From Apostichopus japonicus (lineage: Eukaryota; Echinodermata; Holothuroidea; Aspidochirotida; Stichopodidae), in NCBI RefSeq assembly GCF_037975245.1, contig NC_092566.1, positions 14,624,501 to 14,688,500 of the forward strand: a stretch of 64,000 bases of DNA. Reading direction: 5' to 3'. Positions 1-64,000 of the stretch are shown here, in pieces; the first letter of the stretch is position 1, and each line of letters opens with the position of its first letter. The notes below the pieces were generated by a model. It ran no database searches, was not told the DNA's origin, and worked only from the letters and a program-made list of their open reading frames with translations. Position numbers and translations under genes: made by a program.

Positions 1-866
1 GGACGTAGCCAGGAGGAGCAGGGGAGCGACTGCTCCCCCCTTTCAGTGTCGAAAAGAATGTTTACAAACTGTTGTTTTTATTAGAATGGTATTTCGTCAG
101 TGCTCTTTTGATCTTGAATACTCGTCAGCTCCGTTAACTCGATTATAATCGTAGTAACATTTAGGCCTACTGATTCAAATACATAATTAGTTTGGCAGAT
201 GCAATTAGCTAAATTTAGCCTATAGCTTATTTCAAACCTACATTTGGCTACTGCGTAATAAAATATGATATTGCCTACCTAACCCCACTTGATGGAATGT
301 CACGAACCGTATGCACAACGACGTCGACAACGTTCGTTCTCATCCTCTCTATGATTCTTCCTAAGTTGTTGCACGAACAGCATGTTATGAACCTAAGCTA
401 GCAATCGTACGTGATACACACTTCCTATAAATAATTATTACACTGCTAATACACAGCGATAACTATATTTTATTTAGGCCACTGCACATTTGGCTGTCTT
501 ACAAAATATGAAAGTTTATATTGTCCATCAGTTAAGTTCGTCAAATGTATTAAAGTCCAGACATTGGACAATAAACAAGAATCATCCTTCTGGAAAAATT
601 GAAAAAGAGCACTATGTTTGTCTTTCTGATATATTATGTAAAAGAACATGTAAAAGAATTCAAACAGGAAACAAAATCTGCTGATAATATGATATCATAT
701 GATCATGATGAAACTGGCAACAAATTGCACCAGATCGCATCTAAGGACCTTCAATTATTCAAAAATATCTCAAAGGGGAGGGGGACACCCCCTCCCTTTA
801 GACCCCTCCCCCATATCAATCGCAAAAAAGTGCTCCCTCTTTCAAATTCCTGGCTACGTCGTTGGG
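1..866. mobile_element. Nonautonomous DNA element, CGTAGCCAGG-terminus family, cut by window start
   Basis: The window opens with GGACGTAGCCAGG followed by G-rich sequence. It is mirrored by CCTGGCTACGTC near 848-860, preceded by a C-rich stretch. These are the same termini as the intact hAT-like element at 1756-2816, so this is probably a related copy whose left edge lies just outside the window. No transposase is visible; the short ORFs inside are unremarkable. Confidence 0.5.
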
Positions 867-1185
867 ATATACATTGTCTCTATGGTATACAATAAAAACA
901 CGCAATGCTTATCTACGGAAGCTTAAAAGTGCCATCAACATAAGCAAAAAATTTGCCCCATAAGGTACAAATGTATCGCAAAAAGTTCGGAACATAAGTG
1001 CAGTCGCGAAAGATGGGGTGTCTGAATGACACTGACCGTATCGTTGACTATTAGTGCGGGGGGGGGGGGGGGTTCAAGGCAGCAGTCGGAATTTTCTGGC
1101 TCCAAAACTCATCCAGTTGGAATTTCAGCCACTACACCCCCCCCCCCAATCATCAGGCCTTGGCTACGTCCCTGCGCACAACCAG

Positions 1186-1362
1186 CTCTTCCTTTCACAG
1201 TCATGAGAGATCGGAATTAATCAAAATCGAACTCCCCATGTTACCGCCGTATACCATTTGCAAAATGAGTGTTCATGAGTGGTAATCTCTGAAAATTTCA
1301 TGAGCTCCAAATTACTGAAGGGACTTTTCTTTTTGTGGCAATAAGACCTTGGGTGGGGGTGA
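1186..1362 (+). repeat. Dispersed repeat, copy 1 (pair with 7348-7515)
   Basis: About 175 bases from TTCCTTTCACAGTCATGAGA to GGCAATAAGACCTTGGGTG recur in the same orientation at 7348-7515 with small indels. It is noncoding and of unknown family. A partial hAT-type end (TTGGCTACGTCCCTG, near 1160) lies just upstream. Confidence 0.75.
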
Positions 1363-1427
1363 GGGGGAAAGGGGGAGAGGGGGAGAGGGGGAGAGGGGGA
1401 GAGGGGGAGAGGGGGAGAGGGGGGAGT
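1363..1427 (+). repeat. GGGGGAGA minisatellite
   Basis: Six or so near-perfect tandem copies of an 8-base purine unit (GGGGGAGA), giving a one-strand purine tract at the end of dispersed repeat copy 1. Confidence 0.9.
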
Positions 1428-1747
1428 TGTTAACTATATGAAACAATAAAGGTTATCATATTAACAGTTTCTCAATTTGCAGAGACATCTTTAATAACTT
1501 GATATCCCCTTATAGAAATGAAATACTCCAAAAACATGATCCTACCAGCACAAAGATACAGACCTACATAGATAGGCGGCCTATACTGGGTTACCTGTGA
1601 CCAATTCAAAGTCAGTTTGTTTTATCCTGCGCACTAGTGCCATATATGTGCAAAGCTAATGCTGATAATTATACATAATCACGAAGTAAACTCCGTGAGC
1701 CTCAGTCCGTCCATCCGTCCGTATTATTATGATCGATTGTTGAGGTG
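1428..1747. other. No gene seen
   Basis: AT-rich sequence between the minisatellite and the hAT element. No convincing exon or RNA gene is visible on either strand. Confidence 0.5.
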
Positions 1748-1755
1748 CATATACA

Positions 1756-2816
1756 CAGTGGCGTAGCCAGCGGGGGGGGGGGGGGGGGGGCAGGGGGAGG
1801 GAGCCCCCAGTTGAAATGCTCGCCCCCCCCCACTTGCCCCCCCCCCCAATGGAATTATTGACTGAGAAAAAAAACATGAATGCACACTAAATACGTTACT
1901 GGGCCCATGTGCATATTACCATGGTTTTTATGCAATTTTTATTCTTTACCTTTTACCTTATTCTCTATCTGCGAAATTGGGTGGCCAAAATAAAAATCAC
2001 TTCCATGGGAACATTGCCTCGAAAAAGAATTTGACCTAAAGCAGCAGCGCAAAAAACGCCACTGTCTCTGTATTGTCAAATGTGGAAATTAAACGGTCTC
2101 CGCGGCACTCACAAGCGGAGGCTACGTTCAGTTTATGTTCACATGGTTATCCCTGATCCCAGGATTGTGTTCCGAAATGATTCAAACGTGAGGGACGTGT
2201 ATGGCAGAATGAATATCACAGTATTTAGAAACAATTTGCATATTGACTGAAACTTACAACAAGTTTTGCTACGCCTACGCGACCAATCGCGCTGTGTTCC
2301 TTGGGTTAGGTACATTCAACACACAACAAAATAGTATGCGCGAAATTCGTCGATAAGTTCGCAGACAGCCATCAGAATAGGCGAATTAACCTTCGCTAGA
2401 CTGTTTGAGTGAGCCCTAGACAATGAAAAAGAAGGGCCCGAAGGGGGAATGATAACATCTTTTGTTGATGGGGGGGGGGGGTGGTTACACTTCCAGGCAA
2501 GTCAGATATCATGCTGATCATCTTTGAATACTGACAGAAAGCGTAGTCTATTCAGATTTTTAAAGAGAATTATCGATGACTTTTTCAGTGATCTGTTTTA
2601 TCGTTAATAATACCTATGTGGAAATAACATTAAACGTCAGCTAACTAGAGTGACCATATGTACCCTACATTGCTGACACAATACCCGATTTGCCACAGTT
2701 TGTCATGCAAACTGTTTGGTATGTCTTTTGTACTAGCTTAGTCTGCCCCACCAATCAGACCATTAGCCCCCTTCCCACTCCCCCCCCCCCGATGGAAAAG
2801 TCTGGCTACGCCACTG
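1756..2816. mobile_element. hAT-type nonautonomous transposon with intact TIRs and TSD
   Basis: The element starts CAGTGGCGTAGCCAG (1756-1770) and ends with its exact reverse complement (2802-2816). It is flanked by the direct repeat CATATACA at 1748-1755 and 2817-2824. An 8-bp target duplication and CAGTG-type ends are diagnostic of the hAT superfamily. The ends are followed by long G or C runs. At about 1.06 kb with no long ORF it must depend on a transposase from elsewhere. Confidence 0.9.
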
Positions 2817-2824
2817 CATATACA

Positions 2825-3664
2825 ACTGTCACAAAACAATTGTCACTCAACAGCTGTCACTAAACAGCGGTCACAAAGGGGTGTAGGGTGCTCTGGGTAG
2901 AGGTAGCTCCCATTGTGTCTGTCAGCTGCACCCGGTAGCAGGGTGGACAGGCATCACTGGTCCTCACCCATCTCCTAAATCTCTCACGTGTTGGCTCCTA
3001 GCGTCACACCCTGGTTCACCGTCTCAGCTGGCGGGCGAAACCACGTGAGGGGGGGGTGGTGTCATCACGGCATCTCTGGGCGTAAGACTTCCACGTTGAA
3101 GTTACCGGCCAGGGCGAAGCAGTCTCAAGATGGACTCAATCGGCCACGTGATCGTATCCAGGGCGAGCTTTAAACGTTTCATTTCCAAACAGTACTTCGA
3201 TCATGTAGCCTACTTCCAAACATCCGTGTTAAAATTTAATGCGAAGGATTTCCTATACACTAGTTATCGGTAATAGAAATATTGCCATATATTATACTAT
3301 ATGTCAACTTGGAGCAACCAGGTGTGACGTCAGAATAAATTAAGTATTGATTGCTTCGATTTGATACCTCAGGGGATGTAAATTGAACAACATAACCAAA
3401 GACCGTAGTGTTTTCATATTAAAGATGTAACCCAATAAGATGTGACCTACTATTTTGAGTACTAACCGTTTTGCAAAATAATTGTCGAAAAAAGCTCAAA
3501 GGTCGTTTATTATAGTACTTAATCTTATCTTTTAGATTCAAAAGTGATAAATATACCGAATAATGTACACTGCAGATTAACTTAGTGATCAGGAACACAT
3601 AGGTCTAGGCCTATACATACGTCAATAACCTATTACATTCCTAGAAAGTCAACCATTGTCTTAC
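2825..3664. other. No gene recognised; GC-rich patch at about 2880-3172
   Basis: A block that is GC-rich for this window, with short TGTCAC repeats at its left. It could be a fragment of a retroelement untranslated region. The rest is AT-rich. The next exon of the minus-strand HYR gene was looked for here and not found. Confidence 0.4.
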
Positions 3665-3785
3665 CTCACAGATGGACTTTTCCTGTCATCTGTTGCGACG
3701 GGATCCGGCCATGTAATTGTGGCGTGTGTAGACGCTACTTCATGACTACTGTAGCTTGGACAGTAGGTAAACCGTGGGGGGTAAT
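3665..3785 (-). CDS. HYR gene exon 4: N-terminal half of a hyalin repeat
   Basis: 121 bases between acceptor TTCATAAG and strong donor GTGAG|GTAAGA, entering in phase 1 and leaving in phase 2. The translation contains YPPRFTYCP, then ATITWPDPVATDD. This matches the HYR pattern PP-x-cys-pro ... A-T-V-x-W-x-x-P-x-A-T-D. The usual second half (P-x-G-x-x-F-x-x-G ... V-x-Y-x-A-x-D-x-x-G-N) must lie in the next exon, not found in the window. Confidence 0.7.
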
Positions 3786-6700
3786 CTTATGAATCAAATA
3801 TAAGGAAAATAACAAATGAAAATTCACATGATCACATGACCGGACATATATTGTTGGGAATTGGGCAGTCAATGGTATAGGAGATCCTAAAGTCCCGAAT
3901 GAATTAGGTAGGGGCATGAACCTGCAGTGTATCAGGGTAGAGTCAGATGTCAACAAAATGTGTTGCAAGACAGGGATGTTGCCCTGGGGTTGTTAACGCC
4001 GACTCCCATGTAAGGGGAGGGGGTAGTCTCAAATGGTTGCATTCTATTTATTAAAAAAGCAGGCCTAAAATTGTATTTATTTATTTGTTTGCCACAAAAG
4101 TACAAAGTGGAGGAAGTCTTCCGTAAAGCTTAAAAGCTTAACAATGTGGAAGACTCCCTGAAGAAAGAAAAGAAAAGAAAAGAAAAGAAAAGAAAAGAAA
4201 AGAAAAGAAAAGAAAAGAAAAGAAAAGAAAAGAAAAGAAAAGAAAAGAAAAGAAAAGAAAAGAAAAGAAAAGAAAAGAAAAGAAAAGAAAAGAAAAGAAA
4301 AGAAAAGAAAAGAAAAGAAAAGAAAAGAAAAGAAAAGAAAAGAAAAGAAAAGAAAAGAAAAGAAAAGAAAAGAAAAGAAAAAACAAAATATATATATGTG
4401 TATGAATATATACATAGATATAAGTACAAATTAAATGTTCAATATATATATAGTAATTACATATAGGTATAATTTAGTTTTAGTTAGTAACTAGCTATTA
4501 TTTCCTTACAAAACCACTTCTTAAAGGATGTGACTGACTTTTTACTCTTTAAATCGTTCATTAGAAGATTCCATGTTTTTGTTGCACGGTTTTGTAGGCT
4601 TAAAGTTCCAATGGTGGTATTGTAGAGATTATAGTGGGCATGATTAGCATGCCTCGTGTTATGATTATGTACATCTTTGTTACTGGTTAAAAAATTGTCA
4701 AATTGTCAACAATTGTCAAAGTATTCCAAAATACAACAAATCTAATCAGCAGTTCAGTGAGAGAAAAAATAGCCGTTTAGACCTAACCAGAGTCCTATAC
4801 ATTGTAGTCCAAATTTGCCTTAGAGTGCACGCAATTGTTTCATATTGTTTCCTAGCAGAGACTATGCATTGGAAACGTAATAAAAGAAAGAATACAAGGC
4901 AGGTTCTTGAGTATACTTTTGAGTCAATAATTTATACACATACCTGGACGCGGTGCAGGAGACCTTCGAGTCGAACTACTGCTCGAACAACCTTCTGTAG
5001 AAATCAAAAGATGAAATATCATATGTCAAACGTGTCTAAAGTGGGGTCCGGGAAGTGGGGTCCGGGAAGTGGGGTCCGGGAGGTGCCTGTAGCATATCAT
5101 CCGTCCTATCACTGAGATAAGAAATTATTATCTAACTGCCATAACTGTATTTTGTTAATTCATACAGTCCTATTTACAAAGAATCATAAAACAAAATAAT
5201 TCAGTTACATGTAGGTTGAGCTCTATAGGGAATAACAACTAATAAATATGAAAACTTGTCTAGATTATTAATTAGTTTCTTCAAGTTATAAACTATTGAT
5301 ATGAGCGAAATGCTTTAAAGAAACATTGAGAGCTAAACTGATTGTATAAATTAATGAAATTTAACATTCTATTCAACTTACTTGTATTTGGCGTAAGAAT
5401 AACTAAAATCGAAAAGATCGCCACAAATTTGATTATCAACAACATAGCGATAACCAGATATACTAGGTTAACAGCTGTCAGTAGATATATGCTATAACCG
5501 TATCATGCAATCATATAATGATATGCAACCTTCAGTAAGTCCCCCTCTTTAGACAATACTCAAAGAAATATGCAGATCAACGCTTGCTTTTATTATGAAG
5601 ATATACAATAATATGTCCAGCTGTTTTCTATTTAATGTTTTCTCATTTCCGAATCCAGGGCTAGCGTCTGTAGTGATTTTAAAGCCTGGGAAATAGGAAG
5701 GAAATATCCCTTACATGAACCTGACCAAAAAAAATGTTTTTTTTTTGTTTAATGTATAAATAGTACCGTTTAATCCATTTTATGATTTTGAACGTTTCCT
5801 TAAATAAGTAATAAAAGTAGCCTATCATACCGCATCAGTCTTAATTGCTAGAAATCACCTGTTTCGGCAATATCAAGACAATCTGGGAACCTTGATCAAT
5901 TATGATCACATGACCTTACTCGACAGTTCGACATCCGGATTAAATCCTTCCTTTGCTTGCTGCTGGTATATACTCCAACTTCTCTATCCAGGGCGGACTC
6001 TATAGGAGATGCTTATGGGGTAAAATGTATCAATCTAAATCAGTAATTAAATATAATAATCAACTTATATTAATATGTTCGATGTATGCTAATATACAAC
6101 ACGATAACATCACGTTATAGTATCCTTATTATTGTCTTGTCATCTTTATAGACACTTTTTGAGTCATATCAGTAGTCATATGCAAATCGACAAAGTATCG
6201 ATCTGTCGATTTGACCTCATTTTGAACGGAAATTTGGTCAACGTGTAATGATCTGCATTGTTATGGAAAATTAAGTATATTAAAACAGGATCGATAATTT
6301 ACCACCATCCGATGCCAAAAAAAAATAGATGGTTTAGATTAAAGGTCAAAACAAAAACTTGTTTCTTCATGTATTGCTGTAATTATGATAGTTGATGAAA
6401 TGTTATCTCTATATAAATTATAAACTCAACATATCTCGTATAGTCACGAATATGCAACAGATATTGTCTCTGACACGGCGAACTTCATTTGGTGGCAATC
6501 TAGGGAGATTCATTCTGCTCAATCTACACATAGTGGTTTAGAATATCCCTGCTTACTAACGATATTGTTACAGCTCCATGATAGACTAGCTTAAATATTA
6601 AGTATTATATAGTCCAATCAGTATAGGCTTTCTCATATTACGCAACTTGCAAAAGAAATACACAGAATCTATCTATAAAAAAAATATAAATAAAAATTAT

Positions 6701-9700
6701 TAATCAGAACTAATTTTTATAGGCCTATATAAAACGACTTACCTGATGATTGATTTAATTATTCAGCTGTAGGATAAAGGGTCAACTTTCTTCAAATTCT
6801 CCTTTTCCTTTTTTTTTTCTGTTTTCTTTCGTAACGTCTATACCGATTTTTCGTTGCTAACGTATTCTCCCTTTTATGGGAGGCCAAACTGTAGCGTTTA
6901 CCAGTATATATGATTTGTCAAGATTCGTCGGTATCAAATGTTTCGCTTTGTTGTGTAACACATTTGATGTGTTTTATAACGGTTCAAAAACGGTTTACGC
7001 GGTATACGTTTCATACTAAAGAAAATTGCGCTTATAGCAAAGGTTGCGGAGGAAAAAATGCTTGACAAAAATATCCATAGGACAATAATGACCCCCCCCC
7101 CCCTCCTCTCTCCTTCTTATCCCTCATATAGGCCTGCAAACAACATCAACAAACTAAACGGGGACTTCCTTTTGGCCGAAGTAATTCCAACTAATCCAAC
7201 ATATAACATGCCCAAAAAACTTTCATTGAAAGTTTAATATTGAAGGGTGGTATGTTAACATGTCGCGTTGCTATAGGAACGAGCAGCATCGTCGTCACGT
7301 GGGATTTCTTAACTTCTTTAAACACAAAACGAGTTACGCACGGCCAGTCCTTCCTTTCACAGTCATGAGAGATCGGAATTAATCAAAATCGAACTCCCCA
7401 TGTTATACCATTTGCAAATTGAGTGTCCAGTGTTATTCTCTGAATATTTGATAAGCTCCACCTTATACTAAAGGGAATTCTGTTTGTGGCAATAAGACCT
7501 TGGGTGTGGTTGGGTTTGGGGTGGGAGGTGTAGATGGACGGTGGGTTTTGTAATGACTACACTACATATCGTAGTGAAACAGGTGAGGCATACAAACTGA
7601 ATGTGGTAGTGCTAAAAGAGAGTGTAGAAAGTTTAATCATCGATGTACACTCTTGGAGCATTAAGTGGTATAGTCTGCTCCTAATTTCACTTTCTGCGTT
7701 ATTTTGTCTATTTTTACATTTTTAACTCGTACCACATGGTAACTCGCAAGTGACAGTAGTCTGCACAGGAGAGGGACGGTAGCCTATAGCAGCGCTCCTT
7801 ATTCAGACAGACCATCATTGTGAAGGGGGCAAGCAACAGGAATTAGCTAAATCTGTTTTATCAAATCTGTGCATGTCGTTTACATGTTTCAGACTATAGT
7901 TTCTGTTAGACATGCAGGTTCCACATGTAGGCTATATGTAAATGACTTACGTCACGGAATGAGCACCAGCCGTCGGTTCCGCCCACGTGACAGCCCCAGA
8001 TGTGGCTGGTACTTCGATTGTCCCGAGGTCACCGGGGCAAGAAGTAAATTTCGGAGCTTCAGAATGTATGAGAAATGGTATATGAGATTAATGTATAAAT
8101 ATTAATGGCGACTTCACTTGTAATTCTCAATCATTTTTTGCAGTGTCCCCATGTCATACTTAATACCGTGCTTAACAGTTATTTTGGTTATAGCACGTGG
8201 AGATGTTGTACCATTGGGCAGTTGTATAGAAGGTGGCCTTGTGAACCAGGGGCGTAAACACGTACATATAGCCTAGCTACGTCTGGGGAAAGTTGATTTC
8301 CATTTGGGAAATGATATACTTTATTAGCTCTCTTCTTGCACACGACTGAAGAATTGTTTTAACAGTTTTTACAGGCCCGTATGCATGCCGATTTTCTATG
8401 GAATGTTGCGTTTACCCTTTTAAATGATAAATGGTTGGTGGTGCGTATATTCATCCGTCAACCACCTCTATGTATATGGGCATGATAATGTATGTATGTA
8501 TGTATGTATATTAGATCCTCCTGCAAGCAGGAACTCGCGAAGAAGCCTAATTGGCTTATCAAAGCCGCAAGCTGACCGAAGTCAGTCTCTCACATTCATA
8601 TTTATACGTCCATGATTATGAATTGTTAATTGTCAACATTGTGATATCATAAGCGACTTGTTAGTGAAATTAAAGAAATGTATAGAATTTGCCAGTGTTG
8701 CTTCTTCTTACATCAGACTGGTATACTGGACAAACGTTCGTCTGATAAATGACAGTTTTATTGATGTAAATTGTATCCAAACCTTTAACCCCAGACTGAT
8801 AAATCAAATAATGTATTGTATCGTCTAAGGCAAAAAAAAACAACATAAATTTGAAAATCAATTTTGACAATCTAACAAAATAAACGAAAGTAAATCGAAC
8901 CTGGAGGTGGCGGTGGCGGTCGCGGTGGTGGAGCACGCCTTCTTCGACGTCTTCGCCATGAATCTGAAAAAGTAAGAAATTCACATCTTTTTAGTAATAT
9001 ACGTACTTAGAGTTTAATTTATTATTAATTTTGATATTTCGTATATCATCATGTGAACAAAAAAATTCCACAACCCAAAGCCATGAAATGATATTACGTA
9101 TTGAAGATATTGAAAAAAAAAAGAAGAAACATTTATTTTAAGGGCCTTTTAATCAATACATTCGCTTTAATACGTGACGAATGGCGCAAAAACTCACAAC
9201 GTGTGGATTTAGTCGTGTATAGCTGACGAAAGTCGAGGCCCGAGCTATTAATTGCAATGTTCTACAGTCGATGGAAGTATAGGCTACATTGAAACCGTGA
9301 CGTAGTCAGGTAGTCAACAGCCTGGACCTCAAGACAGGCAATGCGTCCAAACTAGCCTATATATATAATGTCGGAGGAAGGTGTGTTCACGGATTTACTT
9401 ATTATGATTATTTATGGAGGTCATTAAGATTCATAGGGGTATTGAAGATCATGATGTTATGGAAAAGGCAAGGTTTGAGTTCGGGAGGGGGAGGAAGGGA
9501 ACAATAAGGTTAAGGTGATAAAAAATGATCTCCTGGGACGGATATACTCCCTCGTGTAAATCCTTGCTGTGAAACTTATTGCCGCTGGTACATTCCCCTC
9601 GCACCCCCCCCCCCCCCCTCCGGCTCACTAATGTCAGGGGTCTCGGTGCATTAATTAATCCCCGACCCGACGCTTACATTAAATTCATATTTTTAGATGC

Positions 9701-11669
9701 CAAAAAATAACTTTACCCCTGAGATGTATCTGTTTTTTTCAATCTGTCCTCACATGAGAGCACACACATATAATGTCCGCACTAATTGTGTTACACATTT
9801 GCAATGTCGTGGGATATCACTTTTTACCCAGTGCAGTCACGAGGAATATTGTTTAATCTTACTGCATCTCGGTGAATGGTGAATTTGCCAATATAACAGG
9901 CTATTGCTAATAATTCTGCCTCAATGTACACGTCTGGCACCGTACACCACTTTCCAAGCGCATCTCTCGTATTTAGTCATGGTACTGTATAAGCCCCCCC
10001 CCCTCCCCTCCCTCCCTATGGGCGTCGAAAGCCGGGTCAAACCAAGGGCAATTTTGTCACAGGAACCGATGTCTTAAGTTTCCATGTTCCTCATTTCCTG
10101 CATTTGAAGTTAATTGTCTGTGAAATATAAGCGACTTAATGGCTTATTTTGTGCGGTATATTTTTTTCTTCTACCTCTCCTCTTCCCCTGTTGCTTTCTT
10201 CTCACCATCCCTTGTCTAGACTACTTATAATCCCCTTTCATCTATCTCATTGTGTTCACCGTGCTCATTAACCTGTCTGTTTTCTGTGCGTGTTTTTGTC
10301 CCCTCTGTTACTGTAACTTGTCATTTAGCCTCTGAAGAAGATCCTATTAGGATCGGAACGTCAGGCCAACTTACTTTTACACAGTATATTTTTCTTTGTG
10401 TATATTAATATTCTCGCACGGACTGTAACCGGACTGTAACCTCCAAATTACATTGTTAATTGTGTAATCTTTGACGTGAATTGAGAACAATGAGGAGACA
10501 ATAGGAAGTACTAACTATCACGGTTTGCCATTAATAACTACCGAGCTAGATAGAGGTGTCGCATTAGATAGGAAACGATGTAGACCGATTTGAATCGGTA
10601 TATACGTCGATTTAAATTGACACTTATTATTATTGTTGGCCGTGATTACATAGAAATGGCCCGTAATAATGACATAATTCCCAGGAGAACGTATTTTCAA
10701 CATTATTAGGGGGATTTCCTATTCATCTTTCTATTTTTTTTAAAATTATTATTGTTTTTTTTTTTTTTTTTGAAAGGAACAATGTTAACAAGACATTCCC
10801 ACTCGATTCTATACATTAAATGTTTATTTCCACCGCATAGAAGAGATTTAGATAGTCCCTGAAGGTCAGATGTTTGGCAGGAATATGGTATTTTATATAA
10901 TGCCTTATACAGATGCAGAAACAAATTGGAACCTCTATTCCTGATTAATTAAGACCATCTAATTCGGGACAGGAATTACGTAGGAGCTGAAACGCTATTT
11001 GAGGCTTTATTAGCCTAGCTACTTTGTTTTTGTTTTACTTTCCTTTCTATTCTTTTGTTTTGTAAATCACCGGGATATAAAAGAATTTCCACTCCCCATT
11101 AATATTGTTGTGTTTCCACGAACCATACCTCCACCCCCCCCCCCCCCACCCAACCTCTCCCTGACCATGTGAATGTGCACGCAACGAAGATAGCTCCTTT
11201 GGTGTGGTTGTTATATGCTGGATAATATACCATCTTCATTGACCACTTTTTACCTCAAGACGACATCTTTCGCGCTCCGGCCAAAGATCCATAATAGAGT
11301 CTTGCTTTAATAAACGTACTTACGCTATGTGGTTAACGAGCGTTTTTTACCTTACCATGTGTGAAATCTTTCGAAAAGGCCCTGAACTTAATCTCGATAT
11401 TTCCCTGTTTCTAAATACTACCTATAATTTCCTAGGCCTACAAGAGAGGGACAACATGCTCAAGTAATATCACGTGATGGGATAATCTTTCATACTCTTT
11501 TAAGTTAAGTTATAAACAATTTACTGCGTAGCCTATAATTTATGTCGTAGAGCTGTACATACTAGACTGAATATAGGACTATGTATAATGTGTCACTGAA
11601 CTTACGTGCAGAAGGAAGCATCAACAAAATGCTCAAAAGGAGTAGAAGAATCCGCGAGCAGAGTTTCAT
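3665..11669 (-). CDS. Secreted HYR-domain protein gene (5' four exons, partial)
   Basis: This gene was reconstructed by hand on the minus strand from exons 11606-11669, 8901-8963, 4944-4994 and 3665-3785. Translation gives a Leu-rich signal peptide, a seven-Arg plus Pro-rich stretch, a Ser/Arg/Pro stretch, and then a sequence fitting the first half of a hyalin repeat (HYR, an Ig-like extracellular module named from echinoderm hyalin). The first three exon junctions are all phase 1, and the reading frame stays open through all four exons, which is unlikely by chance. The HYR domain stops about half way, so at least one more exon is expected to the left. Weak points are the GTTCGA donor of exon 2 and the lack of any stop codon or transcript. 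Function is unknown; a secreted or extracellular-matrix role is inferred from the signal peptide and HYR family. Confidence 0.6.
3970..4035 (+). repeat. Dispersed G-rich repeat (GCCCTGGGgTCGTT...CCCATG type), copy 1
   Basis: A stretch of type 'gtgtagccctggg..tcgtt..aaccgattcccatgt(aag)gggagggggg' occurs here and near 25015-25090, 33600-33690 and 34800-34865, in one orientation. It is a shared interspersed repeat fragment; the family is not recognised. Confidence 0.55.
4162..4384 (+). repeat. (AAAAG)n microsatellite, about 220 bp
   Basis: An essentially perfect AAAAG pentanucleotide array, followed by a short AT-rich tail. Open frames on both strands are artefacts of the repeat. It lies in intron 3 of the minus-strand HYR gene. 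Confidence 0.98.
4944..4994 (-). CDS. HYR gene exon 3: Ser/Arg/Pro-rich micro-exon
   Basis: 51 bases between acceptor TTCTACAG and donor CCAG|GTATGT, phase 1 on both sides. It reads Gly-Cys, five Ser, Thr, Arg-Arg, Ser-Pro-Ala-Pro-Arg-Pro. The junction codon to the next exon gives Asp, leading into the Asp-Tyr-Pro-Pro start of the HYR module. Confidence 0.6.
5041..5083 (+). repeat. 14-bp tandem repeat, three copies
   Basis: GTGGGGTCCGGGAA is repeated three times with one change in the last copy, directly upstream (minus sense) of HYR exon 3. Confidence 0.85.
7348..7515 (+). repeat. Dispersed repeat, copy 2 (pair with 1186-1362)
   Basis: It shares long identical runs such as TCATGAGAGATCGGAATTAA and GGCAATAAGACCTTGGGTG with copy 1, with internal small deletions. 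Confidence 0.75.
8901..8963 (-). CDS. HYR gene exon 2: Arg7/Pro-rich micro-exon
   Basis: 63 bases, acceptor TTTTTCAG|AT, read as 2 bases + 20 codons + 1 base. The residues are Ser-Trp, seven Arg, Ala, three Pro, Arg, six Pro. This would be the N-terminus of the mature protein. The donor (CCAG|GTTCGA) is weak, so the exon end could differ. The GC-rich triplet composition stands out sharply from the AT-rich flanks. Confidence 0.5.
8964..11605 (-). other. HYR gene intron 1
   Basis: Intronic sequence with C-runs at 9605, 9994 and 11135, a hammerhead-like motif near 10330, and no further convincing exon. Confidence 0.45.
10328..10370 (+). ncRNA. Hammerhead-ribozyme-like motif, probable Penelope-like element remnant
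   Basis: CTGAAGA (10332-10338) is followed by a perfect 5-bp hairpin GATCC/GGATC with loop TATTA, then GGAACGTC. This resembles the CUGANGA - stem II - GAA core of hammerhead ribozymes carried by Penelope-like retroelements. The final core is GGAAC rather than GAAAC, so activity is doubtful. No associated reverse transcriptase was found. Confidence 0.3.
11606..11669 (-). CDS. HYR gene exon 1: signal peptide
   Basis: ATG at 11669-11667 opens a short Lys/Cys/Arg head followed by a run of Leu and Ile ending Leu-Pro-Ser-Ala, a typical signal-peptide profile of 21 codons. The exon ends with one extra base at a strong donor (C|GTAAGT, phase 1). Cleavage near the end of this exon is expected but not certain, because Pro sits at -3 of the obvious site. 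Confidence 0.6.
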
Positions 11670-12335
11670 ACTAGTTATGTTACTGGTAATCTCTGTACGC
11701 TGTAATGGAATTGGTTAAATAAGAGAGGTATTTTGAACTCTTGATCTGGTTGCAGTGATGGAATGAGTATCTTTTGATGATTTCTATTACGTTACAGTCT
11801 GCGGGGGCCAGCGAAATGAACCAGGACGTGTATTTTATGCTCGCCGCCTCTTGTCGAATCATTTCTTCGAAAGCAGACGTGACCCGAAGTTCGATTTGGA
11901 GAAATCAGATAGTTAGTAGATTACGTTTCCTGTTGATGGGCGTATTTACGAGTGTCTTGACCTTCGACCTACAAGTGTGTATATCACCCACGTGAAAAAA
12001 AGCCAGACATTTGAACGTGTCATGAATTGCATGGATGGTGAATTCCACTGATGAGTGAAAACGATTTGCCGTTTTGACTATAAAAATACCAGGAGGGGGG
12101 GGGGGGGAAGCCAGGGTGGTCGCCTTGGTCCAATCCTGCATTCTCATTTTAGCTGATAATTACAGAAATAAATATGGGTGGAAGGGGCGGTTTGGAGTAA
12201 CAAAGAGAAAAGAGTGGATGATCTCCAGTTTGCCTATAGAAAAGATTATAATACTGAAGATGATATCGTGTTCACACTGCATGGACTACCTGTAATCTCA
12301 TATTGAAGATTCTAGACCTGGAACTGACCGCTCAG
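11670..12335. other. No gene recognised; upstream region of the HYR gene
   Basis: It holds a G-run at 12095 and overlapping short ORFs on both strands (11680-11862 minus, 11774-11995 plus) with no recognisable domain. The HYR gene promoter and 5' UTR presumably lie here, but no motif can be supported. Confidence 0.35.
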
Positions 12336-12450
12336 CCCGTATTATTATTATTGTTATTATTACTATGATTATGATTATTACTATGATTATGATTACGATT
12401 ATGATTATGATTATTATAATGATTATGATTATGATTATTATTATTTATTC
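12336..12450 (+). repeat. (ATTATG)n-type microsatellite
   Basis: Imperfect tandem array of TTATTA and ATTATG triplet-pair units, followed by a C-run, immediately 5' of the LINE remnant. Confidence 0.9.
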
Positions 12451-12589
12451 CAACCCCCCCCCCCCCCATCTGCATTCAATACTATACATATTTTAGCTGA
12501 TCTACTACTTAAAACGAACGCCGTCCCAAATGCTCTGGTACGCTAGGTATTAAATGATATTACCGATCATTCAAAACTTGTTCCTATTG

Positions 12590-13460
12590 GTCATAATGTT
12601 AAATATGATATTATCAATTGTGGTATACTGGAGCACCCGGACCAGGGTACCGTGCTTGTACCTTACCTCTTTACTTTGCATACTTCAAACATACATTCTA
12701 TGGACCCCCTTACTGTCCTCTTATCAAGTTTGTTGATAAAACTGCTCTTATTGGTTTGATTAGGAATGAATATGATAGTAGCTACCGTAATTAAATTAGT
12801 GATTTTGTTAATCAGTGATAGATATTACATGTTATAAAATTTTAGTAAGACAAAGGAATTGATTGTTGATTTCCGAAAGCGGGTAAAATAAGATGGTGTC
12901 CGAACCAGTTGTTATTTAAGAATAAGGACGTGGATAGAGTTAGTGAGTACAAATACATGGGACGAATGTTTGATGACCATCTGAGATGGAAAGTACACTA
13001 CGCGTAGAGAATAGCTAAACGTCTGAAACCCAGTATACATTGTTTGCGTAAGTCATACTCTTTTAACATAAATCAGGAGATTTTATTAATTATTTATCAT
13101 TCCATTATTGGTTGTGTCTTTCTGTATGGCACCATGGGTTGTTACAAATACAAATAAAATAAAAATATATAAAAATAAAATACAAAATACAAAAATACAA
13201 ATACAAATACAAATACAAATAGGACATCTAAGAGAGTTGTAAATGATATGATCAAGCGGACCGGTCGAATTAATGGGAAATGTTTGACTACGGTGGACCA
13301 AATCCTTGAAAGTCGGGTTTATGGGGAAACTTATGTCCAGTTTTAAATGATGCTAGCCACCTCCTAAGATGAGTACGGTACGTTTATACTCCCACTCAGT
13401 GTTAGCATGCGACCACCGAGAGCACGCACCAATCGCTACCCTTCATCACAGTTTTTTTTT
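12590..13460 (+). pseudogene. LINE (CR1/L2/Jockey-like) ORF2 C-terminal remnant
   Basis: Several frames together spell the end of a non-LTR reverse transcriptase. There is a decayed active-site region (FVDKTALIGLIRN in place of the usual Y/FADDTAL) near 12730. KTKELIVDFRK follows near 12850, then SEYKYMGRMFDDHLRW near 12945 and SIIGCVFLYG near 13105. The C-terminal motif DEYGTFILPL...RTNRY lies near 13370-13440, like the HPLHDEF...RTNRYKNSF ending of CR1/L2 elements. Stops and frameshifts are frequent, so it is dead. A microsatellite interrupts it at 13143-13222. Confidence 0.85.
13143..13222 (+). repeat. (ACAAAT)n / A-rich microsatellite inside the LINE remnant
   Basis: Tandem ACAAAT and AAAAT units split the conserved LINE segments FLYGTMG and TSKRVVNDMIKR, so the array expanded or inserted within the element. 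Confidence 0.85.
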
Positions 13461-16175
13461 TTTTTTTGCTGGGGTAAGCCGTTATTATTCTTAACTCGTC
13501 TTTTAATCGTTAATCATTCTTCTTGCCATTTGTATTGCATCGTTTTTTTATATATGGTATGTACTGTGTTGTCTGTGTACTTGCTTTTGTTAGACCCTGC
13601 ACAACTTTTCGTTCCGATGCTAAATTTTCCACAGGTGATATACGATGTATTTAGAATACACGAAGCATTATGTTTCTATACATGACGATATATTTGTAAA
13701 CACGAAGAAATATCGCTGTCGTCAGCATGACGAAATAGTTTTAAACAACGCCACTATAAAAAAAACCGACTGAAAATAAATTTCCATTGCCGTCCACCAA
13801 CTATAAATATTTTGACATATTTTGACATCTTTAAATAGGCCCTAACTAGGCAACGTAGTCACGTTGTTCGACTGAGGATTTCGTGTCAAATTTTGTCTAT
13901 ACGCTTCTGTCATTTTTCAAGTTGATACACACGGAGTTGGTTCTGGGTCACTACTTAATTACATGGCATCGGTCTGGTCCTTGCATAAACTGCACGCGCT
14001 CCCTGTGCGGTACTTACAGTTTAAGTTGCATTAATGTAGCTCTATGGTTTAAACTTATAACATAAGCACGTATTTACGACGACTACGGACAAACATATTC
14101 AACTAGAACTGCATATGCCGACAAATAGGAAGTATTATAGTGCGCGTGGCGTGCTTGCAGTATTAGGAAGAACTGTCGGTTGTTCATGGTGTTATTGTTT
14201 GGGCTCACAACAAACCATACAGTCATGTAGGTACATACAAAATGAGGGCGCTTGTGAGCGCCGTGACACGCATAATATGTTGTATGAAACTGCATATGTA
14301 CTGAGACTGTATGAAACTTTAAAGTCTCAATACGTGTTTGCTGATGAATTTCGGAAAACAAACTTCCGAGGCAGATTCAATGTTTCTTATTCTAAATGCA
14401 CTCTGACCTGGTGGGTTTAATTGAGAAAAGCTGTCGAAATCGAAAGAACGAATTTGTTTTCTGTTGCCCTTATGGTGCGAACGATTTACCGTAAAACCAC
14501 TGCGACCGCACATATCAATATGTTCATAACAAAAATGTAACCTATATATACTCGAACTGTCCACTATTTTGACCCAGTTCCATCGAGGAGGAAACGTCTG
14601 GAAATACCTGTCTATGCACTGCAATGGAAGGAAATGAAACAATTTCCCAGGATGCATCGGTAAGACGGAGAGAAAAATACTATCCAAGAGACTTAACATA
14701 GGCTAGCCCCGGTAGTGAAAGTAGTTCTATGCCTAACAGTCGTAAACAAAACAGAGAAATTAATTGGCGCATGATCTGTTGGGCGGGGCTCGCAAATTTT
14801 GTTTGACGTTTGTAGAATCTACGGACTCGTTGATAAATCTTGCGAATTTTATTCAGCTGAAAATGTTTAACGACAAAACTCAATAAAAATAATGAATATT
14901 AAAATGAAAATTGTATAGGACGAAGTTATTTTCACTGAGCTATTAGGGCAGTAAGCAGGAAAGATCGATGTTTATATTTGGCAAACACACATTGAGACAT
15001 TGAGTTAACGTCCAGTCATGTATATAGGTATCGTTCACTTGGCCAGTAATGCCAATATTGTAGTGCGCCTGCTCACTACAATAATTATCCATGGACACGT
15101 GTATAGACAAAAGCTATCCATTCGATACTGAACTATAATTCTAACGGAGTAGAGTTGCTCAACAAAAAAAAAGGTTAATACGAGATTTAATATGAACTGA
15201 CCAACTTTAAGATATATCAGGAGCATTTGCACGATTTTTTTTTCAGCAATTCGCCTTGTTTAACACACTTTTTCAAGAGAGCGACATATTGTACAAGCAG
15301 GACCGTAGCTAAATTGTGTGTGTGTGAGTATGTTGGGGGGGGGGGGGGTGAGATCCCCCATTCACCCATGCAGTCGGCAAAATTCCGCACCAGTTGGTAA
15401 AATGAAGGAAAGAAGAAGGAGAATAAAAGAGGGACGGGGAGAGGAAAAGAAGAGAAAGAAAGAAGGGGAAAAAGGAAGAGAGAAAATACAGGGAGTGAAG
15501 TAATAATCGGGGTGGGGGGGGGGGGGTCCGCCGGGTACCAATTGGGGGTGCCATGCCACAGACCAAACGCAAATTAATAAATAGAAAATCAATATTTATG
15601 TGGATGCTAGTAGCGGCCAGGCGAAAATGTTCCCTATTTTTTAAATATATTTCGTCTGTGCTTTTATATTATGGGGTTGAAAATATATATAGTTTCGTGT
15701 TTTTAATTTTTATTATTATTAATATTTTGTTGCAGTAATGGCCGCCCATATATGGCGGCAGTTAACGGGTAAGTAATATGCTTTTGTTCTGATGCTAAAA
15801 ATTCCACAGGTGCGGAGACAGGTGCAGGATGTTCTTACGTAATACGGCTTTTCCACAGATACAAATGTAGTCGCAAATTGCAGTTTTAAGGTACATCTTC
15901 TGTCCACATTGCAGGAAGTTAGAAACCTAGAATAAACTCGTAGACATTTCACGATATCGTTTCTGTAATGTAACAAAAGCTAGCATGAAAATTACCTATT
16001 ATACCTGCTCTATTACCTGAGTGACACACTGACCAAAAACCAATGTTTACAGTAATGTATGGTTGGTGAAAATTGCACAAAATAATGGAATATTGCAAAA
16101 TTATTATCAATGCACCGTCGACCATTTCTTCTATTTATGTTCTTAGTTTTAAGTTCTTTCTTTTAAGTATAGCGG
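13461..16175. other. No gene recognised
   Basis: AT-rich sequence. The longest frame (14319-14699, minus, 126 codons, ATG start) matches nothing I recognise. At 15336-15535 two long G-runs bracket a purine-rich (AAAGAAGG) stretch, probably a mobile-element fragment. Confidence 0.4.
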
Positions 16176-16178
16176 TAT

Positions 16179-16213
<35 letters not shown>
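16176..16213. repeat. (TA)n microsatellite
   Basis: Near-perfect TA array. Confidence 0.95.
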
Positions 16214-18004
16214 CCACGTGACAAGTTCACTCTGTACAGCGACTATCGTGAATCAGTCTTTTAATTTGGAGAAGGTATTTGGTATCGACGCTCTGATTGA
16301 GAGGTGACGCTATCTCAGCAAATATACAGACAACTTTTCGAGCAGTTTAACGAGTTGTAATTCAAACAATTCATTGTTTGCAATCTTTTCAATCTGGTGT
16401 AAATATGATTGTGTGAAGTGGTTGTAAAATCACTTGGATAGGGTTTATGGTTTGATAATACAAATAAACCTGTGGTGTCATGACAAGAATCAGAGCGAAC
16501 CTTTAGGTTACCTTCTTGAATGATTTTACTGAAACGTAAATGTGAAGAGGTCATGATGATTTTTAGATAGGAGAGGTGGGGATGTGGGGAGGCGGGGAGG
16601 GGGTGGGCAAAAGGGTGAGTGGGTATGCGTAGATATCACATAAAATGGGCACCATGATTCAATATTGTCTATGTCAAGACGGCGGAATATATTGGACGGG
16701 TAGTTAAGTCACCAATTACCCTGATTGCGTTCGGCCAAATTTTGGACGTAAGTGGCATTTGTCGTTGTAGGTCTGGGATGTGCTCGATGCAATGATGCTG
16801 TGACAAAGAGGTTGAGGTGGGGGGGGGGGGCGAATGTAGTTGTAAACACTACCATCATGTTTCGTCTTTCTCTCTTCCTTAAATATTCTTCTTCAAGACA
16901 TATAGATTGTGATTACATTCAATTTTTATGACGTCATTGAACGAAAATGGTGGTTATATATGCATATGAATCGTACAAACAGCATATGTAGCCAATGAAC
17001 TAACTCATATAATACGCGTTCATGCCAATTTTAGTTCACTAAGGAGTTCCTTGATTTCACTCCAAACTTTAAATTATAAGTAAGGGGTTGTTTGTTGAGG
17101 GCACCACCGCAAAGGCATCAAGAATGGGCATTATTCCATTTTTATTTCAAATTTGGGTGCAATTATTTGTAACCTTCATCCTAAAAGCTTGGTAAATAAA
17201 AGTATGCACTAGAAGTACATAATGATAATGCATTTGCAGGCAGGATGCCCAGGATCCGGATACTTTAGGTTTAGAGTTAAATCTAACCAGGGAGTTCTCT
17301 CCTTAAATTAATTTATGATATAATCTTTCAAAGGATTCGTCATCGCGAATTGCTCACAATAGAAAACCATTCTATGAAACCATAACCGAGAAATATATGT
17401 CTGCATATATAATATTCACCCATGAGGCATATCATTCTAAATTTCCTGTCATTTCTGAATCCGAAGTATTGATTGTTTTCGTTAACATATTTTTTTTTTA
17501 ATAACGCACCCTTTATTTTTTTTTTCAACATACACGGATACTCTTGACCTCATCTTCAACCTTATTCTTTTTAACTATTCCTTGACTTATCATTACCAAG
17601 CCATGCTTACCCCCACCCCACCCTAACCCCACCCTCAACACCACCTCTCGTATTCCTTTACATCAGTTTACCCTATCAAACTGCTTGTAACTTCTCTCAG
17701 TCCTGAGGGGTTAATATACTTACATTGATATATATAGCTTTATAGAGGTCGAAGTTAAAACTCAAAGCGACTCTGATTTGAAGTTTGCCCTATGAATATG
17801 ATTAATACGGATAAATATAATTAATTACCAATAGGAACTTTGTATACGTCATCAGTCTTCTGTACCGTATACCAGAGTTCATGTAATCCTGTCATACTAT
17901 CTATTCCTACGACGGTGACGTCAATATTACCCATCGATTACAAATCATAATTCCCTTTGGATGTACCAAAATTTGCGAGATGCTGTTAGCTGCAATCCTT
18001 GTCT
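16214..18004. other. No gene seen
   Basis: AT-rich sequence with G-runs near 16571 and 16819. No supported exon, RNA or complete mobile element. Confidence 0.45.
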
Positions 18005-18223
18005 GTAATGTAACAATTGGAAGAAAACTCGGTGTCTCTGAGACTATTAATACATTCGGGTCTAAATTTCCCAACACCGTTAGCAAAGAACCCCCTTTTT
18101 TCTTGTGAGTTAACAAATAATATTTCTTTGTTAAGAAATGTACTAAATAAACTTTAATAATAATAATAATAACCAGTCAGTAATTTTTACGACGCTTAAG
18201 CGACCACAAATGTGGGAGAGCCT
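18005..18223 (-). repeat. Interspersed repeat, left inverted copy (pair with 19578-19796)
   Basis: Its reverse complement matches 19578-19796 over about 200 bases: ATTTGTGGTCGCTTAAGCGT, ACTGACTGGTTATTATTATT, then TAGTCTCAGAGACACCGAG. The two copies are therefore opposed about 1.35 kb apart, with modest divergence. The (ATT)n stretch inside suggests a SINE tail joined to older sequence. Confidence 0.85.
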
Positions 18224-18267
18224 TCTGCAGGAGCTGCAGAGGTAGGAAAGACGGTATATATCAGTTT

Positions 18268-18325
18268 GGATCCGCGGCCGCCGCGGCCCGGCCGCCGCGG
18301 CCGCCGCGGCCGCCGCGGCCGTCGT
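18268..18325. repeat. GC-only (GCGGCC)n simple repeat
   Basis: GGATCC followed by about eight self-complementary CCGCGG/GCGGCC units, essentially free of A and T in an AT-rich region. It adjoins the left inverted repeat and is absent from its right partner. It could be a true microsatellite or an assembly or cloning-linker artefact (it contains BamHI, NotI and SacII-type sites). Confidence 0.85.
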
Positions 18326-18934
18326 CCAACGTTGAGTTTTGTTATCGTGATACTTTACTTGACATATCACATTCCGAATGTAAAGAAATTTGGACTGAGA
18401 GAGTATCAGTGATTTTGTTTTACTTGCTCAGGATCTTCACCTACGGTTCTCCTTTCTGAAATGAAGGAACAACCACCCCCCTTTCACCCCGACCACCAAC
18501 TCATCGGAGTTTCGAGTATAGGTTTCTTTTAAAACTGAAGATGTCAAGCTGAACCGATTCCCTTCTAGCCAAGACCCTCTGCAGTAGATCCCAATATCCA
18601 GATAATTATTTCCCATCTCAATGAGGTGTTGTTGTACTGGAATGATAAACTTGTAACTGGTATACATTATAACTGTAACTAGTATAATTGTATAATTGTA
18701 ACTAGTATATTAATTGATGGATTGAATTTTTTTTAGATTTACAGACTGATTAATTTATTATTTATTTATTGACAGATTGATTGATCGATACATCGATTAC
18801 TTTTTTGTTTGACTGATTGATTGACGGATTGATTAATTGATAGTTTTTAATAATGTTGATGAACACGATCAGGTTTTTGGAAAACTAGGTTCTGTACGGT
18901 AAACGAATACATCATGTCGGTATATCCAGGGAGT

Positions 18935-19032
18935 TAGTATATCAGCGTTCATGGTATATCCATGGTATGTCAATGTTACACCCATGCTATGTCCATGGTA
19001 TATCCATGTTATATCCATGCTTTATCCATTCC
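18935..19032 (+). repeat. TATATCCATGG-type minisatellite
   Basis: Seven or so degenerate copies of an 11-12 base unit (tatatccatggt, tgtccatggtat). Confidence 0.75.
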
Positions 19033-19228
19033 ACGCATTACAGTTACAGTACAGGATAGCAAGAGTAAGGTTTGAGTAGGCTTCACATGTCCATGTAACA
19101 AGGAATCCCAGTATATATGCTGCATACAAACTAATATAATCTCGAACATTTCCTGTTTACAGAAGTAGGAATATTATATGCTTTATACCCTGCACCGGTA
19201 TTTAAAGACATATTTTATAATATAATTT

Positions 19229-19315
19229 GAGTGTTATTAACAGAAAGTTTATTTAGTAGATTTCATTAAACAGAAATGTTATTTGTTAAACCACCAAGAA
19301 AAAATGTGTGTGGTT
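19229..19315 (+). repeat. Third partial copy of the inverted-pair repeat
   Basis: AAAGTTTATTTAGTAGATTTC...AAGAAAAAA resembles the region 3' of the (ATT)n in both inverted copies. It sits immediately before the SINE head, so the SINE is bracketed by direct repeats of the same sequence. Confidence 0.65.
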
Positions 19316-19333
19316 GTGGGGGGGGGGGGGGGG

Positions 19334-19640
19334 TGCTGTGGCCGAGTGGTCAAAGGCGGTGGCATTTGCAGCAATGAGGCTTTACAATCGGGAGGTTTCG
19401 GGTTCGATACCCGGCCGGGTCATAGTACGGTGGGTTTTTTTTCATCCAAGTGCAACCTACGGTTTCCCCATCTGAAATGACTTCCTAAATTGAAAAAAAA
19501 TCCAAATTTGATTTAAAATGTTGAATTGGAGGCCACCCGACGTGTAAGTTGTAAACCATATAGGCCCTTGCGGGGTTCTCTCACATTTGTGGTCGCTTAA
19601 GCGTCGTAAAAATTACTGACTGGTTATTATTATTATTATT
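19334..19640 (+). mobile_element. tRNA-derived SINE (class II tRNA head)
   Basis: An internal pol III promoter is visible: A box TGGCCGAGTGG (19339-19349) and B box GGTTCGATACC (19401-19411), in a Ser/Leu-like tRNA head with a long variable region. A body of about 200 bases follows and an (ATT)n stretch at about 19622-19640. The head lacks a clean cloverleaf, so this is a retroposon rather than a functional tRNA gene. Confidence 0.75.
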
Positions 19641-19796
19641 AAAGTTTAATTAGTACATTTCTTAACAGAGAAATTTTAACCCACAAGAAAAAAGCGGGTT
19701 CTTTGCTAACGGTGTTAGGAAATATAGACCCGAATGTATTAATAGTCTCAGAGACACCGAGTTTTCTTCGAATTGTTACATTACAGACAAGGATTA
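19578..19796 (+). repeat. Interspersed repeat, right inverted copy
   Basis: Plus-strand partner of 18005-18223; it overlaps the SINE tail and continues past it. Confidence 0.85.
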
Positions 19797-19900
19797 AGAA
19801 GAAAAAAACTATATTACCATGGACACGGAAACACGGAATCAAACTGGGAGTCTTTATTTTTAATACATAATATTTCATTTTTTTTTTTATTAAGGAGAGA

Positions 19901-19995
<95 letters not shown>

Positions 19996-19997
19996 CA
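19901..19997. repeat. (TA)n microsatellite
   Basis: About 95 bp of TA with a few TACA interruptions. Confidence 0.97.
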
Positions 19998-20470
19998 ATC
20001 AAATAATAATTAGTAAACGATTAAGCCGAAGATATGGTTTCTTGTAAAATAGACATACAGACAGATGGGTCAATGATATCATGGTCATAGTTTAAATAAT
20101 TTACAAACAGCGTTCAGACAAAGGAATAAATGGTACGACTTTGAACCTCCGCCAGTGGTTAAATAATCTTGTCTATTTAGGAAAATGATTAGATACTGAT
20201 TGCAATTTAACAACCCAATCGCTGTCTTTATGCAAACAGATCTAGTATCCTTAATGACAAAATTAAACAAACTACAAGCTATTTACATCTATTTACGATC
20301 CTCGTTTAGCTTATATGATGTCTTTAAAATTTTTGTTTTATGGTTTATCAAACTTGTCACGTTCTTTGATATTTTTTTTACTGTCTCTCTCTCTCTACCC
20401 CTCTCTGCTTGGTACGACTGCAGTCACATTAACATCCCATTATACTTAATTACAGTCATTACTCTTGGCT
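19998..20470. other. No gene seen
   Basis: AT-rich sequence with a short CT run near 20385; upstream flank of the first lipid-binding-protein gene. Confidence 0.45.
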
Positions 20471-20554
20471 GAGATTTCGTAATTTTCTTTTAACATGAAT
20501 AAGAATTTGATATAATAGCAACAGAACATATAGACATAGATGTTAATGATATGA

Positions 20555-20689
20555 TAGAATCACGTGACATACATTTTATCCAATGATAAGTCGCCAGACT
20601 ATAGTGTGAGATATTCTCGTCCAATAGGAAGGTATCTTCATTGACAAACTTATGTCTGGAAATATGAAATAAAAACAGAAACTTTTGGA
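20555..20689 (+). promoter_or_regulatory. Probable promoter of lipid-binding protein gene 1
   Basis: There is an E-box CACGTG at 20561-20566, two forward CCAAT boxes at 20580-20584 and 20621-20625 and an A/T-rich AATAAAAA near 20668. The paired CCAAT boxes are echoed upstream of the paralogue at 26971 and 27001. The role is inferred from position and this similarity. Confidence 0.5.
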
Positions 20690-20779
20690 ATATCTGTCTC
20701 ACTCCTTGCCAAAGTTCCAGTGAAAACTTGCTTTCAACAGCTTTTGCTACAGTTCTACAAGAAACTCAACATCCAACTT
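20690..20779 (+). other. Probable noncoding first exon of lipid-binding protein gene 1
   Basis: It ends at a consensus donor (CAACTT|GTAAGT). It contains CACTCCTTGCCAAAG, similar to CACTCCTTGACCAAT in the equivalent exon of gene 2. The transcription start is approximate. The next exon begins at 22468 after TATTGAAATTTTCAG. Confidence 0.5.
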
Positions 20780-20942
20780 GTAAGTTTTTACCATTTAACT
20801 TTTTAAATTCATTGTAATTGATTAATTCATTATTAAAATCAATTATAGTTGTATGATTATTACTATAATATTTATAAAAATGGTATACGAATAAATGGTG
20901 TTGATACTTTTTCTGCAATGTTATAGCCAACTTCCTTACACG

Positions 20943-21217
20943 CACTCTAAGCAAGTTGGCTAAATAGTTTACCCAATAATGGGTACGTATATGTATCCAA
21001 CCCACTTTGGATAAAGTTGGGCACCAAGCGAGTAAAAATTACGACAGGTTAACCAACTTAATGGGCAAAGAGTGATAGTTTGATGAAAATTGTCTGCATT
21101 TTACATTTGGGGTGAGAGTGGGGTGGAGGTGGGGTGCGAGAGGGGGAGAGATTTATCCAAATTCGGTTCGATAAACATTCCAACGTAGTTTTGGGATTTT
21201 CCCAACTTTCTAGAGTG
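20943..21217. mobile_element. Possible MITE with CACTCTA termini
   Basis: Left end CACTCTAAGCAAGTTGGC and right end CCAACTTTCTAGAGTG are imperfect inverted repeats. Interior motifs (AAGTTGG, CCAACTT) recur in both orientations. No target duplication was found. A diverged relative may lie near 41740-41850. Confidence 0.35.
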
Positions 21218-22467
21218 CCATTTATATACTACTTCTAACGTTAGAACAGTCTACTTTTGAAGCCATCTTATTAATAGAGTTTTATTACTGTGCTTATTGG
21301 TTGCCTAAATCTTTTTTTAACAGTGACTAACGCAAAAAATTGACCTGTAATTGTGGCGCGTATAGGTACTGAACAGAAGGGAACACAAATGCATGACTTT
21401 ATTTTATTTTTAAAAATGCAGAAAAAGTCATGTCCGACTAAGTGAGGAAAGTAAGGAAAAACTTCATTGAAAGAAACATTCCATTATACCATATTCCATA
21501 ATTTTATTATGATATTTCCTTAGTTCTATAGTGGTAAAAATTTGTGGTTACAAGCATTTACAATCGTGGTTTAATATTTATATTCAGTAAAATAATCGTT
21601 TGTCTATATTAAGACAGGTCAATATATTTTATGCCCTTTAATTGCTCTACCATTCAACCTGATAGTATATTCTCCTTCAATTGAAACCACGTGTCTGTTG
21701 TATCACACAAACAGAAAATGATGAAGAATTTACCTTAGAGTCGTTAAAGCCTGTGGTATATTTAAAATAGTTTAATAATAAGTAGCAATCAACCGGTATA
21801 TCCTAAAACAGTTAAATAAAATGGTGTCTAATTCTTTATAAATATTGCAAAATATAACATAGTCTGACAAAAAAATGGTAAGCAAGGGCGTGTGCTTAAA
21901 ACAGAAAAAAAAACACATTTTTCCGACAACTTTTTAGGGGGTGAAGGGAGGAGAGGGCAGAAACATAATTGGAGCGTCCATGTGCCACACCCCCTACCCC
22001 ATCACACCCCACCCCGTTATCTACACCACTGGTTTAAATCATATCACCGTATTTGTTATAATTGTCTTCTATATCTTTGTGCATTTATTTTAAGTGATGG
22101 ATAGACGTTGAGAGATTTAAGTAAATAATTCAACTCAGTCATGTATACGATAAATTTTGTATACAATTAATTTCTTAATCTCTTTATCATTAACTTTATA
22201 TACGCACTAACTTATAAGTTTCAACAATAATGCAGGAAGCTTTGGTTTGTTAGGTTCGAATATTTTAATAATTAAAAGTTTGGGAACTCTCCCATCAGAA
22301 AAAAAGGAAGGATGAAGATCATGACATTTTTTTTTTTTTTTGGGCTTGACAAATGGTCTTCCTTTTCAAAAATCATCACAAATAATCCCCTCCCACTTCT
22401 ACCCAACATTTAAACAAATAGATTACATTATAAGCACTCCAACTTGGTTTACTATTGAAATTTTCAG
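21218..22467 (+). other. Intron in the 5' UTR of lipid-binding protein gene 1
   Basis: The 3' part of the intron from 20780 to 22467. No coding exon recognised; T-run at 22327. Confidence 0.5.
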
Positions 22468-22475
22468 ACTGAAAA

Positions 22476-23734
<1,259 letters not shown>

Positions 23735-24233
23735 TAAGCGGGTGAATTAGCCATTCACTGATCATTGTAGTTGTAGATAAATCTATAGTTTTTCCCGTCT
23801 GATTGCTATAATAATCCTAATCGTTTTCTTTGGTTTCATGTATTCTAACTCATCCCCTTTAAGACCTTCATGTGTTCATATGCCTCTGTGACTGACTTAC
23901 AACCGAACTGTTTCGACAGTGAATAAGTACAAGCTGTACACTGGCGAAGGGGGCATAGTAGGGGGTGGGGGGAGGGAGCTAAATGGTACCGGTTGATGTT
24001 AATAGCAACGATTGAAGACTTCTATACCTACACACCACGCCCTCCCAACCATGCGTTGCAAGTATTACCAAGAAATGGCTCATGGAGACTCTACCACTTG
24101 AGTCTCCTATACATGCCTTCTTCAACGCCAATCACCAACCACCCTCCCAACCCCATCACAACCCAGCTCCGCCCTTACTTTGAAAGAAAGAAAGAAAGAT
24201 TCGTTCATAAATTTTATAAATTACTATAATAAA

Positions 24234-26310
24234 TTACGTATGATGATGTAGGCTATTACAGAAAATGAAGTGAACATTCGTGCATTGCTATATAACAACG
24301 GAAATATTGCAGTACGTACTCGAACGGTTTTACGTAATATTGACTATACATCATGTCAATCCCCATGCACCCTCCATACCCCCAAAAGACATTTTCTTTA
24401 TTGGATGTTACTGGAGAACAACCGGACATGTGTACTTGAATATCTAGTGATTTGTATTTAGCCGTATTGTTATGCTTTCTATGAGAAAATAACGAAACAA
24501 AAGTTTTGAACAAAAGTAGTTTTTTTCACCATGTTTTCTTTCACTTGTAGAGTATTATGACTTCACCCTGTCATCACACCCTATCCTTTCCTCGTCACAC
24601 CCAAAACTGTGTTGAAAAATAAGTTTGGACAGCCTGAATAAGTTGTTGGCGTTTCCCTTAAATCATTCCAATTCCCATTCCCACTCACCAACCACCACCC
24701 ACCAACCACCACCCATCACCCGATCCCCCCTCCCCAACCCTCCTCTCCTTATTCAGAGTCCTATATAACTGTACCAATTTTTCGGCCACATTGTTCCCTC
24801 TCTCGCATAATCATAATGCAGTCATATTGCATACCATAATACAACCTATCAATCATTTAACAATTTAGGAGGTGGATAATTATGTAAACTAGAATATTTT
24901 GACAGTCAGAGTGCTCATGGTCTGAACGGAGCTAACTGAAGTCTTTAATGTGTAGGCAAATTAATCCCCTCGTTGCAACCCTTTGTCAGGGGCTGATCCA
25001 GGATTTCAAATTTTGAATGGAGGGGTGTAGCCCTGGGATCGTTGAATCGGATTCCCATGCAGATAGGTCTACAGGTACCCCCCCCCCACCTCTACCCCCG
25101 AAAAAAGTATTAAAAAAGCATTCTTGTGAGGGATATTTCGGCTTCAAATCAGGCGTGCAATGAGATCCACACTCAATGTTGTAACACAAACCACTCCATT
25201 TTTTGTAAGGCAGCTGAAAGAGGGGTTACACATGGCAACGAACCCCCTTCATCCTACCCTCCCCGTCCCCTTTCTTCTCCCCCACCCTTTCCCCGTCTGA
25301 ATCAGCGTCTGCTCTTTTATACTTTATACATAACTCAGAAAATGCGATTAATTCGTCGTTATCGGCTAATGCGGTTCTAACTGAAGTCGTTTACCTGGTT
25401 TTGTAGTTGACATTGTTTACAGTTCAGAGGTGAAATAGTATATACTTAAACAAATTGCTCTCAACAAACTGCATGGATACAATTTTGTTTTATTTAAAGG
25501 ACTCAATCATACCTACAGAGTGAGATTGGCAACTATATTGTCAACAAAACGGCTGAAAGTTTAAACGCGTGTCCCTTCTGTGTGTTTTCCTCCTCTGGTT
25601 TAATGACTAGTTTACTACTTTAAGATTTGTTCAAACTCGTTTATGTGTTTGAAGATAAATAGACTTAAAAGTGATTACGTGTCAAGCCTTCAAATACTCA
25701 AATAAAACGGGTTCTAGATTGATAGTTTAATATAGCAATGATGAGATCATGATTTACTACCTATCAATCTCTTCAAGTGAATTTAAAAAACAGGTAATTT
25801 GAATCCTGCAGACCAATGAAGGTTTCAAAGATCATTGGAGTGGTCAGTCGGTTAAATATGGTAGTATTTCAATTGATGGTCACAAACTCCAATATGAAAT
25901 TTAATACCCCTATCAGCCCCCTCCCCCCTCCCTCCCTCCGGTAAAAAGGTTTTGTTTAGATCTCTAGTAAAATTTGTTAATTCAACATCCCGTATATCTG
26001 GAAATAATGTGGTAAATCTTTGCACTGTGACAAGTGTAAGCAAGTTAGAGCCTGAACGTCAGCAAAAGACCCGTGGGTACATCTATGGCTTGCCAAATAC
26101 CCAATAATTAGGTATTCGAGTATCAACATGTATCTCTTTCGAGATCCGGCTTTAGGAATCACAAATGATTTCGAGTTAGTTAGCACCATGTTCGATCTCT
26201 AGAATAGGGCAAATATGTCACCAAAACAGAACTAGTATTGTTAGATACAGGTGACTAACGCCTACAGTGGAATTACGACCCTTCCTTACCGGTTTCGAAC
26301 CTCTGGACAA
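24234..26310. other. No gene seen between the two lipid-binding-protein genes
   Basis: It includes a CCAACCACCACCCA tandem patch near 24685-24720, a copy of the dispersed G-rich repeat near 25000-25090 and C-rich runs. No exon is supported. Confidence 0.45.
25000..25090 (+). repeat. Dispersed G-rich repeat, copy 2
   Basis: GGGTGTAGCCCTGGGATCGTT followed by GATTCCCATGC and a C-run; same family as 3970, 33600 and 34800. Confidence 0.55.
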
Positions 26311-26315
26311 TCAAT

Positions 26316-26426
26316 CAGCGTCCATAGCCTAGTGGTTAGGGTGTCTACATATAAAGCCGGGGGCCTGGGTTCGAATCCCGGTGGAAGTTTTTTCACTGTT
26401 CTGGATTTTCCAGCTCATTACGTCAA

Positions 26427-26430
<4 letters not shown>
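26316..26430 (+). mobile_element. tRNA-derived SINE, second family
   Basis: A box TAGCCTAGTGG (26325-26335) and B box GGTTCGAATCC (26368-26378) are followed by TTTTTTCACTGTTCTGGATTT and a (TA)n tail. The same 3' body follows a truncated head at 54470, which shows it is a repeat family and not a tRNA gene. Confidence 0.8.

Positions 26431-26491
<61 letters not shown>
26430..26491. repeat. (TA)n microsatellite, SINE tail
   Basis: Directly abuts the SINE 3' end. Confidence 0.95.
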
Positions 26492-26492
<1 letters not shown>

Positions 26493-26639
26493 CCATGTTT
26501 ATCGCTCGATTATCCAGGTTTTTCGAAAAATCTGGAATATCTATAATTATCTGGCATTTGGCTTGCCATAAACATCGCCGTATATCAAATGTTTTCTTCA
26601 TCATCTCATTTCCTCTTCACACCTGTCAACACAACCTCT

Positions 26640-26735
26640 ATCTTCGTACCAGTACGCCAACGACTCACATAGGCCTCCGTACCAGTACGCCAATGGCTTA
26701 CATAGGACTCCGTACCAGTACGCCAATGACTCACA
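26640..26735 (+). repeat. CGTACCAGTACGCCAATG tandem repeat, three copies
   Basis: A roughly 36-base unit (CGTACCAGTACGCCAA + C/TGACTCACATAGG...) is repeated three times upstream of lipid-binding protein gene 2. Confidence 0.85.
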
Positions 26736-26964
26736 TATGACTTCGCCTATAGTTCGCGCCTCGCGTGACTTTTGCCTTTATTTCAAGTTCGTTATATTTT
26801 ATGGACTTGTATTATCTTCAACAACACCGCAAACAGAAATAAAGAGCCGCAGATTAAAAGCCAGAGAGTTTAGTTAAAGAGTCTCTCAGCTTTTGAAGTC
26901 AGTCAGTGTTTACTTTTTTTGGCACGAAAGATAAGAACTGGTCACGAGTGTGCGTAATTGTAAA

Positions 26965-27059
26965 CTTTGTCCAATGAGAAGAAGGCTTTCTTAATATTGT
27001 CCAATCAAAAGCAGGCTTATGTTGGACAGAGGACTGGTGGTCATCCTTAAATAGTCAAG
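26965..27059 (+). promoter_or_regulatory. Probable promoter of lipid-binding protein gene 2
   Basis: Two GTCCAAT boxes (CCAAT at 26971-26975 and 27001-27005) and a TTAAATAG TATA-like element at 27048-27055. The arrangement parallels gene 1. Confidence 0.5.
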
Positions 27060-27121
27060 GATGTGTCAAGAATTAGCACTCCTTGACCAATCAACTTTCG
27101 ATCAAGATCTCTTCACACCGG
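27060..27121 (+). other. Probable noncoding first exon of lipid-binding protein gene 2
   Basis: Ends at donor ACCGG|GTGAGT. The matching acceptor is ACTATGCAG at 27939, 34 bases before the ATG. Confidence 0.5.
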
Positions 27122-27939
27122 GTGAGTACGAATTCTTCAGTTGCATTTCTGCAAGTTCGATTTTACTTTGAAATATGACGAAAAGTTGAACAATTTCATG
27201 TTTCTTTTCGAATCTGGTTATCATGATACTAATTTAACAAAAATTGACTTGGCTATAAAACTTATCAAGACATGTACATTTTTAGTGCGAATTTCCTCAC
27301 AAAACTATAACTTTGCTCTTGTTCCTGAAGCCAATGCTGTATTTTAAATATGGCTATTCGACATAGTGTTCATAATGTAGTTAAGTCATACATTGTGGAT
27401 CGAAATCAAAGACGGCCAAGAAAAACTCTCGCAAGTTGACATAAAATTCTGTGCTTAGCTTATACTTTGAAGGAATAAATATACCGACGGTACACAATGT
27501 AACACTTATTTAAAAAAGGCCAAAAGAAAAATCCCAACATTTTAGTTTGAAAATCCCATCCCAATCCCTTCTCCCGAACAATTCGTTAAGAGAACTATTC
27601 CTAGTTTTCAGTGACCAAACGCTCACTTAGTCTAGAAAATGCATCACATGTGGTGGTTTGAGATGCGATTGTAGCATAAGTTGCTAAAAACAATGTACTT
27701 TCTCATTAATCTTCTTTGAAATGATTAAAAGAATTAAAATAGCCTTTCTGATATTTCTTTGTACAATCTTCAATATAATTTTTTATATATTTTTATAATT
27801 TTTTCGTGTTTTTGTTTTTGTTTCAAAGAATGTCCCTTAAAGTATTCCTGTACCCATTTCACTCGCCCACGCACCACATCTGATGTTGTACGCTAGTTTT
27901 GATCATGTATTTAATATATCGTTACTTTTCACTATGCAG
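27122..27939 (+). other. 5' UTR intron of lipid-binding protein gene 2
   Basis: AT-rich; a 68-codon frame at 27141-27347 shows no recognisable domain. Confidence 0.45.
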
Positions 27940-27973
27940 TAAATTAATCTACCACCAACCATCACTATTCAAC

Positions 27974-28156
27974 ATGCCTGGTGCTGCACTGAATGGAAAA
28001 TGGGTCTTCGACCACGGAGAGGGCATGGATGCTGTTGTAAAGGCTCTAAACGTCCCCGCTGATAAAATACCCCAGGACACTAACTCTACCGTCGATATTA
28101 AAGTTAATGGTGATAACATCACCATCACTACATCCTTTGGTGGCAAGACTGCAGAG
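27974..28156 (+). CDS. Lipid-binding protein 2, coding exon 1
   Basis: 61 codons, ATG in AACATGCC. Donor GCAGAG|GTAGGA. An upstream in-frame extension exists, but the acceptor at 27939 and the paralogue favour this start. Confidence 0.9.
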
Positions 28157-30207
28157 GTAGGACAAACTTTCTTCTACCCAAAAGTAAAACGTCGATTCTT
28201 CCAAAATGCATGCATAATTAAATTTTTTTTTTTTTGGTCAACTTAAATCTTTTACTTTTTTGTTGGACGCACTGTCCGAATATCACCCTTTCTTTTGGAT
28301 AAGACCATGCATTGTGGGATTCGGGAAAACTAATATAATGTACTGCTGTGGTAGGTTCAACGGTGGCAATCATTGCATAAACTCTCTCACTATGACAAAC
28401 ATACGAACTTCTCGGCTGCCGTACAAACTGTACTCTCAAAGAATGACTAAAGGCAAACTTTTAAAACTTAATATGTTATACTTTAAAAAAAAAGGAAACA
28501 TCAAGTTTGAGGTTTAGTCACGTTTTCTATAGCTGTTCCGGGTTTTCAAGAACGCTTCTTTAAGATTATGATGACGGAAACTCCTCAGTGTGGGTGTAAC
28601 TGTTAACGTGGATCCATATTTAAAACATTCTAATATTTCTACCGAAACTTGTTCTTTTTACATCAAATAAATAACAGAGCACCATTGTATGACATGCAAG
28701 TCCATTTGTCTTTGACAAATGCATATACTCTATTGTAAATTTTGCTATTTAAGTGTCGTGTTGTATACGAGGAACTGACCTAACAGTCTGTGTGTTAGAC
28801 TTAGAAGTTCAGCCACTTTCTATGTTGTGCCTGACAGGTATCAAGGGTCATTTCTCAAACTTAAATATGGTATAGAAATACAACACGGCCTGATAGCAAT
28901 TTTGTAGCAGTCAAAAAATTATCAACATTAATTTTGTGCCTTACAGTGATACTGTAAGCTTTCCACCAAATAAATAAGCCAATATGAAAATACGCGTAGT
29001 GGCATGGCTGCAACTCGATCTCGTAGTTGGCATGTTGCCGAATTTCGACGACCCATTGATCCAATAAAGAGAAACGTTTTTAATATCAGGCTTTATATGA
29101 AGGAGGGGAGAAGGAGTCGGGCTACAGTCACGGGACAAATGGGTCAAATATTGTGCCGGGGTAAATATGGGACAAATAATGACGTATTAAGGGGAAATGG
29201 AGAGTGCCAAAGTGGGCCCGATATTATGATTGTCCCCGGGGACCACCTGGCTTTCGACTGAGTGTTTACTTCGATAAGTAGAAGTACGTTACAGCCTGGT
29301 GGATTGTCACAACTGCTCTTTTCTTATACGACTTATCAGATTAAAATACTTCCGTAAACAGAAAAAAAGTTACAGGCGAACTGTATTTAGATTATTCAGG
29401 GAGCTGATAATAGCTAGATAATAATAGAGAATATAAATAATTTGGGCGGTAGTCAACTTTGCTTCAGTCGCTACTTGTTGTGTTTCGAGATACTGATACT
29501 TTAAAGTGCCTAATTTTGTAACAGTTCGGAAATCAACTTGAAGCAAACATGTGTGACGTCATAGATGTACATTGAAAAGGGAATATTAAGGAATTTTTTT
29601 TTGGCTTTTCGATCTTTGCTATATTGGTGGGACCTTGGGTTTGGCTTAGGGTTCGAATATACCAAAATGTATTGTGTGATATGAAATAACAATATTGACA
29701 CATTCTTATGCATCCAATTTCAAGTACAAAGATGTAATCTTAAATAGATAACAACCGAAATATTGCCTTTCAATGCGTTATTGTGTGAATTCTTTGCGAA
29801 GAACAAAAACTGTATAGCTGTTGTTATCTTATAAAACGATAAGAAGTAAATAAATGCAATTTTTTTTACAAGTCAAACAAAATTCTACCTCCGAACTATT
29901 CTTTCAAACTTCTTAAACCTCAAATGTCCCTAAAAATGTCATTTTTTTTTTTATTTTAATTTTATTTTGTCCGTGTGTTGTAACTTCACAGAGTCAAATG
30001 GTCATTGGACAGGCCCGAGCCGCTACCGAACTTTCCCGACTCTCCGGAAAAGACGTCACCGGCACACCGTCATGGGATGGGGACAAGTTAGTCGTTCAAG
30101 GAGCAGGAGGAAAGGGCAAAATTATTCGTGAGGTCGTCGGAGGAAAACTCCAGGTGACCTTTCAGTTTGGTGACGTGTCAGGAAAGAGGATCTTCAACAA
30201 AGCTTGA
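27974..30207 (+). CDS. Fatty acid-binding protein-like (intracellular lipid-binding protein) 2
   Basis: Two coding exons (27974-28156, 29992-30207) join in phase 0 to 132 residues. By eye about half the residues match paralogue 1, including GKWVFD, EGMDA-V, PADK-P, GKD, TPSW, KLVV, REVV-G-L and SGKRIF-KA. The split falls at the same point of the fold and the second exon has exactly the same length (71 codons). The C-terminus is R-I-F. The role expected from the family is cytosolic carriage of a hydrophobic ligand; the specific ligand is unknown. AATAAA signals lie at 30237-30242 and 30287-30292. The pair is a head-to-tail tandem duplication, old enough for introns, UTRs and ligand-facing residues to have diverged. 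Confidence 0.93.
28157..29991 (+). other. Coding intron of lipid-binding protein gene 2
   Basis: AT-rich with T-runs. A stretch near 29150-29255 (GATTGTCCCCGGGGACCACC) resembles one near 40440 and is probably an interspersed repeat. Confidence 0.45.
29992..30207 (+). CDS. Lipid-binding protein 2, coding exon 2
   Basis: Acceptor TAACTTCACAG, then 71 codons and TGA. Phase 0. Confidence 0.92.
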   Translation, partial: SQMVIGQARAATELSRLSGKDVTGTPSWDGDKLVVQGAGGKGKIIREVVGGKLQVTFQFGDVSGKRIFNKA

Positions 30208-33200
30208 GAACAAGACGGGATGGGATGTATCTTGTAAATAAACCTTAATTTGTTGGAACACTGTCAAATGTTTGGTCGCAACTATGAATAAATAATTTGA
30301 AAGTTTTGTTTTACAAAAAAAAAGGTTACTTCCAAATAAATTTCGTAGAAATCCAAGTTAAGTCAACTTTTGGGTGTTTCCTTTTGGATATTTAAGAGAA
30401 AACAATCTCTTAATCTCTTAAATCGCTTTCGAATTGAACAATAGTTTGAATAAACAACAATCAAAGTATAAATATCGCTTTTATCCTTTTTTCGTAATCT
30501 ATGTTTGAGATGCTTTTCAATTTGTCAACAATTAAGGTAACAAAGGTTAACAAAAGGTAAGTAACGAAAACAAAGTTTTAAGTTCAGTAAATAGAGGGAG
30601 TTGTTTCTAATTGAGGATATGCTAAACTTCCCAAGGGATGGCATTTATGTGTATTCGTCTCATACGCTGTAGACTTTATCGGTTTGCATAAATAATGTGC
30701 AACGTGTGGAATTTGAAGAGGAAAAAACAGAAGTGGTGGCGCTATATTGATTCGTAATAACGTGGGAACGATTAATTTACTTCTATCGGAAATACCTATG
30801 AGGAGTCTGTGTGTAATCTACCTCACATCACACTCCGATTTCTCATCTGAAGACTTCCCAACGAACATTGAAACTAAGTTCATTAACCAGGGACAGCGCA
30901 GCTTGAGGAGTGGGGGTTGGGGTTGGGGGGGGGTACATACTCGACCTCTACCGTTTTGTAAAAAAAACTCAAAACTGCTCCTTCCCAATATTTTGAAGTA
31001 TAATTTTTTTTCAAACGAACGCTACCCTTTCTCTATTCATATAATGAAAGAGTTTTTTTTAATTTTAAAGTGACTTTTTGTTGAAGAATCCAGAAAATTG
31101 CCTCTGTCATTAATGGCGGCAGTATACACTGTCAAACACTAAACAACAAAATACCACATAGAAACCAGCTTCCATATTAGTTATGACAATCTTTGCCAGC
31201 AATCCATCAAATGTTGGGCTCACTTTCACATTGAAATTGCAGCCGGAAAAATAGAAGAAAAGGAAACACTATTTGTAAAAACCCCTTTTTTTCAGAACGT
31301 AATAAACAATCTTTACAGCACTTATATATATAATCAAAATTTACCCAACTTTGTGAAATTTGATGGCTGTCATTGTTCATATGTCCACAGGTACGCAGCG
31401 GTACTTTTATAACGCAATGCATATGGATTGAGCCCAGCAAACATATTAAAGTGATTATCACTTTCACGAAACAGAAAACAAAAGAGATAAAGCTTACCCT
31501 GTCTTGCCTATCCTTGGAAAGAACTTGAAATACCGATGGGCTTGCCTAGTATTGGTTGCAAGTTGGAAATCATGTTGACCCGAGTCCGAGACAATTCACA
31601 TTCTAAGACGATCCGATCCTGATTCCAATTCAGTTCATAAGAGGCAAAGTAGATTAGTCGATGTTTCAATCCCGTAGAGTAGAAGCTTAATCGTTCAGGT
31701 TGTGTGTACATGTAGGCTATATAACGTTACTATAACATTACAGCTCACCAAACCTTAAAAACTCGCTGCAAACAAAAGCCATCTTTTATGGCAAATACAC
31801 CTTATGCTCAAGGCATATGGTAGATGTTATATAAAACTAAAAACCACCTCAAATAATCACATGACTTCTTCGGTCAAATTGTGTTCAACAATTAACATTA
31901 CTTTTTCCTCGTTGTGTATGTGATTGTGTAATGAAGGCATTAGCCTATCCTGGTAGTCATATACGGATTTCTAACACTGATCCTGTTTCTGTATTAAGAG
32001 TACCGCGCCATTGAGAGCACAACATCAGATACTAGTGTTACGTATACCTTCTGCTTTAATATATGTAACTACACTCAATATATAGCTCTTAATGCTTCTA
32101 TTATTAAATTAAATAAATTTATCCATTGCGACTTTTTAAAAAATGGCAAGCCTAACTTGCATTTAACAAACCCTACCCAAAGCGAATTTTCTCGGCATTA
32201 GTACCATTACGACCGCACTGAATACGTCCATAAAATTATAAATCGTTTTGATTGCATCACAGCAATCATAGGTAAAGAACATTGCATTCTTTAAAGGATG
32301 TTAAAACGTATCGTCCAACGCTACAATTCTTTTTCACAAAACGTCACACAAGATAGATCCTGGGCACGACAACCACGCAACTTGATCCACTCTGAACCCC
32401 AGTCCCCCCTTACGTCGAGACTGTAACTGCATTACCATGACAATGTGACGTCATGTCAGGTATCACTTGTCCCTTGGAAAAAAGGACAGATAGTCCATAT
32501 AATCAGATTAAAGATTGGCGAGTAGATGCTCCATATAATCACGTGAGAGATTGGCGAGCGATCTACTCTGTACAGTTCACACATGATAACATATACAGTA
32601 CCTTAGCCAGTTTTGTTTATCACTTCCAAAGAGGCAAAATAAACAAAGCAGGAATTATGCATGATTTTACATCGCGACGCGCACGCAGGATAAAGGAATG
32701 TTGCGTTCTTTGTTAATCAAACTACATGTACAATAGACTTACGTCACAGCATCGTCCATGATTGCCTAACACCGTGTAGCATACTGCAGGATTCCGTAAG
32801 AGATATTTACCTACAAAGGACTGCTTTAGCGTACGCTAGCACGGAAGATTTTGATATATTTGGCTAAATCCGTAACAACTCCATTTCAATACGAAATGGG
32901 GGAAGAGCTTCAATATCTTCCAAATTTCCTTGTAATTAATCCCTTCATCATTTCGAATTAGTTGTAATATTATGCGCAAATTTTTTTTTTTTCTCTTCTC
33001 AATATGAAACCAAAACGGTGAGCATTATGGCGATCCTTTGTTGATTTTCAAGCTACTTGTTTACTATAGATACCACAAAACAGTACCGTAATTTCAGTAC
33101 CCACTCTTCGATGACGTCAGCTGTGTCAACATCTATGACGTCACCTGAACCGGAAATAATAACTTAGTATCCGACAGTGAATTTTTCCTTATATAAATCT

Positions 33201-33599
33201 ATAGTTCTGTAGCTTGACTAGTAAAGTTTCACATTAAAAATAATGCAATTAACTTTTCAAACTGTTAAATTTTCGAATTTCCTTTTTTGTATGTGGTTAA
33301 TAGAAATCTAACACACGGTATCTTACCGACGAAATCTTCTGAGAAACCAAAAGGAATAATTACTCTAGAAATCTAGAAATAAAATGTCTCAGGTTGATTA
33401 ATGCGGGTTGGAGTTGAACCGACTACTCAACAAGTCTGCATTAAACATGAAAAGCTGATTCTCAGTTTTCATGAGCAAAAGGATGTTATTTGACACGGTT
33501 TTTCGATTGGGTAATAATGAGGTTACTGTGTTATTACACAAAATAAAGCAAAATAAAGATATCCAAATATAAAAAAGATGTATGTAAGGAGAGAGGTAA

Positions 33600-33695
33600 G
33601 GCAATGGGGGGGGGGGGGGGGGTTAAAGGGGTGTGGCTCTGGGGACTTTGTAGCCAACCCCCATGTAAGAGGGACGGCGGTATGGGGCCCTCCCC
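33600..33695 (+). repeat. Dispersed G-rich repeat, copy 3
   Basis: GGGGTGTGGCTCTGGGGACTTT...AACCCCCATGTAAGAGGGACGG; same family as 3970, 25000 and 34800. Confidence 0.55.
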
Positions 33696-34799
33696 AGAAA
33701 CAAGATAAACTAGGTTATAATTAGTTGTGCACGGAAGATTGTGCTAATACCTACTTTGTGTGTAAAAAAAAGGGGGGGGGGTGTAAAAAGGGGTGCATAC
33801 CTCGCACCCAATGCATCAGCGCCTGTCTTGTCCACAAGGGATGGCTATATTCTCTTACATAACTGCCGTCCAAGCCTAAAAACACTGGGTCAAAGGATAA
33901 ACAGTCACAAAAAAGTATTTGCTATCAAGAATTAGCTTATCCAATTCACTTTATAGCATTGTCCGTACATTACATCTGGTCACGAGTATATATAAGATAC
34001 CCCGAATTTAATTTTATATTTCCACTGCAGGTTTCAGCTGTTAATCATAAGACGGTGAGGAATATACGTCAATGAGTAGCTTAGACATTTATAAAAACCA
34101 CGCACACACCCAAATAAAGAAACACACAACATTGTTAATTTGCAATAGATCAATATATTTTAGCCGTTTTTTGTAAAGGAATGAATTTTGTTTTTCGATA
34201 AATCGTACACAATTTCTGAGCATCATAATACTGCATTCTTCATTCTCATAGGCCTGCCCCATATATATATATTAATATACATATATAATATACAATTAAT
34301 CAACTTTAAAATTCAATTTGTCTCTTTATATGCTTTTAAAACTTCACTTTCAAACGAGTTAGATAATTTCTGATTTAGAACACACTTTTGCACTGCATAA
34401 CCGCGAAGGCAACCAAAGGTTGTTGGGTGCTGTAATAGCATGGAAAATAAGGAAAACGTTGGTCTACGCAAATATATGCATGGCAAGCTAACAAATTGTA
34501 AACGAAAACAGCGTAGCGAAGCTGTGGCAATTTTTTACATATTGCTTTCCTATTTGAGTTGGAAAATTTGGTAATAAGCAAAAAGAAGTTAAAACACATT
34601 AAAAAGGCCAAATACTAACACTCGATCTATGACGTCATATCTTATAATCATGTCATCGTGAATTCAATTAATTTCAGTGACAAGCACAGGATGTCAAAAA
34701 TAATGGATCTGGTGGTGGTTGGGTCGGGGATGTCCCCATAGGGACATTGTTAAGGCCATGGCCTTTTATGGACGGGCTGTAGGCGGATATAAAATGTTA

Positions 34800-34872
34800 C
34801 GAATGACGGGTGTAGCTTTGGGTTCGTTTAAAACGATTCCCATGTCCGGGGAGGGGGGGGGGTCCGCCCAGA
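34800..34872 (+). repeat. Dispersed G-rich repeat, copy 4
   Basis: GGGTGTAGCTTTGGGTTCGTTTAAAACGATTCCCATGTCC then a G-run. Confidence 0.55.
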
Positions 34873-35699
34873 AGAAACTTTCAAAGTACAGATGGCAAAT
34901 AGTGCATCCTGAGGCACATTTAGACAATAAATTAGGTCTAAACGCAAGTTTGTGCTAACAAATGCTTTGAATTTCCAAACAATCCCCCGACTTAACGGTT
35001 TGATTTCTTTTTTATCCCGATTAACGATGGTGGTGGGGAGCCATGACGCCAACTCAAACCCCCTACCCCACCCCCATTTGTGCACGCCTCTGGTTTATAC
35101 CTTAATAGTGAATTACTTCAACTTTAAGTTGTAAAGACTGAAAATATTCCCTTTAGTAGTAGAACTAAATTAATATTTTCCAAAACCAGTTGGAGCTACT
35201 CACCAAGCAAGATGATTTAACCCATCTTTTTAAATAAAAATATTTTCACCTCATAAAAAGTAACATATATCGGTTAATGATAATTACCAAATAACCTTCA
35301 TATCACACATGCGTGTAACTTTCAATGTCACTTCACTGAGCCTAAGAGAAAACAATACTCTTCTTAAACTCAAAAGTCACTCTTTGATAAATTGTCGCTC
35401 CTTTTAAGGAAGTCATTATCGTGGACACTCTCAAAGAGTAAATGTTCACTAGTTGGACCATACCAAAGAGTAAAACATGCTAATATAGTTAAAACAGACA
35501 CAAACGCAGTTGTCATCTTTAGTTTATATGACAGAGGTCGTTTTAGTGAACAATTTCCCCAAATAGGTAAAGAAAATGCTAGCTCCGCGTAGATATCCAC
35601 GTTTTAGAGTCTTTCCAGGCTGTGGGTTGTACATTACGTAATATGTGACGTCTTAGTGCCTCTAGCATCTGAAACCTATTAATCTCTCTTTGTCTTGCT

Positions 35700-35828
35700 T
35701 TGTCATACTGTGCATGTAATGTCCATGCAATGTCCATGTAATGTCCATGTGTAATGTCCATGTATAATGTCCATGTAATGTCCATGTAATGTCCATGTTA
35801 CATGAGTACATGATTACATGTTATGTCC
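35700..35828 (+). repeat. ATGTCCATGTA minisatellite
   Basis: About ten copies of AATGTCCATGT with small insertions. The core TGTCCATG also occurs in the array at 18935. Confidence 0.9.
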
Positions 35829-35874
35829 ATATACAACGTAAACAGTGTTGATACTCAAGTATATATCACAGTAA

Positions 35875-36279
35875 AGGCCCGGTCACACTATACCGATATT
35901 TTATCGGAATACTATCCGATTTTCCCAGAGGAATCGAAACAGACAGTTTTTCGTTCGGGTCTTCTAGCCACAGTGATAAAGGACCTGATTTGCTATCTGT
36001 TGAGCCATTCCGATGTGGAATAGCCCTCAACTAACTTTTGATATTGACTCCGTTTCCTTTTATCGGTTAGCTATCCGATTTCTCTTCCGATTTTTATCGC
36101 TTTTCGATGTGACGTCACTTCAGAATGTAGTCAGTTCTAGAACCCCTCAGATTTGAAGTAGGTATTCGAATATTCTACTGCATTCATTACATTCACTACC
36201 ACAAACCTCACTCTTCGGCCTTAAATCGGAAAAATCGGACCGTATTTCGATAAAATATCGCTGTAGTGTGACCGGGCCT
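35875..36279. mobile_element. PIF/Harbinger-type MITE, 405 bp
   Basis: Left end AGGCCCGGTCACACTA and right end TAGTGTGACCGGGCCT are perfect inverted repeats. The similarity continues inward (CGATATTTTATCG) to about 50 bases. The element is flanked on both sides by TAA, the usual 3-bp Harbinger target duplication. No ORF, so it is nonautonomous. Confidence 0.85.
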
Positions 36280-39200
36280 TAAGGGTCTCAAATATGTTAG
36301 ATTCAACATTTGTAAAACTCATCTGCATTTACAAGAAAATGAACATAGTAGTACACAAAGCCAAAACATAAAATGATCTCAAAGCAAATGCGGCTTGATG
36401 GTGTCATATTTAGACTTGATATCAAATATTTAAACGCCCACGTGTTTGAAGAAATAGGAATCCTGTATATTATCTCCAAAATTTTTTCTTAGCTATTCAG
36501 GAAAGTTTTTTATGATAATGATCTTCTTCAGTACAGATATGATCAAAATATGATGGTTGCAGGCTCTGTGTCCACTTCAAAAAGTATATTTGGATTCATA
36601 ACCATAAATTCGGAATGACTGATATGTGCTTTTGTCTCTTCAAATTTTTTATGAAGATGAACGAGATAAATTAAGGAAAAATTAACGAGAAAATATGAGA
36701 AATTAAATTAATGAATCATAAGTTGTTTGTTTTTTTGCTACGGATTATAAAATTTATGGAAAGCAACCTGACGTAATAAAGCACAAAACAGATAAACGTA
36801 ATCCCGATAAAATTATTTTCACGAAACGAAACGATTAACATTATACAAACATTTTCTAAAATAAATAAATCAATCAATTAATTAATTAATTAAATTTTTG
36901 CTTTTTCTTGTTACTTTGGTTTGCAGCTTTACGACTTTTCTTGGAATGTCATCCTATTAAAATTTCTACAAGATATAAATATTAACTCTACCAGAAGTTA
37001 TTGCACTTAAAACTCTATACTATAGCTAACAGTACATAAATGCCTGCAAAATGTATATTTAATTTTACTTTCATTACTATTCATTAAGCCTATACACATA
37101 TACAAATTTATTAACTTTCAATCCAAAGTAAGTTTCAGGTAGATTATCCTTAGGAGGGTTTCAGTGGTGGTACATAATACTCTCTGCCCTCCCCCTTACC
37201 CCCCTCCCCTCCTCCGCCCAACCCGCACACGGATGTGTAAGTATCCATAAAAATGTCTTGTATCGGAGGTATAGTTCATTTACCTTTGATGATGGGTAAA
37301 GACAATTCCTTTGACTGCACTGTAACAATGTATAATACAATGTCCTGCTAAGACACCCCTACCAATCCCACCACCTCAACCCCTCCCCCTCCCCCTTAAA
37401 CCAACAACGAAATAAGAATTCAACTGCAAAGATTTGAAAATGGAAAATGTAAATTGTAATATTTCCTTTTAATGTCATAGTTTAGTTTAAGAAGTTAAGA
37501 ATTCGGCATCAACACAGACTGGCTGCTAGCCGAATTGGTAATGCTGTAATACTGCTTTGTTTAAAAGAAAGGAGAAAGGGGGGGGGGGGTAAAGAGGGAG
37601 AGAGAGAATGGATGGTTTGTAACTGTCTCAATAGTGACGTCATCTTTCGTCCTTTATACGTACTTGTGGCGGCCGAATATCTTTTGGCACTAGATTCGCT
37701 AACAGAAATTGTGTCAGGATTTTGGCTATACTATGGACTATTTGGATAGCAAAATGTCCGATAGATAGATGGTATATAGAGTATGTACTTTGTGACGTCA
37801 TTCTTTGTGCATCATGACGTAATGAAGTGGTGCTTCCGCATTAAAAACGAATTCAAAGCTGTCGTCTGAGTTGAAAAGAACAGAAAAGCGAAGAAATGTT
37901 ATGTACATTGCTTATGTTACATTATTAGGGATACAATGTTAAGACCGAACTACATCATGTGCAATTTATTCCGTTGAAAACTTTGATGACAAAATTTGAT
38001 GAAATTTTGAATAAACAAAACAAAATTCCAGTCAGTTAGTTGTAACGTTATACGGATGTATCTTATAGTTTGTTTATTAAAAGAAACCGTTATGCATTCG
38101 CTCACCACTAAACTCAAATCCAAATTTAGTTAGTTCGATAGTCTCATGAACACAGTGAAGTCGCCATTTTGTTTAGGCCGTAAGCGAACCAAAGAATTTC
38201 ATGACGTTTATCATACAGACCTTTATAACCTATATTTTTGCACAAATTATATAAACAGTTTCTTTTATAAGTGTAGGAACTTCTTGCTCAAGTTGCATAG
38301 ATACGGCCTTTTGTTTCAAACAATTATTAGAAAGCCCCCACCCCCCCCCCACCTCTACAAACAAGTAGTATTTTATAACATTGCTAAATGATGATTCAAT
38401 TTGTTGCAGCATGTCAAAGTTCTTAACTTCCATAAAAGTAGAAAACTTTTGGTCGGGAAATGCCAAAGTTTTAATAGAATCAAATCCTATATCAAGGACC
38501 AAGTTTTACACAACAAAGAACTTACGTTTGTCAATTATCAATTTAATTAATCCGGCAGTTGGGTGAACTTTGGATTTTTTAAAATTAATTTTGATATCAG
38601 AAAGTCAAATAAAATTCATGATTTCAACAGAAAAAGGAAACCGATTCTGTGCAAATGCAACTATGAGAATTAAGTTTTGCTCCAAAATTGCAATGCCATG
38701 TTTGAATTGAAAAAAAATTTCATTCATTACTATGAAGAGATTCTTATAACGCAAGATAACGATTCTATAAATTATGCCAAACTTAAAAAAATAATAATAA
38801 GGATAAACTGTACCATCGAATGAAGTGACCTATACTTGATTGTCACGTTAGTCTGTATAGAATTATGTTCTTTTGCGACATGAACAATTCTTTTTCTTAT
38901 TCAAATTCCAGTTTTGTTATATCATCTAAAATGTAGTCAGAAACATGCTTTAAGAAAATGTAAAAGAGTCACTCCTACTCAAACTTAATATATTATGGAT
39001 CTTGCATTCCTGCTTAAAGAACCATTTCAATCTCGACTAAATTTACTACAATACTAAAACTCTACTTATCGCTGCAACCCTCTAATTATTTTTAATAATA
39101 AAAAATGAAACAAGATTTTTTGTGTATATTCTCCTTTTGTGATTCATTGAATTTGGAAGTTATGTCTTAATTTGTGGCCTTAATGAATTTTCCAAGTACA

Positions 39201-39945
39201 AGATAAAAATGCGTTAATTGAATTTTACTGGGTGCTTGCGATACGATCCACAAATGCGTCTGTACAACAACGTTTAATAATCCCGGCAATAATTCTAATC
39301 CTCATTGAAGGTGCTTCGTAGTACTTTTAAACCCCTTCTGATTACATATTTTACAAAAATTGTGATACCCATTTCTTGTCATTTTTGTGCGTGTTTATAT
39401 GATGTTTCCAAAACTCCAGGACAAAGTCCTTGTTGTTACTTTTGTTGATTCTCATGTCTTTCTCTTTTGTTGTTGTTTACATTTGGTAAAGTTAATAAAA
39501 AGTTCCCTTTTCTGAATAAGGAGGTAACATCTTCCTCAAATCAGTAATTAAAAATGTATAAAACGTATTCTTTTGTAGCATATAGTTTTATCGTTTGCAA
39601 CATTCCCTTACACAGTTTTAAACTATATGTCAGCTAACTTTCAATGTAAACCTATGATTGTATCACCAAACTGAACTGCAATTCCCAACACGCCATCTTT
39701 GTTTCAGTTTGAAGTTAGCTTGACATATCAACCACTTACAAATATCATCGAACTATACAGACAACCATGATTGACATTCCTTCTATACAGTCCCTTTCTA
39801 TTCAATGTAACGCATTTTCCAAGTTTTTTCCCAATTTATATATATTGTTTTGTTGTCTTGTCAAAATTAAAGTGACAGTTAGAATTATTATCGATGTTTT
39901 TTTTCTTTCTATTTGGCAAAATGTCGTCATAATGACGTCGGAGAA
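36280..39945. other. No gene recognised; 3' flank of ChAT
   Basis: AT-rich sequence. Around 36390-36500 resembles 44350-44457. Short ATTA arrays near 36880. The ChAT 3' UTR and polyadenylation site should lie here just below 39946, but no signal stands out. Confidence 0.4.
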
Positions 39946-40176
39946 TTAGCCTTCTTTGTAGATTTGGAAGTTGTTATTAGAACTATTACACAAATTGAAC
40001 ATATCCATCAAACTTTGCTTCAAGTGTGTCCGGAAGACGAAAGAATCAGTATCGGGATGACTCTTAAACGATGTTATGGCGAATAAGATGTAATCTTCGT
40101 GAGGGTTGTAAGCGGTGCCGTAACCGTCGGCAACGACCGGGCCGTAGCACATGAAAGTATCTAGCTTTGTTAGAAC
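39946..40176 (-). CDS. ChAT: ChAT exon j, last exon
   Basis: 76 codons plus TAA; acceptor [29 protein letters not shown] then [10 protein letters not shown]. The tail ends in a short Asn-rich stretch. Confidence 0.95.
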   Translation of the reverse strand, partial: VLTKLDTFMCYGPVVADGYGTAYNPHEDYILFAITSFKSHPDTDSFVFRTHLKQSLMDMFNLCNSSNNNFQIYKEG

Positions 40177-42081
40177 CTGTTGATGTAACAATAGGAGACA
40201 GAAAACAAAAGAACAATAAAATCAAAACAAAGGAATTCAACAATAGGGTATTGTATCGTTATCATGCTTTACTATACGTCACTGCAATAATTTTGAAATG
40301 TCGAAAGCAGACCTGAAGAGGTCAGGGGGCGGCGGTGATGGAGCTATAGCCCCGGGAGGTTGGCCGGGGTGCATGAAGGTGTATTTCACATTTTTAGAAA
40401 ATGGTTAAAAAACGTCCTAAATGTGGCGCTATGACATAATTGTCCCTGGAGATCGTCCTTGCTCTCGATGCCTCTGCTCGAAAACTCATCCACCAGGTAT
40501 TCTCACTCGCCAGTAATATAGGACCGTTACTACTGGTACACTATGGTATAGTGATGATATGACTATATCTGTATGACTATATCTATATATGGTGTATATG
40601 TATAGTACAATCAGGGAGTTCCATAACAACTCCCTGGTACAATTCAACGTATAATGACCATATATAACCACTACCAATGCTACCTGCGATAATAAGCAGT
40701 GACGTCAGAAGCCATAGAGGCCATAGAGACAATTATGTCAAGCAGTTCATGTTCATAAAAATGGGAAATGTATTATTCTCCATTCCATGTTAACGCTCAC
40801 AAGAGGTTACACCGTGCCTCGGGACTGTAGCTCCCTCCGACCGCCCCCTTCTTCTACAGTTTCACACGTAATTAACAATGGACATCTTGTTATGAGAGCC
40901 TATTTTATTATAAAAATAATCGCCTGAAAATAATTGAAAATATAAAACTGCCCCGGTGTTTGTTTTGCAAAGGAACCAAATACAATTAAATGAAAGTGGA
41001 TATGGGTTTAGGAATGATATCACGTATAAAACGTAATGTGCTTGAATTCTTCCTAAATTTGTATTCATATATATATATATATATACATTTTTATCATTAT
41101 TATAATTATAATGATTATTTTTCATTTCCGTCTATTAAGAATGGAATTTGCAAATGTTGCTGCTACAACCGGGGAATGTTTAACATTAATGCGACATTGA
41201 TTTAAAATAAACATTGCTCACTCTTATACAGTTTACAAAGATGGACGAGAAAACCCATGGGAATGTGTACAGACCCCCCCCCCTCAAAAACAAAGATAAT
41301 AATACATATATAGATGAAACGATGTTTGGCTTTGCGTCACCCGTAGCTGTGTCGCACACTAAACTGATAAACATAAATAGCGCCACACTAGGGAAAGACA
41401 TATTTTTGTATGACAAAAGACAGTTGGGGAAGTTGAATTTACTTTTTTAAAGTGTCCATGATGTTTCTTTTGTGGAAGAGTGACTTCATGCAATAAGAGC
41501 ACTATATCGGAGGATATATTTCGTTTTTGATGGAGTCATAAAACACCGAAGAGGTTTGTGCATAATTTACCCAAAAAATTGGACAACATCCCACCCCCAT
41601 CATCACTCCAAGGAAAAAAAGCGAACGAGTAAAATCACGATATTTTAACGAAGTTTATTGCCAAAGAGTGAAATATTATCTGCATGTTACTTGTTGCTGG
41701 AGAAATTTCAAGGATCCATACGTACTCATTGTTGAGTAAAATATTTGCCCAACTTTTTTAGTATATATAGCGTTGTAGCATTTCACTCCTATGGATAGCT
41801 ATATTCTACGTGGCGATTGCTCATTCTGGGCACTTTCAAAGAGTGCATTGCCTCTCCTTGCATTTAAATGTGCGGGCTTGATATGTAATTTCAAGCCCTA
41901 TTAAATGTATGGTTCTTATTTAACAACAGCCATATATGATACCATATCAGATGCGCTTTTTACGTAACCTAGCAATGCTAAAAGTCAAACTGCAATGAAA
42001 TAAAACCAAAACCAACCAACGCTGAACCCTAAACCAAAGCGAAAAATACCTCGCTCTCACTTATATCTTTGAATAACACTA

Positions 42082-42115
<34 letters not shown>

Positions 42116-45100
42116 TTTGAATTTTATATAGCGCTTTTCACCAGCGATAGGTCTCAAAGCGCTTTACAGACGTTATATTACCCCTGGTCAATGATAACCT
42201 GTCCCAGAGACAATCCCTCCAGTCGGCAGCAGTTATATACTGCGCCCAATGACAAGTTACCTCACAGGTACCCATTTAACCCCTGGGGGGAGAGAGGCAA
42301 GTGAGATAAGCATCTTGCCCAAGGACACAACGTAATGAACTAGGCAGGAATCGAACCAACAATCCTTGGATTACGAGTCCGACGCCTTAGCCAATTGGCC
42401 ACCACGCTCTCAAAGCGATACATGCGGAGAACCCGATCGTATTGTGTCATAAAGGCTATTGACCCCCTCCCCCTCCCCCACTGAAAAACAACGCCAGCCC
42501 CTGATAGGCGACGAAATCCTCCTCACTGACAACCTCAATATCAGAAGCATGCATGCACACTTTAGGACCTCTGCATAGTACTCACCTGACTCGTTGACAG
42601 ACGGAATTGGTTGCTTTCTATGAAGGATAAATCCGTGAAGATCTCTGGAGTAGGATCACCATGTTCACTATTGACCTCTCTCAGTCCAAGAAAATGACAG
42701 TCAAATCCATGGCCAAGAATTGTCTAATTGGATTTATTAAAGAAAGAGACAAATACAATAAAATTTAATATGATGTCTGCTCTAGTAATATGTACCCGAT
42801 ATGTGTGAAAGGAAACACAACGCTACCATCATTATTATTGGCTAATGTGATGCATAATAATTGTCATGCAAAACTTCCCCACACAGCTAAGAAAACAAAT
42901 TAATCCTTTTGGGGCATATCACATATTTTATCATCGAGCCCACATTTGTTTTATGCTTTAATTTTTAATTTTTTTTTTTTTGCATTACAACTTTTAATTT
43001 TCTGTATTAGATATGTGATATTTATAAATGCTGAATGTAACATATCGAGCCAGGTAACTTGACCTATTGGTGACGTCAGATTCAGCATCAACATTATTAA
43101 CATTTTACCTTGAAAATATGGAAAGAGAAACAGAGAAATTAAAATATCTTATATCCTAGTGGCACGGATTCAGAAACTGACAACTCCCAGACATGACTTT
43201 TTCAACTATAGGATATCTTCCAAACGGTGTAAAGCCAAATTAACCGAGGAAACGCCTGGGTTTGTGCCTAATTTAAATCAAGTTTGTAAAGAACACCTGT
43301 ATAGTTTAACATAATGTTTTTATTATTGTTAAAAATTGATATTTATAAAAATGATTAGAAGGAAAAAAAAGTTAAATTACCTGAATACAATTGTCCGTCT
43401 GAAATTCTATTGTCTCATGCAAAAGTTGCATTTTCTTTTCTATCTGAAAATTTGAAAGAAAATTCCATAATTTCAACTTTTTTGAATTGTTGTCCCGTTT
43501 CCTTTAAATTTGCTGTATAAATCTTCATGTTCAATTATAGTAGGCGTCTAAGTAAAACGAAGGTCTTAACATCAAGTGTGTTAACTTATCTTATTAACTA
43601 TTTAAGCAGATTTGCATTTAGAGATGATTTGATACTGATGACGTCATTCTCCTGCATTATATTTTACCAACTATAGAAGTATATATATATATATATATAT
43701 TTATTTATATACATTCACTATTCAATATTTCGAGCCGTGATGAATTGCGATTTAAGTGAGTTTTGATATCAGAAGCAATCTACATCAATCGTTATTTGAA
43801 TTATTAATCGACTCTTTGCTTACTGGAACTTCCTCCTCGGATACCATAGCTTTGGCAAAAGCCAAAGCCTCACACGAAGCCGATCGTATATTATCCACCC
43901 GACCAAGCTGAAATCGTCTCGTACTTGCACTTTCGTAAGTATGAGTTATTTTTCCGTACATTCTGAAAGGAAAGAAATAACCAAAAGTATGAAGTATATT
44001 TGAATTTAATAAATATTAAAGGAAATAGAAAATCTTCAAATGATAACGTGTGGTTGAGAATGGTACTTTCAAGCGCGTTTGAACTCATTTGAATTGACTG
44101 TTCTTTAACTTGGAGGGGGGGGGGGGGGGGGAGCAGGGTGTAAGAAATAAGTGGAAAAAGAAGTCATACTAACACTCGCATCTTTTTTTTTCTCTTTTAC
44201 CTAAACGTTTATAAAACATGAATACTAAAATTCTGCCTAAAAATGATAGCATAATTTCACAGAATGAGAATTCACTCTTTGAAATTTGTTCATGGTGAAT
44301 AGAAGTGCATTTTGTATATTTCATAAATACAAAAACCCATTGAAACAGGAAAACACATGTGGCTCGATGATGCAATATTTAGACTTGATCAAGTCCTCGT
44401 GTATGAAGGAGAATTAGTCAGTGGTATCTCCTAAATGGAATAACACTTTTCTTAGCCTTTTGGATTTGTTGTTCTATTGTTATCCTATTTATAAATTTCT
44501 CTGTAAATTTATACTGGAATAAAGAAATGAAAAAAGGTGTGTAATCTCTATCACATACAGCTATGATGATGGTTGGTTTGTATCTCCTTAAAATTAATTC
44601 GGTACCCGGTTATTGATGGACAGTTAAAGACACCGTAAGAATACTGTCATAAAGCTCATTAAAACAGACAATTAACGCGTACATATTTCATTAACCCTTT
44701 GAATGACTCAAGAGTTTTAAATAAATTGTATAAATAATTCCATTATGGACTTAAGACTATTCTGGATACCATATTTAAACAATAAAGCCTATACTTTTAA
44801 TTACTTGCTCTGACCATTAACTGGACGTTGATAATACATATTGTCGAGCTCACAGGGCAAGTCAATGAATCAATGAATCAATATGTCACGTATGGTCGCT
44901 AATATAGTATATACTATAACTAACACACTTAGCCTATCGCTTTGTTTCCATTCCACTGCGGAACGTCAATCAGTATTTCTTAACATAACAAAAGTGTTAC
45001 TTATCTACAATTGATTGCCTAATGTTTATTAATTTGTAAGCTGCGTTAAAATATATAGAACTGGGTTAGTTAGCTTACAAGACACCCATGGTTCACGAAG

Positions 45101-48100
45101 TAGGTCTGACAAGCTCACCTCAGTGTATTATCGTTTATTAGTTTTTCTTTTTGGAGAATAGGCTAATTTCTTCTGCATTATAGTTAGTGTCATCGTGATT
45201 AATGAGAGGTGTTTTAAAACAATTCTGAGGCGTTAAAGCGAGTCTGATCTTAAACCAAAGAGACGCATTTTGCTTTCTTAATTTGAGCAATGATACTATA
45301 TGTGCAGTTATTAAGGTATAGAAAAATTATAACTACTGAATTTGAATTGAAATTTGAACTGTTTTTGGTATCTTTATCGCGCTGTCTAATCTTCTCTTAG
45401 TGTATTAAATGGAACATGGATAATCAGGCGCGTAGCCAGGAATTTGCAAAGGGAGGGGCGAAAATGTAGGCAAATTATCAGAGCCGTAGATACGGCATTG
45501 TAAACTATCTAAGCGTAGCGCCACCATAAGTTGGCGCGAAACGTACAAGAAAATTTTGGCTGAAAATGCCTCCCAGATCGCTGGAAATGGCACGTCCCAG
45601 GCCTTGTAAGTTGCATCTTAGCATTTTCTCTTTTGAAATTACTAGCGATATCATAAAAACATTAAAAACAAATAAAAAAAATATGCTCGGGGGGGGGGGG
45701 AGGTTGCCCCCTCCGCCCCCCCCCCCCTTGGCTACGCGCCTGGGATAATTAGACGGTGCTTGCAAATTCTTTGGTCAAACGTAATAATTTTTGGGCTCAA
45801 TAATAAAAGAAAGTGGAGGAATAAAGCAAAACCACTACGTCGCAAATAAATGAAACAAGAAGCGCTTGCAAAGATGACCTTCGAAAGTGTGTTAGTGTGT
45901 TCGCAGTGCTAAATCGCTCCCAATATCAATCACTACCCCGTCCCATATCCTCTGCCAAATAAAGTCAGAAAAATGTTTCCTGTGTTTGTAGAAAATATGT
46001 TCTGCCTACCTCCAACCCCCCCCCCCCCCAGGAAGAATTGCACCGCCTTGCAATCTAAAAAAGTATAGCTACGCGCCTGGTATTAGTGACATGTGTTACT
46101 AGATAGATGGGAAAATGCATGATTTGAGAGCATACACTTTAAGCGAAGAACGAAGTATATAAAATATAACATCAGGAATAAAAAACTGAATTTCTTTAAG
46201 GCTTTGAATAGACATCGTATCATACAATGTGATTTCATATTATTCGGTCTTATAGGGGAAGATAATGTTTACTTTCTTGTCTTCATCCGAATTTTTAATA
46301 TAAGCTGTTTTTTATAGTAAGGGCGAAAGGAAAAAGACACATTTTTGTTTTTGTAAAAATATCTTTTATGGACTATAGTTTGGCACATGAAAGTATGAAG
46401 TAACCACGACGGTATAGTTATGTCTACATTGTCAAAGTTTGTCTATTTCTTGTTTGGTTGTGTCGCTGTTCAACTAGAGGGTTAAACCGACACGGGACTG
46501 TGTTTAGATTTTCAAGATATCTTGAATATACGATTCTAGACAGATCTCTTACATGTTGTCGTGCATGTATTTTGTTACCAAAGGGTTTATAGGAATCGAA
46601 ACGTCCTTGGATATTTATTACAGTTCAACTATACACAAGAGAGAAAAGAGCGGACACCTTTAAGAGAAATACATATTCAAGCAGCGGAATGTAGGTCTTC
46701 AGTGTTACTGTATTACTGGAAAGTTCGGCAGGCGGTGAGGCCGATTGCCGGCTTCGTGGCCAGCTTTGGCGGGGGGGGAGGAGGCGTGCTCCCATGCCTG
46801 CTTATGTGCCCAACCCCTCCCCAATTTGGGCCGAATACCGGCCTCCTGGCCAGCGTTGGGGGGGGGGGCGTGCTTCCATGCCTGCTAATGTGCCCCACCC
46901 CTCCCCAATTTGTGTCAGCACCACCGAAAGAAAACTTTTCAAGTTACCAAACACGTCTATTGTGCTCTTCCTTCAATTGTTTGAGACAATGTCGAAATAT
47001 GGTATACCAACTAACCATGACAAATTATTTTAAATTTCGTTTTTAAGATGTTCTAAACAATAACAGCCACCACCCCAAAACAACAACAACAACAAGAGTA
47101 AGAGAATAATTAAAACAATTGATGACTATAACTTACCGATAGTAAGTCAGCTGCAATGCGATTTGGATAAAGGCGTCTGGACTCATATTTTGGGATTTGG
47201 GGAAGTTTTTACCAAAGACGGTGAAACGTATTAATTTTAAATCCAGATCGTTGACGGATCTATGGTCAAGAAGAGTGAAAAGAAAACAAAGCAAAGGTGA
47301 ATGCCGCGGTATTGTCACAGACTACCCACAATACATCAAATTTATATATATGCCTTATCTGTTACGTGCGTACCAATAGGCCTATACTCTTAAACGGAAT
47401 TGAACAGAATATGTACTTTTACTTTTTATGTACTTTTAGTATGTACTTTTAGCAAAGCTTCTATATAGATACACATTAACGCATTGCTTAACGTTACAAA
47501 TTTATACAACCTTTAAGCCATCGGAGACACAAACATAAAAGTAAATCACGGAGACGTTTAATCGAAAATTAAATTGACATAATATTTTGAATTCTACTAA
47601 TTCAAATTTAAAGACTCGTATTTCTGATGAATAATTGTCATAAAAAATAATACAATACCAAAAAAAAAAAAAAAAATCTATGAAAATTTTATGAAAAATT
47701 ATGAAAATAATCTCGAAATTTCACGAAAATTCTGAAAAAAATTTGAACTTACTCATCTAGCGTTAGTGTTGCCCTCTGGATGTCGTCTATTGTATATGAC
47801 GTCAGCTTCCATCTCAATCGTCTTGGGTAAGGCAACTCGCATATCGATTGTGCTCTCGTCAATTTCCTCTTGTGTGTTTCTGAATCTCTGTGAAGCGAAG
47901 GAAAACAAAGCAGGGTTATCAAATGGTCCCGCTGTACCCTCCACCCCACCACCCACCCATCTCCGCCCCCACCCTCACTAGAGAGGGATGTCCGTTTCGG
48001 AATACCACTCAGAAAATTTGGTGGGTTTAAATTATTCAAAATGAGTCGTTAGAAGTACAAGATCTTATATTCTGTCCTTCTAAATGACATAGTTTGAGTA

Positions 48101-51100
48101 TAATTTACCAAAATTCTACTGTTAGATCTGCTCTTAATAACATAACTTAGTACGGTATACTTAAAAAAAAACACTTTTGTAAATATAGTTTACAGTCTGG
48201 TACGTAATAATATATTTTGCAACTGTTTGGAACGATTTTGTCCTCCACAATATTTCAACAACACCATTTCAATTGTTGTGACCTTTTCGACGGTGGATTT
48301 GGCAACGATATTTATTAGCAATATATCGACCCCCACCCCTGTCCCCATCAGGATCTTGGGATCCTAGCCCAGAAAAAAATCAATTCAAGTTTAGACGTAA
48401 TATGGCACAATCTGTGGCATATTAAGACAACAAAGTAGATTTATAAGTTAGGTCTACACGCAATGTTGAATGTTGCGCTATTAGCTACATTTATTTTCTT
48501 TCGTTGGGTTGGAAATGGAGTTTCACCCCCCCCCCCCCCCCAACAACACACACCCTGGTGGGTCCGCAAATGCCCATATCCCAAAAATCATTAAACACAT
48601 TTCCATCAATTTCCTGTACTTATGTAAATTAAACCATCTGAGTATATTTACCTCAACTTTAGTTTATAGGGTTCAAGGTAAACCTATACATAGCCTATAT
48701 ACGACAAACTGTCTCAAGAGACTTTTTAACCTCGATAAACCTAAATCAATTCTTGGGGGCATATTAAAGGGTTTTCATGCACATCCAATGTACTAAAATT
48801 CTTGATTAAATTTCCAATTTCGAAGAGTCGACAGGGGAACCTATGCCTTTTACAGAAAACGTTTTCTGTACTTGTATGTTTTTCTGACACTTTTTAAGAA
48901 AAGTCACCCAAGAAAGAACCTGGGCACGAAAAACCAAACAACCGAACGACTGATCAGCTCTCAACCCCAGTCCCTTGCATCGAGACTGTGACTATGTGAT
49001 CATCGTCGGGTGTGTATCACGGTTCCCCTAGAAGAGGAACATTAATGCTACGCATGATCTTATCCAAAAAGGCCGAGACTGTGTACAGTGCAAAGCAACC
49101 ATGTGCTTGAATTAGTTTCATTGAGAGTAACAACAAATTTGCCTATAATATTTAAGTTTTTACCTTTTTGCTCCCACTAGCTATATATACAAACACAACA
49201 CATATCACAGACTGGGCTAAAATAGCAGTTGTTACTTTCTTCTCAAATGATCCTTTACGATGTAAATTCTTTTACAGTTGTCGGAAAGATTTGCTATTTG
49301 TGACGCACTGCATGATGTTTAACAAAGCTACACTGAAAACTTAAATTGGTTCACCGACTAACAAAACGTTAGTCCATCTGGTGCCTCTCCCGACTAACAT
49401 AGCCTTAGTCAGTTGCTATACCGACTAATTTATTCCTTAGTCAGTTGGATTTCTTAGTCGGTCAGCTTAGTCCGTCAGCTTAGTCGATCAACAATTTTTT
49501 AGTCGGTAAATGTTTATTAGTCAGTTACATTAGTTGGTGACATTAGTCGGTCTTTACCGACTAATTTATATGAGCCACCGACTAGTTTATAGCAGGTTTT
49601 ACATTAGTCAGGATGGTGCCTCTCCCGACTAACCTTTCTTAGTCGATATCAACTGACTAGTTGCACTGACTAGATTCACTGAAAGAATTAAACCCGACTA
49701 GTTTCACTGACTAGTATCACTGAAAGAAAAGAGAGCAGAAGAAACACAAATAATGTGTACGTTGGCAGTATTTATTTCTGATAAAACTTCTGATGTCTAC
49801 AAAAGGCTGACTTTCAACAGATAGAGAAGAAATCACTGTAAATAAAATCTGAAAATCTGATTTTTTTTCCAACAAAGTTAAGACAAGTTAATGGATCAAA
49901 CATGAATCGCAAAAGTATAGCACTGCACAATAATGCAAAGTTGAGTCTTGGGCAAGGGTTCCTCATGACTTTCGTTTTAAAGTGGTACCCCAAATCGACA
50001 CCAGTTAAGTCTTCACGAACAAAGAGTGTTTCTCTTAACTACAAATGGCCTCCCACTTGTCTTCAGGAAGCCAAAATCTGCACCATTATTGACCTGTGAA
50101 CAGAAAATATGATATACGTGTAAGCACAGATACAGATATAGCACATGATAACTCACATTATCATAGACATACATTTACATTAAAATTTTATAACATATTG
50201 GGAGGTATACATTTAAATCTAGGTCCCTCAAATTATAAGCCAGGAATAGCAGCTTTACCAAATTATTATTAGCTTTGCACAGCATAACACCAAGTTATTT
50301 CTCAAAGCTTAATAATTATGTTAATCATGTTAATAATGATCCCAATAGACCGGGATCCCAGAGGGTTTGGTTAGCTGGGAAGGTAACCAATTGCCTTGTA
50401 CATCACAATGTTCACAGTGCATTCCTGTATATGAAACCAGACGACTGGCAAACCGACTGTGGTGGGTGTGGCTGGGAGAGCAATTTTAAAGTCACCTGAT
50501 AGCTAACCTAGAGCAGCTTTCATGGTAACACATCAAAGTAAGTACAATATGTCAGGTATGGCCCCAAGAGCAACAAATGGCCATTGCCAGTAATTATTGG
50601 TGGTGGGGTACCCCTGCCAGTGATCTATAATTGAGCCCTCAAGGCTGACCTAGGTCAGCTCATGAGGTAACCACTTGAAACCTGCTGGAAAATGTTGGTT
50701 AGGGCTTCAGATACAACTGATGGGCATTGCCAGTAATTTTTATTGGTGGGGTACCCCTGCCAGTAGACCCCCAAAATGCCCATCCCCCATTGACCTAGAT
50801 GAGCTCATGATGTAACCAGTTGAAAACTACTGGAAAATGGTATCACTTCATATGTAAGGGATGGGAATTTCCAGTAATTTATATTGGGGGGGGGGTACCC
50901 CTGCCAGTAGACCCCCAAAATGTCCATTCCCTCATTGACTTAGGTCAGCTCATGAGATAACCAGTTGAAAAATTACTGGAAAATGATAGGTATCACTTCA
51001 TATGTAAGGGATGGGCATTTCCAGTCATTTACATTGGTGGGGTAACCCTGTCAGTAGACCCCCAAAATGCCCATCCCCCATTGACCTAGATTAGCTCATG

Positions 51101-54100
51101 AGGTAACCAGTTGAAAACTACTGTAAAATGATTGGCAGGACTCTATATATATGTAAGGGATGGGCATTTCCAGTAATTTATATTAGTGGGGTACCCCTGC
51201 CAGTAGACCCCCAAAAAGCCCCCCCCCCCCTCATTGATCTAGGTCAGCTCATGATTTAACCAGTTGAAAACTACTGGAAAATTATTGACAGGAATCTATA
51301 TGTAAGGGATGGGCGGACTCTGGCAGTGGTGGCCCACCAATATAAAATACTGGAAATGCCCATCCTTACATATGAAGTGATACCTATCATTTTCCTGTAG
51401 GTTTCAACTGGTCAAATCATGAGCTCACCTAGGTCAATGAGGGGATTAGCATATTGGGGATCTACTAGCAGGGGTACCCCACCAATAAAAATTACTGGCA
51501 ATGCCCATCCCTTGTATATGAAGTCCTAACCAACATTTTCCAGTAGGTTTCAAGTGGTTACCTCATGAGCTGACCTAGGTCAGCCGTGAGGGGTCAATTA
51601 TAGATCAGGGGTACCCCACCACCAATAATTACTGGCAATGGCCATTTGTTGCTCTTGGGGCCATACCTGACACATTGTTCTTACTTTGATGTGGTTACCA
51701 TGAAAGCTGCTCTAGGTTAGCTATTAGGTGACTTTAAAATTGCTCTCCCAGCCACATCCACCACAGTCGGTTTGCCAGTCATCAGGTTTCATATACAGGA
51801 ATGCATTGTGAACATTGTGATGTACCAGGCAATTGGTTACCTTCCCAGCTAACCAAACCCTCTGGACTCCCGCTCTACAGATCAGTGAAAATTTGACCAA
51901 ACTTATGAAGCTTGCACGTAAATGATATACTAGACTGGTTTTTTTTTAAAACAGGTTATGAAAAGTATCTTAAATATCATTAAACAGTTGGGTACAATAG
52001 GTAAACTCACTCTTCCATCTTTTTTCTCTATGGTACTTGTTCCTTTGCTTTTTGGACTCTTGGATAAACTCTTTTGTTCTGCGAAGGGTACCAATATATC
52101 ATCTTAAAACATGTCTTTAAGCCATATATAACACAGTTCTCCTCTTCTGTTGTTGCCTCCACACTGGTGTCGTACATCACAGGAAACCTCACCCTTGACT
52201 TAGATATTTGGCTTTTCAATTCCTGCTGGAAGAAAGAAACAGCAAAGTATTCATCATTTGAAAAAAAAAAAAAAATAAAGTTGTCACCACAAAGTTATGT
52301 GAGATTTGCTTCCACTATAGTCTCAAAAAAACAATCCCAAAGTTTGAAGCAGACTGTATAAAGCTGAAAATTTGAACGAGAGTGTCATCACCATTGCAAC
52401 CAGAATCAAATGCCCAGAATACAGAGATAATAAAACATGGGCTAAATCTTTGTTTGTTTTTATGATCTTTAAAAATATAAAATTTTAGAAACAGAAATGC
52501 ACTGAGCCAACTTATTTATAGGCCTAATCGTTTTTAGTTGTTATTTTGCTTGCTCACATAATAAGCCTGTTTAGACCTAGGCTAGAGGAGAATCAGTACT
52601 TTGTTACACTAAGTTTGTCTTCGGTCGTTTTGATATAGTCTTACTAGTAGTACTAAAGTATATAATGGACCGGCGAAGACTAGAGAATACCCAGCGTTTT
52701 AGCAACTGCGTTAAACTGTATCATCTGATCTATTATTTACGCCAATGAGTTTCATTCAATCTAGGATCAAAAAGAGAAAACTAATTAATCTTAACCTTTA
52801 AACTTTGCTACTAAACAGATATGCTTGAATTACAAATAAATGTCAAAAAAACATCATAATCTAAGAATCGATGCATATACATATACATAAACAGAATAAT
52901 TTGAATTCGCGCAAGTGAACCCTGCACTACATTGGACAGAAAAAAAAAACGTGCAATTAGACCAAACTAAACATACTCAATTTTCCGTTACTTCTACATA
53001 AAATATCAATGCAAATACAACAACTTACTCTTTTGGCAGTATACTAAAAGCACATGTTATAATAACTTCAGACTATCAAGCTTTCCTGAGAAAAAACGGT
53101 TAATACTTCTTACAGTAAGCAAGTCGACCGTGAAGGAATGTCGCAATTGTTTCCTGGGTGTGACCGGAAATTAAATACTAAAAAATGATAAATGAAAAGG
53201 TTAAATAGAACTGAAGCGTGCATCCTGACTGCTCGCAACATACAGTACCGTTGACTAGCCAACATAATTTGTTCAGCCTACTGTGACTGTACGTTGAAGG
53301 TCTAGCCTTGCTTATTCAATATCACAAAGCCTACCCATTTAGATTCACATGGGAAATTACAGGAAATCTTTACCAAATGAGTGTAGACTTCAAATAAACT
53401 ATTGAGCCTTATAGTTCCAGCATTTGTTTGGGAATAAATAAGAAGATTATGTGCCACTGTTCAATCTAGCCCAATACACACATAACACATTGTTAATTGG
53501 TGTTTAGGATGCACACTTTAGTGTTGAGAATGCACTGCAGTACCCAGTAGAAGCCTATAGGCTACTCACTGTCATTGTACTTGTGTATTGCGAAACGCCA
53601 ACGTGACAACGGTAGCGTTACACTAACCATAATACAGTACTAGTGCCAGTGGTCTAACAATTAACTTTAATTTTACCTTCAAATTAAAGGAATAACAGGT
53701 AGGCCGATGATGCAGTTAATACCTCCATTCTTCTAAAGACCTTCTTGGGTGATTTACGGTTGAAAGTTGCTTAGAGTGATCGTATGAAACTATGCCAAGC
53801 CCAGCAAGCTGCCGTTGCCTCTCGGTTTCCAAATTGAAGTGAATCGAATTGGGTTAAACTTAAAATACATTAGTCTGTCGACACCGACTAAGCTACGATT
53901 ATGGCGTAAATCGGGTGTCCGTATCGTTCTTAGTCCATGGGTTAAAATACCTTAGTCCGTCGCCACCGACTAAGCTGCGATTATATTTTCCTTAGTCAGT
54001 GTAAACTAACTAAGAAGCAGCGATGAAACGAAGATTTTTGCTAGTCCATGTGCATTGACTAACGTTACAGACTAATTTAACGTTAGTCCGTGGCAATATT

Positions 54101-54400
54101 GACTAGTTTATTTTTTCAGTGTACATGGGCTGATATCAAGGGTCAGTAGGTGGTTTGTGCATGATCTTACTTCCAAACATACAAGCTACTGCTTCTCCTG
54201 CAATTCTCTCTCTCACCCCCCCCCCCCCTCTCTGTCTTTGTTGTTCAGTACCAATTTCGCATCCCACCTGAAAAGTTTGGACACCGAGGGAATGAAGGGT
54301 CACGATGTTTGACCGTTTCAAGTAAGATCCGTCAACACTAACTTTACATAATGTTTTACTTTGGTATAAGGTGTTAGAAAGCTGTGCTCATAATTTCGTC

Positions 54401-54469
<69 letters not shown>

Positions 54470-54549
54470 CGGAAGGCCCGTGGTTCGAATCCCGGTGGAG
54501 GCTGAAAGTTTTTTCACTGTTCTTTATTTTCCAACTCATTACGATTTTC

Positions 54550-54585
<36 letters not shown>

Positions 54586-57500
54586 TATCAACTATCATCA
54601 ACTATCCATGGGGTGTTATTTGTTCCATCTGTACTTACCGTTCGACACTCCCCCAACCCCTCCTCCCCGCACTCTCTAGCGCTAAAATATGTGAATATCA
54701 CTTTTCGTTATTGTGTACGTTCTACGCATACATACAGCAATTTCACAGGAAATCGTACACAATTACTCCGAGACACTCATGCAAACTGGAATAGATATAA
54801 ATCAAATTTGTGGCTCTCTACAACTTGAGAAGAGAAAAAAAAGACCACAAACGACAAAAAAAAAAATCGAAACTTCGTGTATGAAATAATATCCGTCCAA
54901 CAAAATAATGATTCATTGAGAATGTCGCCTGTTTCTAATGGCTATGGTTCTTAATCTAATATTTTCGCTCAAGGCTGATTTTGCGTGCTACAACCTTATC
55001 ACCGTACTGTCGTTTTCAATTAATTACAACGAAGTTTTATGGTCACATTTCTACGGAGAGGAACTTAAGCTCGAGAAAAGGTGAAATTTGATGATTTTTC
55101 TCATTCCACGTCAGACAAATTGAATTTTTGTCGTTTTAAATTAAGGGTAACCTATATGTCAACTATAAATTTCAACGGTGTCTATAGTTTACAAGAACCA
55201 ACCCCTCTCCCCCCCCGCCCCCCCTCCCCCGTCTCACGATTCGGTTTTTCTTAGGTAGGAATTTATATAACATTTTATACTTTTTGGAATAAATGGAACA
55301 TCATTTTGAGGAGAGTAAATTCACTACTAATATTTGGTTCAAATATCTTATGATGGCAATAGACGTATATGGTTACTGGTGGTGTGGTATGTATCATGAT
55401 AAATTGATACTGAGAATCTCAATCAATTTTGAGGTAATGAAATTTATTTGTTGCTCTGTGGATTCCTTGGTAACAAGGTAATATGACTCTCTTAAAATCA
55501 AAATGAGACCAAATTCTTTACTATTTTCTATATTTTGTCGTCTGAGCCCAGAGAAGGTTTTGCCTTGAAAAATACCTATAGTATCTTTGATGTTAGTCTA
55601 AATCAGTTTGATTTTACAATCTTCACTGAATCGTACTATATTTTATGAGTCGCTGGATAGAATATTTATACAAGCGACTCATGACAGGGGGGGGGGGGGG
55701 GGAGGGGTGGTTATTGGCTTGTCGTATGATTGGAGCACCGAAAAAAACGTTAGCTAGTATCCGAACAAGCAGGTTAAGGGGGGGGGGGTAGGTAGGTATT
55801 GGCTTGTCGTATGATTGGAGCACCGAAATAAACGTTTGCTAGTATCCGAACAAGCAGGTTAAGGGGGGGGGGGGGGTGGAGGTGGGTATTAGTTCGTCGT
55901 ATGATTGGAGCACCGAAATAAACGTTAGCTAGTATCCGAACAAGCGAGTCGGGGGGGGGGGAGGGGGTTGGGTGTAGTTGCTCGAATGATTGGAGCACCG
56001 AAATCAATTTCAGCTAGTCACCGAAATAAATTTCAGCTAGTATCCGAAATAGATTAGACATGTGCCTTTCTTTCGGGGACTGACTGGGGAGATCATATAT
56101 ATAACAAGGTCTTTTCTTCCTGAGCCAAAACCCTTACGGTGTTTAGTGTAAGCGTATCAATAACAAATAGAGAAACACGGGGTAGGGAAGGGATGGGGGC
56201 GGTTAGGGAAGGTAAAGGGATATTGACATATCTTTCCCCCTTAGCCAGAGACTATTTCTTAGTTCTATACCAGATGTACAGCACAACTTTAACCAACGTA
56301 TCAGAGACCATACCGGTCAAGAGAAGATTCCGCAAAGCAACAATAAATTAATTAAAGTGAATCCAGACCAAATTAGATTATCCTATAGGTTAGATTTAGT
56401 TCACATTGTCTAATCTTAACCAGATAAGTTTAGATGAAGCAGAATTAGATTACCCAAAATAATCTACAGACAAGATTACACAAGACTATAGAAGATTATT
56501 TTTAGATTAAGTAAGGCCAGATTAGGTTAACCTAGATTCTGTAAGATGACGTTAGTCCACGCTGTCTGATCTTAAAAGATTAGACGAGACCATACGAGAT
56601 TAGGTAACTGTAAATTAGATAAGGCTAGATTAGATTAGACGAGACATGATTAATTTAGATTAGACTGTCTAATCTAGACACGTTCAGACAAGTGGAGACT
56701 GTGTGATATTATAATAGGTAATTCTAGAGTATATCAGGGTAGACTAAATCTGTCAAGATCAAATTAAATTAGATTAGGCTGCCTAATCTAGACAGGATTT
56801 GACAAGTGGAGACTGTGTGATATTAAATTAGGTAAATCTAGAGCACATAAGGGATAGAATATATATGACAAGATCAAATTAAACTATCTAATCGAGACAA
56901 AAGATTTGACAGATAGATTAACTTTCTTTTATTATAATATTTCTGAATCAAATTAAACCATCCTGTTAATTTAAACTTTATTTTCTCATTATTTTGTTAA
57001 TTCTTTCCAAGAATATCTGCATACAGTTTATCTGACAAAAAACAAATCTTATTCGATAGTCTATTTAATTACGTAAGTTGAACAAAATGTTCGGTATTTG
57101 CTTTACGAATGTTTCATTTTTATCCAAATTGGATTTACATGTGGATGCTAAATTTATATAAAACATCATTATAAAATGCAGCGTTGTATGTATACGAGAT
57201 GCATTAACTTGTGTACAGTATGCTGTTTTGTCATTGCGCGTTGGAACAATGGTAATTATTCATTGTTTTAATTAGTTGAGTACCGTATGTGTTGCTGGGT
57301 ACAATGCAACACACTATAAAGTACCTGCGTGTATGTTTATTGGGTGTTGACATAATTTAATTACTTCACATAAAATATTTACTCTCAAATATAACCGATG
57401 ACGTTAACCGCCCTTCAAGAGCGTCCACAAAAATGTCCTCTGAGGACTGAACTTCTTCTTTCTTATCAAATCTTGACGCCATATACCCATGCACTGTTTG

Positions 57501-60500
57501 CTGTTTCTTCCGTTTTTAAACGCTGAATTTGCAAGATTATACTCTCAGGAAAGTAATCAATTTACTGATTGAAAAAGTAAATCTCTGTAAAGATAATTGT
57601 ATTGAAAAGTGAATTCTTAGGATATGTATGTATATTGGCTGTTTAATGTATGCAGATGTTTGGTTATGATATGTTATAGCCCCACCCCCCCCCCCCAATG
57701 AATTTCAATAGTGTGTGCATATTATCTGTATCGATTTTCAAGATATACACTTTAAAAATATACTAAATCCCTGAAATGCTCCTTTAAGGCTGAACTGCTG
57801 ATGATGTCGGCTCTTCTTTCTTTCCTCACTGTGACATATCAATACTAAAAAGTTTTCCTAAATAAATCATTTAATTAAAATAAAAATTATGCATTTTGAA
57901 CTGTTGTAAATATATTACATGATGATTCTTACATAAACGGCTACTTAAGTATATATATTCAAATAAAAATACTTACATGTATCTAAGTAAATGTTCTACC
58001 AGTTGCACGACAGCTACTCCTTCCGAGGGTGAGTGCTCATAATTTAGACCACATGTACCGTCTGTGCCAATAATAAACTATACAGGAAGCAAAAACAAAT
58101 GTTGACGTCAAAACATATATGAAATTAGTGAATCATTTATCATAAGGATAAATAAAGTTTATCATGTATGGATACAAAAGAACTAGAGTGTTCGATTACT
58201 GGAACGAGTACAAAAACAAGTGATTGATTGATATAGCATGTATTATACCAGGCGCGTATCCAGGATTTTCTAACCCGGGGGGCGCGAATTACTATCTAAG
58301 CGGAGCTGGTTGGCGCGTAGCGTACAGAAAATTTTTGAGTAAATATACTCCCTAGATCGCCGGAAATGACCCTTTCCTGGCCTGGCTAATTTGCAGATAA
58401 ACGAAGAATAAGGTGCCATCGCCAAATTACACCAACAAAATGTGACAAATGTCAATAAGTAGATGAGAGCGAAATAAAAAAAGTCAATAATCGCTAATAA
58501 ATAAAAAGTGGTAAAGAGCTGAAAAAGGCGCCAGCAGTCCATTTGAGTCCGTCAGGGGGGGGGGGGCATCCGCCCCCCTGACCATATGGGCGCTCCACCA
58601 CTGCGCGGCGGGGGTGCAGGCCCTAATTCGCCATTACTAATGTAAAAGAGAGTTTTGACATAATTGGACCTCCATGCTTTTTCTACATCTACATGAGACA
58701 TGTCGTTGTTTACATTAGCATCCCGCGGTATACTGCGCAATTTGAACGGACCGTACGGTACATGATGGCATGCGATGTAATAACCGATGCTTGCGTATAT
58801 GATATTGACATGAACACGTTGAACGCGCGCGAAGCGCGAAAATTTTTGGTTATTTTTTCAGGCAAGTCGGACAGTTTTGAGGCTTTCCATCCTGGAACGG
58901 CATTTTCATGCTCACTGATATGATGTGATATCTGCTGTTTGCGTTACAAATTCGAACAGGCGCGTAGCGAGGAATTTGCCAAGGGAGGGGCGAAGACTGT
59001 AGGCAAATTATCTAAGCGTAGCGCCATCATATAGGTTGGCGCGAAGCGTACAAGAAAATTTTGGCCGAAAATGCCTCCCAGATCGCTGGAAATGACACTT
59101 CCCAGGCCTTGTAAGTTGCCTCTAAGCACTTTCTATTTTGAAATTACTTTGCGATATCATTTAAAAAAATGCTGAAATGGGGGGTGGCGGGCGGTCGCCC
59201 CCATCCCAAAATGCGTCATGTTCCCCGACGACACGGTCGATTTCGAGACCAGCCACAGTTGGTTTCATAGCACAATTCTACACACGCGTTATGATAGACC
59301 ATATATAGTATATATATAGATCATTAGTGAGAGAGGGAAATGGAAACGTCAAAAAATGGAGTTGTCGGTGTAAGGGGTAGGGTGAGTCACACTTTTACGA
59401 AATCATTGATCCGTCACTGGCTACCCTTCAGCGCTGTAATGATGTCACTGTTCCTCTTTCTCTTCCCGGTGTCTTCGCGTTTTGCTTTTACTCGCTCTTT
59501 TTCTCCTTTTTCTCTCTTTCTTCTTTTTCTTTTCCCTTCCTTCCTCTCCTCCTCCTCTTTTTTCCCCTCTTTTTTTCCTTTTTTCTTCTCTTTTTTTTCT
59601 CTTCTCTTTTTCTTCCCGGGGGGCGCGCGCCCCCAACGCCCCCCCCGGATACGCACCTGTATACTGTCTGTCTGCATGTCGGTATATCTGTCTGTATGTC
59701 TGTCTGTCTATCTATCTGTCTTTGTATCTGTCTATCTGTCTATCTATCTGTCTGTCTGTCTATCTATCTGTTTACCTGGCTGTATGTGCATCTGTATAGC
59801 TGTCTATCTATATATATATCTGTCTGTTTGTGTATATGTATATCTGTCTATCTGTCTATCTGTCTGTCTGTATATATGTCTGTATATCTGTCTGTCTATC
59901 TGTCTAACTGTCTATCTGTCTATCTGTCTATCTATATATCTCTCTATCTATTTAGCTATATGTCTGTCTGTCTATCTGTCTGTCTGCATGTCTGTCTGTC
60001 CATCTGTCTATCTGTCTGTCTGTCTGTCTATCATATATCTATCTGTCTCTCTATCTATCGTTCTCTCTGTCGTTCCCTCTATCGTGCTATCTATCTATAT
60101 ATTTCAATTTTCAAAGTATCCATGGAAAAGCTTTTTTTTCACTTCAAAACAAAACCGTAAACCTTGGCGACACTATATTCTGTTACCTCTCTGCTTTCAC
60201 TTTTTACCTTCAGTTACGTTCAGTCCGTCACGCGTGACCTTCTTATTGTGTTTGTACTGGTCTAAGCTAACCGAATCATTTCTATTTTTAATGAAATATC
60301 GTTGGATTGAAATATTTATTATTATGTAAACATTATACGAAAAGACAAGAATAGTCTTTGAATGACGTAAGCTGCGAAATGAAAGGTCAGAATGTCATAT
60401 TGTTAGCAATAGATGAATATATCATGATGGTGTTTGTAAGTATATAAGCCTGATTCTTCAGAATGTTTTACACATAAGCAAGCATGGATGAAATTATTAT

Positions 60501-60561
60501 GGCAAAAAAATGGTATTTTACTTTCTTTCCATGGCGAGAGTAACAGAAGGAGTTATATAGT

Positions 60562-60617
<56 letters not shown>

Positions 60618-63357
60618 CTTTCTATTAATTTTTTACGGTATGGAGCAAATGTATACATGTCAAATGAAAATATGAAGAATTTAGGAAACAGAACATTTCA
60701 GAAAAGACAATGATTCACCACCTCCCCCCCCCCCTCCAATTACAAAGAAATCTAACCTGCATGGTTTTATCGAACCACCTGTTCCCTGCATTCATGCCTA
60801 CTCCACCCCCGTGAAGCATCTGTAGCGCCAATGGTTCATCGTCAGCGTCCATAGGTTTCCCTACCTCTGCCGGAGGGTGGTCCATGGGTGCATCCAGACA
60901 GAGGACAAAGATACATCGTTCAATCATGTCGAGGGAGTCTCTATTAGTTGAATCTATATAATCCACAAAAAAATCATGTCGAGAGAGTCTCTATTAGTTG
61001 AATCTGAATAATCCACACAAAAAACAAAATATGTCGAGGGAGTCTCTATTAGTTGAATCTATATAATCCGCACACAAAAAATAGACAAAATAAAATCATG
61101 TCGAGGGAGTCTCTATTAGTTGAATCTATATAATCAAAAAAAAAAAAAAAAAACAACGTTCTAATATCAAAATTTGTATTCTGATAAAACGTCAGAAATC
61201 GAACCATCAAAAGTCATTAGACCATTGTTTTGCCAAAACACGTTACCTTATAAGCGAAATAGAGTATCCGAGGGACAAATATCGGAAGATAAGGATAGTT
61301 ACTACCGATGAAGCAGTGCAAAGGAAAAACACCGTTATAAAGTAATAGTAGCACACTCGCAAAAGTATGCTCAATCTGCCAACGATGTACCTTATAATTA
61401 GCAAAGTTATATTTGGAGGTAACATTTCATAAGAGGAGGGGCGGGGGGGGGGGATGTTGGAATCACCCGTCTGACCCATACTTTGATCCGAGCTTGATCA
61501 TGGAATTGGTCAAAACTAACCTCTACAACCGTTGTAATACCGTTGTAAATGGTAAATGACTTAAAATGACATAGCGTGACACCCTAACCTTTCATGATGC
61601 TTAATTAATTTAATCTAATCTTAATTTTCAAATACTAAGAACGGACGTCTTGCAAAAGAAATAAACAGTTGTAATTGTTTTTTTCTCTAGAGGAGATTGT
61701 CTTTTCTTTACTGAAACTAGATTTCTTTGTGACACAAATTCAACTCTAACCTTTAATTAGCAACGCCTCTCAGCTATCCAAACCCATGATTAGCTTTCAT
61801 TGACTGTAATTCATGTTACTATGTTAAACTAAGAGGAAAGAATGGCTTTTCCAAGAAGAAAGAGGAGAAGAAGAAGAAAAAACCTAGGAGGAAATACAAG
61901 CGACAGCGATAAAAGAGAGGATTAGAAAAGAAAAAAGCTGTTGATGCGCTTAAAAAATATGGAACAAAGACGCCAAAAATTAAATGAATAAATTAAGTAA
62001 TTAATTAATTAATTAATAAAGAAAGAAAGAAACCAAAACCAGCGACTGGCTCATCTCTTAACGTTATTAGCCTAAATACTAAACATAAATATTATGTATT
62101 AAGTTATGTTGCAAATCTGAGAGAACTGTGCAACTGTAACGTTTTTAAATTTTTGTAGCGGAAAGGGTCTCACCCTGACATAACTCTATACTTCAGCTGA
62201 TTGGATTTAGGCCTATATAGAGTTATATCGTGAGATTATAGCCTTTCTTACGTATACATTATAATACATACTCTCCATAAGTTTCATTCTGGCCCTCGCC
62301 CAATCAGTTCTCGACATCGCTGTCAAAAATCCTATAGACGGATCTGTTTCTTCGGTTGAGGAATCAACGATGCGTTTCAATTGACTGACAAGATCTTGGT
62401 CACTTAATCGCTTAAAGTTGATGATGACGTCGAGTACGAAAAACTGGCAACGAAAAGGAAAAAAATGAGTAAAAAGAATTAGAAGGAAAGAAAATAATGA
62501 TTTTATTAAAATTGATGTCTGTGACCTGATTTAAGACTATAGGTGTCATATGGTTTGTTGTTTCTTGATTCAGATTGTGGAATCATTTTCAGTTGATCTG
62601 ATTGTCAATATGAGTTGTGATTTAGGACAAAACAAACATGCTAGCCGAAGACTTTGCCACATGGGGTTAAATAATATATCTTTTTTAGCATAGAGATATG
62701 TGCGTGAAAGTGCATATATTGAGACTATCAGTTAAACTACTTTGAAGTGAAAACCTACAAACAATCGCATGTTATAATTAGTAAGCTTTGAAAAAATATC
62801 AACGACATCATATCAATAAACCAATATAGAAAATGGAGTGATTTAAATAAAAGCATTATTATGTATATGCAGGTCTGAAGTGTTCAGACTTATTAATGAT
62901 GCATATGACTTAAAATAATTGTATAAAAATAACAAGTTTTAGCCTTTGAGAAGCAACCTGAAAATGAGAACATTATTTCAGAATTGGTATTGACGTTGTT
63001 TACGCAAACCTATATAACAATGTACACTGTAAACTGTAATATGTCCTCTCCATCGATATCAGAATGTTTATTTGGTTATTGTAAATCGATATTTGTTCTA
63101 TTCTTCGATATCAGAATGTTAACTTGGTCATTGTAAAACTGATAAATGTCCTTTCTATCGGTATCAGAATATTTACCTGGTTATTGCAAACTACTATAAT
63201 GTGTTCAGGTTCTGGCATCACACTACTCGTTGGTGAAACTAATTCATCCTTTACTAATCCAGGTACACGATAGGATGAGAACAGTCTGTAATATTGCTCC
63301 ATACACATAGGTTGACCAGGTTTGTTGTGTCTAGCTCTGTCAACTGGCAAAGCTTTT
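39946..63357 (-). CDS. ChAT: Choline O-acetyltransferase, C-terminal 492 codons in ten exons (partial)
   Basis: Ten minus-strand exons join with matching phases and consensus GT-AG sites into 492 codons ending TAA. The order follows the carnitine/choline acyltransferase family: [46 protein letters not shown] and GNRWFDK. Then come YEHSPSEG with the catalytic His, [18 protein letters not shown] and [12 protein letters not shown] with the CoA-binding lysines, [21 protein letters not shown] and GPVVADGYG. ChAT transfers acetyl from acetyl-CoA to choline in cholinergic neurons. Val-Asp-Asn in GRVDNIRS is the ChAT signature (carnitine enzymes have Thr-Asp/Glu-Thr), and the Arg that binds the carnitine carboxylate (FDRHLLGL) is Cys here (FDCHFLGL). 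MPEPEHII and [13 protein letters not shown] also favour ChAT over CRAT. About 150 N-terminal residues lie beyond 64000. Confidence 0.93.
40177..42083 (-). other. ChAT intron i-j, left part
   Basis: An interspersed-repeat-like patch at 40310-40490, a perfect short hairpin AGGGAGTT-ccataac-AACTCCCT at 40613-40635 and a short (TA) array at 41068-41086. No coding exon. Confidence 0.45.
42084..42415 (-). mobile_element. Full-length tRNA-derived SINE (Thr-like head)
   Basis: Read on the minus strand it has A box TGGCCAATTGG (42401-42391), a CTCGTAA anticodon-like loop and B box GGTTCGATTCC (42357-42347). The body ends AGCGCTTTGAGACC...AAGCGCTATATAAAATTC and the tail is (ATT)n at 42084-42118. The GCGCTATATAAA end is typical of widespread marine-invertebrate SINEs. 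Confidence 0.88.
42416..42585 (-). other. ChAT intron i-j, right end
   Basis: Short unique sequence; nothing else seen. Confidence 0.4.
42586..42723 (-). CDS. ChAT: ChAT exon i
   Basis: 46 codons, phase 0; acceptor CCAATTAG, donor [20 protein letters not shown] and [11 protein letters not shown]; the Ser-Thr-Ser triad binds substrate. Cys replaces the Asn (ChAT) or Arg (CRAT) of FDxHLLGL. Confidence 0.93.
42724..43380 (-). other. ChAT intron h-i
   Basis: AT-rich; no features beyond a T-run at 42969. Confidence 0.5.
43381..43443 (-). CDS. ChAT: ChAT exon h
   Basis: A 21-codon phase-0 exon between TTTTCAG and [29 protein letters not shown] matches the KLLLLKDAIRAQT region of ChAT only loosely. 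Confidence 0.85.
43444..43823 (-). other. ChAT intron g-h
   Basis: Contains a short (TA) array at 43680-43701. Confidence 0.5.
43824..43962 (-). CDS. ChAT: ChAT exon g, choline-type VDN signature
   Basis: One base plus 46 codons; acceptor CCTTTCAG, donor [29 protein letters not shown], then [14 protein letters not shown]. Confidence 0.95.
43963..45416 (-). other. ChAT intron f-g, right part
   Basis: AT-rich; 44350-44457 resembles 36390-36500. No exon. Confidence 0.4.
45425..45742. mobile_element. hAT-like MITE, CAGGCGCGTAGCC ends
   Basis: Starts CAGGCGCGTAGCCAGG and ends CTTGGCTACGCGCCTG, with flanking direct repeat GGATAAT (45418-45424 and 45743-45749). Relatives sit at 58249 and 58957, sharing GGAATTTGC-AAGGGAGGGGCG, AAGCGTAGCGCCA, and CAGATCGCTGGAAATG. 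Confidence 0.8.
46010..46082. mobile_element. hAT-like element right-end fragment
   Basis: A C-run followed by AGTATAGCTACGCGCCTG, a solo right terminus of the same family; no left end found nearby. Confidence 0.45.
46737..46915 (+). repeat. Two-copy tandem repeat, about 90-105 bp
   Basis: GGCCGATTGCCGGCTTCGTG...CCCCTCCCCAATTTG is repeated as GGCCGAATACCGGCCTCCTG..., each with an internal G-run. A 161-codon plus frame runs through it without any domain. Confidence 0.9.
47137..47259 (-). CDS. ChAT: ChAT exon f, CoA-binding segment
   Basis: One base, 40 codons, two bases; acceptor GACCATAG, donor [29 protein letters not shown] is very close to the CoA-binding lysine region. Confidence 0.95.
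47260..47752 (-). other. ChAT intron e-f
   Basis: AT-rich, A-run near 47660; no other feature. Confidence 0.5.
47753..47887 (-). CDS. ChAT: ChAT exon e
   Basis: One base, 44 codons, two bases; acceptor CGCTTCACAG, donor [30 protein letters not shown] aligns with [20 protein letters not shown] of vertebrate ChAT. Confidence 0.93.
   Translation of the reverse strand, partial: RFRNTQEEIDESTIDMRVALPKTIEMEADVIYNRRHPEGNTNAR
47888..49330 (-). other. ChAT intron d-e, part before the transposon
   Basis: C-run at 48525; 48890-49030 resembles 32330-32480 (AACCCCAGTCCC...TCGAGACTGT). No exon. Confidence 0.45.
49345..49735. repeat. Left subterminal TTAGTCGG/CCGACTAA cluster
   Basis: Some twenty copies of GACTAA/TTAGTC-type motifs in both orientations, plus internal CACTGAAAG copies at about 49678 and 49719. 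Confidence 0.85.
50358..51865. repeat. 1.5-kb palindrome (long inverted repeat with tandem core)
   Basis: The left arm (about 50358-50890) is repeated in reverse complement at about 51330-51865 with few differences. Shared landmarks are CCAGAGGGTTTGGTTAGCTG, GGCTGGGAGAGCAATTTTAA and GGCCATTGCCAGTAATTATT. The centre (about 50700-51315) is made of diverged tandem units of about 150 bases containing GGGGTACCCCTGCCAGTAGA. Confidence 0.95.
52028..52225 (-). pseudogene. Protein-like segment inside the CACTG element, unidentified
   Basis: Minus strand, after acceptor TTTCTTTCTTCCAG, an open frame reads [20 protein letters not shown] and [17 protein letters not shown] and stops at 52028. The composition looks like real protein. 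Family unknown. It may be an exon of the element's own lost gene or captured host sequence. Confidence 0.3.
52226..53865. other. CACTG element interior, no gene seen
   Basis: AT-rich interior; no transposase motif readable in any frame. Confidence 0.4.
53866..54118. repeat. Right subterminal TTAGTCGG/CCGACTAA cluster
   Basis: A dozen or so motifs such as ACCGACTAAGCT and CCTTAGTC in both orientations up to the right terminus. Confidence 0.85.
54403..54468. repeat. (TA)n microsatellite
   Basis: Perfect TA array directly before a truncated SINE. Confidence 0.97.
54470..54552 (+). mobile_element. 5'-truncated SINE, same family as 26316
   Basis: B box GGTTCGAATCC (54482-54492), then TTTTTTCACTGTTCT and CCAACTCATTACG, then another (TA)n array at 54553-54582. 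Confidence 0.75.
54583..55685 (-). other. ChAT intron d-e continued; no gene seen
   Basis: AT-rich with a C-run near 55208. Short frames only. Confidence 0.45.
55686..56045 (-). repeat. Roughly 95-bp minisatellite, four copies
   Basis: Unit: ATGATTGGAGCACCGAAATAAACG, GCTAGTATCCGAACAAGCAGG, then a long G-run and a TTGGCTTGTCGT end. Four clear copies, plus short decayed units to 56050. Confidence 0.92.
56360..56910. repeat. AGATTA-rich degenerate repeat region with a ~125-bp tandem unit
   Basis: Dense TTAGATTA/CTAATCTA motifs in both orientations. GACAAGTGGAGACTGTGTGA...GGTAA is present twice (about 56688 and 56802), showing a tandem unit. Confidence 0.7.
56911..57976 (-). other. ChAT intron d-e, end; no gene seen
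   Basis: AT-rich; C-run at 57684. Confidence 0.45.
57977..58077 (-). CDS. ChAT: ChAT exon d, catalytic His
   Basis: 33 codons plus two bases; acceptor CTGTATAG, donor [29 protein letters not shown] contains the Glu-His-Ser of the active site. Confidence 0.95.
58249..58450. mobile_element. hAT-like CAGGCGCGTA family, partial copy
   Basis: Starts CAGGCGCGTATCCAGG and shares the AAGCG-GCTGGTTGGCGCG and GATCGCCGGAAATGA blocks with the copies at 45425 and 58957. The right end is not preserved; another G/C-run fragment follows at 58548-58620. Confidence 0.6.
58957..59220. mobile_element. hAT-like CAGGCGCGTA family, second partial copy
   Basis: From CAGGCGCGTAGCGAGG through the shared CAGATCGCTGGAAATG block to a G/C-run; the expected CGCGCCTG end is missing. 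A solo right end GGATACGCACCTG lies at 59647-59659. Confidence 0.6.
59450..59640 (+). repeat. Pyrimidine-rich (CTTTT/CTTCC) tract
   Basis: About 150 bases of almost pure C/T on the plus strand; ORFs through it are low-complexity. Confidence 0.8.
59655..60095 (+). repeat. (TCTG)n/(TATC)n compound microsatellite
   Basis: About 440 bp of tetranucleotide units TCTG, TCTA and TGTC. It generates a spurious 329-codon frame in 59340-60329. Confidence 0.97.
60096..60756 (-). other. ChAT intron c-d, end, with (TA)n at 60566-60615
   Basis: AT-rich intron next to exon c; only a TA microsatellite is notable. Confidence 0.5.
60757..60953 (-). CDS. ChAT: ChAT exon c
   Basis: Two bases plus 65 codons, acceptor GATTATATAG, donor GCAG|GTTAGA. 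Holds [13 protein letters not shown] and LHGGG...[10 protein letters not shown]. Its first 28-30 bases and acceptor are tandemly repeated upstream (see 60954-61130). Confidence 0.95.
60923..61130 (-). repeat. Four tandem copies of the ChAT exon c 3' splice site and exon start
   Basis: The unit GATTATATAG + ATTCAACTAATAGAGACTCCCTCGACATG occurs with acceptor-to-exon starts at 60953 (the real exon), 61003, 61058 and 61125, that is at spacings of 50, 55 and 67. Copy 2 has TTCAG in place of TATAG and one T change. The three upstream copies would each put an AG acceptor in front of the same reading frame. From copy 2 the frame hits TAG at the next copy's splice site. Confidence 0.95.
61131..62271 (-). 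other. ChAT intron b-c, right part
   Basis: AT-rich with A-run at 61137 and TTAA array at 61995; no exon. Confidence 0.5.
62272..62443 (-). CDS. ChAT: ChAT exon b
   Basis: 57 codons plus one base; acceptor CGTTGCCAG, donor [30 protein letters not shown] is close to vertebrate ChAT. Confidence 0.93.
62444..63176 (-). other. ChAT intron a-b
   Basis: Three degenerate copies of TATCAGAATGTT-ACTTGGTTATTGTAAA end at 63058, 63112 and 63166. They resemble the exon a donor region (ATTTACCTGGTTATTGCAAAC), so the exon's 3' edge and splice donor may be repeated here too. Confidence 0.5.
63177..63357 (-). CDS. ChAT: ChAT exon a (first in window)
   Basis: One base plus 60 codons, acceptor TTTTTTGTAG, donor CCAG|GTAAAT. 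Carries [20 protein letters not shown] and [10 protein letters not shown]. An upstream exon is required. Confidence 0.93.
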
Positions 63358-63914
<557 letters not shown>

Positions 63915-64000
63915 TGCACCCTTAGACCGTCTAAATTAGATGGCTTGGAAATTTAAGTTTTGCTCCGAAACTTCCGTTCGAAATCCGACTCTAGCGATCG

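Follow-up and report, generated by a model that had tools for sequence, protein, structure and literature searches.

The closest described counterparts of the locus considered here are the mirage minisatellites of amphioxus, reported for the globin genes BflGb6 and BflGb9 (PMC3087553) and for PGBD5, in a paper that also cites Adh and TnC (PMC3902484). The BflGb6 mirage is reported to consist of the 3' end of an intron and the 5' part of exon 2, with six and three units in two haplotypes, and the RT-PCR results given there suggest regular splicing (PMC3087553). Engineered duplications of an acceptor have been described for beta-globin, in which the upstream copy is followed by 14, 55 or 205 nt of exon. 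In these constructs the distal site, which we read as the downstream copy, is reported to be exclusively spliced, and splicing is reported to be very inefficient (PMC5389562). Exon length is reported to matter in the same paper, with reference to Reed and Maniatis (1986). As described, the experiment itself does not prove that the short exon piece is the cause, since the distal site was chosen even with 205 nt of upstream exon. A literature search for ChAT, splicing and sea cucumbers found no paper combining all three.

Acceptor copies at exon c of ChAT

The boundary between an intron and exon c of ChAT is repeated four times in tandem in the window, that is, in the 64,000-nucleotide stretch of the Apostichopus japonicus genome that was analysed (Table 1). 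The repeat unit of about 50 bp consists of a T-rich tract, the acceptor and the first 28 coding bases of the exon, and thus spans an authentic exon-intron boundary; the whole array is covered by two overlapping TRF rows. All 28 exon bases recur inside the intron, whereas the best match in 300 mononucleotide shuffles of the intron was 18 of 28, which excludes a chance origin of the copies. A DNA search of the 671.6 Mb genome with a tool that skips very common words found, at its sensitivity, the array sequence at a single place, so there is no sign of a dispersed element. Recursive splicing was set aside by eye, as the copies have the junction AG/ATTC and not AG/GT (here and below the slash marks the boundary).

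Table 1. Features of the ChAT arrays and their surroundings (positions in the window)
Feature	Position	Strand	Remarks
Whole acceptor-side array	60922..61148	-	probable mirage minisatellite; acceptor spacings 50, 55, 67
Copy 1 core, acceptor -12 to +28	60926..60965	-	copy probably used; first exon base 60953
Copy 2 core, decoy acceptor GATTATTCAG	60976..61015	-	first exon-like base 61003
Copy 3 core, decoy acceptor	61031..61070	-	first exon-like base 61058
Copy 4 core, decoy acceptor	61098..61137	-	first exon-like base 61125
T18 tract ahead of copy 4	61136..61153	-	longest pyrimidine tract of the four copies
CTAAT, branch-point-like motif	60993..60997	-	in exon-derived part of copy 2; candidate branch point
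ChAT exon c, 197 nt, STNRDSLDM...DKTMQ	60757..60953	-	authentic acceptor (copy 1); donor CAG/GTTAGA after 60757
Host intron, ChAT exons b-c	60954..62271	-	1318 nt to true acceptor; donor GAGA/GTATGT
Donor-side array, three copies of exon a end and donor	63031..63190	-	spacing 52, 53

The original prediction had placed four copies at these positions and spacings and had assigned the exon to ChAT, and both points were confirmed. In a PDB sequence search with the 65 amino acids encoded by exon c, choline acetyltransferase chains rank first (E 5.6e-14), the best carnitine acetyltransferase match having E 2.3e-11, and matches to PF00755 run along C6, exon c included. The acceptor given in the prediction, GATTATATAG, is exact in three of the four copies; the exception is copy 2 with GATTATTCAG. 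In the window from -12 to +30 round the acceptor, any two copies differ at 1 to 6 of 42 bases, and copies 2-4 differ from copy 1 at 1 to 3, that is, they match it at 39-41 of 42. The AG dinucleotide is retained in all three decoys.

Only the proximal acceptor, 60953, preserves the ChAT frame. Reading from copy 2 reaches TAG after 16 residues, in agreement with the prediction, and copies 3 and 4 similarly lead to stops after 21 and 25 residues. Thus 60953 is probably the acceptor in use, as judged from homology and frame. The position of this intron (phase 1) is common to two paralogs, on C22 and C9, and is therefore old; the survey of exon edges described below detected no repeat at the corresponding acceptor in either of these genes.

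The copies differ in their surroundings. Copy 4 has 17 pyrimidines in the 20 positions from -24 to -5, and the other three copies have 12-13. The A of the CTAAT motif in copy 2 lies 41 nt upstream of the true acceptor, and CTAAT is found likewise at -46 of the decoy 61003 and at -58 of the decoy 61058. Between the A in copy 2 and the true acceptor the only AGs are those ending 4 and 6 nt past that A.

Tandem repeats at other exon edges

The survey covered 125 exon regions, that is 250 edges, from PF00755, myosin and kinesin genes in the Apostichopus japonicus genome. Tandem repeats were found at 7 of these 250 edges, which are the edges of HMM matches: 19 of the 125 matches cross in-frame stops and hence extend past the exon, some edges may be ends of genes or domains instead of splice sites, and one (C9:255724, outer side) has only 3 nt of flank. 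Kinesin and myosin genes account for five positives among 150 edges and ChAT for two among 16, one of these being the array from which the analysis started; there were none at the 84 edges of other PF00755 genes. Five of the seven positive edges are on the donor side, and thus the underlying process is not specific to acceptors.

The positive edges in ChAT are the fourfold acceptor of exon c and the threefold donor of exon a. The authentic donor of exon a is CCAG/GTAAAT with the last exon base at 63177. One decoy has CCAA/GTTAAC with the first intron-like base at 63123, and the other, CCAA/ATAAAC at 63071, has lost GT, so that GT is retained in one of the two donor decoys. The longest series was observed in a myosin gene, where a donor (L043) is found at 19 sites, all of which retain GT. 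A kinesin acceptor (L076) is present in five copies with branch-point-like TACTAAC, a pyrimidine tract and CAG, and a kinesin donor (L115) in four copies with GTAAGT. Two more donors are present in two copies each, one in a myosin gene (L085) and the other, decayed, in a kinesin gene (L068). Since such arrays occur at myosin and kinesin exons, they cannot be considered a ChAT-specific feature.

Nor are exon edges enriched in arrays. Tandem copies were found at 242 of 3000 general genic positions, drawn from ten genomic regions and the window with exons included, and the 250 edges, at 7, have significantly fewer (two-sided Fisher p 0.0012). As general genic positions carry tandem copies more often, the arrays at exon edges need no special explanation. 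In total, 154,406 bases of genic sequence contain 30 tandem arrays with a period of at least 20 and a TRF score of at least 80. Genic sequence is thus rich in tandem arrays, and some of them overlap other donors and acceptors, both in ChAT and in other genes.

Conservation of the splice-site core was compared with that of the other windows of the repeat unit in five arrays. The core is not specially conserved in either ChAT array: 20 of 50 windows are better in exon c, and 26 of 53 in exon a. In the myosin L043 array one of 53 windows is better than the donor core, which thus ranks near the top of its unit; this hints at constraint at that donor. No window of the kinesin L076 array is better than the core and 29 are equal; in the kinesin L115 array three are better and 28 equal, the core itself being counted among the equal ones in both cases.

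Origin of the array and choice of acceptor

We consider it very probable that the ChAT array is a mutation-driven mirage minisatellite lying across an intron-exon boundary, with splicing directed mainly to the exon-proximal copy. It probably arose through replication slippage or unequal exchange, assisted by the T-rich spacers, and drifts. This agrees in kind with the slippage expansion of the original prediction, as the array is a tandem duplication with decoys close to copy 1; the expansion may be recent. The spliceosome would mainly choose 60953, since behind each decoy there are only 28 nt of exon, the remainder of exon c, its possible enhancers and the nearby donor being absent there, and since the CTAAT within the exon-like stretch of copy 2 could act as the branch point for 60953. 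Leakage to the decoys would lead to a stop within 16-25 codons and presumably to nonsense-mediated decay, so the cost would be a small loss of ChAT mRNA. Copy 4 could be used more than this explanation assumes, as it has the longest pyrimidine tract and is transcribed first.

The original prediction also offered regulated poison splicing, in which selection would keep the decoy acceptors and their controlled use would lower ChAT via nonsense-mediated decay. The retained AGs, each leading to an early stop, and the long pyrimidine tract of copy 4 are compatible with this. However, similar arrays occur at another ChAT exon as well as at unrelated myosin and kinesin exons, edges are poorer in arrays than general positions, within the exon c array the core does not stand out in conservation from the other parts of the unit, the two examined paralogs have no repeat at the matching acceptor, and amphioxus mirages are reported to leave splicing undisturbed (PMC3087553, PMC3902484). 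For these reasons regulated poison splicing is unsupported, and we regard it as very improbable. Still less probable is a beneficial role in which the multiplied near-complete acceptor module (CTAAT, T-rich tract, AG) strengthens recruitment of U2AF and U2 to an acceptor whose TAG is preceded by a modest pyrimidine tract. The recurrence of CTAAT upstream of successive ChAT acceptors and the fivefold TACTAAC, pyrimidine tract and CAG of kinesin L076 would fit such a role, but additional acceptors also compete, most positive edges are on the donor side, and the ChAT array shows no sign of constraint.

An assembly error, with one copy or a different copy number in the real gene, is a yet more distant alternative. 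Errors arise easily in short repeats that contain A/T homopolymers, and one amphioxus mirage was apparently misassembled in the draft genome according to PMC3087553. On the other hand, the ChAT copies differ both in substitutions and in spacer length, and the genome has independent arrays of this kind at other places, although the exact copy number in ChAT could still be wrong. Least likely of all is that the array is a stage toward the gain or shift of an intron or exon. New introns of amphioxus globins are proposed to stem from tandemly duplicated exon-intron boundaries (PMC3087553), and for Drosophila a tandem duplication inside coding sequence has been proposed as a source of introns (PMC2891723). 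However, the intron position in ChAT is old and shared by the two paralogs, and none of the decoys opens a frame; intron change is a possible later fate rather than a present function.

A more far-reaching reading, which we think unlikely, is that animals differ in the copy number of the ChAT array and that this number adjusts the output of ChAT mRNA through leakage and decay, and that the genome, with thousands of acceptor and donor mirages, is a natural library of near-identical sites competing by position alone.

Comparison with known systems

By itself the ChAT array is a curiosity. Combined with the survey results, it suggests the presence of mirages, described from amphioxus, in an echinoderm as well, with about 2-3% of the sampled exon edges affected, which is new as far as we have searched. 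If so, they would form a naturally occurring collection of duplicated splice sites, acceptors and donors alike, whose sequence is nearly constant and in which only position and exon context vary. The choice of the spliceosome among identical sites, a question for which engineered constructs have served, could then be read from the ordinary RNA-seq of one species.

Like the amphioxus mirages, as these are reported, the arrays are tandem repeats over an intron-exon boundary; they lie on the acceptor or the donor side, and many of their copies carry splice signals. BflGb6 has the same structure, as the unit in ChAT is likewise made up of the 3' end of an intron and the 5' part of an exon. Unlike the mirages of that cephalochordate, the array is hosted by an echinoderm, as the mitochondrial code also indicates, and is described from one genome assembly. 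The unit spacing of 50-67 bp can be compared with the 150-160 bp reported for BflGb6 and 10-72 bp for Adh3. The cases in Drosophila (PMC2891723) and potato (PMC4974935) in which an intron is reported to have been gained or shifted through tandem duplication share with ChAT the duplication at splice or proto-splice sites and the premature stops in the duplicated intronic part; in these a new intron position was made, whereas the ChAT intron stays in place and only gains decoys. A looser parallel is the intronic VNTR of ABCA7 that is reported to affect splicing (PMC5954066), likewise a tandem repeat within a gene and linked to splicing. Finally, as in the engineered beta-globin genes described in PMC5389562, an upstream acceptor with a piece of exon is set against a downstream one, but the ChAT array is natural and has four copies with a unit of about 50 bp.

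The acceptor array at exon c of the choline acetyltransferase gene

PF00755 matches stand in line on the minus strand of contig C6, at about 14.664 to 14.702 Mb. The best PDB matches for the 65 residues of exon c are choline acetyltransferase (ChAT) chains (E 5.6e-14); the best carnitine acetyltransferase match has E 2.3e-11. The preceding exon ends in GAG A/GTATGT (slash, splice junction), and thus the intron before exon c is in phase 1. Two paralogs, on contigs C22 and C9, have an acceptor at the equivalent protein position, and in the C22 paralog, where the donor was read, it is likewise in phase 1. Since the paralogs' acceptors lie at the same protein place, 60953 is taken, from sequence, to be the authentic acceptor of exon c. 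No repeat was found at the matching acceptors of the two paralogs in the survey of exon edges.

Upstream of exon c there are three extra copies of the acceptor with the first 28 coding bases. The original prediction of four tandem copies of this acceptor and exon start, at 60953 and at the three decoy positions in the table, is thus confirmed. The copies differ pairwise at 1 to 6 of 42 bases (-12 to +30 around the acceptor), and successive copies are spaced by 50, 55 and 67 nt. Copy 2, the decoy nearest the exon, has TTCAG, whereas the remaining copies have TATAG. The spacers, of variable length, are rich in T on the gene's sense strand, with a run of 18 T directly before copy 4. The best intron match to the first 28 bases of the exon is 28/28; none of 300 shuffles gave more than 18/28.

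A second ChAT array, at the donor of exon a, is more diverged than the exon c array. Against the third copy, the other two show 78% and 82% identity, and one decoy donor has lost GT.

Coordinates of exon c and of the exon-edge arrays (ChAT, positions in the window; L043, L076 and L115, surveyed exon regions with their own numbering)
Feature	Position	Contig	Strand	Description
ChAT exon c	60757-60953	C6	minus	197 nt
Decoy acceptors of the exon c array	61003, 61058, 61125	C6	minus	first exon-like bases
ChAT exon a donor array	63031-63190	C6		3 copies of exon end and donor
Myosin L043	L043:1729-2651	C4		53-bp unit; donor sites span 1730-2659
Kinesin L076	L076:146-354	C22		42-bp unit, five copies, 96% matches
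Kinesin L115	L115:446-806	C17		four copies of an exon end with GTAAGT, about 48 nt

Elsewhere in the window, at about 22473-30204 on the plus strand, there are several exon-like frames, one with GKWVFDHGEGMDAVV. We take them to resemble fatty-acid-binding proteins, and they perhaps form a small tandem gene cluster.

Exon-edge arrays in the genome

The genome comprises 671.6 Mb in 35 contigs. The survey covered 125 exon regions with 250 edges, from 50 of 63 PF00755, 35 of 70 myosin and 41 of 126 kinesin matches (two kinesin matches fall in one region). An edge was scored as repeated if at least 19 of 24 bases recurred within 320 nt on its outer side. Seven of the 250 edges are repeated: ChAT exons c and a, two in myosin (L043 and L085) and three in kinesin (L068, L076 and L115). 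This makes 2/16 in ChAT, 0/84 in other PF00755 genes and 5/150 in myosin and kinesin.

In the myosin and kinesin arrays the authentic site was chosen by eye from the frame. The L043 array contains 19 donor sites AACTAG/GTATGC or one-base variants, all retaining GT (19/19). The L076 unit is a full acceptor module in which TACTAAC or a close variant, a pyrimidine tract and CAG precede the exon start; all four decoys, in the exon's frame, reach a stop after 6 residues. In L115 the spacers between the donor copies are G-rich. The two copies in L085 are 220 nt apart, and the edge of L068 has one old, decayed copy, barely over the threshold (19/24). Near an exon of another PF00755 gene on contig C18, roughly 4.5 copies of a 32-bp repeat (L040:1794-1936) reach the pyrimidine tract of the acceptor and do not include the exon.

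General positions in genic sequence, drawn from ten regions and the window, are repeated in 242 of 3000 cases, and an earlier control confined to flanks gave 144 of 1500. Arrays are rarer at exon edges than in their surroundings (Fisher p 0.0012 for 7/250; p 0.0003 for 5/234, with ChAT left out). There are 30 arrays in 154,406 bases of genic sequence (period at least 20, TRF score at least 80). A deficit at exon edges would follow from arrays arising anywhere and being partly purged there.

COX1 opens contig C35. Its translation gives STNHKDIGTLY, which we take to be the familiar COX1 motif, with table 9 and STKHKDIGTLY with table 5; it is followed by what is presumably an ND4L-like frame. On this reading of the mitochondrial code the genome is taken to belong to an echinoderm, perhaps a sea cucumber. 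Besides this mitochondrial contig, C29:14745-31219 of the same genome (G000) contains COX1 pieces with TGA codons, which are either nuclear copies or extra mitochondrial sequence.

Tolerance or use of the ChAT decoys

Use of the decoys would insert 50, 105 or 172 nt, and translation from them meets a stop after 16, 21 or 25 residues. Poison splicing through the decoy acceptors, as suggested originally, is so far unsupported. Windows better conserved than the splice core number 20 of 50 in the acceptor array and 26 of 53 in the exon a array, and thus there is no sign that the ChAT decoys were preserved as splice sites. The sole contrary hint, towards decoy preservation, is the near-best donor core in L043, where one of 53 windows is better conserved.

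More probably, the decoys are mostly skipped. The exon-derived part of the copies contains CTAAT, which resembles a branch point, 41, 46 and 58 nt ahead of the next acceptor. The only two AGs between CTAAT and 60953 end 4 and 6 nt past the putative branch A, and AGs at these distances are generally too near for use in splicing. Given this spacing, copy 2 can supply the branch-point region for 60953, and is considered a putative branch-point region of the true acceptor. Each decoy carries only 28 nt of exon, and exon definition would favour the copy that is followed by the whole exon. Leakage into the decoys would probably be cleared by nonsense-mediated decay.

Duplicated beta-globin acceptors in vitro, with 14, 55 or 205 nt of exon after the upstream copy, were spliced exclusively at the distal site and very inefficiently (PMC5389562). 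As the distal site was chosen even at 205 nt, this test backs skipping of the upstream copy, not a role of exon length; the effect of exon length on acceptor choice is cited there from earlier work.

Relation to known minisatellites

No echinoderm mirage was named in the literature titles and abstract openings searched, which covered few subscription journals, so one may have been reported before. Within that coverage, the phylum of the ChAT exon c array is new for mirages. The wider pattern of exon-edge arrays is more interesting than the lone ChAT array. An origin of new introns by tandem duplication has been argued for Drosophila (PMC2891723). The ChAT exon c array is most probably a mirage minisatellite, that is, one whose unit straddles the exon-intron boundary, as named in amphioxus (PMC3087553, PMC3902484).
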